Part shown: positions 1-64,000 of the stretch, piece after piece
How the letters are laid out: the number at the start of each line of letters is the position of its first letter
Position numbering within the stretch: the stretch's first letter is position 1
From: Lineolata rhizophorae
Lineage: Eukaryota > Ascomycota > Dothideomycetes > Lineolatales > Lineolataceae
Length of the DNA: 64,000 nucleotides
Reading direction: 5' to 3'
Assembly (NCBI GenBank): GCA_010093515.1
Contig: MU001670.1
Location: forward strand, 428,454-492,453
Program-made: the position numbers and the translations under genes
Notes under the pieces: generated by a model
Told to the model about the DNA's origin: nothing
Seen by the model: the letters and a program-made list of their open reading frames with translations, nothing else
Database searches by the model: none

Positions 1-398
1 ACTTCCAGACCGCTGGGCGGTGTAATAGGGCTGCGCTTGGCCCGCGTTGCGGACAACGCTGTTTGGTTTGCCATTGTAGAGCCAAGGAGGTACTGCATGG
101 GTTGTAAGACTGGAGCCTGGAGGAGTGTCGTACAGATAAGTGCTCGAGGTTACCCTCCCTTTTTTTGAGGCTCAGTTGTTTGGGGAGATCCTGATGAGCT
201 GTGGCCGAGTCTATGTCCGTCGTCCTTTATGCATTATACGAATAAATTGGACGATATCCTGGATCGGGAGGGACTCGAGCACTCCGTAGAGATTTTGATC
301 CTACAACAATAAAGGATCTTCTTTTTAATTCCCGTTTCAAGAAGACTTTGAAAGAGTTCAGCATTCTATACCAAATAGTCATACCAAAATCGTTCACC
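1..398. other. gene-free left edge, upstream of the first gene
   Basis: No coding signal is seen in this stretch. It ends in the 5' region of the gene that starts at 399. The start codon there lies in a good fungal context (CACC before ATG). No clear TATA box was found. Confidence 0.5.
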
Positions 399-1430
399 AT
401 GAAAACCTCTATAGTAGCAACCTTGGTCTACAGTTGCCTTGCCGTAAGTACCTTACCAAAATATCTAGGGGCACAGGACACGCCTTTAGATCTTCCGCCC
501 TTTACTGAGTTCCAAGCCCAGGCAGCATACACGTGCACCTTCGACGATGCAGTAGACCTCGCCCCGACCCTCATCGTGATCCTCGAAACTCTCTTCCCAT
601 CCGAGACCGCGGACTGCGACGGTGTCTCCCTCGCCAACTGCATCGAGGTTGGCAACCTAGCCATGGAGCTCGACCCGGTCTTCAGGCGCGCCGTCGTCAA
701 GCGGCAGACCGATTCCCTAGAGTGTAAGTTGCCCCACACACCCTATCTCACACAGACTATCGCACAAGATACTTGCTGCACGAGTAGCCATCGCTGAACA
801 TATCATGGCGTGTCCATAGGCCCCACAGCATCTGACTGCACCTACCTCGACGGCGCCTACACGCTCTCTGGCAGCGACGGCCTCTTCTGCGTCGACCCGA
901 CCGATTACGACGTCGTCGACCAGACAGGCACCGAGGGCAACCTGCTCACGGGAGATTACGTCCTGCCCGATGGGCGCGAGGGGAATTTCTGGTATGGGCC
1001 GCGGCCGGAGATCGAGGACGGAGAAGCAGACGGGGACGATGAAGACGAGGATGAGGATGTCGGTGGTAGTGAGGATGAGGCGGAGAACGGCGACGATGAA
1101 GACGAGGAGGATGAGGATGTCAGTGGCAGTGAGGATGAGGGGGGTGACGAGGATGACAACGAGGACAGCGATGAAGACGAGGGTGAGCATGAAGAATCGA
1201 GTGGCACTGGTAATTCTGGCGACGAGAGTGACTCGGACAACGGGGATGATGCTGCGGACGGCAGCAACGGCGGTTCTGACACTAACAGTTCCGATTCGAA
1301 CTCCGGATCGAACAACGGCTCTGATGAAAATGGCGAACCGAATGACATGAATGCAGCCAAAGCGCTCAGGAGTGGGATCGTAGGTGTATTGGTCGCTGTT
1401 TCTGTCGCTGTTTACCTCTCTTCCCAGTGA
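399..1430 (+). CDS. secreted, probably GPI-anchored Asp/Glu/Ser-rich protein
   Basis: Two exons, 399-723 and 820-1430, joined across a 96-nt GTAAGT..TAG intron that splits a Cys codon. The N-terminus (MKTSIVATLVYSCLA) looks like a signal peptide. Residues up to about 150 form a Cys-containing ectodomain with several spaced Cys. A long Asp/Glu-rich tract follows, then a Ser/Asn/Gly-rich stretch. The C-terminus ends in a hydrophobic tail (GIVGVLVAVSVAVYL) almost at the stop, as in GPI-anchored proteins. The start at 399 was preferred over an upstream non-ATG extension because it is the first ATG and opens the signal peptide. Family is not recognised. A cell-surface or wall role is inferred from the signal peptide and tail only. 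Confidence 0.75.
1035..1141 (+). repeat. imperfect 57-bp tandem duplication coding for acidic tract
   Basis: Two near-identical copies of a segment beginning GACGATGAAGACGAGG start at 1035 and 1092 (period 57 nt, 19 codons). Each codes for Asp/Glu runs ending in a G/S-G-S-E-D-E block. The period keeps frame, so the acidic tract probably grew by in-frame duplication. Confidence 0.75.
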
Positions 1431-4400
1431 AAGTACCGATGAGAAGTGAGAGAGCGGCTTAACCCAGTTTTCCAACTGAACAAGATAAAACGAGGACGAA
1501 ATTCGCCGAGGACCCCTTCGTGTACACTACGCTCACTTTTAAGATAACATAGCTAGATATTTTAATTTTAGAAATAAGAGTACTCACCTTCTCTTGTAAG
1601 TGTGGCCTGAACAAATTTCAGAATGTGGTGCATAAAGAAACCATGCAAACAGTATCATGGCAGTCTGGCACAAGCTTATCTCCAACAGGTTTTGGGGCGC
1701 AGTAGCCTTGTATTAGGGATCGGTACAGCGATTCGCAGAGGGTGCTTTCTCCGGCCAAGGCTGGGCATTAACCATTAAAAGGTCAGCCAAGGCTGCCACG
1801 ACACGGCAGGTTGATCGAAAAATGTGCCCGGTCTCTTCGCGCGCACCGCCCGAAATTGAAGGATAGCTTAGATGGTTTGCCTAATAGCCTAGTCAGCCGA
1901 ACTCGAGGAACAAAAAGAATTGAAAAAAAAGGCCAGCAACAAGCATAAATAGAGATTGAAAGATAGATGGGGACGCAGAATTCCGAATCCTGGCACTGGG
2001 TACGCGAGAGATGCTTCACGCATCCCATTCTACGGTACATAATGTACAATTAGCAAGTGTGACAAGTGCGACCTCTGTGGTGGGAGTGAAGGCTAGCGAA
2101 GCGAGCGCAGAGTCGCGCCCTAAATTTTCTTTGTTTAGCTCCGTGCAATACAATCGGCGCTTCGTACTCGAAGTACGGAGTAAGCCTTGTTGAAAAGAGC
2201 CCTTTGATGAAGCTTGATGCGGGGCGAACCGCTACGCCACGATGTACGCCCAAGCCTGGCTGTACACGGACATTTCGTCGGGTGCCGACGGAGCCATCGG
2301 TCGTTTGACACCACTCAGCTATCGAGCGAGCGTTCATTACAGTTGTGAGTGAGCTAAGCTGTCGGAGAATCGGCGGCCACCACCGGCGGAATGGATCTGG
2401 GTGAATTCATCTATCGATTAGTTGATGCTGACACAAGGATCAACTAGAAACACGTGCTGTCCGGCACGATGACGTTGTCCGAGAATCGGTATGTCGTCGA
2501 AGAACGAAGGAGGCGGCATATTCCCTGCTTTTTCCTGATATTGGTAACAATTGGCGGAGATAACGTCAGTGTTAAAAAAAATAATGATAAAATAAAAATA
2601 AAGAACGAGCGCGAGTGGAGAAGTGGAGATTGTCCGGGTGAGATTCCGTTGAACGGTCGAAAGATCTGCGCAAGGACCAGCGGGCATCGACTCGATTGGT
2701 CGTGGCCAGCTGCAGGAACGGATGCGGTCGAGTGCCAGGGATCGGCGTTTCGTTTCAACGACGGGAGCTTCGGAGTCTGACTTGCTCCTGTGGCCGTGTC
2801 TAATTACTGGGCCATAAGCCTCCCGCCGAGTCCGGCATCTCGAGCGATGCTCTGTCATCATCGCGCGACAATGCAAGCAGCTCGCAACAACGTCGACAAA
2901 GGAGAGCCTGGGGCACTCGATTAGGTGTCGAAACAGCTGTCGAATGTTTCGCGGCGCGGAGCGTGTGCTCCGTGTATACAGTACCTACGGAGCACGTACC
3001 CGAGCTCTACATGCGAAAGGACGGGCCAGGCCACGGGAGGGCAAGCCGTGTGGCGCACGGAAGTCGCAACGACGCCAATCGCAAGGGGCGCCGCCACTGC
3101 CGCTGAAACGCGCTAGGCGCACGCCAAATGGCGGAACCAGAAACCCAACGGCCTGGGGCGTTCCGATAGGCTGCGACCGCCTCCGTCGTGCCAGGGGCTG
3201 GGTGCCGGGCCCAGGAACCGGCGAGCCTCAGCGGAGCTGAGCGTTCACGGACCGAGCTCGCCCCGGTCGCCCGTGGCCCCGGGCTGGCCACGAGGCTGAA
3301 ACGAAACGTCTCCGCTGCGAGAGGAGCGGCTCCCTCGGGAGCAGGCGATAGGCCTGTCAATTTGGACTTCTCGGATGCTTCGCGGGGGCCGAGCGCAATG
3401 TGCAGTGGCGCTGCGGTCGAACCACCGGCGATTCGTGGATGGGGCCGAGGGAAAGGGGCGCGCCATGGATGGCTGCGCATGCCCGTCATCGCCGTGAGCT
3501 GAGAATGGCCGGCCGGGTTTGATTGGCTTTTCGGGGCCGCGAGGAGGCTGCAGCCACTCGGAGCGAGGGGCGGGAGGGGCGGAGGGGGGCGGAGCGGGAA
3601 CGTGCTCCTCTTGTACGGAGAACCTCGCTGTGCTCCAATCTCCTCACCACCTCCTCCCTTTCTTGCTGCACTCGCTCGCTGCGTGGTGGGAACGGCCTGG
3701 GATTTCGCTGCCGAAAACTCACGTCGGCTGCTGCCTGGTCGTCTCATCCGCTCGACGGCTCTGTCACTCGTTTCCTGCTTGCTTGTTGATATTCACCTTC
3801 TTTCCCCCAAGGGCCAGCCCTTGGCGTCGGTCGTTCTTTCCAGAATCAATTCACTCTTTCCCCAGGTCCGCGTGCGGCAAGGCAGCTGCGGCCGATTCAG
3901 ATCTCGACCCTCGCGACATCGACGCGCTCGTCTTCGCGCGCCTTTTCCACCTTTCACCTCTCTCCGTCGCTGCTCGCGTGCCGTTGCGGCCGACGCTTCC
4001 TCTACTTTAGATCTCTGGTCCCACAGCCGCTTGGATCTCAGACTTCTTTTTTTTTTTTTTTCTTTTCCTTTCTTTTACCTTTTCTGGTAGCACCTACGAC
4101 CGGCAACGTTTAACACCCACCCCGAACTTCGCCACAAAGGCCGAGCATCTAGCCTCGCCTGAGTTACCTCCGGCGACGAACAAAGAGAGGCGAACAACGG
4201 CATAGTCTGGGCAGCACAAGCCCTTAGTTTTGTCAGAGTTCTGCCTGCGTTTGCCGCACGAGGGGTTTCGAGTCAATTGTTAAAGCCCTTCAACGCCACG
4301 ACAAACGCTCTTTTGTCTCGACGCAGGCCCTCGAAATCGCTTTAGAGCTCTCTAAAAGCATAAACCTTTTCGAGTACGCGTTCCGAAAACGAAACCTTTC

Positions 4401-4566
4401 CCGCTGCGAGCGGCGAGAATCGTCACTGCAACACTTTGCAAATACACATTCCAGTTAGACTGTCTGGGCTCTGAATTAGAAAGCAATTTCTACACTTACA
4501 AGCTGCGCAGGTCGCAGTATCGGTTTCGGCCGCCTCCGGTTGCCTAGACAAGCAATTTCCTCCACA
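1431..4566. other. 3.1-kb intergenic region and 5' region of the ferric reductase gene
   Basis: No family-recognisable ORF on either strand. Roughly 2950-4000 is GC-rich with overlapping shadow ORFs in several frames. A strong pyrimidine tract (T/C run at about 4047-4081) lies 500 nt upstream of the reductase start; such tracts are common near fungal transcription starts. A long 5' leader is therefore likely. No obvious iron-GATA site was noticed. Confidence 0.5.
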
Positions 4567-6411
4567 ATGGCACCGACAACGGAGATCCAGAACCGCGACA
4601 TCGTCGACGATTTCGATCACTTCGCTGGGCTGGATCAGTACACAGGTGGGCTTGATGGCGTGGACCAAGCGACGAACTATCTCTTCGTCCACATCTTGCT
4701 CGGCTCCTTCGTGGCTCTTTGCCTGCTGACTCTCGGATACCGCTGGGCCAAGATGGCGAGCGCTCATATTCGCCATCTCACCACTGCTGGAGCCCCGAGC
4801 CACCGCCAGACCTTCTTTACTCTGAACCGCAACCCGTGGTGGCCGGCGATCAAGAAGCATTTGGCATACGCCCCGCTTTTCAACAAGCGTCACAACCAGG
4901 AGCTCAAGCTTTCCGCCGCCGTCAACGTCGGCACTCTTCCTTCGAGGTACCACACTCTTCTGTTGGTCTTGTACGTCGTGACCAACTTTGCCTACTGCCT
5001 CGTGCTGCCGTGGGACCTCGAGGAGAGCGCGGCCGTCATTGCCGCCTTCCGCGGTCGTACCGGCGTCCTCGCCGCGCTCAACCTGATTCCCACTGTGCTC
5101 TTCGCTCTCCGCAACAATCCTCTCATCCCGCTTCTACGCGTCAGCTACGACACCTTCAATCTTCTCCACCGTTGGGCTGCCCGTTTGGTTATCGTCGAGG
5201 GTCTTCTCCACACTGTTGCGTGGGCTGTCAATGAACACAAGGTCGATGGCTTTGCCGGCTTGTCCGAGGAACTGCGCATCCAACCCTCGTATGCTTGGGG
5301 CCTTGTATCCACGATCTGCATGGTCATCATCTCCGTCCAGGCCTGGTCCCCGGTCCGCCATGCTTTCTACGAGACTTTCCTCAACATCCACCGCCTCATG
5401 GCTTTCTTTGCCATCTTGGGTGCGTACCTTCATATCGATCTCCACCATCTTCCCCAGCTTCCCTGGATGCAGTTGGTTGCGGTCATCTGGGGTTTGGAGT
5501 GGATCGCTCGCACGGCCCGCATCCTTTATTACAACGTCTCCCCCCGCCAGGTGACTCGCGTCACCGTCGAAGCCCTCCCTGGAGAAGCGTCCCGCGTCAC
5601 TTTCGACATGGTCCGCCCGTGGAACTTCCGCCCGGGCTGCCACGTGCACGCGTACCTTCCGCGCCTTGCGCTTTGGTCGTCTCACCCCTTCTCCATCGCT
5701 TGGGTGGAGAAAGGCGCCGAGGCCGACGCCTCCGCAGCGCTCGCCAAAGTCGACAACGAGAAGCTTCCCACGACCAACGACGAGGTCATCGTCGTGAAGC
5801 CGGATAATTCGCACTCCCGGATCTCCCTCGTCGTCCGCGTCTGCACCGGCTTCACCAAGACGCTCCATGAGAAGGCCAAGGCCGCTCCCGACGGCCGCTT
5901 CACGACGTGGGGCGCCATCGAGGGGCCCTACGGCGGCCACGACAGCCTCAAGTCGTACGGCACCGTCCTCCTCTTCGCCGCCGGCGTCGGCATCACGCAC
6001 CAAGTGGGCTTCGTCAAGGACCTAGTCCAGTCGTACCAGGACGGCACGGCGGCGACGCGCAAGGTGGTGCTCGTGTGGTCGGTGCCGACGACGGACTGCC
6101 TCGAGTGGGTCCGCCCCTGGATGGACGAGATCCTGCGCATGCCCGCCCGCCGCGAGGTCCTCAAGGTGCTGCTCTACGTCACCAAGCCTCGCTCCCACGG
6201 CGAGATCACGTCGGGCACCGGCATGGTGCGCATGCACCCCGGCCGCGTCAAGCCGGCCGTCGTGCTCGATCAGGAGTTCGCCGGCCGTGTCGGCGCCATG
6301 GCGGTCACGGTCTGCGGACCGGGCGTCTTCGCCGATAGCGTGCGCGATGCCGTGCGCCAGCGCGTCGACTACGGCGCCCTTGATTTCATCGAGGAGGCTT
6401 TCACTTATTAA
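4567..6411 (+). CDS. ferric-chelate reductase (FRE / NADPH oxidase-like family)
   Basis: Intronless, 614 aa. The ATG at 4567 (CACAATGG context) is used; the frame is open upstream only from a non-ATG codon. Family proteins move electrons from NADPH through FAD and two hemes across the membrane to reduce extracellular Fe3+ or Cu2+. Several membrane helices lie in roughly residues 40-310. The two heme-binding histidine pairs are visible: H201/H215 and H275/H289, both with 13 residues between. The FAD-binding motif HPFS is at 373-376. The NADPH-binding loop GVGITH is at 473-478 and a C-G-P-G motif is at 583-586. Length and motif order fit the family. Plasma membrane is likely. The substrate cannot be told from sequence. 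No iron-uptake partner (permease, oxidase) lies next to it. Confidence 0.93.
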   Translation: MAPTTEIQNRDIVDDFDHFAGLDQYTGGLDGVDQATNYLFVHILLGSFVALCLLTLGYRWAKMASAHIRHLTTAGAPSHRQTFFTLNRNPWWPAIKKHLAYAPLFNKRHNQELKLSAAVNVGTLPSRYHTLLLVLYVVTNFAYCLVLPWDLEESAAVIAAFRGRTGVLAALNLIPTVLFALRNNPLIPLLRVSYDTFNLLHRWAARLVIVEGLLHTVAWAVNEHKVDGFAGLSEELRIQPSYAWGLVSTICMVIISVQAWSPVRHAFYETFLNIHRLMAFFAILGAYLHIDLHHLPQLPWMQLVAVIWGLEWIARTARILYYNVSPRQVTRVTVEALPGEASRVTFDMVRPWNFRPGCHVHAYLPRLALWSSHPFSIAWVEKGAEADASAALAKVDNEKLPTTNDEVIVVKPDNSHSRISLVVRVCTGFTKTLHEKAKAAPDGRFTTWGAIEGPYGGHDSLKSYGTVLLFAAGVGITHQVGFVKDLVQSYQDGTAATRKVVLVWSVPTTDCLEWVRPWMDEILRMPARREVLKVLLYVTKPRSHGEITSGTGMVRMHPGRVKPAVVLDQEFAGRVGAMAVTVCGPGVFADSVRDAVRQRVDYGALDFIEEAFTY

Positions 6412-7449
6412 AGCTGCCTGGCTTTGATGAACGGACGTGGATGATTATCAACCACGGGGATCGGCGAGACTTTAGGATAGGTTTAGGGATAGGGATAAGC
6501 TGGGTTGCGTGAGACTTTTTGCGTCCGGATCGTGCGAGATGTCTGTGTGTGTGTGTGTGAATAAGTTATGTGTGGTTCCTATATTTCCCCTTTTTTTTTC
6601 CTCTCTCTCTCTTTGCTTAGCATAGTGATGGGGATGGGGCGACCCATCACATCCACATGAGCATTAGCGTGCGTTTTCGATTCTTTGTCCAATTACTCCT
6701 GTATCCTTAGCTGCTTTATGGTTTTCTTGTATATATTTTATTGTGCGACTAGGGGTGGGACATGGGCGTGAAGTGTCAAGAGTACTCAGGGGAGAGGCTA
6801 AAGAGCCATAAGAGATAGGCAAATCACTCAGAAATTCTATAAGGTCTGGTGTTGATGACTTGTGATGCAATTTATTGCGCCAATATCTGTGTACGATGCT
6901 GTCATTGATGCTTTCTCTTAACATTGTTGCCAAGTCACGTGGTCTAGTAACTACCCGTTAGTACGAGTACGTAGATGTGCTTCCATTGTATCTCATTGTA
7001 TCTGAGAGTCTGTTACCTAAAACAAATGTATTTTTTGCTTTGAATTAGGCACATTGCATATTGCATAGGAACGTCAAAGGTATAGCGAGCAAACGTGTAT
7101 TAGCAACACACAAGCATGAGACTTGGGTTCCGACAACAGAACCTAGCTCTGGTGTAGCTAGCAGAAAGAAACAACATACAGAGAAGTGCAACATATCGCT
7201 ATCAACGAGAAAGTTCCGCAGTTCTAGAGCGGGCTCTGAGCGCGTCACCCTTCCGCCAGTAACACATACAACGGAAATATCTTCACAAACAAGAGTAACC
7301 CACTGCTGGGAAGCAGAAGCCAAATGACCACCCATACACACACCGCCCAAGCACCCCTCTAAATCATAACTCCTTTGTACGCCGCCATCAACCCAAACTT
7401 CGCGTCCCAGACAACCAGGAGGCCCAGCCTTGCACCACTCCTCGGCCTC
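6412..7449. other. convergent intergenic region with (TG)n microsatellite
   Basis: Lies between the 3' ends of the reductase (+) and the glycosyltransferase (-). It holds a (TG)8 microsatellite at about 6544-6559 and a CT-rich run at about 6589-6613, likely in the 3' UTR. No gene is seen. Small ORFs here lack family features. Confidence 0.5.
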
Positions 7450-7885
7450 TCAAATCGACCCCTCGGCCGCGCGCAAAAACCACCGCCCATACCACACCGC
7501 ATCGTCCAACTCCCTCCTCCTGTCCGGCCGCCACCGCAACGCGTCGCGCAGCCGCTCCGTCGCGCGCACCAGCTCCGCCGGATGCCTGGCCGGATTCCCG
7601 CCCAGCTTCTCCGCGACGCGGTCCAGGCCGGCCAGCACGGCGCGCGCGTCGCGCGCGCCGTCCCAGAAGCGCGCCACCACGTTCGGGTAGAAGGAGCGGT
7701 CGTAGTGGAGCGACCAACCGGGCGACGCGCCGGGGCTCTGCTCGTCCGGCGAGCCCGCCATCTCGTCCTCGTCCGAGCCGTCGCCCCGAGCCGTCGCCTC
7801 GCGCGCGCCGCCCCCTCGCGGTCCCTCCGCCCGCTCCCGCTCCACCGCGTCCAGCCACGCCGACATGCCGCGCCACTTCGCGGCC

Positions 7886-7917
<32 letters not shown>

Positions 7918-9017
7918 CGGGAACTGCACCAGCAACGCGCCGGCACGCACGCCGGCGTCCTCTTCGTCGTCGGCGGCGGCGCCGTCCGGCGGCGCCGCGA
8001 CGACGCCGCCCTCGCCGCCGAAGGCCGGGACTGCGGCGTCGGCCGCGAGGCCCGCTGCCGCTGCCGCTGCCGCCGCGGCCTCAGCGGCCGCGACCGCGCC
8101 GGCTGGGTCGGCCATGGTGGCGGGGGCGGGACGCGCGGCGAACCAGGCGCGTGGCGGGTAGATGGCGTGGTGGTGGGCGGGGTCGTCGGAGGCGGCGGAG
8201 GCGTTGAGGGCGGCGGCGAGGGCGAGGGCGTCCATGGTTGTATCGGGGTCGAGGGACGGGGCCGCGGCCGGGTCGGAGGCGCCAGAACCGGGCGGCGAGA
8301 AGGGGTCCGCCGGCGCGTTGAGGAGCGGGTAGGCGAGGGCGCGGGTCAGGAGGTCGAGGGACCAGGGGTGCGCGCGCAGGAAGAAGGACGAGCTGCAGAG
8401 GGCGCCGGAAGCGGTCCGCGGGCCGACGAAGTGGACGGTGGGGAAGTCGGGCGGGGGCACGAAGGCGTGGAGCGGGACGTGCGGGTTCAGGACGACGGTG
8501 TGGGCGTCGGTCCACCTGCGCGGGCAACGTTGCGTGTCAGTGAAACGTCCTTCTTGTCATTTGCTGGGCAGGCCGCCACGCACATTATCCATTCGACGCG
8601 CTGCTCCGCCGGTTTGGCGAGCTCCTGCACCACGAGCGAGTGCAGGTAGGACAGCTTGTTCCAGTATCCCCGGCTGATCTCCTCGCGCAGCACGTGCATC
8701 GCGTAGCCGTGCAGCTCGTTATGGCGCGCGTGCGTCCGCAGCGCCCGTTCGTACAGCGAGTTCGTCTGGCCGTACAGCATCGACGCCTTCGCGATGCGCG
8801 GTGGCGGCGGCCACGGCGCGTCGCCCGCTTCGGAACGGACCGACTCGCGGTTCGAGAGGGAGAACTTCCAGCTTAGGAGCACGAGCATGGTGACGAAGCC
8901 AACGATGCGGAGGCATCGGGATGCGCGCCTGGTCGGTCGCAGCGGGATCCATTTCGCAGGGTGTATGAGCGGAGGTCCGGGACGCTTGTGATCATGGTGG
9001 GCGTAGGAGGAAATCAT
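7450..9017 (-). CDS. GT34-type glycosyltransferase (GMA12/MNN10-like), altered DXD motif
   Basis: Two exons: 9017-8584 and 8515-7450, 499 aa. The 68-nt intron starts GTGCGT and ends CAG, splitting the Met codon of EWIM-WTDAH. Residues about 35-51 form a single hydrophobic segment after a basic N-terminus, as in type II Golgi glycosyltransferases. The stretch GYWNKLSYLHSLVVQEL..EWIMWTDAHTVVLNP matches the conserved GT34 core, where the family has W-x-D-A-D-T. Here D148-A149-H150 replaces D-x-D, so the second metal-binding Asp is a His. The second half carries alanine-, proline- and Gly-Asn-rich inserts not usual in the family. Substrate is unknown; activity may be changed or lost. The start at 9017 is the first ATG. 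Confidence 0.75.
7888..7917 (-). repeat. GTTGCC hexanucleotide x5 in coding sequence
   Basis: Five perfect GTTGCC units (plus strand) code on the minus strand for alternating Gly-Asn in the low-complexity part of the glycosyltransferase. It is a potentially length-variable in-frame microsatellite. Confidence 0.85.
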
Positions 9018-10304
9018 CACGACATGCCGAAGGAAAAGAATAAAAGAGAGACATCGTCGCGAGCGAGCAGTGGCTGATGGCCGCGACGTTGAGGTCTTAT
9101 TATACCAGCAAAAGACGAAACAGATACTCGTCGGTCCGGAAACTTAGCCTCGCGGCCGTTTTATCCGCCAGGAGTTCCCGACTTCCAGGACCATTCCCTA
9201 CCGTGGTGGCTATTCGCGACACACGCTGCGGAGGCGGGTGCAGGCCTGGTAGCCCCTGAATTATGAGGACGAGCCCTCACATCTGCATCTGCTTCAGCAG
9301 CCGAGGGCGAATCGGAAACGCGCGGAGGCGCCGTCCACTAACAGCCGGTTACTAAGCTATCCTTGTGGAGCGCGCGGGCACAATATGAACGGAATTTGAC
9401 TCGTGCCGTGCTCTCAGAAACTCGCGAGTTTTGAAGAAGCTTGTGCAGGTGAGCAGGCATGCACAGAGCACATTTATACGTCGTAAACGTACGTAGTAAG
9501 TTTCGCTCGCTTGGTCTGTGGAGGTGGAGCTTGGCGCTATCTAAACCTAATTCTCCGAGCGCCAAGGTCTTGGTAAAACGTCAACCGAAAATGGTGGAGT
9601 GCCTTGGCGCCCAAACGTATGTTTACCAGGGCGTACCCTGTCGGCACTGCTCGCAAGAGTGTACACTTCTTGGCCTGAGACTGATAGGGATGTTGGCCAC
9701 TTTTCGGCAGCATGACCCGGTCTTAGTTTTCCGAATTCCCTTCCAAGACGATAGAGAGCCCGGAATGTTTCAGGAGCATTGGCTTTGTGGACTTTATCTT
9801 CATTTCGTGCCCAAACCTGCCTGTATTGGGCCATGGGCAAGCCTATTAGTAGATGGTGCTCCATCTCCATAGCTGAGAACCGTGGACACTGAACCTCGCT
9901 TTCGACCCTAAAATTAGACGAGGTCACTGCGCAAGATTAACAGGATTAGAACGTAGAGAATAATCGGGTCTTCCACCAGCGCACATCTGCTCGTACGTAA
10001 CTCCCTCAGTTGTTCAAATTTGGTGAAATTTGAAGAAGGCAATTGGCTACTTTGTCCGAGGTGATGATTCCGCCATCAGTTTATGACGCACATATTCCAC
10101 GAACCGCCTCTTACAATATATTATAACATGTAAATGTTGAGTCTATTTCCCCGCAAAATCGCCTTCGAACTCTTCCCCATCCCGCGAACACGTTGCAATT
10201 ATATGTCTGAAAAACAATATTTTCTTCTGTTTTCCGCCGTCATAATTCAGTTCCAGCATGTTTTATGTTATATTGCTCACATTTCCTCCTCATTGCCAAT
10301 CCGC
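9018..10304. other. 1.3-kb intergenic region, nothing recognised
   Basis: Contains the upstream region of the glycosyltransferase and the 3' side of the hydrolase gene. ORFs of 137 aa (+, 9459-9872) and 126 aa (-, 9547-9927) overlap each other and show no family features, so they are not called. Confidence 0.45.
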
Positions 10305-11234
10305 TTAAACCGAGCTAGTAAACGTCTTCGTCAAATCTAGAACGTATTTCGCGATTTCACCGGGGTGCGTATAAAAAGCACTATGCCCACCCTCCTCAAC
10401 AGTGCGAACTTCCCATGGAAGACCAGTGCTCTCCATATGACGATCCTGGAGAGCGGGTGCCAACATCTTGTCTGACCCACAGCGGATGTAGCCAAGACGG
10501 CCCTCGAATACCTTGTCCGCCCATGCCTGGGCCGGGCTCGGAGTTGTTCGGGCTCCCACTGCCATCGGCAGCAGCAATGTCACCGCACTATTTGCATCTC
10601 TTTCCGAAACCCCGTGGTAGAAGATGCTCCGCGGATCGGTAATGTAAACGACGCCTGCTTCTTCCTGCGGAGGTAAGTAAGAAAGTGAGAATATTTTCTA
10701 AATGCAGTAGTGGCTCCTCGTCGCAACGATCGAATCGGAATGTGTACGCGTTATAACGAAAGACTTCGCTCTGTCCCTGGGTGAAACAACGAGAGTGCGA
10801 CAACGTACATCAACTTGAAGCCGTGGGTCCTTAGCAACCGGTGACTTGTCCTGCCAGATGTCTCCTTCCTTCATGATAAGCCCAGCCAACCAGATCATGC
10901 CCACAACACCACCTTTCTTCCCCTCTACCTCGCGCTCCGCCTTGCTTAGCCCTTTCGCAGCACCACTGCCTTCGATGCCGCCGAACGAGTGCATCAGCAA
11001 GATGACGTCTCTGCCCTCGTCGAGGAGCGGTTTTAGCGCCTGCTCGCGGATGTATTCTATATCTCGGGCAAGCGTGACGTTCTTCGGGTCTAAAGAACCG
11101 ACGCTGTCGAGCTTCGTCGCCGCTGTTGGGAAGCCGAGACGCTCGAGGGACGAGATCAACTTGGAATAGTGAACAGGTTGGTGCCAAGCCCCCGGGACTA
11201 AAAGCACAGTTGGGAGAGTAGTGGGCGGCGCCAT
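10305..11234 (-). CDS. alpha/beta hydrolase (AB_hydrolase_6 type)
   Basis: Two exons: 11234-10809 and 10664-10305, 261 aa. The 144-nt GTACGT..CAG intron joins in phase 0 (..RLQVD / EEAGVVYITD..). The opening LPTVLLVPGAWHQP is the usual strand 1 and oxyanion region of these small esterase-like hydrolases. The nucleophile elbow reads M-H-S-F-G-G with Ser83, so the first Gly of the G-x-S-x-G rule is Met. The likely acid is D207 (CGSDK) and the likely base H226 (GGHSAF). Length fits the family (about 250-270 aa). Substrate is unknown. No signal peptide is seen, so it is probably cytosolic. The ATG at 11234 is the first one in frame. Confidence 0.85.
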
Positions 11235-12852
11235 GATGATCTCATGAGAGATTCTGGTGCGTATTCGGCAAAGAACCGGACTTTGAGATTTAGAAAATGT
11301 TGTCGGATCTTTAGCATTAGACTCCTTGCTTCTAGATATACATACGCCGGGAACTAAAGCTAAGTTTAGGCTGCTAGCTGGTACCATTATTCTACTCGAT
11401 TTTATTTTAGTATTTGAGATAGCTTATTTCCGGCTACTCCATCGTATTAGTTTAGAACCTAGATGTCTCAGGCAAGACTTCGTCATGCTGCATGTAACGT
11501 ATTCACCGATTTGTCGACTTCGTGTTGATGATGCGCCCTATGCTTGATGAGAGCAGTTAATACGTTGCCACAATGGGATTCAAGTCAGTTTCATGTTAAG
11601 CTGGTTTCCAATTGCCTCGGAGAATACACCGAAATATTATACGACTGTCAGAGCTGGATTCTAGGAACAAGCTATTTAGGCTTTAAGTTCCTCTATGTAT
11701 GTAGATCGCGTAACCTGCGAACATGGGTTGTGAGCCTATCATGGCGTATAGATTTAACGGTTTGAGTTCTCACTTGCTAGTCCATTCCAAACCTTTTTCT
11801 TTTTGTTTTATTTTTATTTATTTTTTTTTTCAATCTTAACGATACATTTAACGTTGACCTTTTATTGTGGTGTTGAACAGGTGCACTAAAGACAACTTGT
11901 ACATCCTATACCAGCTTACTTTTGTGTAATTCGTTCAAAAAACCTTTCTAACCGAATTGGGCCAGTTTCCGAGTAAACGCCGTCTAACTTCCCGTTCCCC
12001 ACAGCTTTCGTAGCAACATTTCGTAGATTACATTACGTCTCTTACAATAATATTCTAAGGAGTTTAACGAGCTTTGCGGCCTTCAGCGGACTTCTAGCCG
12101 CATCTTTTAGTGCTTACCAGCCTCAGACAGTTTTCACTGATCACTAATCTTAGTCATACTAGCAAGCGCGTAGACGATATGTCGAAAGAAGTAAACATTA
12201 AGAGAATTTGGAATAGTGGGGTCAAAAAAGCTGGATCTCATGTTTGCAAACTTCCGTTCGGATAGTCATGGAATGTAATAACCGCACCAAAGAGTCATCC
12301 AATCAACACGGTCAAAAATATCATTATAGATTTGGCACCTTGAAATGGGCCCCGGATGGTGGAGGCTGACAATGTCTGCACTATTCCAAATTGCAACACA
12401 TAGCCACACTTATATCATTGATAAATCCTGTGTCAGTTCTTTCGCATTACAAACCAAGTTATGGACAGCCTGAGACTGAGACTCTGCATGCTCAACCACT
12501 AGCCTCGTCTACATAATTTCACTAACACCGAGCTAGCCAGTTAGCCTCACCTGCTTTGAAATACCCTTTGTTTTCTCCATGACAAAAGAATCGTGCCTTT
12601 ATTTAGTTCATTTACATTTAAGTCCATTCTTTTTCCATCCTGCAAAAGTGACAGGATAGACCCAATATGCACCCCCTATCATTCCTCAACAAAAGACATA
12701 TACAAGTAAAGAGTTCCTAGCCAGCACGACCAAGGACTACGTGTCCAGCACTAAATACTACTGGCCCAAAGGAAGAGGGTTAAAATGGCGAACGTAATAT
12801 TCACACCCCAAAAAGGACACAGTAGACATCATTCCTCCAGGTTTCACCCCTT
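11235..12852. other. 1.6-kb AT-rich intergenic region
   Basis: AT-richer than its neighbours, with a T-rich tract at about 11796-11831. No ORF over about 75 codons and no recognisable RNA. It lies between the 5' end of the hydrolase and the 3' end of the secreted-protein gene. Confidence 0.5.
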
Positions 12853-13800
12853 TTAGGTGGAACGACGGACACCTGCCATAGCCGCAGCGGGATCGGCCAT
12901 GACGACCGACCAAGTCGGCTGTGCCTCCATGACCGTCGCCGGGTGCACCACAACGGTGCTCGGCTCAGGGTAAGCAGAGGCGTCCGAAGCAACAGCAGTC
13001 TCCGCAGCGATAGCAGTCTCCTCAGCAATAGCAGTTTCCTCCGCCTCGGCCGCAACAACAAGGTTAGTGGCTTCGGGTTCCCCTCCTTGGGTAACGGTGA
13101 GAGTGTGGACGTCGGTGACTAAAACATTGTTAGTATAAGCTCGACAATATCACTGGGTGATGCCCAGGAAACTTACCTTGAACGGTGTCAGTCTCCACAG
13201 CGCCAATGTTAGCAGTAATGGCGCTCTGGACGAAAAGTTGCTGAACTGCAACAAGATTTAACTCGATAACCTGCACCACCTGCACCACTTGCACCACCTG
13301 TACAACAACGGCAATTTGCACGAAGTTGGCTGAAAACCAGTCGATACGCAGCTGGTCGAAGCGCTGGTTGAAGACCTGCTGTTGAACAACCACTTGCTGC
13401 ACCTGCTGGACCACGGTGATGTCGGTGACCTGAGTCACTTGGGTGACGTCGACAGCCTGGAGCGCGACGTCGAAAGTGCGCTTGGCCAAGTCGCGACGCT
13501 GCTTCTGCCGCCGTTCCTTGAGCGCAAGGTCGCCATTCACGTCGGCATCCCTGCGAACGGCCGGAAGTACGCCAGGCCGGGCTGGCACGGGCTCATGCTG
13601 CCGGGGCTTGAGGCTGACGTCGTTGATGGGAGAGGCAACTGTGCACGGCAACGCATTGTCAACACTCTCCTGTTCCGGTTCATGCCTAAAGCCTATGGTC
13701 TTGGGAACTCTTGGCTGAAAGCAGCATTGGAGTATAAATACTGACCAGAGAGCCCGATGGTCGCGAGGAGCGCAAGAGCGGTGGCCTTGGAAAACAACAT
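12853..13800 (-). CDS. secreted Val/Gln-repeat protein with Kex2-like sites
   Basis: Three exons: 13800-13746, 13692-13177 and 13118-12853, 278 aa. Introns are 53 and 58 nt (GTCAGT..TAG and GTAAGT..TAG, the second with a textbook ACTAAC branch site), both phase 1. Residues 1-19 are a signal peptide (MLFSKATALALLATIGLSG). A basic stretch at 78-90 (ERRQKQRRDLAKR) offers Kex2-type cleavage sites. After it come two Val/Gln tracts, about 100-126 (VTQVTQVTD..QQVQQVVVQQQ) and 145-162 (VVQ repeated). The C-terminal exon has AETA/EETA repeats. Only one Cys is left in the mature part, so it is not a classic Cys-rich effector. Family is not recognised. A secreted structural or self-associating role is inference. 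Confidence 0.78.
13271..13306 (-). repeat. 9-bp tandem repeat x4 coding for Val-Val-Gln
   Basis: Four 9-nt units (CTGCACCAC, CTGCACCAC, TTGCACCAC, CTGTACAAC on the plus strand) code for V-V-Q units on the minus strand. The period is a multiple of three, so copy changes keep frame. Confidence 0.85.
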
Positions 13801-15032
13801 CTTGTCCTTTCCCTTGAATGTTTTTAGTCGTTTCAATATCGTGTCTCGTTCAGAGATTGACTCGCGATTGTTCACGGAACAACAGGCAAAAGACGCAAAA
13901 TGAATGTACGCGGTCCCAGACACGGCGGTATGACTCTATCGAAGAGTTCTGAACAAAGCGTGTAGCAATAACCGGCCGGAACTATCAAAGTCCGTGAATG
14001 AGAGAACGGAATAGCAGAATCGAAAGAGAGAAAGAGCAACGGTGGCGCGGAAACCTGAGTTCCGGAAGAGAGCGTCTGAAAAGCACGATGAAGAATGAAA
14101 ATGCGGACAGGGCAGGAGGAGGGCCCGTGATATAGGCTGAAGGGTTCGCATTAGCTCCCCCTTGCTACGATCTTCAATGCCTCAATGCGGTCCTGGAAGC
14201 ACCTGAGAAAGGCACACAACCCCCGAGTTTTTGCCTCACGCAACGTCTGGGGCTTAGACACCGTTAGGGTCGCCTTTTGGGTCACTCCGTGCACGGATGG
14301 GGTTGCTGTGGCGGTTGTAGCGTAGGCCTATTGGTCGCTCCGCCGGCCTCCAAGGACTCAATGGCCTGATCGGCGTTGAAGGAGCTCATAGTTGGGAAAA
14401 GTTCCGCTCCGTGCCAAGCTTTCAGGTGTAGCAGCAACGTCAAGGCATCGCTGGGGATGTCGGGAGCGACTCATGGCCGAGGCGGCGGAGAGCGGGCGGA
14501 AAGTGGACGGAGTGCGATTTGCGACAAGCTTTAGAAATAAGGTTACTTAGTTAGCCTGCGGCTCTTGCCGGGGTGATGGAAGCGAGGCGGCACCAGTTGG
14601 CGCGCCGAAACCGTCGACGTCGCGGCGAACCATGCTGCGACAGGTCTAGGCCAGAAGGCCAAACCGTACGCCGTAAGAGACTGCCTCGACCGCCCTTTCT
14701 ATACTTTTTTGAGCTTCAAACATCATGCTGTCCCCTTGCCGGCTCATCGTGCTTCCGCACAACCTTACAAATAATTCGTGAGGATTTTCCATGCTACCTA
14801 TCTAGACCCCAAGCCACCCAAGGTTTCATTCACGACCGTGTTTCTGTGATGTAGCGGCACAACTAACTGTAGACAGAATCTACAACGTTGTTTACACCTG
14901 ATCCACCTACTCTGCTAAGTAGACCTACTAACCAATATAGTAAAAGAGTAACGCCTGCAAATGCATTTAGAAGTCTTTTGAATACATAAGTGAGCCAGCA
15001 CATTAAATAATTTCAGTGGTGAGTCTCACCGT
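13801..15032. other. 1.2-kb intergenic region
   Basis: Upstream region of the secreted-protein gene and downstream region of SEC63. No ORF with family features. Nothing else was recognised. Confidence 0.45.
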
Positions 15033-17489
15033 TTACTCCGAGTCCGAGTCCGTGTCAGTATCTGTATCAGTTTCACTTTCCTCTTCGGATTCACTGTCAC
15101 TCGAGTCTTCGACTTTACGAGGTGCCTTGCCAGGGGCTCCGCCGAGGTTGCCCGACTTCAGTGCGTTCATCTGACTTGCCAAACTGTCTAAGGTCGCCAA
15201 GTTAGCGCCACATGCACTACAAAAAAAAAAAACACCTCGGGTTTTTCCGCTAGTGTGGCCTATTTTAGGAAGGACTACTAGCGGCCCAAAATGAATTCGA
15301 AATAAGTTTTCTTGGGGCCTGCAACAGCGGATATGACTCACCTTCTTCAGGCTCGCTAATGTCCTCTTCGTCCTTCATTACTTCTGCCTTAGAAGGGTCC
15401 TCCACAACAAGCACGACATCCATTTTCATATCCATCCCAATGTAGCTATCGCACACCAGATGCATGACAAATGTGTACCGTCCAGGCTGGGCCGGTGCGA
15501 CGAACTGTGTCCTCATTGTCTGCACGTTGAAAGTCGGCTTCCCATTCTCATCGAAAATCGGCTTGGCAAACTGTCTGAAGGTAAACGGAGGGACCGCGAG
15601 TTTGCCGCTCTTGCTATCCGCGTGGAAAAGGTGCCATCTCGGAGAATAGTCGCGCGCGAAATAAGGAGCGTGAGCCAGAGGGGGCTGAACCGGGTTCTCA
15701 CTATCGGTACCCTCACCCTTTTTACGGCCATGGAGTGCGTCGAGATCTCCCTCCGCCGGATCAACGTCCTCCAGGTCCTTCTCGTTGACTTGAGGGACGT
15801 TCATCGTTCCTGGAGGAATGATGCGTCCCTTGACGACGAAATTGACAAGACTTCCAGGGGTGACAAAGCGCTCACCAACGACTTTGAAGAAAGCTTTATC
15901 TACCTTCAATGTAGGCAGCTGCGACACTACTGACATAGCGGTTTCGTATTCGCTGTCTTTCAGGAGGCCAGGCGCAGTCACAAGCTTCTTTCTGCGGTCT
16001 GCTGGAATATTCATGAAGTCCTGTATAGTTAAGTGATGGCGCTCCAAGCCTTCGGCAGCTTTCACGACCGCAGGAGTAAAGTAGGGAAGCTGCATCAGAG
16101 GAGGGGCGCCATGTGCAAGAGCTTGAATGAGATGTTGCGAGGCGCGATACGCGGAAAGGATTGCTCTCGTGTTCATGTATGCAAGGGCGATGGCAGTAAA
16201 AGATTCGTTGAGCGCGGAAGCGATCGGCGCAACTTCAAACTTTTCTAGCACAGAATTAGCCATAGGGACAAGCACAACTGGAAGAAATAGGCGGACCGTC
16301 ATTCAAAGCAGCATCGTCAAGCTCCACGCGACCAAGATACGCCCACAAGAGACCGAGTGCCTTCTTTCGAACAAGGTCATCCATCTCTTGGAACTTTTGG
16401 CGGTCTTTTGCACTCAAGGACGCGCCCACATTTGAAAGGCCCGGCTCTTCGAGTATGCGCTGCTCCAATTTATCAACCCCAGCCGTCCCCTTACTCCCTT
16501 TGAGCAAAAGCTTGTATTCCTCGCCGCTGCTGAACATGCCGATAAGTCCGGCCACAGAGACGTCGTCCTTGTATTCTCTGAACAGGTTGCCCGCGCTTGC
16601 GACCAGGACCTTCTCCCTCGTATATCTCTGAGTGCCGTACCACCATTTTCCGACTAGGTATGGTAGAAGAACGCCAAGCAGGGTTCCGTATAGTAGCAAC
16701 ACGTACTTCCCGTTGCCCTCCGAAACGATGAACTTTGGCAAAGCGATGCCGATGCTGAAACTTTGTTTGCCGTCGGGATGACCGTATTTTAGGTAGTTGT
16801 TGCGAACCTCCTCATCTGTCAATGCCTTGAACGCCTTTGTGACTTCCACCCATCGGTCGTTGATAGCTTCCAAAGTAAGGTTCTTTTCGGGATCGGGTTG
16901 GACTTTATCCGGATGCATGGTCAGCGAAAGCATACGATACCGTCGCTTGATCTCTTGCTCCGTGGCGGACTACAGCAATCGTTAGTGGAATTTCGTAAGC
17001 AGACTTAATGCTGCAATTTACTTACCATCGAGACTTCCAGAACGGAGTACGGGTCCCACAGCTTAGGCGTCGTACGTGCCGTCACCACCATCAAGTATAC
17101 CATCCACGCAATCACGAGCCATCCTCCTATTGATATTAACATGCGCTTTACTTTGCGCTCCTTCCGCTTCTGTTTTCGGCGCTGGCCCTCGATGAGGTCG
17201 GCATGTTCGGGTTTAAAGTCCGACTGTATCCTCGGCGCGGTGTTCTCGAGCCCTAAAGAACCAGTTAGACACCCTTCGCTGCGGATGGTTGGACTACGGG
17301 TTAAGCACCTTTACTAGGCTTGAGCCACGAGTATGTTACCGGCACGGTAATGAGGGCTGTGATAGTGGTGACGAAGTAAGGGAAGAATTGCCCCTGTGCT
17401 CAGACCGTTAGCCAAGTACGCGTTCAAGAGGCTTTTGCAGCCCAGAGAATAAAGCGAACCTGATCGTCATAATTGTAGTCTTGCGACAT
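15033..17489 (-). CDS. SEC63: Sec63, ER protein-translocation J-protein
   Basis: Six exons: 17489-17460, 17393-17309, 17252-17026, 16969-16297, 16244-15342 and 15187-15033, 690 aa. Introns are 66, 56, 56, 52 and 154 nt; every junction keeps phase and restores conserved sequence (DDQ/GQFFPYF, LND/EKFEVAP, SEPEE/DSLASQ). Sec63 is an ER membrane subunit of the Sec61/Sec62/Sec63 translocon; its lumenal J domain recruits BiP for post-translational import. Seen here: N-terminal helix (about 12-32), second helix (about 80-100), J domain with HPD at 133-135, a third helix after it, then the Sec63/Brl region to about residue 640. The tail ends in an acidic D-T/S-D-E run, the usual Sec62-contact region. 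The first exon holds only 10 codons. Length and order fit fungal orthologs. Confidence 0.95.
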
Positions 17490-18512
17490 GTTTCCGGCTG
17501 TGCGGTGACGGTCCTCAGACCGTTACTGGAAGTGGCGTGTCGACAAGCGCTTGTGCAGAAATTCCAAGGCGGCGAAGTGCCAGAGGAAGGCAGGAGAAAC
17601 GACAAGGCGACGTAGGTTTCAGGGCGGCATGAGGGAAAGTTTGCACGCTTCTATGTGAGCCAACAAGACCGCCGTTGTCGCCAAGCTGAGCCGTTCGCAA
17701 CTGGAAAGAACACGGTAGTTTCTTCGCGCCGCGCGCTATTCAGAAACAAGGGTCTGTGCGCACGTGATGCACGCGACTCCTTTAAAGACGCCCTCTCTAC
17801 GGAGCACCTCTCATTGGCCAAGCCACATCCATCTCCGTGCGACACACATGGTCTTTCTCGCTTCTACAGCGCACGCGAAACACTCGTAGGTTCCACGCGA
17901 AGTACTTCTCCATCTTTCGTTATTTTCATTGGTACAAAACTAATCGTTGTGCACACTATTCAATGACGTTTCCACTAGCGGTAAACTATGTTCATAGAAG
18001 CGTGTGGGTCAAAAGGAACTACAGGCGCTAGTATTGTCTTTGTGCTAATGGCGTCACGCCTCAAATAGACATAATATATCCAGCTATTGTATTTTGGCCC
18101 TCCATGGATTACCCGCTGATAGGAGAATCATCCCTAGCTAGAATGATCGCCACGGCAGCACAACCGCCTACGAAAGTCCTAGAAGCGAAGCTTACGACTT
18201 GCTAGATTGTTAATAGCTGGCTCACACTGCTTTCATGCTAATTTGAGACTTACGTACCATCCACAAGTAAATTAGATTCCCGAATGATTACAACTGAGTA
18301 CTAAGGCTTATATTCAATGACGATAACATTTCAGCGCCAACATAGCCGGCTTTATATATATAGCTATTACTTCCCGCTTTGGGAAATATTGACAAGTTAT
18401 TTATGTATGTTTAAAAATTATGCTTGAGGCCTTCACTCTACAGTAGTGAACATCCTAGGATCCCTACATCGTTCTACCCCTAGCGTCTCTGATTGTGTTC
18501 GATGCCGTGAAT

Positions 18513-18552
18513 AGTGGACATATTGGTCACCAAGTGGACATATTGGTCACCA
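18513..18552 (+). repeat. perfect 20-bp tandem direct repeat in promoter
   Basis: The unit AGTGGACATATTGGTCACCA occurs twice head to tail without mismatch, 319-358 nt upstream of the Cys-motif start codon and about 177 nt before its TATA box. The position suggests a duplicated regulatory site; the factor is unknown. Confidence 0.85.
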
Positions 18553-18728
18553 CAGCATAGAACAAAAAGTATGCCGTGGCTGATAATGCAGACGTGTTGC
18601 AGTACAAGTGGAGTGACTATTAGCGTCAAGGCTTCGTCATGAAAAATATAGGCCAATGGAAAACAATAGTGCTCGCTGTTTTCTCCTTGGCGCCTTCCAA
18701 GCACAGAAGGATATCGCGCCCTCGACGG

Positions 18729-18736
18729 TATAAATA
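18729..18736 (+). promoter_or_regulatory. TATA box (TATAAATA) of the four-repeat Cys-motif gene
   Basis: A consensus TATAAATA lies 135 nt upstream of the ATG at 18871, which leaves room for a leader of about 100 nt. Strong TATA boxes are typical of inducible fungal genes. Confidence 0.75.
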
Positions 18737-18870
18737 CCCTGAGGCCTGCTTATTTTCAAACCCAACAAACCCACCCCTTCATTCCACCGCAATCTATTCT
18801 AAATCATCTCTCCCGCCTTCCACAAATATACGATATCGAGCCGGGCCTTGAACAATCCATACCCGACAAA

Positions 18871-19266
18871 ATGCAAGCCATTAACGAATTGCCGGAAATC
18901 GCATTCCCTATGTTTAGAACTCAGCAACTTAGGTGCCGTAGATGCGGTACCATGGAACTGCCGTGCCGTCAGCACATGCAGAACGAGCGCCATGTAGACT
19001 CGCTGTCCGACCTCAAGACGTCTCGGTCGAAGTGCACTGTCTGTGGCACTTGCCTCCCCTGTGCCAGACACGATCAAAAGGACCCTGAGGAGACGCTTGC
19101 TGATGCCGTGGGCTCGAGCTCAATGTGTACCGTCTGCGGGGATCACCTCCCGTGTGCGAAGCACAACCAAAAAGAACTCAATGAAATACCAGAAGGTATC
19201 TCACTGCGCGACATTTGCAGTATCTGTGGCCGCGAGCTGCCTTGCCCTGTGCACTCGCAAAACTAA
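18871..19266 (+). CDS. small protein with four C-x2-C..LPC-x2-H putative zinc motifs
   Basis: Single exon, 131 aa, ATG at 18871 (ACAAAATG). Four copies of C-x2-C-G-x(4-5)-P-C-x2-H lie at residues 22-35, 55-67, 86-98 and 116-128, about 31 residues apart. Each supplies three Cys and one His, which could bind one zinc. The linkers are polar and acidic. There is no signal peptide or membrane segment, so it is probably nuclear or cytosolic. I recognise no named family. Two more loci in the window (57203-57499 and 58013-58248) share the P-C-x2-H ending. A strong TATA box and a 20-bp promoter repeat suggest regulated expression. The even spacing argues for internal duplication. Function is unknown; zinc binding is inference. 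Confidence 0.8.
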   Translation: MQAINELPEIAFPMFRTQQLRCRRCGTMELPCRQHMQNERHVDSLSDLKTSRSKCTVCGTCLPCARHDQKDPEETLADAVGSSSMCTVCGDHLPCAKHNQKELNEIPEGISLRDICSICGRELPCPVHSQN

Positions 19267-20124
19267 GGCAGCGGCTACTGCTTTCAACGTTGGCCGGGAG
19301 GCCGTGGCCTCAAGTTGAGTGTTTACAGCAAATTTGAAGTTGTTTCCATGCTCCAGCATGACCCTATCTTTGGTCTTTCTCTTTTCTCTTTCTCCTTAAA
19401 TTGACGACAAATACTTGTTCCAAAACAAGTCGGCTTGTTTGGTATTGCAGTAGGGGCCCAAGATTGACAATTTAATACAGCGGAGGCGTCTTTGGGGCAT
19501 TTCCAGTGGCCTATTTCATAAGTTGGGAATATTTAGTGCCGGGTTTTGACTTTCTTTCAATAGCACATGGCTAAACACTTCCTATGATCGATGGCAGCTT
19601 GGACTGCTATCACAACACTGTTTCATTCATTATTTCACTTTATGTAAAATGGTCGGGGCTGGATTCCGAACCTTTGCATTGAGATTTCCAGTTTAAGTGT
19701 TCCTAACCTACGATAGAAGCTTAGAATGAAATTTGATTAGCCTACTTAACGCGGAGACTGGATAATGTGTTGATGAACTTAGTATGTCGGCGCATTTCAC
19801 GCATCTTGAAAGAACTAAGAAAATGTACCCACGGATCGATATACCAATCTGACGTTTTCAGCTAGATATTTTGAATATCTACATATACCAAGGACGTGAG
19901 AAATCCAACAGTCCACGTAACAATGTCTTGAGCAGTCCAATATGCGATGAAGGATCAACACAAGAGCTTCTACTATGAACACGGAAGGGAATGGCGGCGC
20001 AACTAGAAGACAACATTGCAATCTGTAGAAACGCAACAATTCACAAATTCAATGCGTGACAAGGCGGAACTATTCATTGGTACGCGTGTTTAAAGTTCAT
20101 AAAACACCCATGGCAGATTGGCCT
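19267..20124. other. 0.86-kb convergent intergenic region
   Basis: Between the 3' ends of the Cys-motif gene (+) and the nitrilase gene (-). AT-rich, no recognisable gene. Confidence 0.5.
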
Positions 20125-21483
20125 TCACGGAGGAGGGCTGAGATCAAGCCCATCAACCGTTAATTTAAACGCATCACTCCTAGAATACGACCCAGCAACG
20201 TCCAAGTCTAGTCTCCCGCGCTCGCAATCTTCGAAATCAATCTCAGTCGTCAACATCCCATCGTCATCATCCCACAACGGGCCCCGAAGCACTTCACCCA
20301 GGGGGGATACAATGCACGAGCCACCACGGGAGACGAAGTCATCATCGCTTTCGAAGACTGTCGGATGCGGATGCGATGAACCACTTGTCCTATGCTTTGA
20401 CGATGGTCTGGGCATAGGCAGGGCTAGTTCGTGGCCAGTGTCTTCCTCCATGAAAGAACTCCGACGACGAACATGTGAACTTCCAGTCAATTGCGACTCG
20501 TCATCATCAATCGCCGACGACGATTGATGCAAACCGTTCGCGCCCGTGGCTTCGTGTTCCTTTGATTCCGATGGCATAGGCCAACAGATTTCATGCTGAT
20601 CCTCGGTAACAGTGACCGTTGACCTGCGTCTCGTCTTAGTTTGAGAGGGTATGTTTTCGAAGCTCGCATGGGCGGCATGGCCATCCACATCCTTTTGTTC
20701 CTGCTTCTCCAGCTTGATCCACGCCGGCAAATCCTTCCTCCTGACGGCCTGGTTCGCCGAAAGAACGAAAGCGCGCCCCTCGCACGCCACCGTCCGCATG
20801 AGCGGCAGCCACGTATCTCGGGCGTCCGCCGTCGGCGCGAGGTACAAGCCGACGTTCTGCGCGTACAAGCTCTGCCTGAGCAGCGGCATGTAGTTCTCCC
20901 AGCAGATGGCGGCCGCGAGCGTGACCCGGACGCCACGGATCGTCGTCGCCACGGCCTTCAAGGTCTTGGGGCTGCCCTGCGCCCAGATGAGCCGCTCCAT
21001 CCCCGTCGGCATCACCTTGCGCCGCTTGCCCAGCACGCCCGCCCGCGGACACACGTATACGACGGCGCAGTAGAGGCTGCCGCCGCAGCGCTCCACCAGC
21101 CCCGTCGCCACGAAGACGCCCGTCTCGCGTGCGACGCGCTCTAGTTCCTCGCGCGTGCCGTCGCCGCGGAACTCCGCCCCCTTGGCCACCGGAAGCCGCC
21201 GCTCGACCCAGTCGTCGCCCGCCCCCGCCGGCGTGTCGCCTAGGTCCACGGCCGAATGGAAGTACAGCAGGAACTGTTCGCGGCCGCGCGGGTCGCGCGA
21301 CCCGACGGCGGACCCGAAAGTGCAGGTGCGCGGGTATCCGCCGAGGTAGGCTTCGGGGAAGAGGACGAGGTCGACGTGGGACGCGGCGGCAGCGCGCGTG
21401 GTCTGCTCTAGGGCGGCGAGCGTTTGGGCCGTGGTGGACAGGGTGCGCGCTTGGACGACGGCGACTTTTAGCTTTTGCGGCAT
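20125..21483 (-). CDS. nitrilase-family C-N hydrolase with a long inserted segment
   Basis: Single exon, 452 aa, ATG at 21483. Nitrilases hydrolyse nitriles to acids and ammonia through a Glu-Lys-Cys triad. Here these are E44 ([11 protein letters not shown]), K156 ([15 protein letters not shown]) and C194 ([12 protein letters not shown]). The WENY motif fits the nitrilase branch rather than generic amidases of the superfamily. After [10 protein letters not shown] (about 244-253) an extra polar segment of roughly 130 residues runs to [15 protein letters not shown] (about 385-399), where the core resumes. The insert contains two similar blocks (see findings). Without it, the length would be about 320 aa, normal for the family. 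It is divergent from the gene at 22325. Substrate is unknown. Confidence 0.92.
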
Positions 21484-22324
21484 TGCAGCGATGTAATTGA
21501 TGCAACTAAGGTAGAATTTGAAGGATTAAGCTCAACTGAGCAGCAAGAAGAAGTTTTGTGGTATATAACTGCGGAAACCTAGCTTTCGGCGCAGCATGCG
21601 GAGCGAGCTCCGGGAGCTTCGGGAGCTCGTGATCGCCCAGAGAAGGAGGGTTTGATGCGGGGAAGCTGCTGCTTACGAGCATTTTTAGTGCCCCGGATAG
21701 TTAGCCTCTGAAGACAAAGGACAAAACCATACCAAAATATACAAGATAAGCGATTAGTAGTTTTTTAGTCTTCCTGGTAGCTTTACAGGTTTTAGTGATT
21801 TGTCGTAATGGACTGCATTTACACCTGCAAGTCCGGCAGTCCTATTGGTCAAAATGAGGAAAGCGGGGTTGTGGCAACCAATCACCAGCAAGATAATGTT
21901 GCAGTTATTTCTTCAGTTGCTGTCCTGGCACTTTCATCAGTTGCAACCACTAGATTCTTTAAAGCAAGAATTAAAAGGGTAGAAAGGGGCAAACAAGGGA
22001 TTTAGCGCAGTCTATTGCTCGAGATACATTAAAATGGGCCGCCGACCATCTCGTTGCCCCGGCAGCGCACCAGCCTCAAGCGAAACCTTCAATGTCAACA
22101 CCGCCAACTCACAGGACCAAGCTCCACCTAGGAGAGCCTCACCAATTAACATTGCAATCCGCTCGTTTCCAAACCAAAAACCTTCCCTGCGAAATCTTTG
22201 CAAAAAAGCAACAACATATTTACCCTCGTCGCTCTCTGTTCCCTTTCTGTCAAAGCCTACCTAGCAAAGCCTAAGCGGTCGAGGGACTCGTGGGCACGAT
22301 CCTCCGCACGCGCGCCAAGAAACC
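21484..22324. promoter_or_regulatory. shared 841-bp divergent promoter region
   Basis: Separates the nitrilase start (-) from the start at 22325 (+). On the minus strand a TATATA element lies about 80 nt upstream of the nitrilase ATG (plus strand near 21562-21568). ORFs inside, such as 21808-22005, show no family features. Confidence 0.5.
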
Positions 22325-24376
22325 ATGCCTTCCTTTACGATTTACGAAGACTCGACCGCCGGGCTTCCGCCCATATCGCCCTCGTCCCCACTCTCCGTTG
22401 CCTCCGACACCTGCTGCGCCCTTCCCGACCCGGACGAACCCATCGCCAGCATCGAGCACGGCGGCCCTCCAACGTCAGCCAGCCCCTCGCGCCGCGTCTC
22501 CGCCGCCCTCACCAGCTGCGCCAGCATCATATCGTCCATGCCAGCCTCGCTCGTGGGCGGCGGCGGTGGCGGCGGCGGCGGCGGTTGCGACGAGAATAAC
22601 GACCGCGGCGATAATACCAACTCGAGCCCCTTTACGCCCATGAAAGAACGCCTGCTGTTCCGTAGCCCTGGCAGCGTGCGCGCCCTGCAAATGGCGAGCC
22701 CGCCGCCATTCGAGCCGCGCTACAACAGCGTCGCGTCGCCGCCGAACAGCCACGGGAAGCGCTACAAGCTGACAGCCCCGCCGCCGGCTCCGCCGGGCCC
22801 GTCGCGCAACGGGACGCCGCGGAGCGTGCAGTCGCAGAGTGTCATCACTAACGGGAGTGGCGCGAAGATGCACGGGTCGCCGCGCCAAGCTTGTTTAACG
22901 AGCGGCAGGGACCATGAGAAGCTGCCTCTTGTGCTGCTGCACGCGACCTTGCTGCCTCTTGTTTGTCCGTGGTCGCCCGAGAACATGGAAGAAATCCTGC
23001 CGAAGCACGTTCTCGACAAGTTCAAACTCCTAGCCGAGAAAATGACCGACAATGTAATGGCTCGAGGCATTCTAATACGTCATCCCAAAGAGGAGTACGA
23101 CGTACTTGAAGAACGACTTTTGGAGAGCCTCGAATTGAAGACACCAAGGATATTAAAATGCGGACACTGGTATGGGGAGGAGGACGAGGATCCAATCGAC
23201 TCAGCTTACGGAGATTCGGAAAGTGGGCGTCATGAATATCACGATTATGATGAGGATAACAGCGATTCAGAATGCGGCACGCCATGTGGAGATTGCGGCA
23301 AGCCATTCAAGGTTGACAGCTGGGGCGTGGAAGGCAGGAAGAGATGGGACATTAAAATCTATGCGGCAAATGGTCTCATGAGAGCAGGAGCTTGGTCTGC
23401 TGCATGGTCAGAGATGGAAAGGGTGGATGTTGAAATCGCACCGTGGATTCCTGATGATCTGAGGCGGAAACTGGATGAAAAGACCCAAGCAGAGGAGGCA
23501 GAAGCGCGCAAGATGGCAGATGAACGAGAGTCTAGGAGACTAGAGGAGGAAAGACAGGCGCGAGAGCAGAGAGAGATGGAAGCAGCCCGCAGATTGGGAG
23601 AAGAGAGGCGCGCACGGGAGCGCAGAGAAGCCGAGGAAGCAGAGAGGAGGGCCCAAGCCTCAGTTGAAAGATCACCATCTGCCGAGCCCCAGGTCGACCC
23701 GCTTCTGCGAAACAGCCACGGCTCGTCGGAAGGACCCGAACACATCATCGAGGGCCTTGACCGGACGCTGCCCAGAGTTGGAAGGAATGGCGGTGAAATA
23801 CCACTTGGGACGCTTGTACAGAACTATCTGTACCTGTTGTCCCAAGACCGGCGAAACGTGGCGATTTTCGCTCTCAGCCTCTTAGTGCTCGTCCTAGCGA
23901 TGATTTCGGGTGCTCCGAGTGTAACGTCGCCTGTCTACGACGGTTCCGTCTCACCGGACTTGCTAGACGATCTTGACATACAGTGCGCAGCGGCACCTCA
24001 TTCCACCGCGGTGTACACTACGACCACAACGGTGGTCACGACAGCTGTTCCGAGCGCCTTGGCCAGCGACGCTGAGAGCGCCGCCACAATGGCGGCGTCG
24101 TCGAAGCTTCCTTTGATGCAAGGCTATAGGGCTGAATCTCCCGCGGATATGCACGATGCACTGGCCAGCTCATCGGCGATACCCGAATCATTTCCGAATG
24201 GCGCACATGATGTCTCAGGTCAGACAGATGTCGACAAGCGCACGCGGGAGGGGCCGGAGCCGGAGTTGGAGCCGGAGGCTGAGCGCGACGCCGCGGATGC
24301 AGGAGAGGTCTCGCTTCCGGAAAAACCAGTGACCGCGTCCGCCGTTGCTCACGAGAGCAGCGGTGGCGGCAGCTGA
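22325..24376 (+). CDS. conserved fungal coiled-coil, tail-region membrane protein
   Basis: Single exon, 683 aa, ATG at 22325. Fungal relatives are often annotated 'pathway-specific nitrogen regulator', but no DNA-binding domain is visible, so that name should not be taken as function. Layout: low-complexity Ser/Pro/Gly-rich N-terminus to about 195; a conserved block starting LLHATLLPL with ILPKHVLDKFKLL and HPKEEYDVLEERLLESLEL; a C-G-x2-C-G-D-C-G-K motif near 318; the signature RRWDIKIYAANGLMRAGAW-like block ending near IAPWIPDDLRRKL; a charged coiled coil at about 384-450 rich in Arg/Glu/Ala; one hydrophobic helix at about 511-531; and a Thr/Val- then Glu-rich tail. A membrane-anchored scaffold is a fair inference. 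It may share a promoter region with the nitrilase gene. Confidence 0.82.
   Translation: MPSFTIYEDSTAGLPPISPSSPLSVASDTCCALPDPDEPIASIEHGGPPTSASPSRRVSAALTSCASIISSMPASLVGGGGGGGGGGCDENNDRGDNTNSSPFTPMKERLLFRSPGSVRALQMASPPPFEPRYNSVASPPNSHGKRYKLTAPPPAPPGPSRNGTPRSVQSQSVITNGSGAKMHGSPRQACLTSGRDHEKLPLVLLHATLLPLVCPWSPENMEEILPKHVLDKFKLLAEKMTDNVMARGILIRHPKEEYDVLEERLLESLELKTPRILKCGHWYGEEDEDPIDSAYGDSESGRHEYHDYDEDNSDSECGTPCGDCGKPFKVDSWGVEGRKRWDIKIYAANGLMRAGAWSAAWSEMERVDVEIAPWIPDDLRRKLDEKTQAEEAEARKMADERESRRLEEERQAREQREMEAARRLGEERRARERREAEEAERRAQASVERSPSAEPQVDPLLRNSHGSSEGPEHIIEGLDRTLPRVGRNGGEIPLGTLVQNYLYLLSQDRRNVAIFALSLLVLVLAMISGAPSVTSPVYDGSVSPDLLDDLDIQCAAAPHSTAVYTTTTTVVTTAVPSALASDAESAATMAASSKLPLMQGYRAESPADMHDALASSSAIPESFPNGAHDVSGQTDVDKRTREGPEPELEPEAERDAADAGEVSLPEKPVTASAVAHESSGGGS
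22556..22585 (+). repeat. GGC trinucleotide run coding for poly-Gly
   Basis: About ten GGC/GGT codons in a row code for a glycine tract in the low-complexity N-terminus of the 683-aa protein. Likely length-variable. Confidence 0.85.
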
Positions 24377-27300
24377 GCGAGGCTGTGCCCGACCTAAATA
24401 GTGGGTACCGAGTATTGATTAGCAGTGTGGTCCCAGATTGAATTTTCCATCTCTTGGACTTGACAGGTTCGGCGAAGAAGGGGGCATCGCGCCGGGTGGG
24501 GTAGATGTCTTTGATCAAACCGGGCGACGGTTGGGGTTGGAAAAAACCGGAGGATGGGTCCCCGAGGAGTAATTTTTAGAAGTGCATGCTTTCCAGATGT
24601 CAGATCAAACGTTTATTAGTGTCTCACCCTACCTTGATAGGGTTCTTTTTTTTGGCCACATGTAGTTAGCGTCCGAAGGTAGCCCCCCCAATGCGGGCAT
24701 GATTATTGGCAAGGGTCCTGCTTAAGCTTCAATTTCTGTGGCGATCACGGAGGGGACGTGACCCTTAAACGATCCGTCTTCGCTCCTGTTTAACCTAGCC
24801 ACTGGTCCCCTTCGGCTCGCCCCTCCGGCCGAGGGGCGGTCGCGCCCGGCGGTGAGTGGCTGGGAACCGGGGGAAGCCATTGAAACCACTAGAGTAGTTG
24901 ACGATGTCGTATTAAAGTTCGCCACGATAAATTGGGGATACTGAAGTCTTGGCCCGTCTCCGGAATTTCGGTATCGAACTCGCTAGCCGAGCGGCGCCCC
25001 CCGGCACCGACATGGGACAGAGCGATACCCTCTAGTAAATCCAACATCGGGAGCATGGATGGGACCGCGACTTCAAGGTGTCCCTCTGGCGGACGGAAGT
25101 TCCGAGTACCAAGGCGTGGGTTGAGCTATCTAACTCTGTTGCCCGTCGAACGATTGCGACGAGGGAAGGTGGGTGGTTTTAGTAACACTAACAGGCCGAC
25201 GGCGCGCCCGCCACGCTCGCCGCATTTTCCGTCCCATTGTCTCCGCCGTGGCGCTCACCTACCACCGTTGCGTCTTCGGCGCCCGGCCGGGCGTCGTTGC
25301 ATCCACGGGAGAAGCGGAACCGGGATATCCCTAAATACTAATCAACGCCTCGGCGCTCGCCCTACGGGGGTACGTGGGATGCGCTTCCCGGCCGAGACGG
25401 TGGAATTTAGCCCGCGGTGTTGGCCCGATAAGTACCTAGCCACGATACGCCGAAGCGTGAGCGCAAGGTAACCCACGCGGGCGCGCGGGTAGTAGGTTGC
25501 ATGTTGTAGTACACCGAAGGAACGCTTGGGTTTTGAGCTGTTGCCTAAGGGAGGCGGCACGGGGCGTCAAGCCATTCCAGCGCGTCGGATCACACATGGC
25601 AATTTGGTCGCAGTGCCGTCCCGGGACTAGGCGACGACTGGGCGGATGCAAGCAAGTAGCAGCGACGTGTAAAGGTCGACGTATGGACTCCCCTTGAAAA
25701 TAAGTGCGAAATGTGTGTGCTGGGGAGGCATGTAGGGAAACATTCGATTAAAGGCATTCCAGTGTCAGCACTCAAACAGCAAAGCGTCTGGCAGAGGGGG
25801 TCCACTGACGTTACGGGAGACCGGGGGGAGCTCAGGACGACAAGGCGGCGGTGCGGCGCGGCGCGCTGCACTATGGCCCGCAGTCCGCTAGCTTAATTGG
25901 CTGCTCCCGTCAGGCCACGATTAGTGGTTGCATACCTTGCAGTGTACACAGGTCGTAAGTCTTAGCTGGTGGACAATGCCCACTTCACTCGGTTAGCACG
26001 CTTGGGTAGTTAGACAGGCGAGCTGATACAAACTAAATGCGCGTACGGACGGGACGCACAGAGTGCACGCGGCCCCCTTGTCGTGCATCGCGTGGTCTAA
26101 ATGGTAGTTGCATGTATGGACGCACAGAACAATGGGGAGGATCTAGGTGCAGAAAAAGGAAAACTGAAAAAAGTAATACCTCAGTTTTCTGACTTTTAGT
26201 ATTTCCTGCGGGGTTGTCGAGGGAGCCTAGGAGGTGAAGAAATGGTCACTGTATTTCGGACGCACATATGCACAGGTACACGGAAAGACGCCTCAACCGA
26301 ACGCACCCTGGACGGCAGGACGCCAGAGCATACAAAACCGCGTCCGAGCATAGATGAAGTAATAGAGGGTTCCCTTTGCGATAGTGCTAATAATAACGTA
26401 AAGATGGCAAAAAACCCAAAAAAAAAATGAAGCCACATCGTGATGGCCCTGAATGATTTGAGTTGACTCGAAATGAGGGTCTCGCGCTCTCTCATGCTAG
26501 CTGCGGGCGGGCTGTGGACTGGTTGGCCATTTCGCCTCGCCTCGGCCATTCCTGCCTTCTTCATTGGTCCTTTTCCGCGCGCGAGACGAGAGGGCTGTTG
26601 GGATGATGGGACGGGGGGGTTGTGAAGAGGGCGAAGCACTGCCTCGTCCCAGCCGCAGAAGCCCGCCCGCCGACGTCAATTTCCGCTCCGCGATCGCAGA
26701 TTCGACGACACGGCGGGGAGAGGGGCGTCGGCAGGCGTTCCAGGGGCAATGTGGGGAGCGCGGGCGCGCGCGGGTCCCCGTCCACCCCAGCCCTTGGCTC
26801 CTGGAACCGCCCAACACCTGACCACTGTCCGTCCTGCGTTTTGCTCGGCTGCCAACCCCTATGTGGTTGTACTATAGGGCCCCCGGTCTCGCGCGCCGAA
26901 CGGCTCCGTGCTTCCTTTCTCTGCGGGCAAGGTTCTTTGTACAGCCTCGCGTCTTGTTTCCTCTGGGCCTGCACGGCCGTTCAGGTAGCTCATTATATAC
27001 TTCGGCTGACCATTCATAATCATTACCTGGGTCTTCGAGGTAAGCTTCTTTTGCACGTCCCCTTGTGCTGGATGCTCGTGTGCAACCCGACCGGGGCAGC
27101 CACGAGGCGGGTGTATTTTTGTACACCTTGACAAAGAAAACAGAGCCTCCTTAGCTCGGCGCGCGAGCAGCAGCAACACGCACAGCTGCGCTACACAAAG
27201 TCCGCTGGTCCTGTCGCAGACAAATTGGAAAGGGCATATGCGGGCTCTTCGTGAGGCCCTTTCGTGCACACATAACGGGGCTTGGCTATTCCCAGGGAAG

Positions 27301-28200
27301 AAAAGAATTTACGTGCTTATGGCTAGATTTGGAGTGTGTATTTTGCTCCATACATATGCAGGTATCACGCACGACGCGTCCGCCTGCAGGCACCCACCAC
27401 ACCGGCTACATACCACAAACGTACCTACGCCACCGCCGCAACAAGGAAGTGTGCGCCAACCCATGCGATTGCTGTTCAGCCAATCCGTGAAAGCGAGAAA
27501 GTAAAACATCTCACAACTTAAAAAAAAGGTAAAATGAGAAAAAAGGCTTCCCCCCCTGCCAAGATATACCCAAAAATAGAGCTGCGAAATACGCTATGCA
27601 GCCTTCCCGCTGCGGTAACATAGAGCCGAGGGCGCGGGTCCGCTAGGCAGTCCACGGGACAGGGCCCCAAGAAAGACCGAAGCTAGAGAACGCTTTTGAT
27701 GCCGTAACTGAAACACATAATCACCCCCCAAAGTAAAAGTAAAAGAAAATGGCTCCCAGTCAGCACGCGGAGAGAGAACCACCAGTTTAACCGTCAGCGT
27801 TCCAAAAACATCTTGTAACACAACCAAAAAGATCTACCAAACACATGCGGGGTATGGAGCAACAAGGAGAGAAGAGAGGCTGCGGCTGATAGCCCCGCAG
27901 ATGCGCGAGTCGTAGTCGTCGTGAGCGGTGATAAATTGAAGTTGTTGCCTTGTTTCGCAAGTTCGAGAATTCGAAAATTAAGATGCCGTCAGAAAGGAAA
28001 AGGCGTACAGTACAATGACTTTTTCCTCATCGAAAAGGTCGTGGCCGTGTGCGGATGCGAGTCTGGGAGATTCGGGGTTGGGCCGTTAGGTCGAGTAGAA
28101 GTTCACGGTCCAAGAGTGTCTTGGCGGCCCTTGCCCTTGAAATTCGGATTGACGGGCGGGTTTTGCTCCCTGGACACCATCGTTCAGTCTTCTTTGCCGC
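24377..28200. other. 3.8-kb gene-free region
   Basis: Lies between the 3' ends of the 683-aa gene (+) and the Zn2Cys6 gene (-). ORFs such as 24932-25471 (+, 179 codons) and 26196-26639 (-, 147 codons) show Arg/Pro/Ser-rich shadow-like composition and no family match. Not rRNA-like to my eye. It includes a perfect GC hairpin at 24818-24838. Some of it may be transcribed without coding. Confidence 0.45.
24818..24838. other. perfect 8-bp GC-rich hairpin
   Basis: CGCCCCTC, a five-base loop CGGCC, then GAGGGGCG: a perfect inverted repeat about 440 nt past the stop of the 683-aa gene. Role unknown; it could be chance in GC-rich DNA. Confidence 0.6.
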
Positions 28201-30226
28201 TTAAGTCCAGATGGTAGGAGCGACGAACCCGCCATAGCCGAACGGTACATTGGGGTAGTACGCGTCGCTTTCTTGCTTGAAGGTGTAGGGGTGAATTACT
28301 GCCGGCGATTGCAGCGGAGCCGGCGAGGACAGGGGGGTCGAAAAGCTGCTTGTGGCAGCAGCGTACCCTTGATGGCTTTCGAGAGTAGGCTGCGGGACCT
28401 CCAAATACGGCGACTTTTGGCCCGTGACAAGGCCATTTGCTACAACGGGAGGGACCAACTGAAGCGGAGACGGCGCAAACGCAGGACTCAAGCTCTGGCC
28501 GTACGAATAGTCGGACATTTGGCTTTCCAAATCGAAGTTAAGCGAGTCTAACCCGTACGGGCTGCCCTGAATGGCTGGCACATCTTCCGTCTGCTGCTGG
28601 GACCATTGACGCTGAGTTCGGTAGCTTGAGGCAGTGTCTCTCGGGAAGTCCATCATCATCAGAGCCGCGTGCGTGACCTGGTCGTAACTAGACGACGTCT
28701 GGAACGAATTGATGATGCGAATAATCTCCTCCAGCGGCGCGAGCGCCATGTTAGAGCAGAACGGGGCCCCGACGTCGGCGAAGATGGGCTCCAAGGCGAG
28801 GGCGGTCGCATAGAAATAGGCGAGCACGACAAGAGCCATCATATCGCCCTTTCGAGAAGATAGCAATGAGATTGGGACCCAGAAGAGCCATTTTCTGAAT
28901 GAGTAGAGCTGGCTAAATTGTTCTTCTGGCGACCGCGGTGCGTTCGCAGATCTTAAGCGCTCCATGTAGGTCTTAAGCTGCTCGACCCACTTGCTCTCCT
29001 GGTCATGCCTAGACAGATAAGGCTGGAGATGGGACAACGAGCTGCGAATCTGGCTTAGGACAGACAGATGTTCCCGCCGCGCGTCCTCAGTTATCTGGAA
29101 ACCGGAAGGGTTGGCGAAAGCTACGTTGGAGCCAAGGCCCAGCTCAGACACATAGTCGGCGAAGATGGATTCGTGCTTCCATGGCTGCATAAAATTGAGA
29201 ACCTAAAGTGAGTGTCAGTTTGCAAACCGGATAGTCGAGCCGCTCATCGCTTGGAACGTACAGTCCTGATCCCCGTCATGAGGGAAGCCCATCCGCGCCT
29301 AAAGAACTGTCAGCGAGGCCGAGTCACTTCGGGATAACTTTCCATCAAGTCAACTCACCAGTCAGTTGCTTGCCAGGACATGAGCAATGACGACGCCAGG
29401 ATCGCATCCGAATTAGCTTTGGAGAAATTTCCGATTGCCTCATTGAGGCCTTTGAGCGCAACGCCGCCATGCTGGTAGGCGAGATTCCTCGTTTCTGCCG
29501 ATTGCGTCACCCATGCGAGGTGGTTTGCAGAAAAGGACAGAATCGAATGCATCACGAACGGATGCGACGTTGCTGTGCTCAAAAATCTGTTGAAGAGATG
29601 CAAAGGTTAACCGTGCGCAAGCGAGGCCGAATACGAAATGTTGCGATCTTTCCCTCTCCTGAAGTGCGGGGAAGGGGGCGACGGCCGATCGCAATGTTTT
29701 TAGGCTTCACTCACCTCGGGAAGTTCTCGGTCCAGATGGTCAGCTTAGTGGTCCTATTCCTCGCCATCTCGTTCGAGATCGAGGAGAGATGGTGGATGAG
29801 TCGCAAGTCGGCCTTGGAGTAGGCGTGCCACTGCGGCTGCGGGTAGACGCCGAGCTCGGGAAAGGGGAACTCTCCCGTCTGCCGCCAGACGTCAATCTGG
29901 CGCTCGATGTCCGCCGACCAGAGCAAGTTGGCTTGCTGTAGTCCTCTGGGACTATCGGGAGAGCCCGCGGTGGGACTGTCCATGTAGTCGCAGCGCACCT
30001 GGTGTTTGGTGCAGTTGCGGCTGTCGTTCCCGCTCAAGTTAGCATCTTCGGTTTCTTCAAAACAGAACGAGGGCGCGGAACGACGGATTAAACTAGAAAA
30101 CCGAGCAAGAGGTTACCATTGCGGGAAAGTCTCGTCGCATCGAATGTGCCGCTTTTTGCAGGTTTTACAGCCCTTTCGCGACTTGGTGTGGCTTCGGCGC
30201 GAGGGGCCACCTCCGGGGCCGGCCAT
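28201..30226 (-). CDS. Zn2Cys6 transcription factor, Upc2-like (sterol-uptake-control type)
   Basis: Five exons: 30226-30117, 30020-29715, 29586-29359, 29298-29262 and 29202-28201, 560 aa. Introns are 96, 128, 60 and 59 nt; all junctions are in phase. The DNA-binding domain is complete: C20-x2-C23-x6-C30-x6-C37-x2-C40-x6-C47 within SRKGCKTCKKRHIRC, with the codon for C37 split by intron 1. Downstream blocks (DLRLIHHLSSIS, TENFPRFLSTATSHPFVMH, SFSANHLAW, RGWASLMTGIRTVL) match the fungal family typified by yeast Upc2/Ecm22, which controls sterol genes. The C-terminus is Ser/Pro/Tyr-rich and may activate transcription. The target here is unknown; many fungal members act elsewhere. About 7 kb of gene-free DNA lies upstream. 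Confidence 0.92.
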
Positions 30227-33200
30227 GTATTGAGACTGTTTGAGGGTGAAATCGCGAACAGGATGGCGGAGCAGTTGGTGTTGGGCTAGTCGGCAGGTTT
30301 GGATGCCGTGTCGACGAAGAAGGCGCAATATACAACAGACTGCACGGCCACTAGAGGGGATGTGGAACACAACCGAAGAGGCTTGGTGGTGGGGACAGGT
30401 GCAGTAGTTAACACAAGCGGAAGGAAGGAGTCGAAGGCGGTCGGGGGTATAGGAGGGGTGGGAGGGCTTAGTCAAGAGGGACGATGGCAGTGGAGAGCGA
30501 GCGTGGGGATAATGATAAATAGTGAGCCTTGCGGGCGAACAGGTAGGGCTGACTGATGGTTCCGCGGCAAGCGGGCAACGAATGTGACATGAGAAGCGAG
30601 TGCGTAGCAAAGCGAGCGAAAATGATATGGTTACCTGCAGGAGGGCTGCAAGCGCAGAAATGAGGCTATGACTTCTTAAAGCTTGTGAGAGGGAAGCCAG
30701 GGCGCTATGATATGATTGCAGTGAGGGAGGGGGGGTGTCCCGGGGGGTGTCCCCGAGGGGGGGGTCCGGGGGGGGGGCGGTGGGATGGGAAGGGAGGTTC
30801 ACACAGTGACAGCACAGTGGCCGGGCAGGGACAGGGCCCGCAGGCCACGGTCCTGAAATAGAATCCAGCTACGGCGCCATTTGGCTAGTCAGGCTGTGGA
30901 GAAGGTTAAACGGGAGCTCGAGCGCGTCGCCTGGGGCCGCTCATCATGGGCTCGTATGACATAGCCCCCCGGTGTAACTGCGCCGGCGGGCAAGTCAAGC
31001 TCTACCCAGGGCCGCGGTCCGCCCATCTGACGCCCGTCCGGCCCACGGGTCGCGGCCGGCGGCAGGCCCAGCGGGATGCCTGCCCGGCTCCTGCTCGAAG
31101 GGGCAGGCTCCAGCGGCCGCGGCCGTGTCTGGGATGCGCGCGGGCTGGCGGGCGGCGCGTCTGCCTGCCCGCGCTCCCGAGCAACCCGCCTCTCCCGCCG
31201 CCTCCACGCGCCCCTATACACGCCGTCCACACCCCGCTAGGCCGCCGGCCCTGGCAGCCACCAGCAGCAGCCGGCCGGGTAGGCATACCTTACATGCGAC
31301 CATGTATGGGGTGCGCCGGCCAGGTGGCACGCGCGCGGGCAACCGCTGCCGCCGCCGCCGCCATCGTCGCCGCCGCCATCGCCGCCGCCTTTCGCCCTGG
31401 CAACAGACACACCGACAGTCGGCCGACACTTTTGCCCGGGGGCCCTGTCTTCAGCAGACAAAGCAGCTCCTAGGTAGCATGGTGGTATGTTCCTAAAAGG
31501 GTGAGGTCTGAAGGAGGGTCCTTCGTAGTGAGGGGTTTCATTACGCACGCAGCTTGCAAGCTGCACCGCCAGCCCCGTGGGCAAAGGCCACGGAGCGGAC
31601 TCGCTCGACGAGCAATGAAACCGGTCAGCGTCGAGCTGCCCTTCGCAGTAGGGTGCGCGCGGGAGGCACACAGTAAGAGGCAGGCTGGCTGGGCATTCAT
31701 CGTCGACGCGCGCCGAGATGGGCCGGGGCGCGGAGCGGTGTTGTGGTGATGAGATCTGATGCACAGAGTTTCGCTAGCGGCGCTAAAATTAGGGACCGCT
31801 TGGCCCAGCCGCGCCGGCCAGATGGCCCAAACGGGCCCCAAGAAGGGCGTGGGCCGTTTCCATCAAGCCACCCACCGCCCAGGGGCCCCCCGTACGGCCG
31901 CATCCACTTGCTTCCCGCCGCTGCACCGGCCACGCTCCGCTGCCTACTTGGGTACCAGTTTACCGAGCTGTGGAGGCGCCGCCGCTGCCTTTGCGCGTGG
32001 TTCTTCCGCACCCTCTAGTATGCTCTCGCGCGCATGTATTGTACATAACATGCTCGCCCGCAGTACCTCGAGCCGCACCCGCCGAGCGAGTCCTCACCGC
32101 CCAAAGTACCTAGGCTAGGCACTCGCGTCTGATCCTGCGCACGAGCACGCGCCGGCGCATTTGATCCCTCAGACTCTCCTGAGCTCCTGCGTGGTGCGCG
32201 CCGGAGGGGGAGTTGGGGTTCCTGGCGACCCTGGGGGCTCACGAATCCTTGGCTCAGCCACAAGAACGTCCTGCCGTCGGTATGTATGTACGTAGTCGAT
32301 AGCGGCGCCATTGCATGTACCGGTATGAATGCACCTCCACCGGTGCGAGCACTTAGATCCTGTGCGCGCGGCATTGGAGCCGTCCAAACAGCGGCGTTCG
32401 CGCCGCACCAACACGCTCTCCTCGACCAAGTCACCAGACGGCGCGCCAATTGTGACCTCATCCCGCCTAGTTGGTGGTGGTGCACGCGCAGCGGCGCAGC
32501 AACCTCAGGACATCCTACCAGAGTCCACACCACGCCGACCCTGGTTCCGATGGCCGCACGCAAGGACTCGCATACTCTTCCCGACAGGGAATCGTCTCGC
32601 TAACGGCCTTGTCCCGCGGCCCCCCTCTCCTTCCACATCCGCCCTGGCAAGTGGATAAAACCGTCCGGCCCGGACGAGAAGCGTTCACCGTGTGCTGTTT
32701 CAACGCTACAGGGGCCCATATAAGAGGTTTGCGCCCACGCGCGAGCTTCACCTCCCCCGTTTCGTCGGAACCCCCGAGCGGGTCTTGGCTGGAGGAAGAG
32801 TCCCATACGGAAAGTCGGAAAACCGCATTGCTCCAAGGCGCGCCAGGCGTGTCCGGCGTGCCGGAGCGTCGAACCTCTAGCTCGGGCTGTTTGCTACCCC
32901 GCCGGTCCGCCGGGGACATCCCTTCTCGGCGGGCGGGAGAGCGGCGCCGGCGAAAGGGAGCAGATGCAGGGACGAGCGAGGAAACGCGCTTGCCGACCGC
33001 CGTTCGTCGGATCCCACCGATCATGCGGCATTTGCAACAGGCGTATTCGCCGGATTCGAATGTCGAAAAGAGCATGGCCGCTTTGTTCGCCCGATTGTGA
33101 ATGATACCGTAAAACACTCAGCCGCTGTATCCTCTCGCCTTACAAAGCAGCGTCAATGCAACGCCCTCCCCCGCTAATGGCTCCCCCGAGCGAGCGACAC

Positions 33201-36200
33201 TGAATTGACTTCGGTCGCATCGACTGCATCTGCCACCGTCTCATCCGCCACGGCCGTGGGCAGGGCGCCTTAACTGGCTCCTGCAGTTGACATTACATTG
33301 CCATTACAGAAAGCGCGGCTGATTAGTAGCAGTTTGAGTGCACAAAAGGCGAATTAGAAAACCCGCAGACCGGAGCGGCCGGCACCAGCTCATAAGGCTG
33401 AAAAGCGATGACGTGAAGTGGAGGGAGGTCTCCATAATGGCCGCAGGAAATGTGGCACCCGCGGTTTCCAAGAACGCCAGCAGTGCCACACGTTGCCGAC
33501 GTCGCAGCGCAGCCTTGCAGCGAGGTGGCCGTTGGGTGATCTGGGCCGTCCGATCGAGGTTGGAGAGATTGGTTGACAGCAAATGTACTGTAGCAGTCAG
33601 GTGTTCCGCCTGGGTGCGCCTTAGCGGCCGAGAGCCAGGACTTATTTCTTGCTTGGACCTTCCCGTTCGGCAAGCTCGGAGCGGCCGGTACTATGATACT
33701 GTACCACTAGAAACGATGGTAATTAGTACTAGTCCCCGCCGGCAATGGCGCCATGCAAACAACCACTACTTTCGTCCCGAGGAGTCCGCCACCGAGATCG
33801 CGCTTAAGTTTCGCTCCGACCGCCAAGGTGGCCAAGGGGGTCCTCCCTCCGAAAGCTACCGGGACATCTCAAGATTTCGCCCGAGTCAGCCAAGCTCGGC
33901 GCGTTTGTCATGGCTTCCCGGGATGCCCCAAAGAAGCCCGCGACAAGGGGGTTCGCAAAACACTCAAGAGCACTAGAGAAACCAGCTTGTTACAAGCCTT
34001 GCCGATCAAAGGGACTGACGACGCGCGAAACGGACGCGAGGCGGGGCGACGGCCAGGTCACCGGCCAGCAAAGAAGAAAATGCTGCAGATTCGATCGGTT
34101 CTAGTGGGACGGCAGAAGCATTCTAGCCTAGGTTGTGCGGCAGCTGTCCAAGCAGGCAAGGCAAAGCGTGGGAAAAAGGTGGCCGTGGAGGCTAGGCAGC
34201 CCGACGAAGGACCTAGCTAGCATCGCAGGAAGTCGGGTGCGCTGGGATGGCCCAGCTCACGGCGTCTTGGCGAGGGAGCTGCCCGATCGTTCCCGGGCCC
34301 CAGCTGCTATTTTTGGCGCCCGTGGCCCGACGACCCGCCCGCTTTCACGCCCCCGTGGGAGAGAACGTGATGGAGGGACCACGGAGGGACGAAACAACGG
34401 CCCGCGGGGAGATGTTTGCCCCGGGCGTCCGTTGCTTTGCTGGCGCTCTGTTTAGCCCTGCCTTGCGGCCGTCTACGCGGTCGACCCGTCGGGATCCAAC
34501 GCCCTCTTATTACGTTTGGCTCTTCTCTCCGTCTTGCCCTTCTCCGATGCATCCAAGGCGGCCTTCTCCCTTGCTCTTTCGTGCCGCGCAGTCGGCAGCG
34601 CGGCAGGGATACCCGTCCTCTGCCTCCGCAATGATCAGCTGCCGCCGGCCGGGGTCGGCGTAGACGGACAGAGAGCAAAACCTCAGTCGCGGTGTGCTGC
34701 CCACTCTGCTGCTCTCCCACATCGCGCTCCGGCATGCTGCTTGCTGCAGGCAACAGGTGCGTTCGGCTCCCGGGTGTGCCGTCCCTAGTCCAAGTCTTGG
34801 TCCATCGTAGGGATTCGCCTAGGCAAGGAGGAGCCTGCGGTCTGCCTCACACTACGACCCGACGATCTCTAGTCTAGTCGACTACGGGCCCCTTGGACTG
34901 GTCGTCCTACGGGATGGTTGAGCGGTCCGGGGTGGTTGAGACTTGGCGACGCTCCGCGAAGCAACGAGGCGGATTCGCGCCTAGTGGTGCAGGCAGGCCC
35001 AGCCGCTTGCGCTGGCAGTGATTTAAGCCCAGGATTGGTGGGAAGGTATTGTAACTAAAGCTTTTATGGGAAAATGGTCGTCCGTTTTGTTCAGAAAGTT
35101 GTAGGGGTACTTGGGCAAGTCCCACTAAGCTACAGCCAAGTACAGAGCGATCAAATTAGCTGGCGTTTAGTTGTAAATCTGGTGGGATTTCTTTGAGCAT
35201 CGTGAACCTGAATGCATTGTCTTAAGACGGTGAGGTCATTGCCTACCGGGATCAGGCCGGTCATACCAAGAATTCTAGATCCAAACTTCTCAAAACCTGC
35301 GTCTACATGGCAGCCGAAATGGGAGCGTGTAGATATGGTTGGACACGAATCTATTCCTTGCCTTCTCGGTGGTGCAAAAGTTGTATGGCTGGCGGAGAAA
35401 AGGCGAGGCAGACGTCGCCCTGGTGTTGTGATGGAAGATGGCCTGCAGGCAAACAGGTAATTCCAAATTCCCAGGGAGAATTCCCACGGGAATATCGGTT
35501 CTCCAGATTCGACTATACCTCCAGATTGCTCCGCCCATGGTCACATTGACATGGACAATCCACAAGCGACGTGGCCATTGCATCTGCTATTGCATCGGCT
35601 GTCTCCTCGTGCATCTACCCCAATTATTCCCTCCAGCCATCCGACCCATCCAGGAAGCAGTTCCAGCCCGGTCGCCGCTGTGAAGAGCCGAGCACGTGCG
35701 CTACTGCCCTAGCAAACCCACTACCCACCCTGGCCCGCGGGTATATTAATAGAAAGTCACGATATGGCGACGACTCCGTTGGATACCGATTGTTGCTTTT
35801 CCCTCTTCTTTTGTGCACTCCACCTCATTTAACGAGGACGAATTTGCCCCCTCAGCCACCCTGGTAGTGTCCTTTGTCAAGCGCCCTACTTCCCACTCCT
35901 TCCAGCTTTTGATTTAGACGGGGCTCCTCTGCAGCTGCAAGAAACCTTTTCTTATTTTTGCCAATCACGCGCCGGGAATGCGCCGGCTTTCGGCTCCCCT
36001 ACCTCATTAGAACCTGCCTGTTTGTCGATCCTGTTGCATTGACATGGCTCCGGATCAAGAAGGGGTCTAGCGAAGCGGCCGACACGAAAAGAGGCTGTGT
36101 ACAATCCGTGCATGGCTCTGTTCGGCGGCTAATCGTATACCATAGGCCCTAAGGGGCAGCGGCAGCACTCACAACGGTCTGCGACTGCGACCCAAAAAAG

Positions 36201-37236
36201 AAAAAGTAATGAGTGCAAATGGCCGTGATTGACGTATGACAGGCAGGCTGCGGTCCCGGTCAGCAGTGGGTACTCCTGATAATCCGATTTCTCCTGTCTG
36301 TGACGATCAAGCGCTCCCAGTGACCAATGGTAGCGCGAATCAACAGTAAGGCCGGTCTCGGCACATCGTTCGTATAAGGTGTATAGATAGCAGCTCCGCC
36401 CGAATAGACTCGAGCGGCATGAAACGACGGGATCAAGAACTGACTACGGAGTACTCGCTAGGGTTCTACCGCCGGCGGCGCCGAGTTGAGCTAGGAGATG
36501 AGAAAAGGGGTCTTACGGATGGGAAACTGTAGAAAACGCGACAGCGAAGATGACCTACTTGCCCCCAAGACAAAGCCTTAGAGAAAATACGAAGGATCAT
36601 CCAGAGCGTCAATTGCTAGACGTCGGAAGCACGGCGCCTATCACCAACGGCCCATCCAACCCGTACTAGACACTACATGGTCTAATATCACTAGGTATTT
36701 TGAAACTTAGTGATTTTCTTAGAATAGAATTGATGAGGAAAGCTGAAAGCTAGGCATAGCGATCCATCGTTTAGCAGAACGGTCGGTAGGCTAAGGAGAA
36801 ATTAATTCAATATCGTTTCGATGGACCGCGTTCAAATACGAAAGCGATCTGAGCTCTCTATTGATGCTAACAGCCCTATAATTGGGTACAGATTCGATGA
36901 ATACGCTAGCAATCGATCTACCATCTTCAACTGCTAGAAGCGTTTCCCATGGCGGATGTGGCCGACGGAATGCACACTCAAGTCAGGTACGCAACGTATC
37001 ATGACACACGTGTCGGTCTTCTTTTCCTTCTAGGCCACTCAGGCTACTCAAATTCCACGGATACACCACAACAGACCCGCACTGAATACCCATCTCCAAT
37101 AACCCGATCCAATTCCACGCCGATGCCTTTCGTGATACCTTCTTCCATGCCGCGCAGCCCCGTAGGACAAAAACTGAAAGCTACGCCTGATGCTCCCTCC
37201 TGATTCTAATTATAGATGAAAGCTTGAACCCGGTAT
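30227..37236. other. 7-kb gene-free GC-rich region upstream of the Zn2Cys6 gene
   Basis: No ORF on either strand shows family features or a plausible exon series, although several frames stay open for 100-212 codons because of high GC (for example 32471-33100 and 33338-33976 on +, 31237-31764 and 32515-33117 on -). The part nearest the regulator holds a G-run cluster at 30725-30797. Near 31345-31392 is a run of GCC-type triplets. It may hold the regulator's extended promoter, a long 5' leader or an unannotated non-coding transcript. Confidence 0.5.
30725..30797 (+). other. G-run cluster, potential G-quadruplex
   Basis: More than six runs of three or more G, several of six to eleven, occur within 73 nt on the plus strand, about 500 nt upstream of the Zn2Cys6 start. 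The spacing permits quadruplex folding. Confidence 0.7.
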
Positions 37237-40200
37237 TCACAATTTGAAATTCTGTCGGAGTGCTACCTCTTTGTCCTGCGGCAAGTGGTGCAGGAAGGAC
37301 TCGAAGTCTGGAATGAGGCTCCGGTATTGCATGAGGACCTGAATTGCTATCAGCGGTACGTTCGCAACAATTCCACCTAAAAGCTGAACCAAAAGATCAC
37401 AATTGAAGAGAAAACTACGCGGAAAATATTCTAAAATTTGCGCCTTTCGTTCTTACCTGCTCGAACACCTCTTTCGGCCCGTCCTCCTTCAACCCGTCAA
37501 GGAACTCGTGGGGAGCATTGGCTAATTCAAGCATAAAGTCGAGAAGACACTGTTCCATCGCCCGTGGGTTGTGCATCACAATGTTGGCGAAGCCTCTGAG
37601 AGCGTGACCCTTTTCGTCCGTCCAGTCAACATTACGAATCGCCATGAGGAATGGCGGCGCCACCGTTGCGAGGTGAGGTGCCAACGCATTTGCGCAGCCG
37701 ATACCGAGACGTCCCAACGCGATGGCAGCATTCTCGTTCAGGGACTCGGGCACCTTGTCGTTGAAGAGGATGGTGCCAAGCTTCGTCAGGAGCGGTTCTA
37801 CGTACTGGGCCATGCCTTCGCGTTGTCGCATTGCGATTTCGCCAACTGACCAGCACGCGTTGTTGATAACCGCATAGCCAGTCTCTGCCGCGTCAATCGC
37901 AATTTGGCTCAGTTCAAGCTGTTCGAGGAGTATAGTCAAGATTGACGGGAGATACGGTTGCAGCTGGGGAAAGACATAAATAGCGCTGTCGCCAAGGAGT
38001 GCGTAGGCAGATTGCCGCACGTCGTTATTGTTATCCTTCATGCAAAATGCCAGCAATTCGAACATGTTTGGCTGCGAAGTCGCAACGAGCTCGGCGCTCT
38101 TACGTTCGTCCAAGGCTTGTATAATTGCGCTCAAGAGGTCGAGGCTGGTGACAAGAAAATCTTTCTCCGGTACGTCGATACCTGCGTTATTGGCGGCCAC
38201 CCAATACTCTTCCAGATTCTTGTGGATGATGTTAATACATCTAGTGAAAATCGGTTTCGAAAACGGTGCGAACGTGTCGTTGAGAGCGGTGGCCACATAA
38301 GACAGACACTCCAGGAGAGGGAACATTTCCCTAGATTGGTCGGAAACCTTGTTCCATCGTTGGATCAAAGCCGGCATCAAGATTTGGACAAGCTCGGGCT
38401 CGGCAAGCGAAGGACCGACATGCTCAGCCAACGTCTGTACGCAGTCGTAAAGGATGAACATATTTCGATCTTTGTACTTGGCAAAGCACTGAACAAACTG
38501 GCGGACTATAACCGCACAGTACGGCTTCAGCTCTTTGTTCGCTTTCTCCTCAAGGTTTGCAAACGCGGAGGCCGCAGCCTCCTGAACACGCTTGTTGTTG
38601 TCCAACATTCGTTTGAGAATACCATCCATCATTGGCTCGAAGTATCGTGGTCGCTCCTGTTCTTGAAGGTGCGCCGCCCACGATGAGTACCTTCCCAGCG
38701 ACCAGCAAGTAATCTGGCGGACGACCGGCTCCTTATCCTGCAACAGTGAGATAAGATACTGAGTAAGGTCTGGAAGGTGTGGCTGAACAGCATCCATGCA
38801 TCCGTCCGCAATTGCACCAAGCGCGAGAACCGCTGCTTCCCGATTAGGCCACTCCGGATGGTTCAGGTTCTCTTTGAGATAGGGTAGAGTGACTTCGAAA
38901 ACTGGATCGCGAAAAACCGAGGCGAGAACGTCAAGTGCTGCCGCGGAACACTTGCGGAGATTCCATTGCTCTTCTGGGTCACCGTCACCATCCTCCTCGT
39001 CGAAGTCTTCGAGTTCGCCCCCACTGAGCTCGCCGTCATCGTAATCACTTGTCGACTTGGCATTTCCGTTCGAATCCACCCCTGACACTTCACCATTAGT
39101 GCCTGACGCCATCCGTGCTCCCTTCGCTGTGGCAAAAGCTGGCCTAATATCTTCTACCCTATCCTCTTCCTCTGCGTCCTCTTCATCGCCTTCCAGCTTA
39201 AGAATGTCATCCTCGCAATATACCATAGACTCGAGCAAGACTGGGACAATCTTGGGCAAATAAGGGCCTAGGGTCATCTGGAGATTTTCGTCTTCGCCGA
39301 CGCATAACCAAAATTCCGCAGCATCCAACGCTAGCTCGGGATCACTGTCGTTTTTCTGCTGTGCTATCATGTAATCAACCAAGCCTGACATGTGCGGAAC
39401 GATCTTGTCGGGATTGATTTCTGCAATATGAATGAAACATCTGCAGACATGCTTTCTGACGTCATCGGCCGTGTCCCCAGCAAGCTGGAATAGGTGTTGT
39501 AAGAGCGAATCCAGATTCATCAGAATCGCCTGTGGCTTGTCCGGGACAAAGACATTGATGGCGGCGAGTGCGCTTGCTCGGACCTTCGGTATCGGGCTGG
39601 TGGTGAATTGCAGCAGCTTTGGAAACATGAAGTCCAGCGGTCTCTGGCCTTGGTATTCCTTGTCTAGTGCTTTCCTGTTATCCTCACAAATCTTCAAGAG
39701 CGCCCCCATGGCACCCTCCTGAGCTGGAGGAGACACCGTGCCGGTCTCATTGCTGACCATGGCAATGAGCTCGGAAAGTATTTGTGGCCACCCCATGATC
39801 CCACCCTGCCGTACCACTTCGGTAATAACGTTGCCCGCATAATTTCGTATCTGGGCATGAGGATCTTGCAATCCAAGCAATATTATCGACCGGATATAAG
39901 ACTTGCTGGAGTCCGGAATGGACTTGTACGAGGTCTTGATGTCATTTTTGAGCATGATGGCCGCGGCACTCCTAGCTGCATGGTAGTTTTCTGGCCCAAG
40001 GTTGATCGAAGCTGGTTCTTGGTTTGTCGAGAACAAGTATGCAAGGTAGTTATTTATATCGGGAGAACTTTTTGCTTGCTTGAGCATCTAAAGTTTCGGG
40101 CAATCCCGTTAGCAACGTGGTGCCAACCCAAAATTTGCTGACGTTGTGGGTAAATGCGAGAAGAAAAATGGCGTCGCGGGGTAACCCACTAGCTCAGCGT

Positions 40201-40291
40201 TCCGCTGTGCCGTCACATCGTGTCCGCTCAACGAATCTTTGAGGTATTGCGCCAGCTGGCGCAGCGGTTCTTCTTGAGGCTGCCACGCCAT
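37237..40291 (-). CDS. KAP104: Kap104 / transportin, importin-beta family nuclear import receptor
   Basis: Three exons: 40291-40190, 40087-37457 and 37338-37237, 944 aa. Introns are 102 nt (GTGGGT..TAG) and 118 nt (GTAAGA..CAG), both phase 0; the last exon (VLMQYRSLIPDFESF..) restores the family C-terminus. Kap104 carries mRNA-binding proteins with PY-type signals into the nucleus in a Ran-dependent way. The protein is made of HEAT repeats throughout. The N-terminus (LMLKQAKSSPDINNYLAYLF) and the HEAT-repeat 8 acidic loop (about residues 334-409, with DEEDAEEEDR and DFDEEDGDGDPEEQ) are as expected. WAAHLQEQERPRYFEPMM and similar blocks match orthologs. Length is normal. The small 36949-37203 ORF downstream is not supported. 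Confidence 0.96.
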
Positions 40292-41429
40292 ATTTGAGAA
40301 TGTCGTGGGCGGGTCTCGGGGTGTGATGAGGGAGAAGAGTTAGACGGCAGCGGCGAGCGGCCAAGGAAGCAGGTGGCGGCGCGAGAAGTATGCCACAGAC
40401 GTGAAAACTAATGTGGGTTGGGAAGTATTCTGCGAATTGAGGACAACATCAGCAACGCAGCGTCCTTCTGATCGTCCGAGTGAGGTCTATAGGCAAGGGA
40501 GGATGGAAGGGTATAACAGCACCTTCCGAGGCATTCGAGAGCTTCAGGCCATGTGTGCTACGCCCATGTTCCGCTCTGGAGGCAGTAGGCGTAGCCGCTC
40601 TAGAAACGAGCCTGATGCGAGCAGCAGCAACAGCACGCAGCTACACACAGCGCGACGGGGACGACGCGTTTGTGGGCGCGGAAACTGGGCGTGGACGTCT
40701 GGGCGGATAGGTGCAGCGCGTCGCGGATGCGGCTGGTGGGATCAAAGGCGGCCGGGCGCACAGGGAAGCCAAAGCCCGCTGAAACGGCCCGTGTAACGCG
40801 GCAGGACGACAGGAGAGGCAGCTGGTGCGGCAGCGTGAGGGGACGCAGGTCAGGGCGAGACGCGGCGCGGGGAGAGCAGCTCAGGCGCAACGAGCACTGC
40901 CGTGGGCCAGCGGGCGGAGGGAGGCAAAACCTGCAGTGTGGGCGAGGCGTGGAGTCAGGTAGTGGCAGGAGGTCGGCGGCGGGCTGGTGGGCCTGGGCGG
41001 AGAGCGAGCGAGCCTCCGCCGCCGTCGCCTCCATAGCCGGGCAGCGCCTGCCCTGGCCGTCCCAGGCCTCTTTCCCTCCGGCCAAGCAGCGCCCGGCCCC
41101 GTCCTGCACCACGCACCACCCCGGCCGGCCCAGCCAATGACGCTGCTTGCGTATGCGAGCCCGCCCGGCTTCAGGGCGCGGCCCGGTGGCGGCTGCCTGT
41201 CAACCTGGTGGTCGTCGTCTGCAGCACCTGCCGCACACCACTGCGCCTGCCAGGCTCTTGTGACTTTTTGTTTGCGGTAAGAGCCTGTCTTGTCTCTTTC
41301 ATGAATCCCCCGTCGCCCCTGCCCTGCTGCTTGATGGGACCTTGCCCCTCACCTGCCCATAGTTCCCCGCCCTCGCACAAGAGGAGGCGGGCTGGAAAGC
41401 GCGGCCGTCAGCTGGGCCCCTCCCCGCCT

Positions 41430-42275
41430 TAGGTACCTAGGTACCTACCTACCAACGAAGACCAGGGCTTCTGCGCTGTCCGGGATGCCCCAATCCGGTA
41501 ACGCAGCCCTTGCCAGTCCGATGTCCATCAACCTCACCTCCGCTCCTCTTGCATGTATCTAAAGGCACCTGGAGAAATACGGCATTGTCCTGTCTATCTC
41601 ACCTCTTGACTTCAGCGCGTTCCCTAAAGGCGGTGCGACTGTACGCGCAGTCTCTCCTCGAAGTGGTCAGGCATGCCGCGGGGTAACAAGGAGAAAAGTT
41701 CTGTTGTCGTCGCCAGCATCGCTCAAGCCCCTTCTTCAGAAAATTTCTTAGTAGTCTTTCCCCATCCCATGCGCCTGTATAATCTTAGATGCCGAGGTTC
41801 GTGGAGGCAGAAGATACACCTGCGTGACCTGACTGGGTTCCGCCTAGGCATAGTGTCCTCCACCGATGGGCCAGGTGCCTACCCACTAAGGCCATGCACC
41901 GCTTGGAATCGAGTCGCGATTACCTCGCTGTGTCCGCAGCCTCCCTTGATGTCCCCAGGATGAGCATACCAATCTAGGTACCTACCTTCCTAGGTCCCAG
42001 TTAGGTAGGTACCTAATAGGCAGGCACCTACCTATGAAATGCATTTTGGCTCCGTCGTCGATACCTTAGCTATCCAGGTGAGCATGTAGCTAGGACGCAC
42101 TTAGGTACGTCCTAGCTAGGGTCGCGTACTACTACTTCTCTCGGACAAGTTACGTGCTCCCCGCGTATGGACCTATCTAAGTAGGTAGGTACTTAGGTGG
42201 GTAAGTACACCTAAGAACCTACCTATTTGTGGGCGTAGTTCCGCCTTGCAAGTGGGAAGAGGTAGGTACCTACCT
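41430..42275. repeat. cluster of GGTAGGTACCTACC-type palindromes
   Basis: Self-complementary strings built from GTAGGTACCTAC recur near 41430-41455, 41972-42032, 42176-42227 and 42260-42277. Copies differ in length and are mixed with TAGGTA/TACCTA half-units. They do not fit a single period, so this is a scattered palindromic motif rather than a minisatellite. Confidence 0.75.
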
Positions 42276-43097
42276 ACTACGCTCGCGTGGTCGTTCAAGA
42301 ACTTGTCGAGTACACCAACACCCATCTTGGTCACACAACGTCTGGATTTTGTTTCCTTGTCAGGCTCGACATAGCACCAGTTCATGGGCATACATGTATG
42401 AGTGGCGATGCTAGCGAGGCATCAGAACCCATTGAAGACGTCATTTGCCACAATATCAATGTGTGTCAATTATACAATTCGTTACTTCCACACCCTTTGG
42501 GTATTCAAAGCGTGTGCTGTTACCCTGTAAATTGATACCTCGATAGTCATTTCCAAACGTCCCAAGCAGGAGTTAAACTTAGGGTCACCGATGGCCTGGT
42601 GACTCAATTATCCGCGCATGCTGTATTTGGGTATGCTATGTAGAGCCTTCCAGCGGAAGCTCCGATGGCTTTCACAGGGCCCGGATATGCCTTCTTTCGC
42701 TTCTTTGGCCGTCTTTGCAGCTTTCGCGGATCTAGATCGCATTCGCAATGTTTACAACAGTTCCAGAGTGCTTCATGTGTCGTGAGACTTTGAGAATGAT
42801 GGCAGACACAATTCAGTTGATTACGGTGGACTGCGCGGCCATCACTGGTACGTGTACTGGATTCGTACAAGGACTACAGGAAAAGCAAGCGCCGTTCGGC
42901 GGATAACGAATCACAGTCGCCAATGACGAAGGCGCTTGAAAGCATCAATGCACAAGTTGATGGTTTGGACGCATGTCTGCGACAACATCGCAGCGCTTTC
43001 AAACCGCTTGCCAACGTCGAGACTGAGTTGGCGCAGAGAAATGAAGAGATCAAACAAATCAGAGAGAGTAATATGGTATGCCCACAAACTATTTTTG

Positions 43098-43330
43098 TGC
43101 AATCACTATCCCTACTTATGATCACTATCTTTACGCGCAATTACTATCCTTATTCGCAAATCATTGTCCCTTGTTGGAGTCACTGTGCCTATTTGCAAAC
43201 ACTGTCCTTATTTGCGACCCTTGTTCTACTTGCGGTCCTTGTTCGTACTTGTAATCACTGTTCATACTTGTAAACTGTGTCCATATTCGCAGTCTTTCTT
43301 CTCCTTGGGACCATGTTCTAGTGTCATATG
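43098..43330. repeat. degenerate minisatellite, about 19-bp unit
   Basis: About eleven degenerate units of 18-21 nt resembling GCAATCACTGTCCTTATTT follow one another. Units nearest 43195-43290 are most alike. Frame is not kept, so it is unlikely to be coding. Confidence 0.7.
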
Positions 43331-43733
43331 CATTGGAATACATTTGATCCTTGCCACTTTTGATGTCTTTTTGACCTCTTATGGTTAGAAGCCTATCTCT
43401 CTTGAACACATCATCCGGCGAAACATTAACACTTTCTGCCTATGGCCATACGTCTGTCCATCTTGAAGCTATGACCAAGATCATAACCACATCTACAACT
43501 CCTATTTCCCACATATATTTCTCACTCCGGTTTTGCAAGGCCTTTTTCGATTATCACTTCCTAACTTTCTAGCTAGGGGCACCCCTCTATCACCACTGTC
43601 ACCTTTTAGTTAGTCAAGATCAAGCTCTAATGAAGCATAGACATTGCTCGATCTGACGATGCAACTGAGGCAGTATTTGCCAAAATGGAGGACGGAGCCA
43701 AGCGAAATTTCCAACTGGGAATGTGTTCCTGTG

Positions 43734-44100
43734 AAGACTCGCGAACGGCGCCGACTAGCTTACGCGCCCCGCCTAGACCCTCCGGCAGTAGGAAGGACAA
43801 CCCTGCACTAGGAGGGAAATCTGGTGGTGGCGGAACCGGTGCCTCCTCCATGCGCACAGCAAAGAGTACGGCGGAGTCCGGGCAAGCTCCGATCGCATCG
43901 ACGCGCTTGCGCGCCCAACCTGCCCCCTCTGGTGGCTGGGTGGCAACAGCCGTTCTTAAGAGGGAGAGCTGTGGTGGCTGAGCCGGCAGCTATTCTCGGC
44001 CCAGTCAAGATACGGAGTCTGGGAAAACTCCGTTGGCATCGATAAGCTCTTGCGCCATACCTAGACCCTCTGACGGTAGGTCAGGATGCGCCATTCAACG
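43734..44100. repeat. three degenerate copies of a roughly 140-bp tandem repeat
   Basis: Segments starting near 43734, 43872 and 44013 share CGGAGTC-like openings, a GCATCGA..GCTTGCGCGCC-like middle and an AGACCCTC-TG/CGG-like end (CCTAGACCCTC in copies one and three). Copies have diverged by point changes and small indels. Confidence 0.65.
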
Positions 44101-46832
44101 GAGTGTGGTACACGATGCGGAGCCGACGCTCCCCCTACAGTAGGGAAACTTAAGCTAGACCGGAAGCCTTAGGTTCCTGAAGATACTGTAGAGGGCGCCT
44201 CGAGGTATTCTGGGACTGTCGTGATGGCCAGCATAGCCAACCCAAGAGGGTTGCCAGCGAAGAGTCTGCACTTTGTCGTAGTGCTGGCGCTGAAGTCGAG
44301 CGGATCGACAATCTGTTCGACGAACTAAGACAGACTCACCTAAACTTGAATTCTACAAGTTGAAATTTGGAAAGGAAAGTCAAAAAACGTCGGGTTCCTC
44401 TTTGCGGCCAAATGCCTAAACTTTCGACGTTCGAAACGAATACAGAAAGCTTCCGTGGACTCGAAACCGAATACAGTCCTGTCCGTTACTACCATTTCGG
44501 AACCCTTTACATGGGGTAATGGCTTTACCAAGGCAAATGTAAACGCTCACGGGCCCTAACCTCTCTTGAACCTTTACGAAACATCTGGATGTAGGACCAT
44601 CCGAACCGGGCGCCCGGCCATATCACTGAACAGACAATACGGCAGTCCCACAGTCGACTTTGATCTGCCGATCACCGGAGGAATACTGCCCGCGCTAACA
44701 TATCAAGATCATGAGCATAATCACCAGCATTCGCCGAATGCCTTCTCTTATTTCCCCGTCAAGGAAGCCGCCATCAACGATTCATGTAAATTGTCACCTG
44801 AATAAGCAGCCCGATTTTGCAATTTCAATACAGTCTACATATACAAATCGATGGCTGGCTCCTATTGGACCGCAGAACGCCTCACTGCCCTGTAACAAAC
44901 TTGCCATGACTCGTTAGTATTATTTGGACATGATCGACAATCCTTTCAACTTATCGAGCGTCACAAAAGCCGCATTCCCGGGTGTTCAGAAAGAGGTCCG
45001 AGTGGAGAACTGCAGAAGGAATCGGCCAATCCACCTACGGACTACTTATGCAAGCGGACTGCTTGGATCCGGTGCTGTACCTCAATCGACACGACGGGGT
45101 TCCTCATAGTTTTCCGTTCTGCTGCGGTTCCGGTCATTTCTGAACAAGTTGCAATTTGGTACCCTTTGTCTTTCACTATCCATCGACAGCAGTGGTTCGT
45201 CGAGGCCTACTACATTCACTGCTCACTTAGCGACATGGCTATCGAATAGCTCATTCATTCACTTACCTGCTTGCTCCTTTGAAAGCCTCTGCTTAAGCAA
45301 CACTGCTAGCCAATGACGTTCAAGGCCCAGACTAGTTGACGTCCTAATGCAAGGTGATGAGGTTGCCTATCTATCTGGAAATTTGATGCGAACCCGTCTG
45401 ATAGCTGGCCATTCATGGCAGCACCCTGCGGCTATAGGGATGCTCCGCGGCGTGTGAGCTACCCTAGAAGGGTTGGCCGAGAAAAACCAGCGGAGAAATG
45501 ACAGCGTGGAAGGGCAGTTGAGCAGAATAACGGGGAAAGACAGCAGGGAAGAGCAGCGGGGAAGGGTAGCGAGAAAGGCAGCGATGAAGGGTGGCGGGGG
45601 ATGATTAGTGGAGAAACACCCAAGGAGAAAGTTGATGGTGGGTCGATGGTACTATGGTCCCTTTCTAGAAGTTTTGGGTACCACTGGACCAACATGCAAC
45701 TTACAAAGTCATGCCAAGGGCATCAAAATGCTAATAAAGAACTTAGTGAGTTAGATATCTTTGAAAGTACTTATAGCCAAAGGTTTGTGTTAACGGTCAC
45801 TAACCACCCTTACAGATTTTAATGGTCGTCGCAAGCCTGAAGCACAGCAGCCCGTGTGTTTCGTGGTAGCAATATTCAGCTGCAGCAATCTTGAGACCAC
45901 ACGCGGTAGTCTCTTACAATATGCCACCGTTTTGGACCTGTCGAAACAACTGCAGTTGGGAAGACTTTTTGTGACCGTGCAGGTTAGGGAGTTCAGCGGA
46001 CCACATTGACGGATTCAGAGCTGCAGAGGTATGAGTTTAGTTGCAACGTGCGCAATAAACGTCACCAACTCTTCTTCAATGGATAGGAGAATTGCATAGG
46101 AACTGGTGCATTTAATTTGCAGTAAAAATTTGTTGGCCAAGACCTTGCCATGGCTACTAAAAGCATCTTCGCCCGGTAAACCTTGCCTTGGTGTAATTCA
46201 GATTTTTCCGTCCGATGCCCGAACCAAGGGTTGGCGCTTCATCATCCGGAAATTTAAATACGGATCCTATCTCCATTTCACCAAGTTTTTATTTTGCCCA
46301 ACATTCAAATACCAACAACATTGGAATTAAGGACGCGCACCTCAGGTTCCCGGACAGCTGGTCGTTAGGATGACTCCTAATATGACCGCCGTAGTTCCGA
46401 AGCAGAACACAAATCAGAAATTCTTGGCCTACTTTGCCATTGTTTTCTCCCAGTTTTTCATGCAGTAGGATCTATTAACTCGATTCAGTATATATCCTTT
46501 GCTCATTTCACGTAACTCGTTCCCTGCCGACTCTAGCAATGCACGTCTCCTTTGCAAAGAGGACCTATCTTTAGAGTGTGCACTATGTAGGCCGTCACCG
46601 GTCCCACCACCCTTAGTGACCTTTTCATCACACTCACTGGCTCATCGTCACAAGGACCTCCACTCCTTCCCATCCACATTAGCTGTCCCTTTTCATGCTT
46701 ATTCGACCTGTTTTTCTCTTTTCTACTCTTCACTTCCACTCCCAAGCTCATTACATTGCCTCCCAGCTACGCTGTCTGACCAAACATATTGCAATATTTG
46801 TACAGAATATTTCCTGCATGTACGCTTAATCT

Positions 46833-46991
46833 GATGTCGCGTTAGAAGTGTTGCAGAAGCCTGGGACCAAGGCGACGGACGCGCTCAACTGGACTTTGGG
46901 CGGGCACATGGGCACTGAGGTGGTCAACCTGGTGTTCGGGGTGGCAGCGCTGGCTAATGGTATGCATGCAAACGCGCAAGATGATCTATAA
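46833..46991 (+). pseudogene. possible coding relic of unknown origin
   Basis: One frame reads 52 codons with protein-like composition (DALNWTLGGHMGTEVVNL then VFGVAALANGMHA) and GC-rich third positions, unlike the AT-rich DNA just upstream, then meets a stop. Another frame continues with AHGVTIICPSRKFGI-like sequence. No start or family is recognised. It may be a fragment of a lost gene. Confidence 0.3.
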
Positions 46992-47532
46992 GCAGCGATA
47001 CGCGCGCATGGAGTCACGATCATTTGCCCTTCGCGAAAGTTCGGCATCGACCGAATCCGCCGTAGGTTTGGCGGCAAGGTGAAAGATGGGGATGCCGGCA
47101 TGGAAGTCATTATTGGATGCGACAGATGCGTACGTGGCGCACTAGACATTTCCTATCCACGACGAGTCGGTGAGAGCGATCTTTGCGCGGACTGATGGCG
47201 GGAGAGACGGAAGGGGCCATATGTGGAGCTTGCTTAAGTGGGCGGTAGTGATTGCGGACATTTGTGGGAAGAGAAGAGTTGTCGGGGACAAGGCATGCAG
47301 GCCGCGCGCTATTATAGGAACAGAGTGGGAGTTTGGTCGAGCTTGGAGTTGTTTTGAAAGATTGTGAACCCATTTGGAAACAAAATAGACCGAACCGACA
47401 TTGAGGGCACATTCAAGTATCGATGTGATTGTAACAAATAACGAAAAGTTGGCATTGAGCGAAGAATCTGTAATATTCTCCCGCCTTGAAAAGTAGTTAC
47501 AAAGAAAGCATTCACCTAGAATTCTTAGACCT

Positions 47533-49477
47533 TTAGTTGGGAATAGGTGGAATCATCTTGAACTTTGCGAAGTGCTCGAAAACCTCCCGAACCGAGTCAA
47601 TCGTATCAACATAGCCGAGGAAACCCAATTTACGAAGCTTTGCCGAACTATTTCCCGACAGTATCATATATTAGTGACTGGTATGTGACGTCTCTTTGAA
47701 GAGGCCTGCGTAAAGCGGTTTACCACGCCACCGAAAAAGCCCCAAGTGTGGCATGGAGTAGAATTCCACGACATGTTGATGGCGAACACCCATGCCTGCA
47801 CACCCGCTTTCCAAAACCGGATCATGACTGTTACTAAGATATGGAAGTAAGAACTCACCTGAGCAAGAGCGGGTGTCGCATGCTGACGCCGTCGGCGAAT
47901 CCAAAGATGCGATCTTGGTCGTGGAGCTCTTTGTCCATGAGGTCATGCTCTTTAGCAATTTCTTTCCACGCCTGCAGGACCTCAGGCTGCTTCGCCCACT
48001 GGGCCAAAGTAAAACTAACACGGGTAAGGCCTGGCTCGCCGTATCTGAAAAGCCATGTGTCAACACTTGTCGGTGGCTTCAATCCGTCCATGTTCAAGCT
48101 GAATATCATTTTTAGGAAGGACACTACTCACCCTCTTGGCGGTGGGCTGTACGGCGACTTCATTTCCATGTACTTGGCATTGTCATCCGGGTGCTTCGCC
48201 TCGGTACCGTACCATTCTGCCATTTTCGCCCAGAGCCTAGAAAACGAGAACTCGGCGCCGTCATGTGCATTGAAGGCTTCGTCGGCAGCGGCGTCAGTCA
48301 GCACGGCCCATTCTTCAATGTAGCTGTTCATCATAGCGTTGCTTTGTACAACCGGGTTTTGCCACGCGACCATGTCGCCCGGGAATTCGAGCTTCCGGCC
48401 AAGCTTGGCCTGGACAGCCGCATAAATAGCAAGCGGGTACCCAATGTTCATTGCCCTGTAGCAGAGAGCGGAATTAGCTCTACATCAGTCTCATGCACCA
48501 AGTTAGGAAGATAGTTGCTCGAGATAAAGAACGTACGCATCAGGAACCGCGCCCCAGATGTGACTAGGACGAACCACGTTCCAGTGGACGCCTTGCTTAC
48601 GGCACCACTCAAAGAGCGCATCTTCTTGCTGTTTGAACAGTTAGAAAGCGGATCACCAACACCAATTAAAGACATTACCGGATAGTAGAAATTGCTTTCT
48701 GTTTAGATCTCAAATCAGCTACGACTTAAACAGGACAATTACAAATACGCCGGGTGACCAACATACCTAGAGTGACTCTGGGATCCGACTCGAATGAAGG
48801 GACTTCAGCAGGCCCTAAGTGAATTCTACATTACATACAGTCAGTATATAAAATACAGGGTCATGAGAGTATTCGCTGACGCGTATTGTTTGGCTCCCGT
48901 TTGTAGCATGAATCGCTTTGGCTTGATAGAGGCAAGAGTCAAAGATTCCAAAAAATTGGTGAGCAGTTCCACTAAAAGTATATGTTAATAGCTAGTCCAA
49001 TTCAGATACATTTTAAACGAATTTTGAATCGAGGCTGCTTACCGTTCACCCTAGTCATCTCCTCCGCATCGGACCACAGTCCTTGGCCCGGCTTGGGGTC
49101 CACCTGGATGTAAGAGTAGAAAAAGATGTGATCGCTTGAATTATTCAGCATCCTTGATCAGTAAGTTATTCTGGCAAAGTCACTGACGCTTTCACTCCCT
49201 TGGACTTCAGGGTTTGAGCAATCTCTTCAGGCGACTTCAAGAAATCAAGCGAGACATGCTCCGCGTTACCCGGTAATCCGCCAGGGACCATAGGCGGCCG
49301 GCGCGAGAGGCAGTAGATTTTGGTCCATCTCTCCGGGCTTTGCCCAAGGACGCGCAGCATGTGTTGGCCGGAAATGCCATTGGCGCCCGTGATGATGGCA
49401 GTGAGGCCCTTGACATGGTCGGGGAAAGTGGGAAGGCCGCGGTAGATGCCACGATTTTGGACCGTTTGGAGGGACAT
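47533..49477 (-). CDS. PRISE/VEP1-like NAD(P)H-dependent enone reductase (extended SDR)
   Basis: Nine exons: 49477-49188, 49134-49043, 48971-48881, 48825-48767, 48698-48679, 48628-48537, 48455-48132, 48044-47859 and 47647-47533, 422 aa. All eight introns keep phase; the fifth exon is only 20 nt. The Rossmann motif GANGISG is at 31-37 with SRRPP following strand 2. The two PRISE catalytic positions are visible: K155 in QTGAKQY and the Tyr pair 182/183 in NFYYP. WNVVRPSHIWGAVPDAAMN and WSDAEEM also match. PRISE enzymes reduce activated C=C bonds (progesterone 5-beta-reductase, iridoid synthase); fungal members are often in secondary metabolism (SirQ-like). Substrate is unknown and no cluster partners are adjacent. 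Confidence 0.9.
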
Positions 49478-50268
49478 GGCTGGTAACTTGATGACGAAGC
49501 TGTTGGAGTCGTTGCGGACAAAGGTAGTTGATGCACCAGTGCCTTATATAGTCCCGCAACTACTAGCCGCGGCTATGCCCCACGTCACACACAGCACCTT
49601 CGCATGGATGGAAGGACCCCTCGCAAATGGGACGCCTTCGCACAGTTGCGTACGGGCATGGCGGAGATAGAGGTGGGGTACGACAAGAGCGGGGGAAACT
49701 TTCCGTTCTAGGATGGGGAGCTGACGTGCTAGATCTGCGACGGGGTTGGTACGGAGTCGACATATACTACGATACATAGTCTTCACGGCAGCTATCCATT
49801 CCTTGCAGGGGAGTGAGTTCCTGTGCATCGACAAAATAGCCAGACTGCCAAGGCGCAAGTATGGGCCTAGGCACGGTGGCACGGTAGGTGAAAAATTAGA
49901 GGCCTTTGAGGGCATGCAAAACAAGAGGATTGCATCTTAGGCCTGTAATAACCAGTCGAGACGGTTAATAATGGACTTGGAATTGGGCTTGCCGAGAGCG
50001 CTAAGACGTCAGGAAGGATGCGATGAACCGCCACAGGTTCCCGTGAGAGCTGGGTGGCTGGGCGGAACAGTGTCGGGCCGAGCCCTTTCATCCACACCCA
50101 AGTTCAGCTGTCTCGTGAGCTTGGTAGATCGGCGCAATCGGTCGCACCGTCCCCTTCAGCATTTTTGCCAAGGAGGGCTGATTGCTAATCCCTCGCTCTA
50201 CTACCATTCGAAGCCTCCGAACGCACCGCACGGCATCGTCAGGCCCGCTACGTCTCCTTTCAGAAAGC
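49478..50268. promoter_or_regulatory. 791-bp divergent promoter region
   Basis: Separates the starts of the PRISE-like gene (-) and the F-box-like gene (+). On the minus strand a TATATA-like site is near 49544-49550, about 70 nt upstream of the PRISE start. Overlapping ORFs at 49544-49924 are not supported. Confidence 0.5.
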
Positions 50269-51054
50269 ATGGCGGCCACGTCGCCAGAGGAGCCCCCTCC
50301 GTCGTCTGGTCCCATGCCCACCACCGACAGGGCCGAGGGGGATGGTGAATCCACCGAGGAGAAGCAGCTATCTACTAGCTGTCCGCTGTTCCGATTACCG
50401 CGCGAACTCCGGGACAAGATATACAGCTACGTGCTCACGCAGCCGCATCCTATCTGGTGGCCGACGGAGCGGGCTAGCAACGGGTTGTGGCCGGCGCTGC
50501 TGGCGGTATCGCGACGAGTGCACTCCGAGGCGGCTCCGCACCTGCACACGACGAACGCCTTCATGTTCGCACACCCGTCCGACTGCAACATGTTCGCGCG
50601 CACGCACTCACGGCCGCATACGCGCCTGATCCAGACGCTGTACCTGCACGTGCGCGATCGCGACATGCCGCTCTGGCGCGCCTACCTCAGCTCTACAAAC
50701 GCTGACCGTTCCCTTGCCTACGACCTACCCGACCTCAAGTCCGTCTACATCCTGTACCGTTCCAGCTTCTGGAACCCGCACCCGGGCGAGCTGCGCGACA
50801 ACTACTTCCGCTGGCAGCAGGACCCGCGCCTACGCGACCTCTGCCTCAGCCTCGAGGACAAGACCAAGGCCACCGTCAACATCTACTGCATCCACAGGAT
50901 CCCGCGTATGGACGTCGAGGCCCTGAGACTGAGCTACCCCGATCACCTAAAGTCGGACCCGGGCGAGGATGTAGTGAGGACTGACTGGGTGAAGATCGTG
51001 TCGTGCTATGTTCGGTTAGAGCTCAGTCCGGTTGATCAGCATCCGGCGTCATGA
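50269..51054 (+). CDS. F-box-like (2EXR-type) fungal protein
   Basis: Single exon, 261 aa. The ATG at 50269 is the first in frame; the upstream open frame has no ATG. After a Pro/Ser-rich N-terminus, residues 41-56 read FRLPRELRDKIYSYVL, the signature of a large fungal family of F-box-like proteins. LLAVSRRVHSEAAPHLHTTN follows, the usual second part. The rest (LIQTLYLHVRDRD, LPDLKSVYILYRSSFWNPH, LRDLCLSLEDKT) resembles the variable target-side region. Family members are mostly uncharacterised; a ubiquitin-ligase adaptor role is possible but not shown. No signal peptide. Confidence 0.8.
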   Translation: MAATSPEEPPPSSGPMPTTDRAEGDGESTEEKQLSTSCPLFRLPRELRDKIYSYVLTQPHPIWWPTERASNGLWPALLAVSRRVHSEAAPHLHTTNAFMFAHPSDCNMFARTHSRPHTRLIQTLYLHVRDRDMPLWRAYLSSTNADRSLAYDLPDLKSVYILYRSSFWNPHPGELRDNYFRWQQDPRLRDLCLSLEDKTKATVNIYCIHRIPRMDVEALRLSYPDHLKSDPGEDVVRTDWVKIVSCYVRLELSPVDQHPAS

Positions 51055-52213
51055 GATCGAACGCTCTTTTATCATTATCTGGCGACAAGGCTAGAGGGAC
51101 AGGGAGCGGAATCTGGTCGCTACGGTACATATGCTTGCATTGGCCTAGAGGTGCCTTCGGTGGCGTTCGATTCTAGGGAACTGTCTACCACTATTAGGTG
51201 TTAGGCGTTGGGGCATAGCTCCTTGAGTGACTTGTTTTCGTCTTCATTTTTTTTATGACGCTCACGCCAACTTGAGTTCTTTGTATGTACGATAGATACC
51301 CCTCAGGCCTTGCGTTGGTGCGGTGGGTTGTAACCCTCGCTGAGTTCGCGCCGTGAACAAAGTTGTTGAAGGCATATCACATGAGTAATTTTAGGACTAG
51401 GATAAAGCGGCATGGCCGACTAGTATCCGGCTGTATATTGCTGCGAGCGTTGGTCTTTCTCAATGACTCGAGCTTATCGGTCACGCCAGAACAGCATAGA
51501 AAGGAGCTGGTTGAAGACTTAGGACATATGTTGGTACGACATCTAAATCTCTGCAGTACATCTGCATTTACGTAGCATCGGTGTTGACAAGTATGAGCCT
51601 TAGTGTCCGGAAAGGCAAAGGTCCCGGTCTAAACATGGCGTCTCAAATTTACCCGACCTGCCACGTACGTGAAGCACGGAGGATAGCGTTACTATTATTT
51701 CATTTACTTTATCTGGCGAGTAAGAGCTGACCTAAAATTCTCCCTCCGTAATATAAAAATGAGATCGACCTACTCCTTATACTAGTTTCTGACTCCTAAT
51801 TGTATTCTCTGTAACTATTAGCATGTATATTGTTCCTAGCCAGCAGCATCGCACCAAGGTGCGATACTGTACCAGTCTTTTGGTCAAGTTGGCTAGTTGC
51901 AGGCTAGGGCGCGCTAGTTCTATAGACTAGTCCGAGAGATGCTCCATGCTCTTTGAGAGAATCCGCGATGATCAGTGTAGCCAGAAATAGAAATAAATAA
52001 TAAAATAAAAAGGCCTTCCTAAGTCTCTATAAGCTGTGCCACGTATATCAAGACTAAGCGGATCAAGTTAGTTTACCAAGGTCGACGGATGCATTTTGAT
52101 TCGAATTAGTATAAAGCTATGTCGTTGTAGGTTAGGAGAGGTGGTCGCTACATGTGGGCGTGTATTTAGACTAGCGCCATGTACATGTCTCAGCGTGCCC
52201 TTCGGACCGCATC
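51055..52213. other. 1.2-kb AT-rich intergenic region
   Basis: No gene is recognised. The AT-rich part from about 51560 leads into the retroelement relic and may be part of its decayed sequence. Confidence 0.45.
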
Positions 52214-52919
52214 CTACCAATCACTACCAAGGTAGTTCACCCTCCACTTCATGTATTTTGCACCTGAAATGACAGCAACGATGTCGAGCTGGTTAGGAAT
52301 TAGGTATGCGTCTGTCATGGTGATCTTGTTGAATCCTCGGGTGTCCACGACGAGACCTCCTTTGCGGATGGGTCCATTAGGGCCCATCGATGAAGTTTCC
52401 GTACCACAGATAGGGAAGCTAAATGGAGTAGGCCCAGCGCTCCATTCCATACTTTGGTCGTGCAGCTTGTCGTTCGTCGATAATATCTTGATCCTTTGGA
52501 CTACAAGGGTAAACCTTGCAAGCGAGCTTTGCTCCAGATGTTGTCTAGTCGCTGACGAGCGGAATGCGCATTCAGTCCTTCTCTGAGGTGTTGGCCACTT
52601 TGCCGTCGCCGACAAACTATGGCTCGTGGTGGCCGACCTCCTAGTGGCATTGCTGTACGCCGTCGGGGTTCCATATGCCGTGATTCCAAAAAGCTATCTT
52701 GTTCTGCGTGAGTTTATCGAGATCGGTGGATCCTGCGGCCAGGCTTGAGTGCTCCAGTTTACCTGTGGTTACAGTGTGCCAGGTGATTGTGGTGCTGCTA
52801 GCTGGATGTGAGAGCCATTCGTGCATGTGGAGAGCAAGTGCGTGGTGCTCTGCGGCAATTGAGCGAGCTCTTCCGTGATGATCAGCCAATATGCCAAACC
52901 TTGTCTTTGAGTACAACAT
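52214..52919 (-). mobile_element. Ty3/gypsy retrotransposon relic (reverse-transcriptase fragment)
   Basis: Two minus-strand open stretches, 52919-52641 and 52615-52214. The second holds KGGLVVDTRGFNKITMTDAY followed by LIPNQLDIVAVISGAKYM, which fits the start of the gypsy reverse transcriptase domain (K-G-R-V-V-V-D-x-R-x-L-N-K, then D-A-Y-P-x-P). The catalytic Y/F-x-D-D region, RNase H, integrase and LTRs are not seen. The first stretch is out of frame and unrecognised but probably from the same element. It is a short dead fragment. Confidence 0.75.
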
Positions 52920-54022
52920 GACATTGAAGTCATTGATATTCTTGATTTGTACGAAGTGAAGGTTTGTGTCGACTACCTAGATGCGCGTACACACCAGACT
53001 ACCAAGTGTTCCCTTGTTTTGACATGCTTGACGCCGACAGGGTCTTGGATGTTTTGACAGGACCGGATTTTCAAGCGTTGCTTTGCGTAGCTCGGCGTTC
53101 TGCACTCACGAACCTTCCGCGCCGATCGAGGAACCTCCTTAGATGTTGTCAAGCTAGCTATCGCAGTCTGACGGCGTCCAAGCGCATTTCGGCGTCTAGA
53201 ACACGGGTGGATGCCGAAATGGCGCGGAAACTACTCCGTGCTACGGACACATTTGCGATTCTCGCATCTCGGCGTCGGCGCGAAGGTGTTGGGAAATGCG
53301 CAGGAGCGGTCAATGCCCGAAGGGTCGCGGATTCTCGAAGGGCGCTCGGGAGGCTAGCCGGACGAGGCTGCTAGCGCGGCGGCGCGGCGAGGGCGCAGCA
53401 AGGAAGAGGAGAGTTCCTTGCGTGGCAGCGAATGGGCGGGCAGAGCCGCATCGCGCCGGCTCGGACCTTTAGGCGCGAGCCAATCAGGCCGGGGCCGCGA
53501 GCCTCGGCATGGGCGCGGGCTTGGCGGGCTGGGCGGGCTACGCTGGGGCGGGCCCGCGAGCCGCGGGCGACCGCCTCGGGGCGGCGCGGGGGAGCGGCGT
53601 CGCGACGAGCGGGAATGATGTCGTGTGCGCCGAACTACGCCCGTCTGGGGCCTGCGCTCCTCAACAAAACCGCGAAGACCGCGAATGCCGCCCTCATCCA
53701 CCCGCAGCGCCCTCAATTCACCCCAGACGCCCTCTCGCGACCTTCGCCCGCCCGCCCCCGCACGTCGCGCCGCCCATTGGCCGAGCCACACGCACCAGCG
53801 TCCTTGGCGTCATCCCGCAGCAAGCTTTACACGTCGGCGCGGTAACATCGTCCTCCGCGCGACCTTTGCTTCCCTAGCACCTTCTCGCGCAGCCGTTATA
53901 GCTGCCGCCCTCACCCCCTCTCCTCTCGTCCTTCCGCAGTCTGCTCGCCGCAGCGCCGCCTTGCTACGCCCTCGTGCACTTCCGGCGTCCTCGCCGGCCC
54001 GTCCCCAAGGAAGAAACCAATC
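52920..54022. other. 1.1-kb upstream region of the elongase gene
   Basis: Changes from AT-rich to strongly GC-rich near 53340. CT-rich stretches at about 53860-53990 lie just upstream of the elongase start. Several frames are open by GC bias only; none is supported. Confidence 0.45.
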
Positions 54023-56015
54023 ATGTCCGGACCCACGATCCAGCTCTATCGCCCGCCTTCCTCCCTCTTCAAATTCCCGCCGGATCCCGCGCCTCCGGCA
54101 CTGCCGCCGCCGGCCGACCCGCTGCGGCCGCTCGCGGCGCCCTTCCCAATCGCGGCCTCTACGTACAACGCCGCGCTGCGCGTCGAGATACCGCTGACGG
54201 TTATCGCCGTCTACCTGGTGGTGGTGCGGGCGTGGAACGCGGCGAACCGGCGGCGCGGCCACAAGCCGTGGCGCGCGAGCCGGACGCGCGCCTTCTTCGC
54301 CCTCGTCATCGCGCACAACGTCTTCCTAGCCGTGTACTCGGCCGCCACCTTCGTGGCCATGCTCGCGGCCCTGCGCGCCACGCTCCCGGGCCTGGGCCTC
54401 TGGGGCCCCGCCAAGGTGCCCGGCACCGACCCCATCTACGGCGCTGTCGGCACCGTCGACGCGCTCTGCAAGATGCACGGCCCGCGCGGCTTGGGCGACG
54501 CCGTGTCGTTCGAGCCCGAGAAGGGCCGCTGGAAGAGCTTCAATCGGGCCGTGCGGCTGGGCACTGGCGGCACCGAGCCGGACGCGACGGACGTGGGAAG
54601 GCTGTGGAACGAGGGGCTGTCGTTCTGGGGCTGGTGGTTCTACCTGAGCAAGTTCTACGAGGTGGTAGACACGGCGATCATCTTGGCGAAGGGGAAGCGG
54701 AGCTCATCTCTACAGACGTTCCACCACGCAGGCGCGATGCTCTGCATGTGGGCGGGCATCCGCTTCATGAGCCCGCCGATTTGGATGTTCGTATTCATCA
54801 ACTCGGGCATCCATGCTCTTATGGTAAGCGGGTTCCCTGGAACACCACTATAGGACACGCAGCTGACACTTAGACTCCCTCACGCAGTACACATACTACA
54901 CCCTCTCGGCACTCTCGATCCGCGTCCCGCAAGTCATCAAACGCACCTTGACGACCATGCAAATCACGCAGTTCCTCGTCGGTGCCTCCTTCGCCGCCTT
55001 GCACCTCTTCGTCTCCTACACCGTGCCCGTCGTCTCGGCCCGCGCCGTCATCGCCCGCACCTTCTCCGCCGCCATCGCCTCCGCCTCCAAGGGCCTCCAC
55101 GACCACGCCTCCGCCGCCGCCGACGTCCTCATGCGCCTCGCGCTGCGCGCCGCCGGCGAGGAGGGCCTCGCCGCCAGCATGGACGGCGTCGCGGGCGCCG
55201 AGGACGCACTGGCGGCAGCCGCGGAGGCGGCCGCGACGGCGCCGCTACCGCCCCACGTCGAGTCGGCGGCCGCCAAGGTGGCGGCGGCGCAGGCGCGCGC
55301 CGCCGACGGCGAGGCGAAGTACGGCTGGGCTATGGAGCCCTGCGTCACGACGTCGGGCCAGGCCTTCGCCATCTGGCTCAACCTGCTGTACCTGGCGCCG
55401 CTGACGCTGCTCTTCGTGCGCTTCTTCGTGCGGTCGTACCTGCGGCGGGCGTCGGCGACGTCGTCGGCCGCGGCGCAGCCGCCGAAGGGGAAGCCGAAGG
55501 GGAGGAGGGGGCGCAGGCGCAGTCGCAGTCTGAGCGAGAGCGTCGCGAGGAGCAATGTCGTCAAGGCGGTCGAGGACGCCAAGAAGGGCGTCGATAGGGA
55601 GTTGGAGAGCTTGGGGAGGGCGGCGGAGGATGGCGTCGTGGAGGTGGTGGAGAAGGCGGGGACGGCTGCGAGTAGGGCGGGTGGCAAGGCGAAGGAGGTG
55701 GTTGCGGGGCCGACCCAGGAGGCGGTCAAGACGGAGGAGGAGGAAGACAAGGTCAATGGGAATGCTGGGGGTGCGAAGGCGTCTAAGGAGGCGGCGCCGG
55801 AAGTGAAGAGGGAACAGGATGCGGAGGCGATGGTGGAGGATGATGGGGAGGATATCAAACAGGAGGACCAGAGTGAGGAAAGGACGGACTCGAGTATGGC
55901 GGTAGCGGCGCAGGGGGGTGCGCAGGAAGACTCAGAAGGGCTAAGCACGGCGAATCCGAAGGAAACAGGCATTTCGTTCGCAGATATGGTGAATATGATG
56001 AAGGAGGAGGAATGA
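54023..56015 (+). CDS. ELO-family fatty acid elongase with long charged C-terminal tail
   Basis: Two exons, 54023-54823 and 54888-56015, 642 aa; the 64-nt GTAAGC..CAG intron joins in phase 0 (HALM/YTYYTLSAL). ELO proteins are ER membrane condensing enzymes that lengthen acyl-CoAs. The core motifs are present: FYLSKFYEVVDTAIILAKGK, the histidine box as Q231-T-F-H-H235 (fungal Q form of H-x-x-H-H), AGAMLCMWAGIRFMSPPIW and MYTYYTL. An Ala-rich insert of roughly 100 residues precedes the last helix. After it a tail of about 190 residues is first Arg/Ser-rich (GRRGRRRSRSLSESVARS), then Glu/Lys-rich, ending FADMVNMMKEEE. Usual length is 300-350 aa, so about half is extra. Chain-length preference cannot be told. 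Confidence 0.9.
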
Positions 56016-57202
56016 TGCCTTGGTTTGCCTTCTTCTCGCCTCTGCGTTTCCCTTTTTAAGCCTCTTTTTCTTTCCTCCCTACCTCTTAAAGGAAGTATCT
56101 ATTTCCTAATGTCTTAGAGAATTGTCTCGGATCTCTTTGGTCAAGTAGCGGTAGCTCTGAGGCATTCATGTAGGTAGCTACTCCTCTGCTCCGTTGGACC
56201 TCTCTAGTCGAAACCTAACCTGTCCCCTTTGCTGAGGTAGAGGGGCCCTTTTTCGTTCTATTCGTGTAAATATTAGTATATTACTTTTTTGTAACGGCCT
56301 GTGGGCGGTGCTCTGCGACGGCGATTGGGGGGTTTTCTTCATAGAACGATGGTAGAAATTTAAGCTCCTTAATGTATTTTGTTCGTCTTGGCGAAGGGTG
56401 CGGAAGGTTTGTCGAGTACGGGCTGGGTGAATTGCGCGAGATGGCTGAAAAGCGTAGGGGAGTCGAACACTTCTCTTTTGCACTACATGGTTTGGACATC
56501 GTTGTCGGACCACGCCCTCTCGAGGGGGAGATTCGAACGTGGGTCCATTCAAGCCTAACTGTCTTATGTAGGTTAGATCGACTTATCAGAGTCTGCTCGC
56601 TTCTGCTAAATCTGCTTCCCGCCAATAATCTTAGGTCTTTAGAATAGATGAAGGACGAGCTATATCAACGTAAACGTATATACCGTATTTCTTTTGTTGT
56701 AACTTCGCTCTTCTCGACATGAAGCAAACAGAAGAACTGTATGGCCCCGTGGTAGTCTAGGCCGCTTGGTCGTTAATGTTCCTTGGAGCATGCTTGAACG
56801 GGTAGTGGTCTCCGTTTATTTGGCTTTATTACGAATTGATTAGCTACAAGTTTGGCATCAAAGATGCATTTAGAAATTTCTATTTAGGTACACTATCCTC
56901 TCACGCATATGAAGTGAGTTAGGTTCAGTGGCGGGCTTGATAACGGCCTTGGCGGCGCCCTCCCTTCCTGTCACAATTAATGCACCACTTATGCAAATGC
57001 CATGTAAACGAAGTAGTGTATTTCGACCTAGTTCTGCTCTAAAGCTGAGACTATTTGTTAACCGAAATCCCAACCCTCGAAAAGAGGGCCAATTGTCAGA
57101 GGTGGCATGGTCAATCAACAGTTAGCAGGGATGTCGTAGTGTTCGATCTTCGCTCAACTAGGTCCATGCCCTCGCTAGAAAAGTTCCCCATTGCATTAAC
57201 AT
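56016..57202. other. 1.2-kb convergent intergenic region
   Basis: Between the 3' ends of the elongase gene (+) and the Cys-motif gene (-). Minus-strand ORFs at 56178-56625 show no family features. No gene is supported. Confidence 0.45.
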
Positions 57203-57499
57203 TTAACCAAACATAATGCCGTGCACAGGGCAGGGAACGGGCTGCGTCTTGCCATCAATTTGGCACAGAACGCAGATGATAGCGCCCTTCTGTTTCGCCA
57301 GCACCTGCGGATACTTTTCGTGACACGCTGGGCAAGCCCCCTTGTGCCTGCCCTTGGGCTCGAAGGGCTTATGGCAGTGCTGGCAGATCATGGTAGAAGG
57401 CTTGCTCGAGCCTTCGCCGTTATCTGGCTTCTGATTCTTGCTCGGGTCCTGATTCGGGTCCTGAGCCGGTTGCTTGTCCCTATTTTGAGACGACGACAT
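57203..57499 (-). CDS. small protein with zinc-ribbon pair and C-x2-C-x10-C-x2-H motif
   Basis: Single exon, 98 aa, ATG at 57499. The first 35 residues are Gln/Asp/Pro/Lys-rich and probably disordered. C39-x2-C42-x13-C56-x2-C59 forms a zinc-ribbon-like pair (ICQHCHKPF..ACPACHEKY). C76-x2-C79-x10-C90-x2-H93 (CVLCQIDGKTQPVPCPVH) follows near the C-terminus. No signal peptide or membrane helix, so nuclear or cytosolic location is likely. The P-C-P-V-H ending equals the last motif of the 18871-19266 protein, and the neighbouring relic at 58013-58248 has the same C-x2-C-x10-C-x2-H spacing. Family not recognised; zinc binding is inferred. Confidence 0.75.
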   Translation of the reverse strand: MSSSQNRDKQPAQDPNQDPSKNQKPDNGEGSSKPSTMICQHCHKPFEPKGRHKGACPACHEKYPQVLAKQKGAIICVLCQIDGKTQPVPCPVHGIMFG

Positions 57500-58012
57500 C
57501 TTGTTTGTGTGGGGCGTAAAGCTTTTCTATCTTGCTTTGGATTATGGTTGGCTGCGTTCCTGTGAAATGAAAAGCAGGTCTCAAGTGTGGTTTGAGAGCT
57601 ACCTTGCTTCAGCACAGAGACGGGAGCGGAGTTCAAGTCCTTTTTATACGTACGCATTGATTAAGTTTTCAGCAATGAAGTTAAAGCATGTTAGAAAGGG
57701 TCCTAGTCTTAGAGTCACATTGCGTTTGAGCTTTTGTGCAGATATCGTATGTCTTTGTTAAGGAGAAGCGTAGGGACGAAAGTGTCTGCATATAATGTCC
57801 TTGTGTGCGGATATTATCCTTAGCCAGAATCAAGGCCCAGATGTGTTTGCAACGGGGACGAAGACAAGCTATTACAAGGTAAGGACTAAAAATTGAAAAA
57901 TCATATTTTAATGTCTTAATAATGTTAATGTTGTGGGGTTATGATACACAATGAAACGAAATGGATCTAGTAGTACGGTCTCTAGGCGAGTAAACTTCCC
58001 CTTTCATCCAGA
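57500..58012. other. 513-bp spacer between two Cys-motif loci
   Basis: Holds the promoter of the gene at 57203-57499, including its TATA box. The rest is AT-rich with no ORF of note. Confidence 0.5.
57641..57648 (-). promoter_or_regulatory. TATA box (TATAAAAA) of the 98-aa Cys-motif gene
   Basis: TATAAAAA on the minus strand, about 142 nt upstream of the ATG at 57499, close to the spacing seen at the 18871 gene (135 nt). Confidence 0.7.
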
Positions 58013-58248
58013 CTAGTCACAAGTCAAGACCTTCACTAAAAGTGAGAATCGTGACTGTTTAGAGCAAATTCCATGCTCTTGGCAAGGGAGCTTCTTGTCT
58101 TTTCTTCTAATGGCACAAACAAAGCATGAGAGAAGTCCCTTACAATTTTCTGCACACGCAGCATGCGCAGTACATGAGAAGTTCTTGCGACAGGGCACTC
58201 CGTCATGGTTGGGGCATGTTCCAATTCACAAGAATCACAGCTTCCCAT
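58013..58248 (-). pseudogene. frameshifted paralogue of the Cys-motif family
   Basis: The frame from the ATG at 58248 starts MGSCDSC, then loses Cys content. A second frame, open from about position 58225 and ending at 58013, reads TCPNHDGVPCRKNFSC, more Cys pairs, then CFVCAIRRKDKKLPCQEHGI. That last part has the same C-x2-C-x10-C-x2-H-G-I layout as the gene 500 nt away. One base gained just after the CDSC codons would join the two frames into about 79 residues. A spliced model was tried: the only in-phase acceptor gives a 32-nt intron, too short for a fungus. A TATA-like site (58365-58369, minus) remains about 120 nt upstream. Either a recent pseudogene or an assembly error. Confidence 0.6.
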
Positions 58249-59031
58249 GGGTCACTCACTTATTAAGAGTACCTTTCCGTAGGATATGTAGCGAATTGTT
58301 TCATGCTGCTGCAGCTTCCGGTTCTTGTCCGCTCTGGAAGGTTCTGGTGTGAACGTAACGTATCTTATAAGCAGACGTCCTACTAAGGTCTGTGTTGGTA
58401 AAAGCTGTCGCCTGTACGATTTTCGCTTTTGGCTTGTGGAGTGGAAATGCCTTGTTAGTTTTGTCAAATAAGAATGCTCCCAGTATCAAAGTGTGGAATA
58501 CTGATTAATAGGTTGTGACTACATCAAAGAGTTTACAAATTATAGGTGAAGGCCATAGACTATGGCAACGCAAAGCTACCTAGAGTAAGACAACAAGTTG
58601 AATCTGAGGCATTCAATCGACGATGCTTTGTCTACGTGGGTAGGTCTGTACAACCTCAGAAAGAAGAACGCTCAAGTTCTAGTCTAAGGAACTTGGACCC
58701 CATTGAAGCCTTGAATTTGAACACACGCTTTCAACACAACTTAGGGCTCCTTAATGCTTGATTTGCCTCCAAAGATTCTATTTCATTGTGCATAGACCAG
58801 TGAGGCATACTTGGGGCGAGCAATTTAGGAAGCAAGGAAACACTATCAACGCTAAACAGGAAATTTAAGGATACCCACTCGCTTGCTAGTCATATGATAG
58901 CGCGACTACCCAGCATAGAAATTTAGCGTCACCTAGGCCTTCTCTCCCTGTACTCATAATACGCACCACGACCCACGATCATAACCCTCACAGTGTGCTG
59001 GGCAACGCTACTGTCAAAAGCCAGTGACATT
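58249..59031. other. 0.8-kb intergenic region
   Basis: Upstream flank of the Cys-motif relic and 3' flank of the DUF2235 gene. The 58546-58761 ORF (+) has no recognisable features. Confidence 0.45.
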
Positions 59032-60834
59032 TTAACATCCCAGCACTGCCCTTGCCGCCAGTGGATCCATCTTCGCCAACTCCAATTCGTAATGTCCAAG
59101 TTCATCCTCCCTCAACACTTTAGCATGGCCCTCCTCATACCCTGCCTTATCCCTTCCGCGATAGACCCAGCTGTGCCTTTGCGCCACGTCTTTCGCGCGC
59201 TGGCTCCAGTCTCCGCCGTCCTCGGCGCTCCACTTATCGGCCGCTTCATGCTGCGAAGACGCACCGCCTAGGACCGTATCGGCGTGTTGCAGCACGGGGC
59301 CTTCGTCCTGCAGGGCCCATCCGGCGAGCGCTTTTGGACGGTATACGCCGGACTTGTCATTGGCCTTGGGTCCGCGCAACAGGATACGCGCGCGCACAGA
59401 TGCGTGGACGAATTCGCAGGTGTCGGATAGCGCATGTCCAGTGCGCTTGCCTGTTCCGCCATCGACCCGACGATAGAGGCCCGGAGTGCGGGGCTTGCTG
59501 AAGAGTAGGTTGGAGGGGAATCCCTGTGTCGTGTGCAACGTGCCCTGTGCCCAGCCGCGGAAGGGCGAGTTCCCGTCGGTAGCACGTTTGGTAGAGAAGA
59601 GGCCGGATTGCTTGGGCTTCGGCTCCGGGTTTCCAGTAGCGTAAAGGGGAGCCGGGCGAAGCATTGAGAAAGGAAGTGAAGGGAGGCGATTGACATATAG
59701 GCGGTTGAACTCGAGACCGCAGTAGTGCAGCTGCGACATCATCCATGCGAGAGAGATGTCAGCGGGAGCGGTTTGATCGTAGCCACCGCCAACGTCGGCA
59801 TGCGAACCAGGAAACCAGACTTGTTTGAGGTTAGTATGACATCCCGGTGGACGCTCCCAGAGAGTCGGTGAAAAGGGTGACCGGGTCTCATCAAGAGAGA
59901 GGGCATGGAAAGCATTCTGAATATGGTTCCCTAGGCCAGTATCATTGAATCTGTACTCGTTGACAGTAGTGGGAAGGCAGAGTTTCGACATCACCGGCGA
60001 GACTGGTATGCCGAGCGCACCTAAGGTCATATTAGCGCTGTGGAATATGAGAATTTCGAGCGAACCTACCGACTGTATCCCAAACACCAATAGCCATGAC
60101 TCTGGGCTCACGGATCATTCCCATCTAATATGCATCGCGTTGTTAGCACTGTTCTGCCCACAATATACGTATAGAAAGGAAAATTGTCTAGGACCCACGT
60201 GTTTAAGCTTCGCCTTGTAATCACTCAGATAGTCCTGCGCATTTCCCGGGACAGCCTCGAGTTTGAAATCCGCAAGGGCGGAAGGGAGTTTAGGTTTGTA
60301 CTTCAATGACCCAGCGTTCTCCCAGTCCTTGAGAACATCGTAGAAGAATGGCAAGCCTTCTTTGTTTAGAAGACCCATGCTTCCAATGAGACCGCCAATG
60401 CTGCGGGCTGTCCAAGCTCCTCGAGAGAACCCGATGAGGAAAATCTCATCGCCCTCGGCCCAGTTGTTGCAAATAAAGCCGTAGGCTTCGCGGATGTTTT
60501 CTGAGAGTCCCTCGCCAGTGGCTCCACCGACGTACCGCTCTACAGTGGACCAGCTAGTACCGACGCCAGACTGGTAGAACACAATTTGGTCATGGCCATC
60601 GAAAGTCTTGGCAGGAATGGCACGGGAGATACGGGTTACGTTTGACGGTGTTTGGAGATGACCTGTTGGATCCAGGAGGGTGCCTTCAACCCAGCCGTTA
60701 TCACTGTTAAACCACGTCCCTTGCAAATGAGGTTAGCTTTACCGGAAAGAATTAGGAATGAAGCATTCGGTACCATCGCAGCAGATGATGAGTCGTTTGT
60801 TGTTTTGGTATTTCGACGGCCCTACGAGAGGCAT
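59032..60834 (-). CDS. DUF2235-family alpha/beta hydrolase
   Basis: Four exons: 60834-60774, 60719-60199, 60124-60070 and 60020-59032, 541 aa. Introns are 54, 74 and 49 nt; the first two have CTAAC branch sites. All junctions are in phase and rebuild family blocks (CCD-GTWF, LKH-MGMIREPRVMAIGVWDTVG-ALGIP). DUF2235 proteins share the catalytic fold of bacterial type VI phospholipases (Tle1) and are common, uncharacterised proteins in fungi. The opening LIICCDGTW, the nucleophile elbow GFSRG (S119) and the block VWFPGSHADVGGGY with the likely acid Asp are all present. No signal peptide. It lies head to head with the amidase gene, 1.08 kb apart. Lipase or esterase activity is inference. Confidence 0.92.
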
Positions 60835-61910
60835 GACGGTACCGTAGGCTGAATCGAGAAGGACGTCTGAATTCAGGAGCTGAGTGATGTTTGCGTATCC
60901 AATCGTCAACTAACAGGAACGACGCCTTGAAAAGCTATGTCGTGAATACGAAGGAAGCAAACGTAGTGACAAGAAGTTGTCCTAGGACGCCCTCGATTGT
61001 TTGTGGGAAGGACGAAACAGAATCATAGGTGTTTTGTCAAAAGCAGAGTCAACTCTACAGGGTCACCACGATTTTCGAGGACACAGCACATTGCGTTGCC
61101 AAATGTAAGAAGCCTAGACTACTAGGGAAGGCGTTGGCTGACGTAGTTACGCAATGGCTAGGTACTGTCCTTCCACTACGAGAGCCACGGTAGGGCAGGA
61201 ACCATCGGTAGCCTTTGGCTTCCTCTAGACCTGCGGGAATTAGATGTCTTCCTGATGTTCCATACTTCGGCCGAGTTTCTGCGCCTCGCAGTTGAAGGAA
61301 CTCCTTCAGCACCGTCTTCCATTGCTACTAGTGGTACTTGTTTCAACGAGAATTGATCGGTGACATTGGGGCAGCAGCCCGGTGACGTGGCTATCTCATG
61401 ATCCGCAAGGGGCACAGCTGCTTTACCAAGCCATGCGTCCTTCTTCCCTAAAGTGGCACAATGCAGGAAGCAAGCGCCATAGAAGAGGCTTCGAGGTTGA
61501 CGAAACCGAGACGTTGCGAGGGAAAGACCAATGCTGCGGGCCCGCACGTCCGCTCGGCCGATCCGCTTCCAGAGCTTTGGGCCAAGAGACTGCTCCGGAA
61601 CGAAAACTTATGAACGTAAATTCATAGTCGAAATATTTAGGAGTCTTAGTTTTCTAGCTTACTTAAATCAGGCTATAAAGCCCTGCGAGCGAACAAACAC
61701 GTTTGGTTGGCTATGAGCGGCTTGAGCAGCCCACCGTGCTCAAGCACATCAGCCGAGGTCCACTAGGAACTACTCCGCACAACTTACGAGGGGGTGCTGA
61801 TCACTTCACTGAAACGGCCCCCGAAGGCCCAAGTATTTATGCATTTAGTCGCCAATTCAAGCGTCTCGATTTGCTGCGATGCGTTTCAATTCTCGAGCTA
61901 GATCTTCGAA
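60835..61910. promoter_or_regulatory. 1.08-kb divergent promoter region
   Basis: Separates the starts of the DUF2235 gene (-) and the amidase gene (+). ORFs inside (for example 61176-61547, -) have no family features. No clear TATA box was noticed. Confidence 0.45.
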
Positions 61911-63733
61911 ATGACAGAGACTTGGCAATCCATCGCTCAGCGGAAGAAGACTCAACAAACTTCACGCATTCCGCCAGAATGGCGTCTTCGACAAGGTATT
62001 ACGAGCTCGGCTGGCAAGGCCAACGTCCTTGATGTGCCGCGGTCCTGTGGAATCCTAAGCTCGAAAGAGCTCGAGATTACGGAGAAGTATGATGCAACTG
62101 CTCTCGCGGCTGAGATTGCTTCGAGGAGGCTCACGAGTGTCGAAGTTACGATCGCTTTTTGCAAGGTAATAATTGTATATATTTTTTTCAAATTAATCTA
62201 ATAGACGATGCTATTTTCATGCGAATGTCGTGTTAACAAGCTATGACAAAGAGAGCTGCTATAGCTCACCAACTCACGAATTGCCTGACGGAAATCTTCT
62301 TCGACCAAGCGGTTCCTCGGGCGGCCGCTCTTGACGCACATCTAGCATCCGGGGCACCACCACTCAGTCCTCTGCACGGCGTCCCGATCTCGCTCAAAGA
62401 CTGCTTCAAAGTTCCATGCGTGGACACAAGCATCGGCCTCGCCGCGCTCTGCTTCAAGCGCAGCCAATATGGCTCGACGCTGGTCTCCCTCCTCCTGTCC
62501 GCCGGCGCCGTGCTCTATTGCAAGACGAACATCCCTCAAACGATGCTCGCGCTCGATAGCCACAACAACGTCTTCGGCCGCAGCCTGCACCCGTCGCATC
62601 CGGAGCTGACCATTGGCGGCAGCACCGGCGGCGAGGCCGCGCTGCTCGCCCTGCGCGGCAGCGTGCTCGGCGTTGGCACGGACATCGGCGGCAGCATCCG
62701 CATTCCTGCCTTCTGCGGCGGCCTGTACGGGATCAAGCCGAGCGCCGGCCGCATCCCGCTAGGAAACATCGAGGGCGGGACACCGCCGGCGAACCATAGA
62801 GTGCAGCTGTCATTTAGCGCAGGGCCATTGGCAAGGACCCAGAGAGACTGCGAGTTGTTCCTGCAGACGGTTGCGGGACAGAAGCCGTGGGAAATGGACG
62901 CCGACGTGCATTGTGGCGATTGGCAGAGCCAGGGCGAGGATATCTCGGGGAAGAAACTAGTCGTGGGCGTCGCCCGGACAGACGGGATCACGACACCACT
63001 GCCACCAGTTCAAAATGTCATGAACGACACGGTGGCCGCGTTGAAGCGCCAAGGGATCGATGTGGTCGAACTGGATCTCGCTCCCCTCTTGTCCAGGTGC
63101 CAGTCGCTGGCAAACAAAATGATGAGTCTCGAGGGCGGAAACATGATGAAAGACCTCCTAGATGCATTCAACGAACCGTTGAGTCCGTGGCTTGTCGGCA
63201 GATTCGCCCGACGGCAGCCTAGAACCCTGGCCGAAACCCTTGACTTCCACAGACAGCGAATGGAACTCGAGAACCTGCTTCTTAGAGTTTGGAAAGGGGA
63301 ACTCGGCCAAACGGAAGGGAAACGACTCGATGCGATTATATGTCCAATCGCGCCTCATCCCGTGCCACCCATTGATCGCTGGAACGCAGTGGGCTACACA
63401 AGCGATTGGGTGTTACTCAACTGTCCGGCCGGTTCGCTGCCTGTACGGCCGGTCACCTCGGAGGACCTGAAATGCGAAATTACGAGCCCAGCTGCGGAGA
63501 ACTCATGGGATAAGGTCAATCGCGAACTCTGGACCAGCGTTGACCGTGGCATGTATTTGGACTCGCCGCTTAGCGTGCAAGTGGTTGGGCCGAAGTTGCA
63601 GGAGCGCCGCCTTTGTCAAGCGTTGGCAACCGTCGATGACGCTCTTAAAAAGGAAGGTTTCGGGTCTGATGTCGTACGTAGAGCAATGGAATCTCATGAG
63701 CCAAAGCTCAACGTGAGGTCCGGTCGGCTATAA
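61911..63733 (+). CDS. amidase-signature hydrolase (fungal acetamidase/FAAH-like)
   Basis: Two exons, 61911-62165 and 62252-63733, 578 aa; the 86-nt intron (GTAATA..AAAG) joins in phase 0 to give AFCK/RAAIAHQLTNCLTE, a conserved family block. Amidase-signature enzymes split amides to acid and ammonia with a Ser-cisSer-Lys triad. Here these are K134 (GVPISLKDCF), S209 (GGSTGGE) and S233 (GTDIGGSIRIPAF). The spacings of 75 and 24 residues equal those of mammalian FAAH. Length fits fungal amdS-like enzymes (540-580 aa). No signal peptide. Such enzymes let fungi use amides as nitrogen source; the exact substrate is unknown. The ATG at 61911 is the first in frame. Confidence 0.94.
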
Positions 63734-64000
63734 AACTAGGTGTATGTAATGGAGTCCAAGGTTCCGCTTGCTGTTGTATCCGTTCACGGGTGATATTGTC
63801 CTGTGCTTGCTTTCAACCTTTCCTCACACCTATGAACAAGTCAAATCCGTATCCAGGTGAAAGTTTCCAAATGCTACTTCACTGCTCTATAAGTTCATTA
63901 ATAAGTATAATAATTCATTTCAAAGGAAAATGTTAAAAGGGATTATCGATGGCTCTAGACATAACGTATTCCACCACCGAGTCGCTCACCCCACCGAGTC
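63734..64000. other. right edge, 3' flank of the amidase gene
   Basis: AT-rich 3' flank with several AATAA-like strings near 63898-63913 that could act in 3'-end formation. No gene seen. Confidence 0.4.

Follow-up and report, generated by a model that had tools for sequence, protein, structure and literature searches.

The window, by which we mean the whole 64,000-nucleotide stretch of DNA analysed, contains an intronless gene for a small protein carrying four copies of a short Cys/His unit, with the consensus C-x2-C-G-x(2,3)-L-P-C-x2-H-x-Q. Judging from this motif, the protein very probably binds zinc, and the label of a new zinc-binding repeat, under which the gene had been put forward in a first-pass annotation of this DNA, is plausible. 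Coordinates of the gene, of its units and of the other features discussed below are collected in Table 1.

Table 1. Features of the four-unit gene and its surroundings (positions in the window)
Feature	Position	Strand	Detail
Duplicated 20-bp element upstream of the four-unit gene	18513..18552	+	perfect tandem duplication
TATAAA box	18729..18734	+	142 bases upstream of the four-unit ATG
Intronless ORF, candidate zinc-loop protein	18871..19266	+	131 aa; ATG to TAA, intact
Unit 1, C-x2-C-x6-C-x2-H	18934..18975	+	residues 22-35; Cys/His 22/25/32/35
Unit 2, C-x2-C-x5-C-x2-H	19033..19071	+	residues 55-67; Cys/His 55/58/64/67
Unit 3, C-x2-C-x5-C-x2-H	19126..19164	+	residues 86-98; Cys/His 86/89/95/98
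Unit 4, C-x2-C-x5-C-x2-H	19216..19254	+	residues 116-128; Cys/His 116/119/125/128
Sec63-like protein gene, left neighbour	15268-16302		PDB E 4.6e-115
Carbon-nitrogen hydrolase gene, right neighbour	20128-21483		Pfam E 2.2e-30
Possible second small gene	57203..57499	-	98 aa; positive codon score, 0.12 per codon
Remnant-like stretch with one C-x2-C-x10-C-x2-H	58016..58225	-	codon score -0.21

The four-unit gene and its repeat

As the first-pass annotation had stated, the gene is intact, its frame running unbroken over all 131 codons. Its codon usage is coding-like: among 386 overlapping intergenic stretches, 0.5% reached its codon score and 0.3% its silent-codon score. Per codon the score was 0.02, compared with 0.15-0.29 in three conserved genes scored alongside, which are themselves members of the training set of the score. 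The encoded protein contains 13 Cys and 6 His among its 131 residues and is near neutral in charge (15 Lys/Arg, 17 Asp/Glu), and inspection of the translation by eye revealed no signal-like hydrophobic N-terminus. Upstream of the gene, the putative TATA box and the duplicated, putative promoter element announced earlier are both present as sequences; the 13-base core of the duplicated element has no second exact copy elsewhere in the window.

The claim of four C-x2-C-x(5-6)-C-x2-H units about 31 residues apart was borne out, with unit starts spaced by 33, 31 and 30 residues and loops between the second and third Cys of 6, 5, 5 and 5 residues. The candidate ligands account for 12 of the 13 Cys and 4 of the 6 His, and all 16 are retained across the four units, the thirteenth Cys being an extra one inside the loop of unit 2. 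In a MAFFT alignment of the units, 8 columns are invariant, with the residues C, C, G, L, P, C, H and Q.

A chance origin of the four-unit array is excluded, and the margin is very large. When the residues of the protein were shuffled 20,000 times, 19,807 shuffles contained no unit, 193 contained one and none contained two or more. Searching the six frames of the window with C-x2-C-x(3,12)-P-C-x2-H gave 6 occurrences, four in the gene and one each near 57.27 and 58.13 kb, both on the minus strand, whereas 100 dinucleotide shuffles averaged 0.06 and never exceeded 2. The pattern C-x2-C-x(5,6)-C-x2-H occurred 4 times in the window, compared with a shuffle mean of 0.21 and a maximum of 1. Used as a weaker control, a DNA pattern that fixed the loop at 5 residues and tolerated up to 3 mismatches matched 4 times, three times exactly within the gene and once with 3 mismatches at 41264; its mean in shuffles was 0.88, and a count of 4 was attained in 1 of 100. 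All these search patterns were picked after the gene was known, so that the chance figures are a guide and no formal test. For the loci at 57 and 58 kb the margin over chance is only modest, because at least one shuffle also gave two occurrences.

We also compared the units with each other at the codon level. Over 16 core codons, the pooled silent difference among the four units was 0.84 and the replacement difference 0.31; in the 8 invariant columns the corresponding values were 0.97 and 0.00, the latter by construction, as those columns were chosen for their invariance. Silent differences were found in 28 of the 48 codon pairs of the invariant columns. The counts behind these values are small (16 codons in four units, with one residue of unit 1 omitted) and were made without neutral simulation, and some pairwise silent values exceed 1, an effect of the counting method. 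With silent sites near saturation and eight positions unchanged, the repeat is therefore kept as protein, and the units look like old copies in which the ligand residues have been held.

These values bear on the possibility that the gene is an orphan or confined to one lineage, without a settled function, and that its repeat came from internal duplication. Such an origin would fit a small, intronless gene with no homologue in the libraries and collections searched, none of them a collection of fungal genomes; on the other side, near-saturated silent sites combined with unchanged ligands make the duplication look old and the units long constrained, and we consider this explanation quite unlikely.

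Loci at 57.2 and 58.1 kb and other features of the window

Two related loci had also been proposed, and both exist on the minus strand, at about 57.2 and 58.1 kb; their link with the four-unit gene holds at the motif level only, and one of them looks decayed. The frame at 57.2 kb is plausible as a second small gene. It encodes a ribbon-like C-x2-C-x13-C-x2-C followed by C-x2-C-x10-C-x2-H, ending in PCPVHG, and a TATAAA lies 149 bases upstream of its ATG. The N-terminus of this 98-aa protein is rich in Lys, Asn, Gln and Pro. A weak, sub-threshold likeness to HypA-type zinc sites was seen in the same frame: Pfam returned 19 families, all under cut-off, with HypA best (E 0.013, 16 bits against a cut-off of 28.9), and hypA was also the best NCBIfam model (E 0.0025, 17.8 bits against 88.1) and was not accepted. 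At 58.1 kb, codon use is not coding-like and the stretch looks decayed; Pfam found 0 families in this frame.

Searches among the window's own frames showed that the 58.1 kb stretch resembles the 98-aa protein across 25 aa (E 0.001), while the 98-aa frame matched the four-unit protein by BLASTP at just E 0.46; the latter two therefore share a motif, homology not being shown. The loop between the two inner Cys is 10 residues at both loci, compared with 5-6 in the four-unit gene. When 2,303 frame pieces from the window were searched with a profile of the four units, the gene itself was recovered at 8.2e-40. The next piece, 57254-57114, lies in a frame different from that of the 98-aa protein, scored E 0.018, below inclusion, and was taken as chance since a stop sits just before the motif in that frame; the 98-aa frame was absent among the best 20 matches listed. 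On this outcome we gave up the view that close paralogy links the loci at 57 and 58 kb with the four-unit gene. Comparison of the upstream regions gave exact words of 8-10 bases and words of 12-13 bases with one mismatch (best E 0.37), which does not show a shared promoter element.

Elsewhere in the window we found transportin-like, ferric reductase, amidase and ELO genes. Together with the Sec63-like and hydrolase neighbours of the four-unit gene, this gene content is in keeping with a filamentous fungus. The ELO fatty-acid elongase matches fall in two adjacent plus-strand frames (54023-54853 and 54957-56015) that cover profile positions 6-155 and 180-240 of 242, and the two frames are probably one gene with an intron. 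At 59035-60030 on the minus strand, a Tle1-like phospholipase profile is matched at positions 183-287 of 287 only, and the first part of this gene may lie in another exon. An imperfect tandem repeat of 2.5 copies of a 60-bp period occupies positions 1014-1165. Scanning the window for Rfam families and tRNAs gave no matches.

Searches for relatives and predicted structure

According to the first-pass annotation no named domain is known to have this LPC-x2-H ending, and the library searches agree. Nothing passed the cut-off in Pfam or NCBIfam with the whole four-unit protein (best E 0.59 and 0.32, respectively), and the four pieces of the protein (33, 31, 30 and 26 residues) gave 0 Pfam families each. 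A single-sequence search of the PDB returned 0 matches at E up to 10. With the four-unit profile, the PDB gave 35 weak matches (best E 0.32), and in 34 of them the best stretch stops at or before profile position 16, short of the PCxxH half. The five printed alignments span the CxxCG knuckle and a few flanking residues, and the lone match covering positions 6-24 is the large subunit of a NiFe-hydrogenase (E 4.5). Very short motifs are hard targets for such libraries, and the units may be distantly related to a known class. A literature search by motif spelling and topic, in a corpus covering few subscription journals, listed no paper on this motif; the one match to the spelling was on a Streptomyces protein, unrelated by its title and abstract.

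We also looked for relatives in collections of prokaryotes, phages, viruses and plasmids, none of them a fungal genome collection. Protein-based scans with the four-unit protein gave 4 stretches fitting the pattern in viral contigs and 57 in prokaryote genomes, with 0 confirmed in either, and the 98-aa protein gave 2 in viral contigs, again with 0 confirmed. A two-unit DNA pattern had 0 matches in prokaryote genomes and in viral contigs, and 0 in viral contigs when the Leu position was left free; these DNA patterns start with TGTGG, which misses any first unit that has TGC as its second Cys codon, and require 5-residue loops. The tblastn searches returned 4 phage records at E about 10 and 4 plasmid records (best E 4), all taken as chance. 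The absence of relatives says little, since the scanned collections are not meant to hold fungal genomes.

Structure prediction of the full-length protein from the single sequence was unusable (mean pLDDT 38.6). A 35-residue unit modelled with the four-unit alignment, without a shuffled control, reached an overall pLDDT of 75.5 and a pTM of 0.40. The core of this model is predicted with more confidence (mean pLDDT 92 for residues 11-20; at least 90 for 12 of the 35 residues). Regular helices and strands are absent from the model, which shows only isolated bridge residues, at positions 8, 15, 18 and 23. Foldseek comparison of the unit model with the PDB gave 16 matches, all at E 6 or worse; therefore, no fold was assigned to the unit.

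Proposed role and comparison with known metal-binding classes

We propose that this small protein is probably intracellular and forms four short zinc loops, each independent of the others. The C-x2-C-G knuckle of a unit would give two ligands and the C-x2-H that follows a tight L-P turn would give two more, one zinc ion being wrapped by 13-14 residues. Between the loops, the linkers are 17-19 residues long and look flexible, and the zinc-held loops would bind a partner, making the protein a multivalent adaptor. Taken as a whole, this picture of independent zinc loops on flexible linkers acting as a protein-binding adaptor has, in our estimate, an even chance of being right.

On a wider scale, we tentatively suggest, and with more doubt than confidence, that C-x2-C-G-x(2,3)-L-P-C-x2-H-x-Q, together with longer-loop forms such as the one at 57.2 kb, represents a zinc-binding module not described before: a kind of minimal zinc loop, having a fold and a partner surface of its own, that spread within a fungal lineage, both singly and in tandem, in small genes driven by a TATA box. 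Conservation of the module among fungi would add a very short metal-binding repeat to the catalogue, help to name unannotated small Cys/His proteins and provide a compact scaffold about 14 residues long; were it restricted to one species, this would be an ordinary orphan gene.

Among known classes, the retroviral nucleocapsid-type CCHC zinc knuckle, C-x2-C-x4-H-x4-C, binds a single zinc ion within some 14 residues, begins with C-x2-C and can occur in tandem. By this definition the units resemble it in length and in their C-x2-C start, whereas all four units have their ligands in the order C-C-C-H, with His last and not third, and Pfam gave no match to the knuckle. The zinc ribbon is built of two CxxC-type knuckles on beta hairpins, usually at least 12 residues apart. 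The CxxCG of rubredoxin and zinc-ribbon knuckles is the first half of every unit, but in those proteins the second CxxC lies further off, while the units have LPCxxH just 5-6 residues later. With this gap and a CxxH second half the ribbon was rejected as an assignment, and Zn_Ribbon_1 reached E 6.7 and 7.1 bits against a cut-off of 25. The 4Fe-4S ferredoxin motif, Fer4, reads C-x2-C-x2-C-x3-C-P. Fer4 was the best Pfam match and was likewise rejected (E 0.59, 10.5 bits against a cut-off of 21.1, residues 52-61 only). Because of its extra Cys, unit 2 reads C-x2-C-x2-C-x2-C, whereas units 1, 3 and 4 are without this Cys and no C-x3-C-P follows.

Metallothioneins are rich in C-x-C, with little else conserved. 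A metallothionein-like buffer or store, whose Cys and His hold zinc or copper without any partner role, would be consistent with 13 Cys in 131 residues, 12 of them within the repeated motif; this density is nonetheless low for a metallothionein, C-x-C is absent from the translation, and every unit conserves G, L, P and Q. As these four residues are not ligands, their conservation argues for a defined loop and surface and not for a loose thiol cluster, and we regard a buffering role as quite unlikely.

By ligand order, the CCCH finger is the nearest class. The CCCH definition is C-x4-15-C-x4-6-C-x3-H (PMC2267713), and only the middle spacing of the units fits it, the first being 2 instead of 4-15 and the last 2 instead of 3; the invariant G..LP and H-x-Q also lie outside this definition. 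Moreover, the Pfam searches with the complete protein and with its pieces listed no CCCH model at E up to 10, where HMMER filters discard most matches above E of about 0.1. Tandem RNA- or DNA-binding fingers of the Nab2 or MBNL1 kind, each short C3H loop touching a few bases, would agree with the C-C-C-H order and the second spacing of 5-6 that the units have in common with the fingers of Nab2, TIS11d, MBNL1 and Pan3. Against such fingers stand the two deviating spacings, the missing Pfam model and a protein that is not basic, and we hold this role to be unlikely. Given the near-neutral charge and the absence of any CCCH match, a protein partner is likelier than RNA or DNA, and a protein-binding adaptor is therefore more likely than a nucleic-acid binder. 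What the candidate zinc-loop adaptor does have in common with this class, besides ligand order and the second spacing, is the use of several fingers per chain: among RNA-binding proteins, MBNL1 has four fingers, TIS11d two and Nab2 seven (PMC4158885), next to the four units found here.
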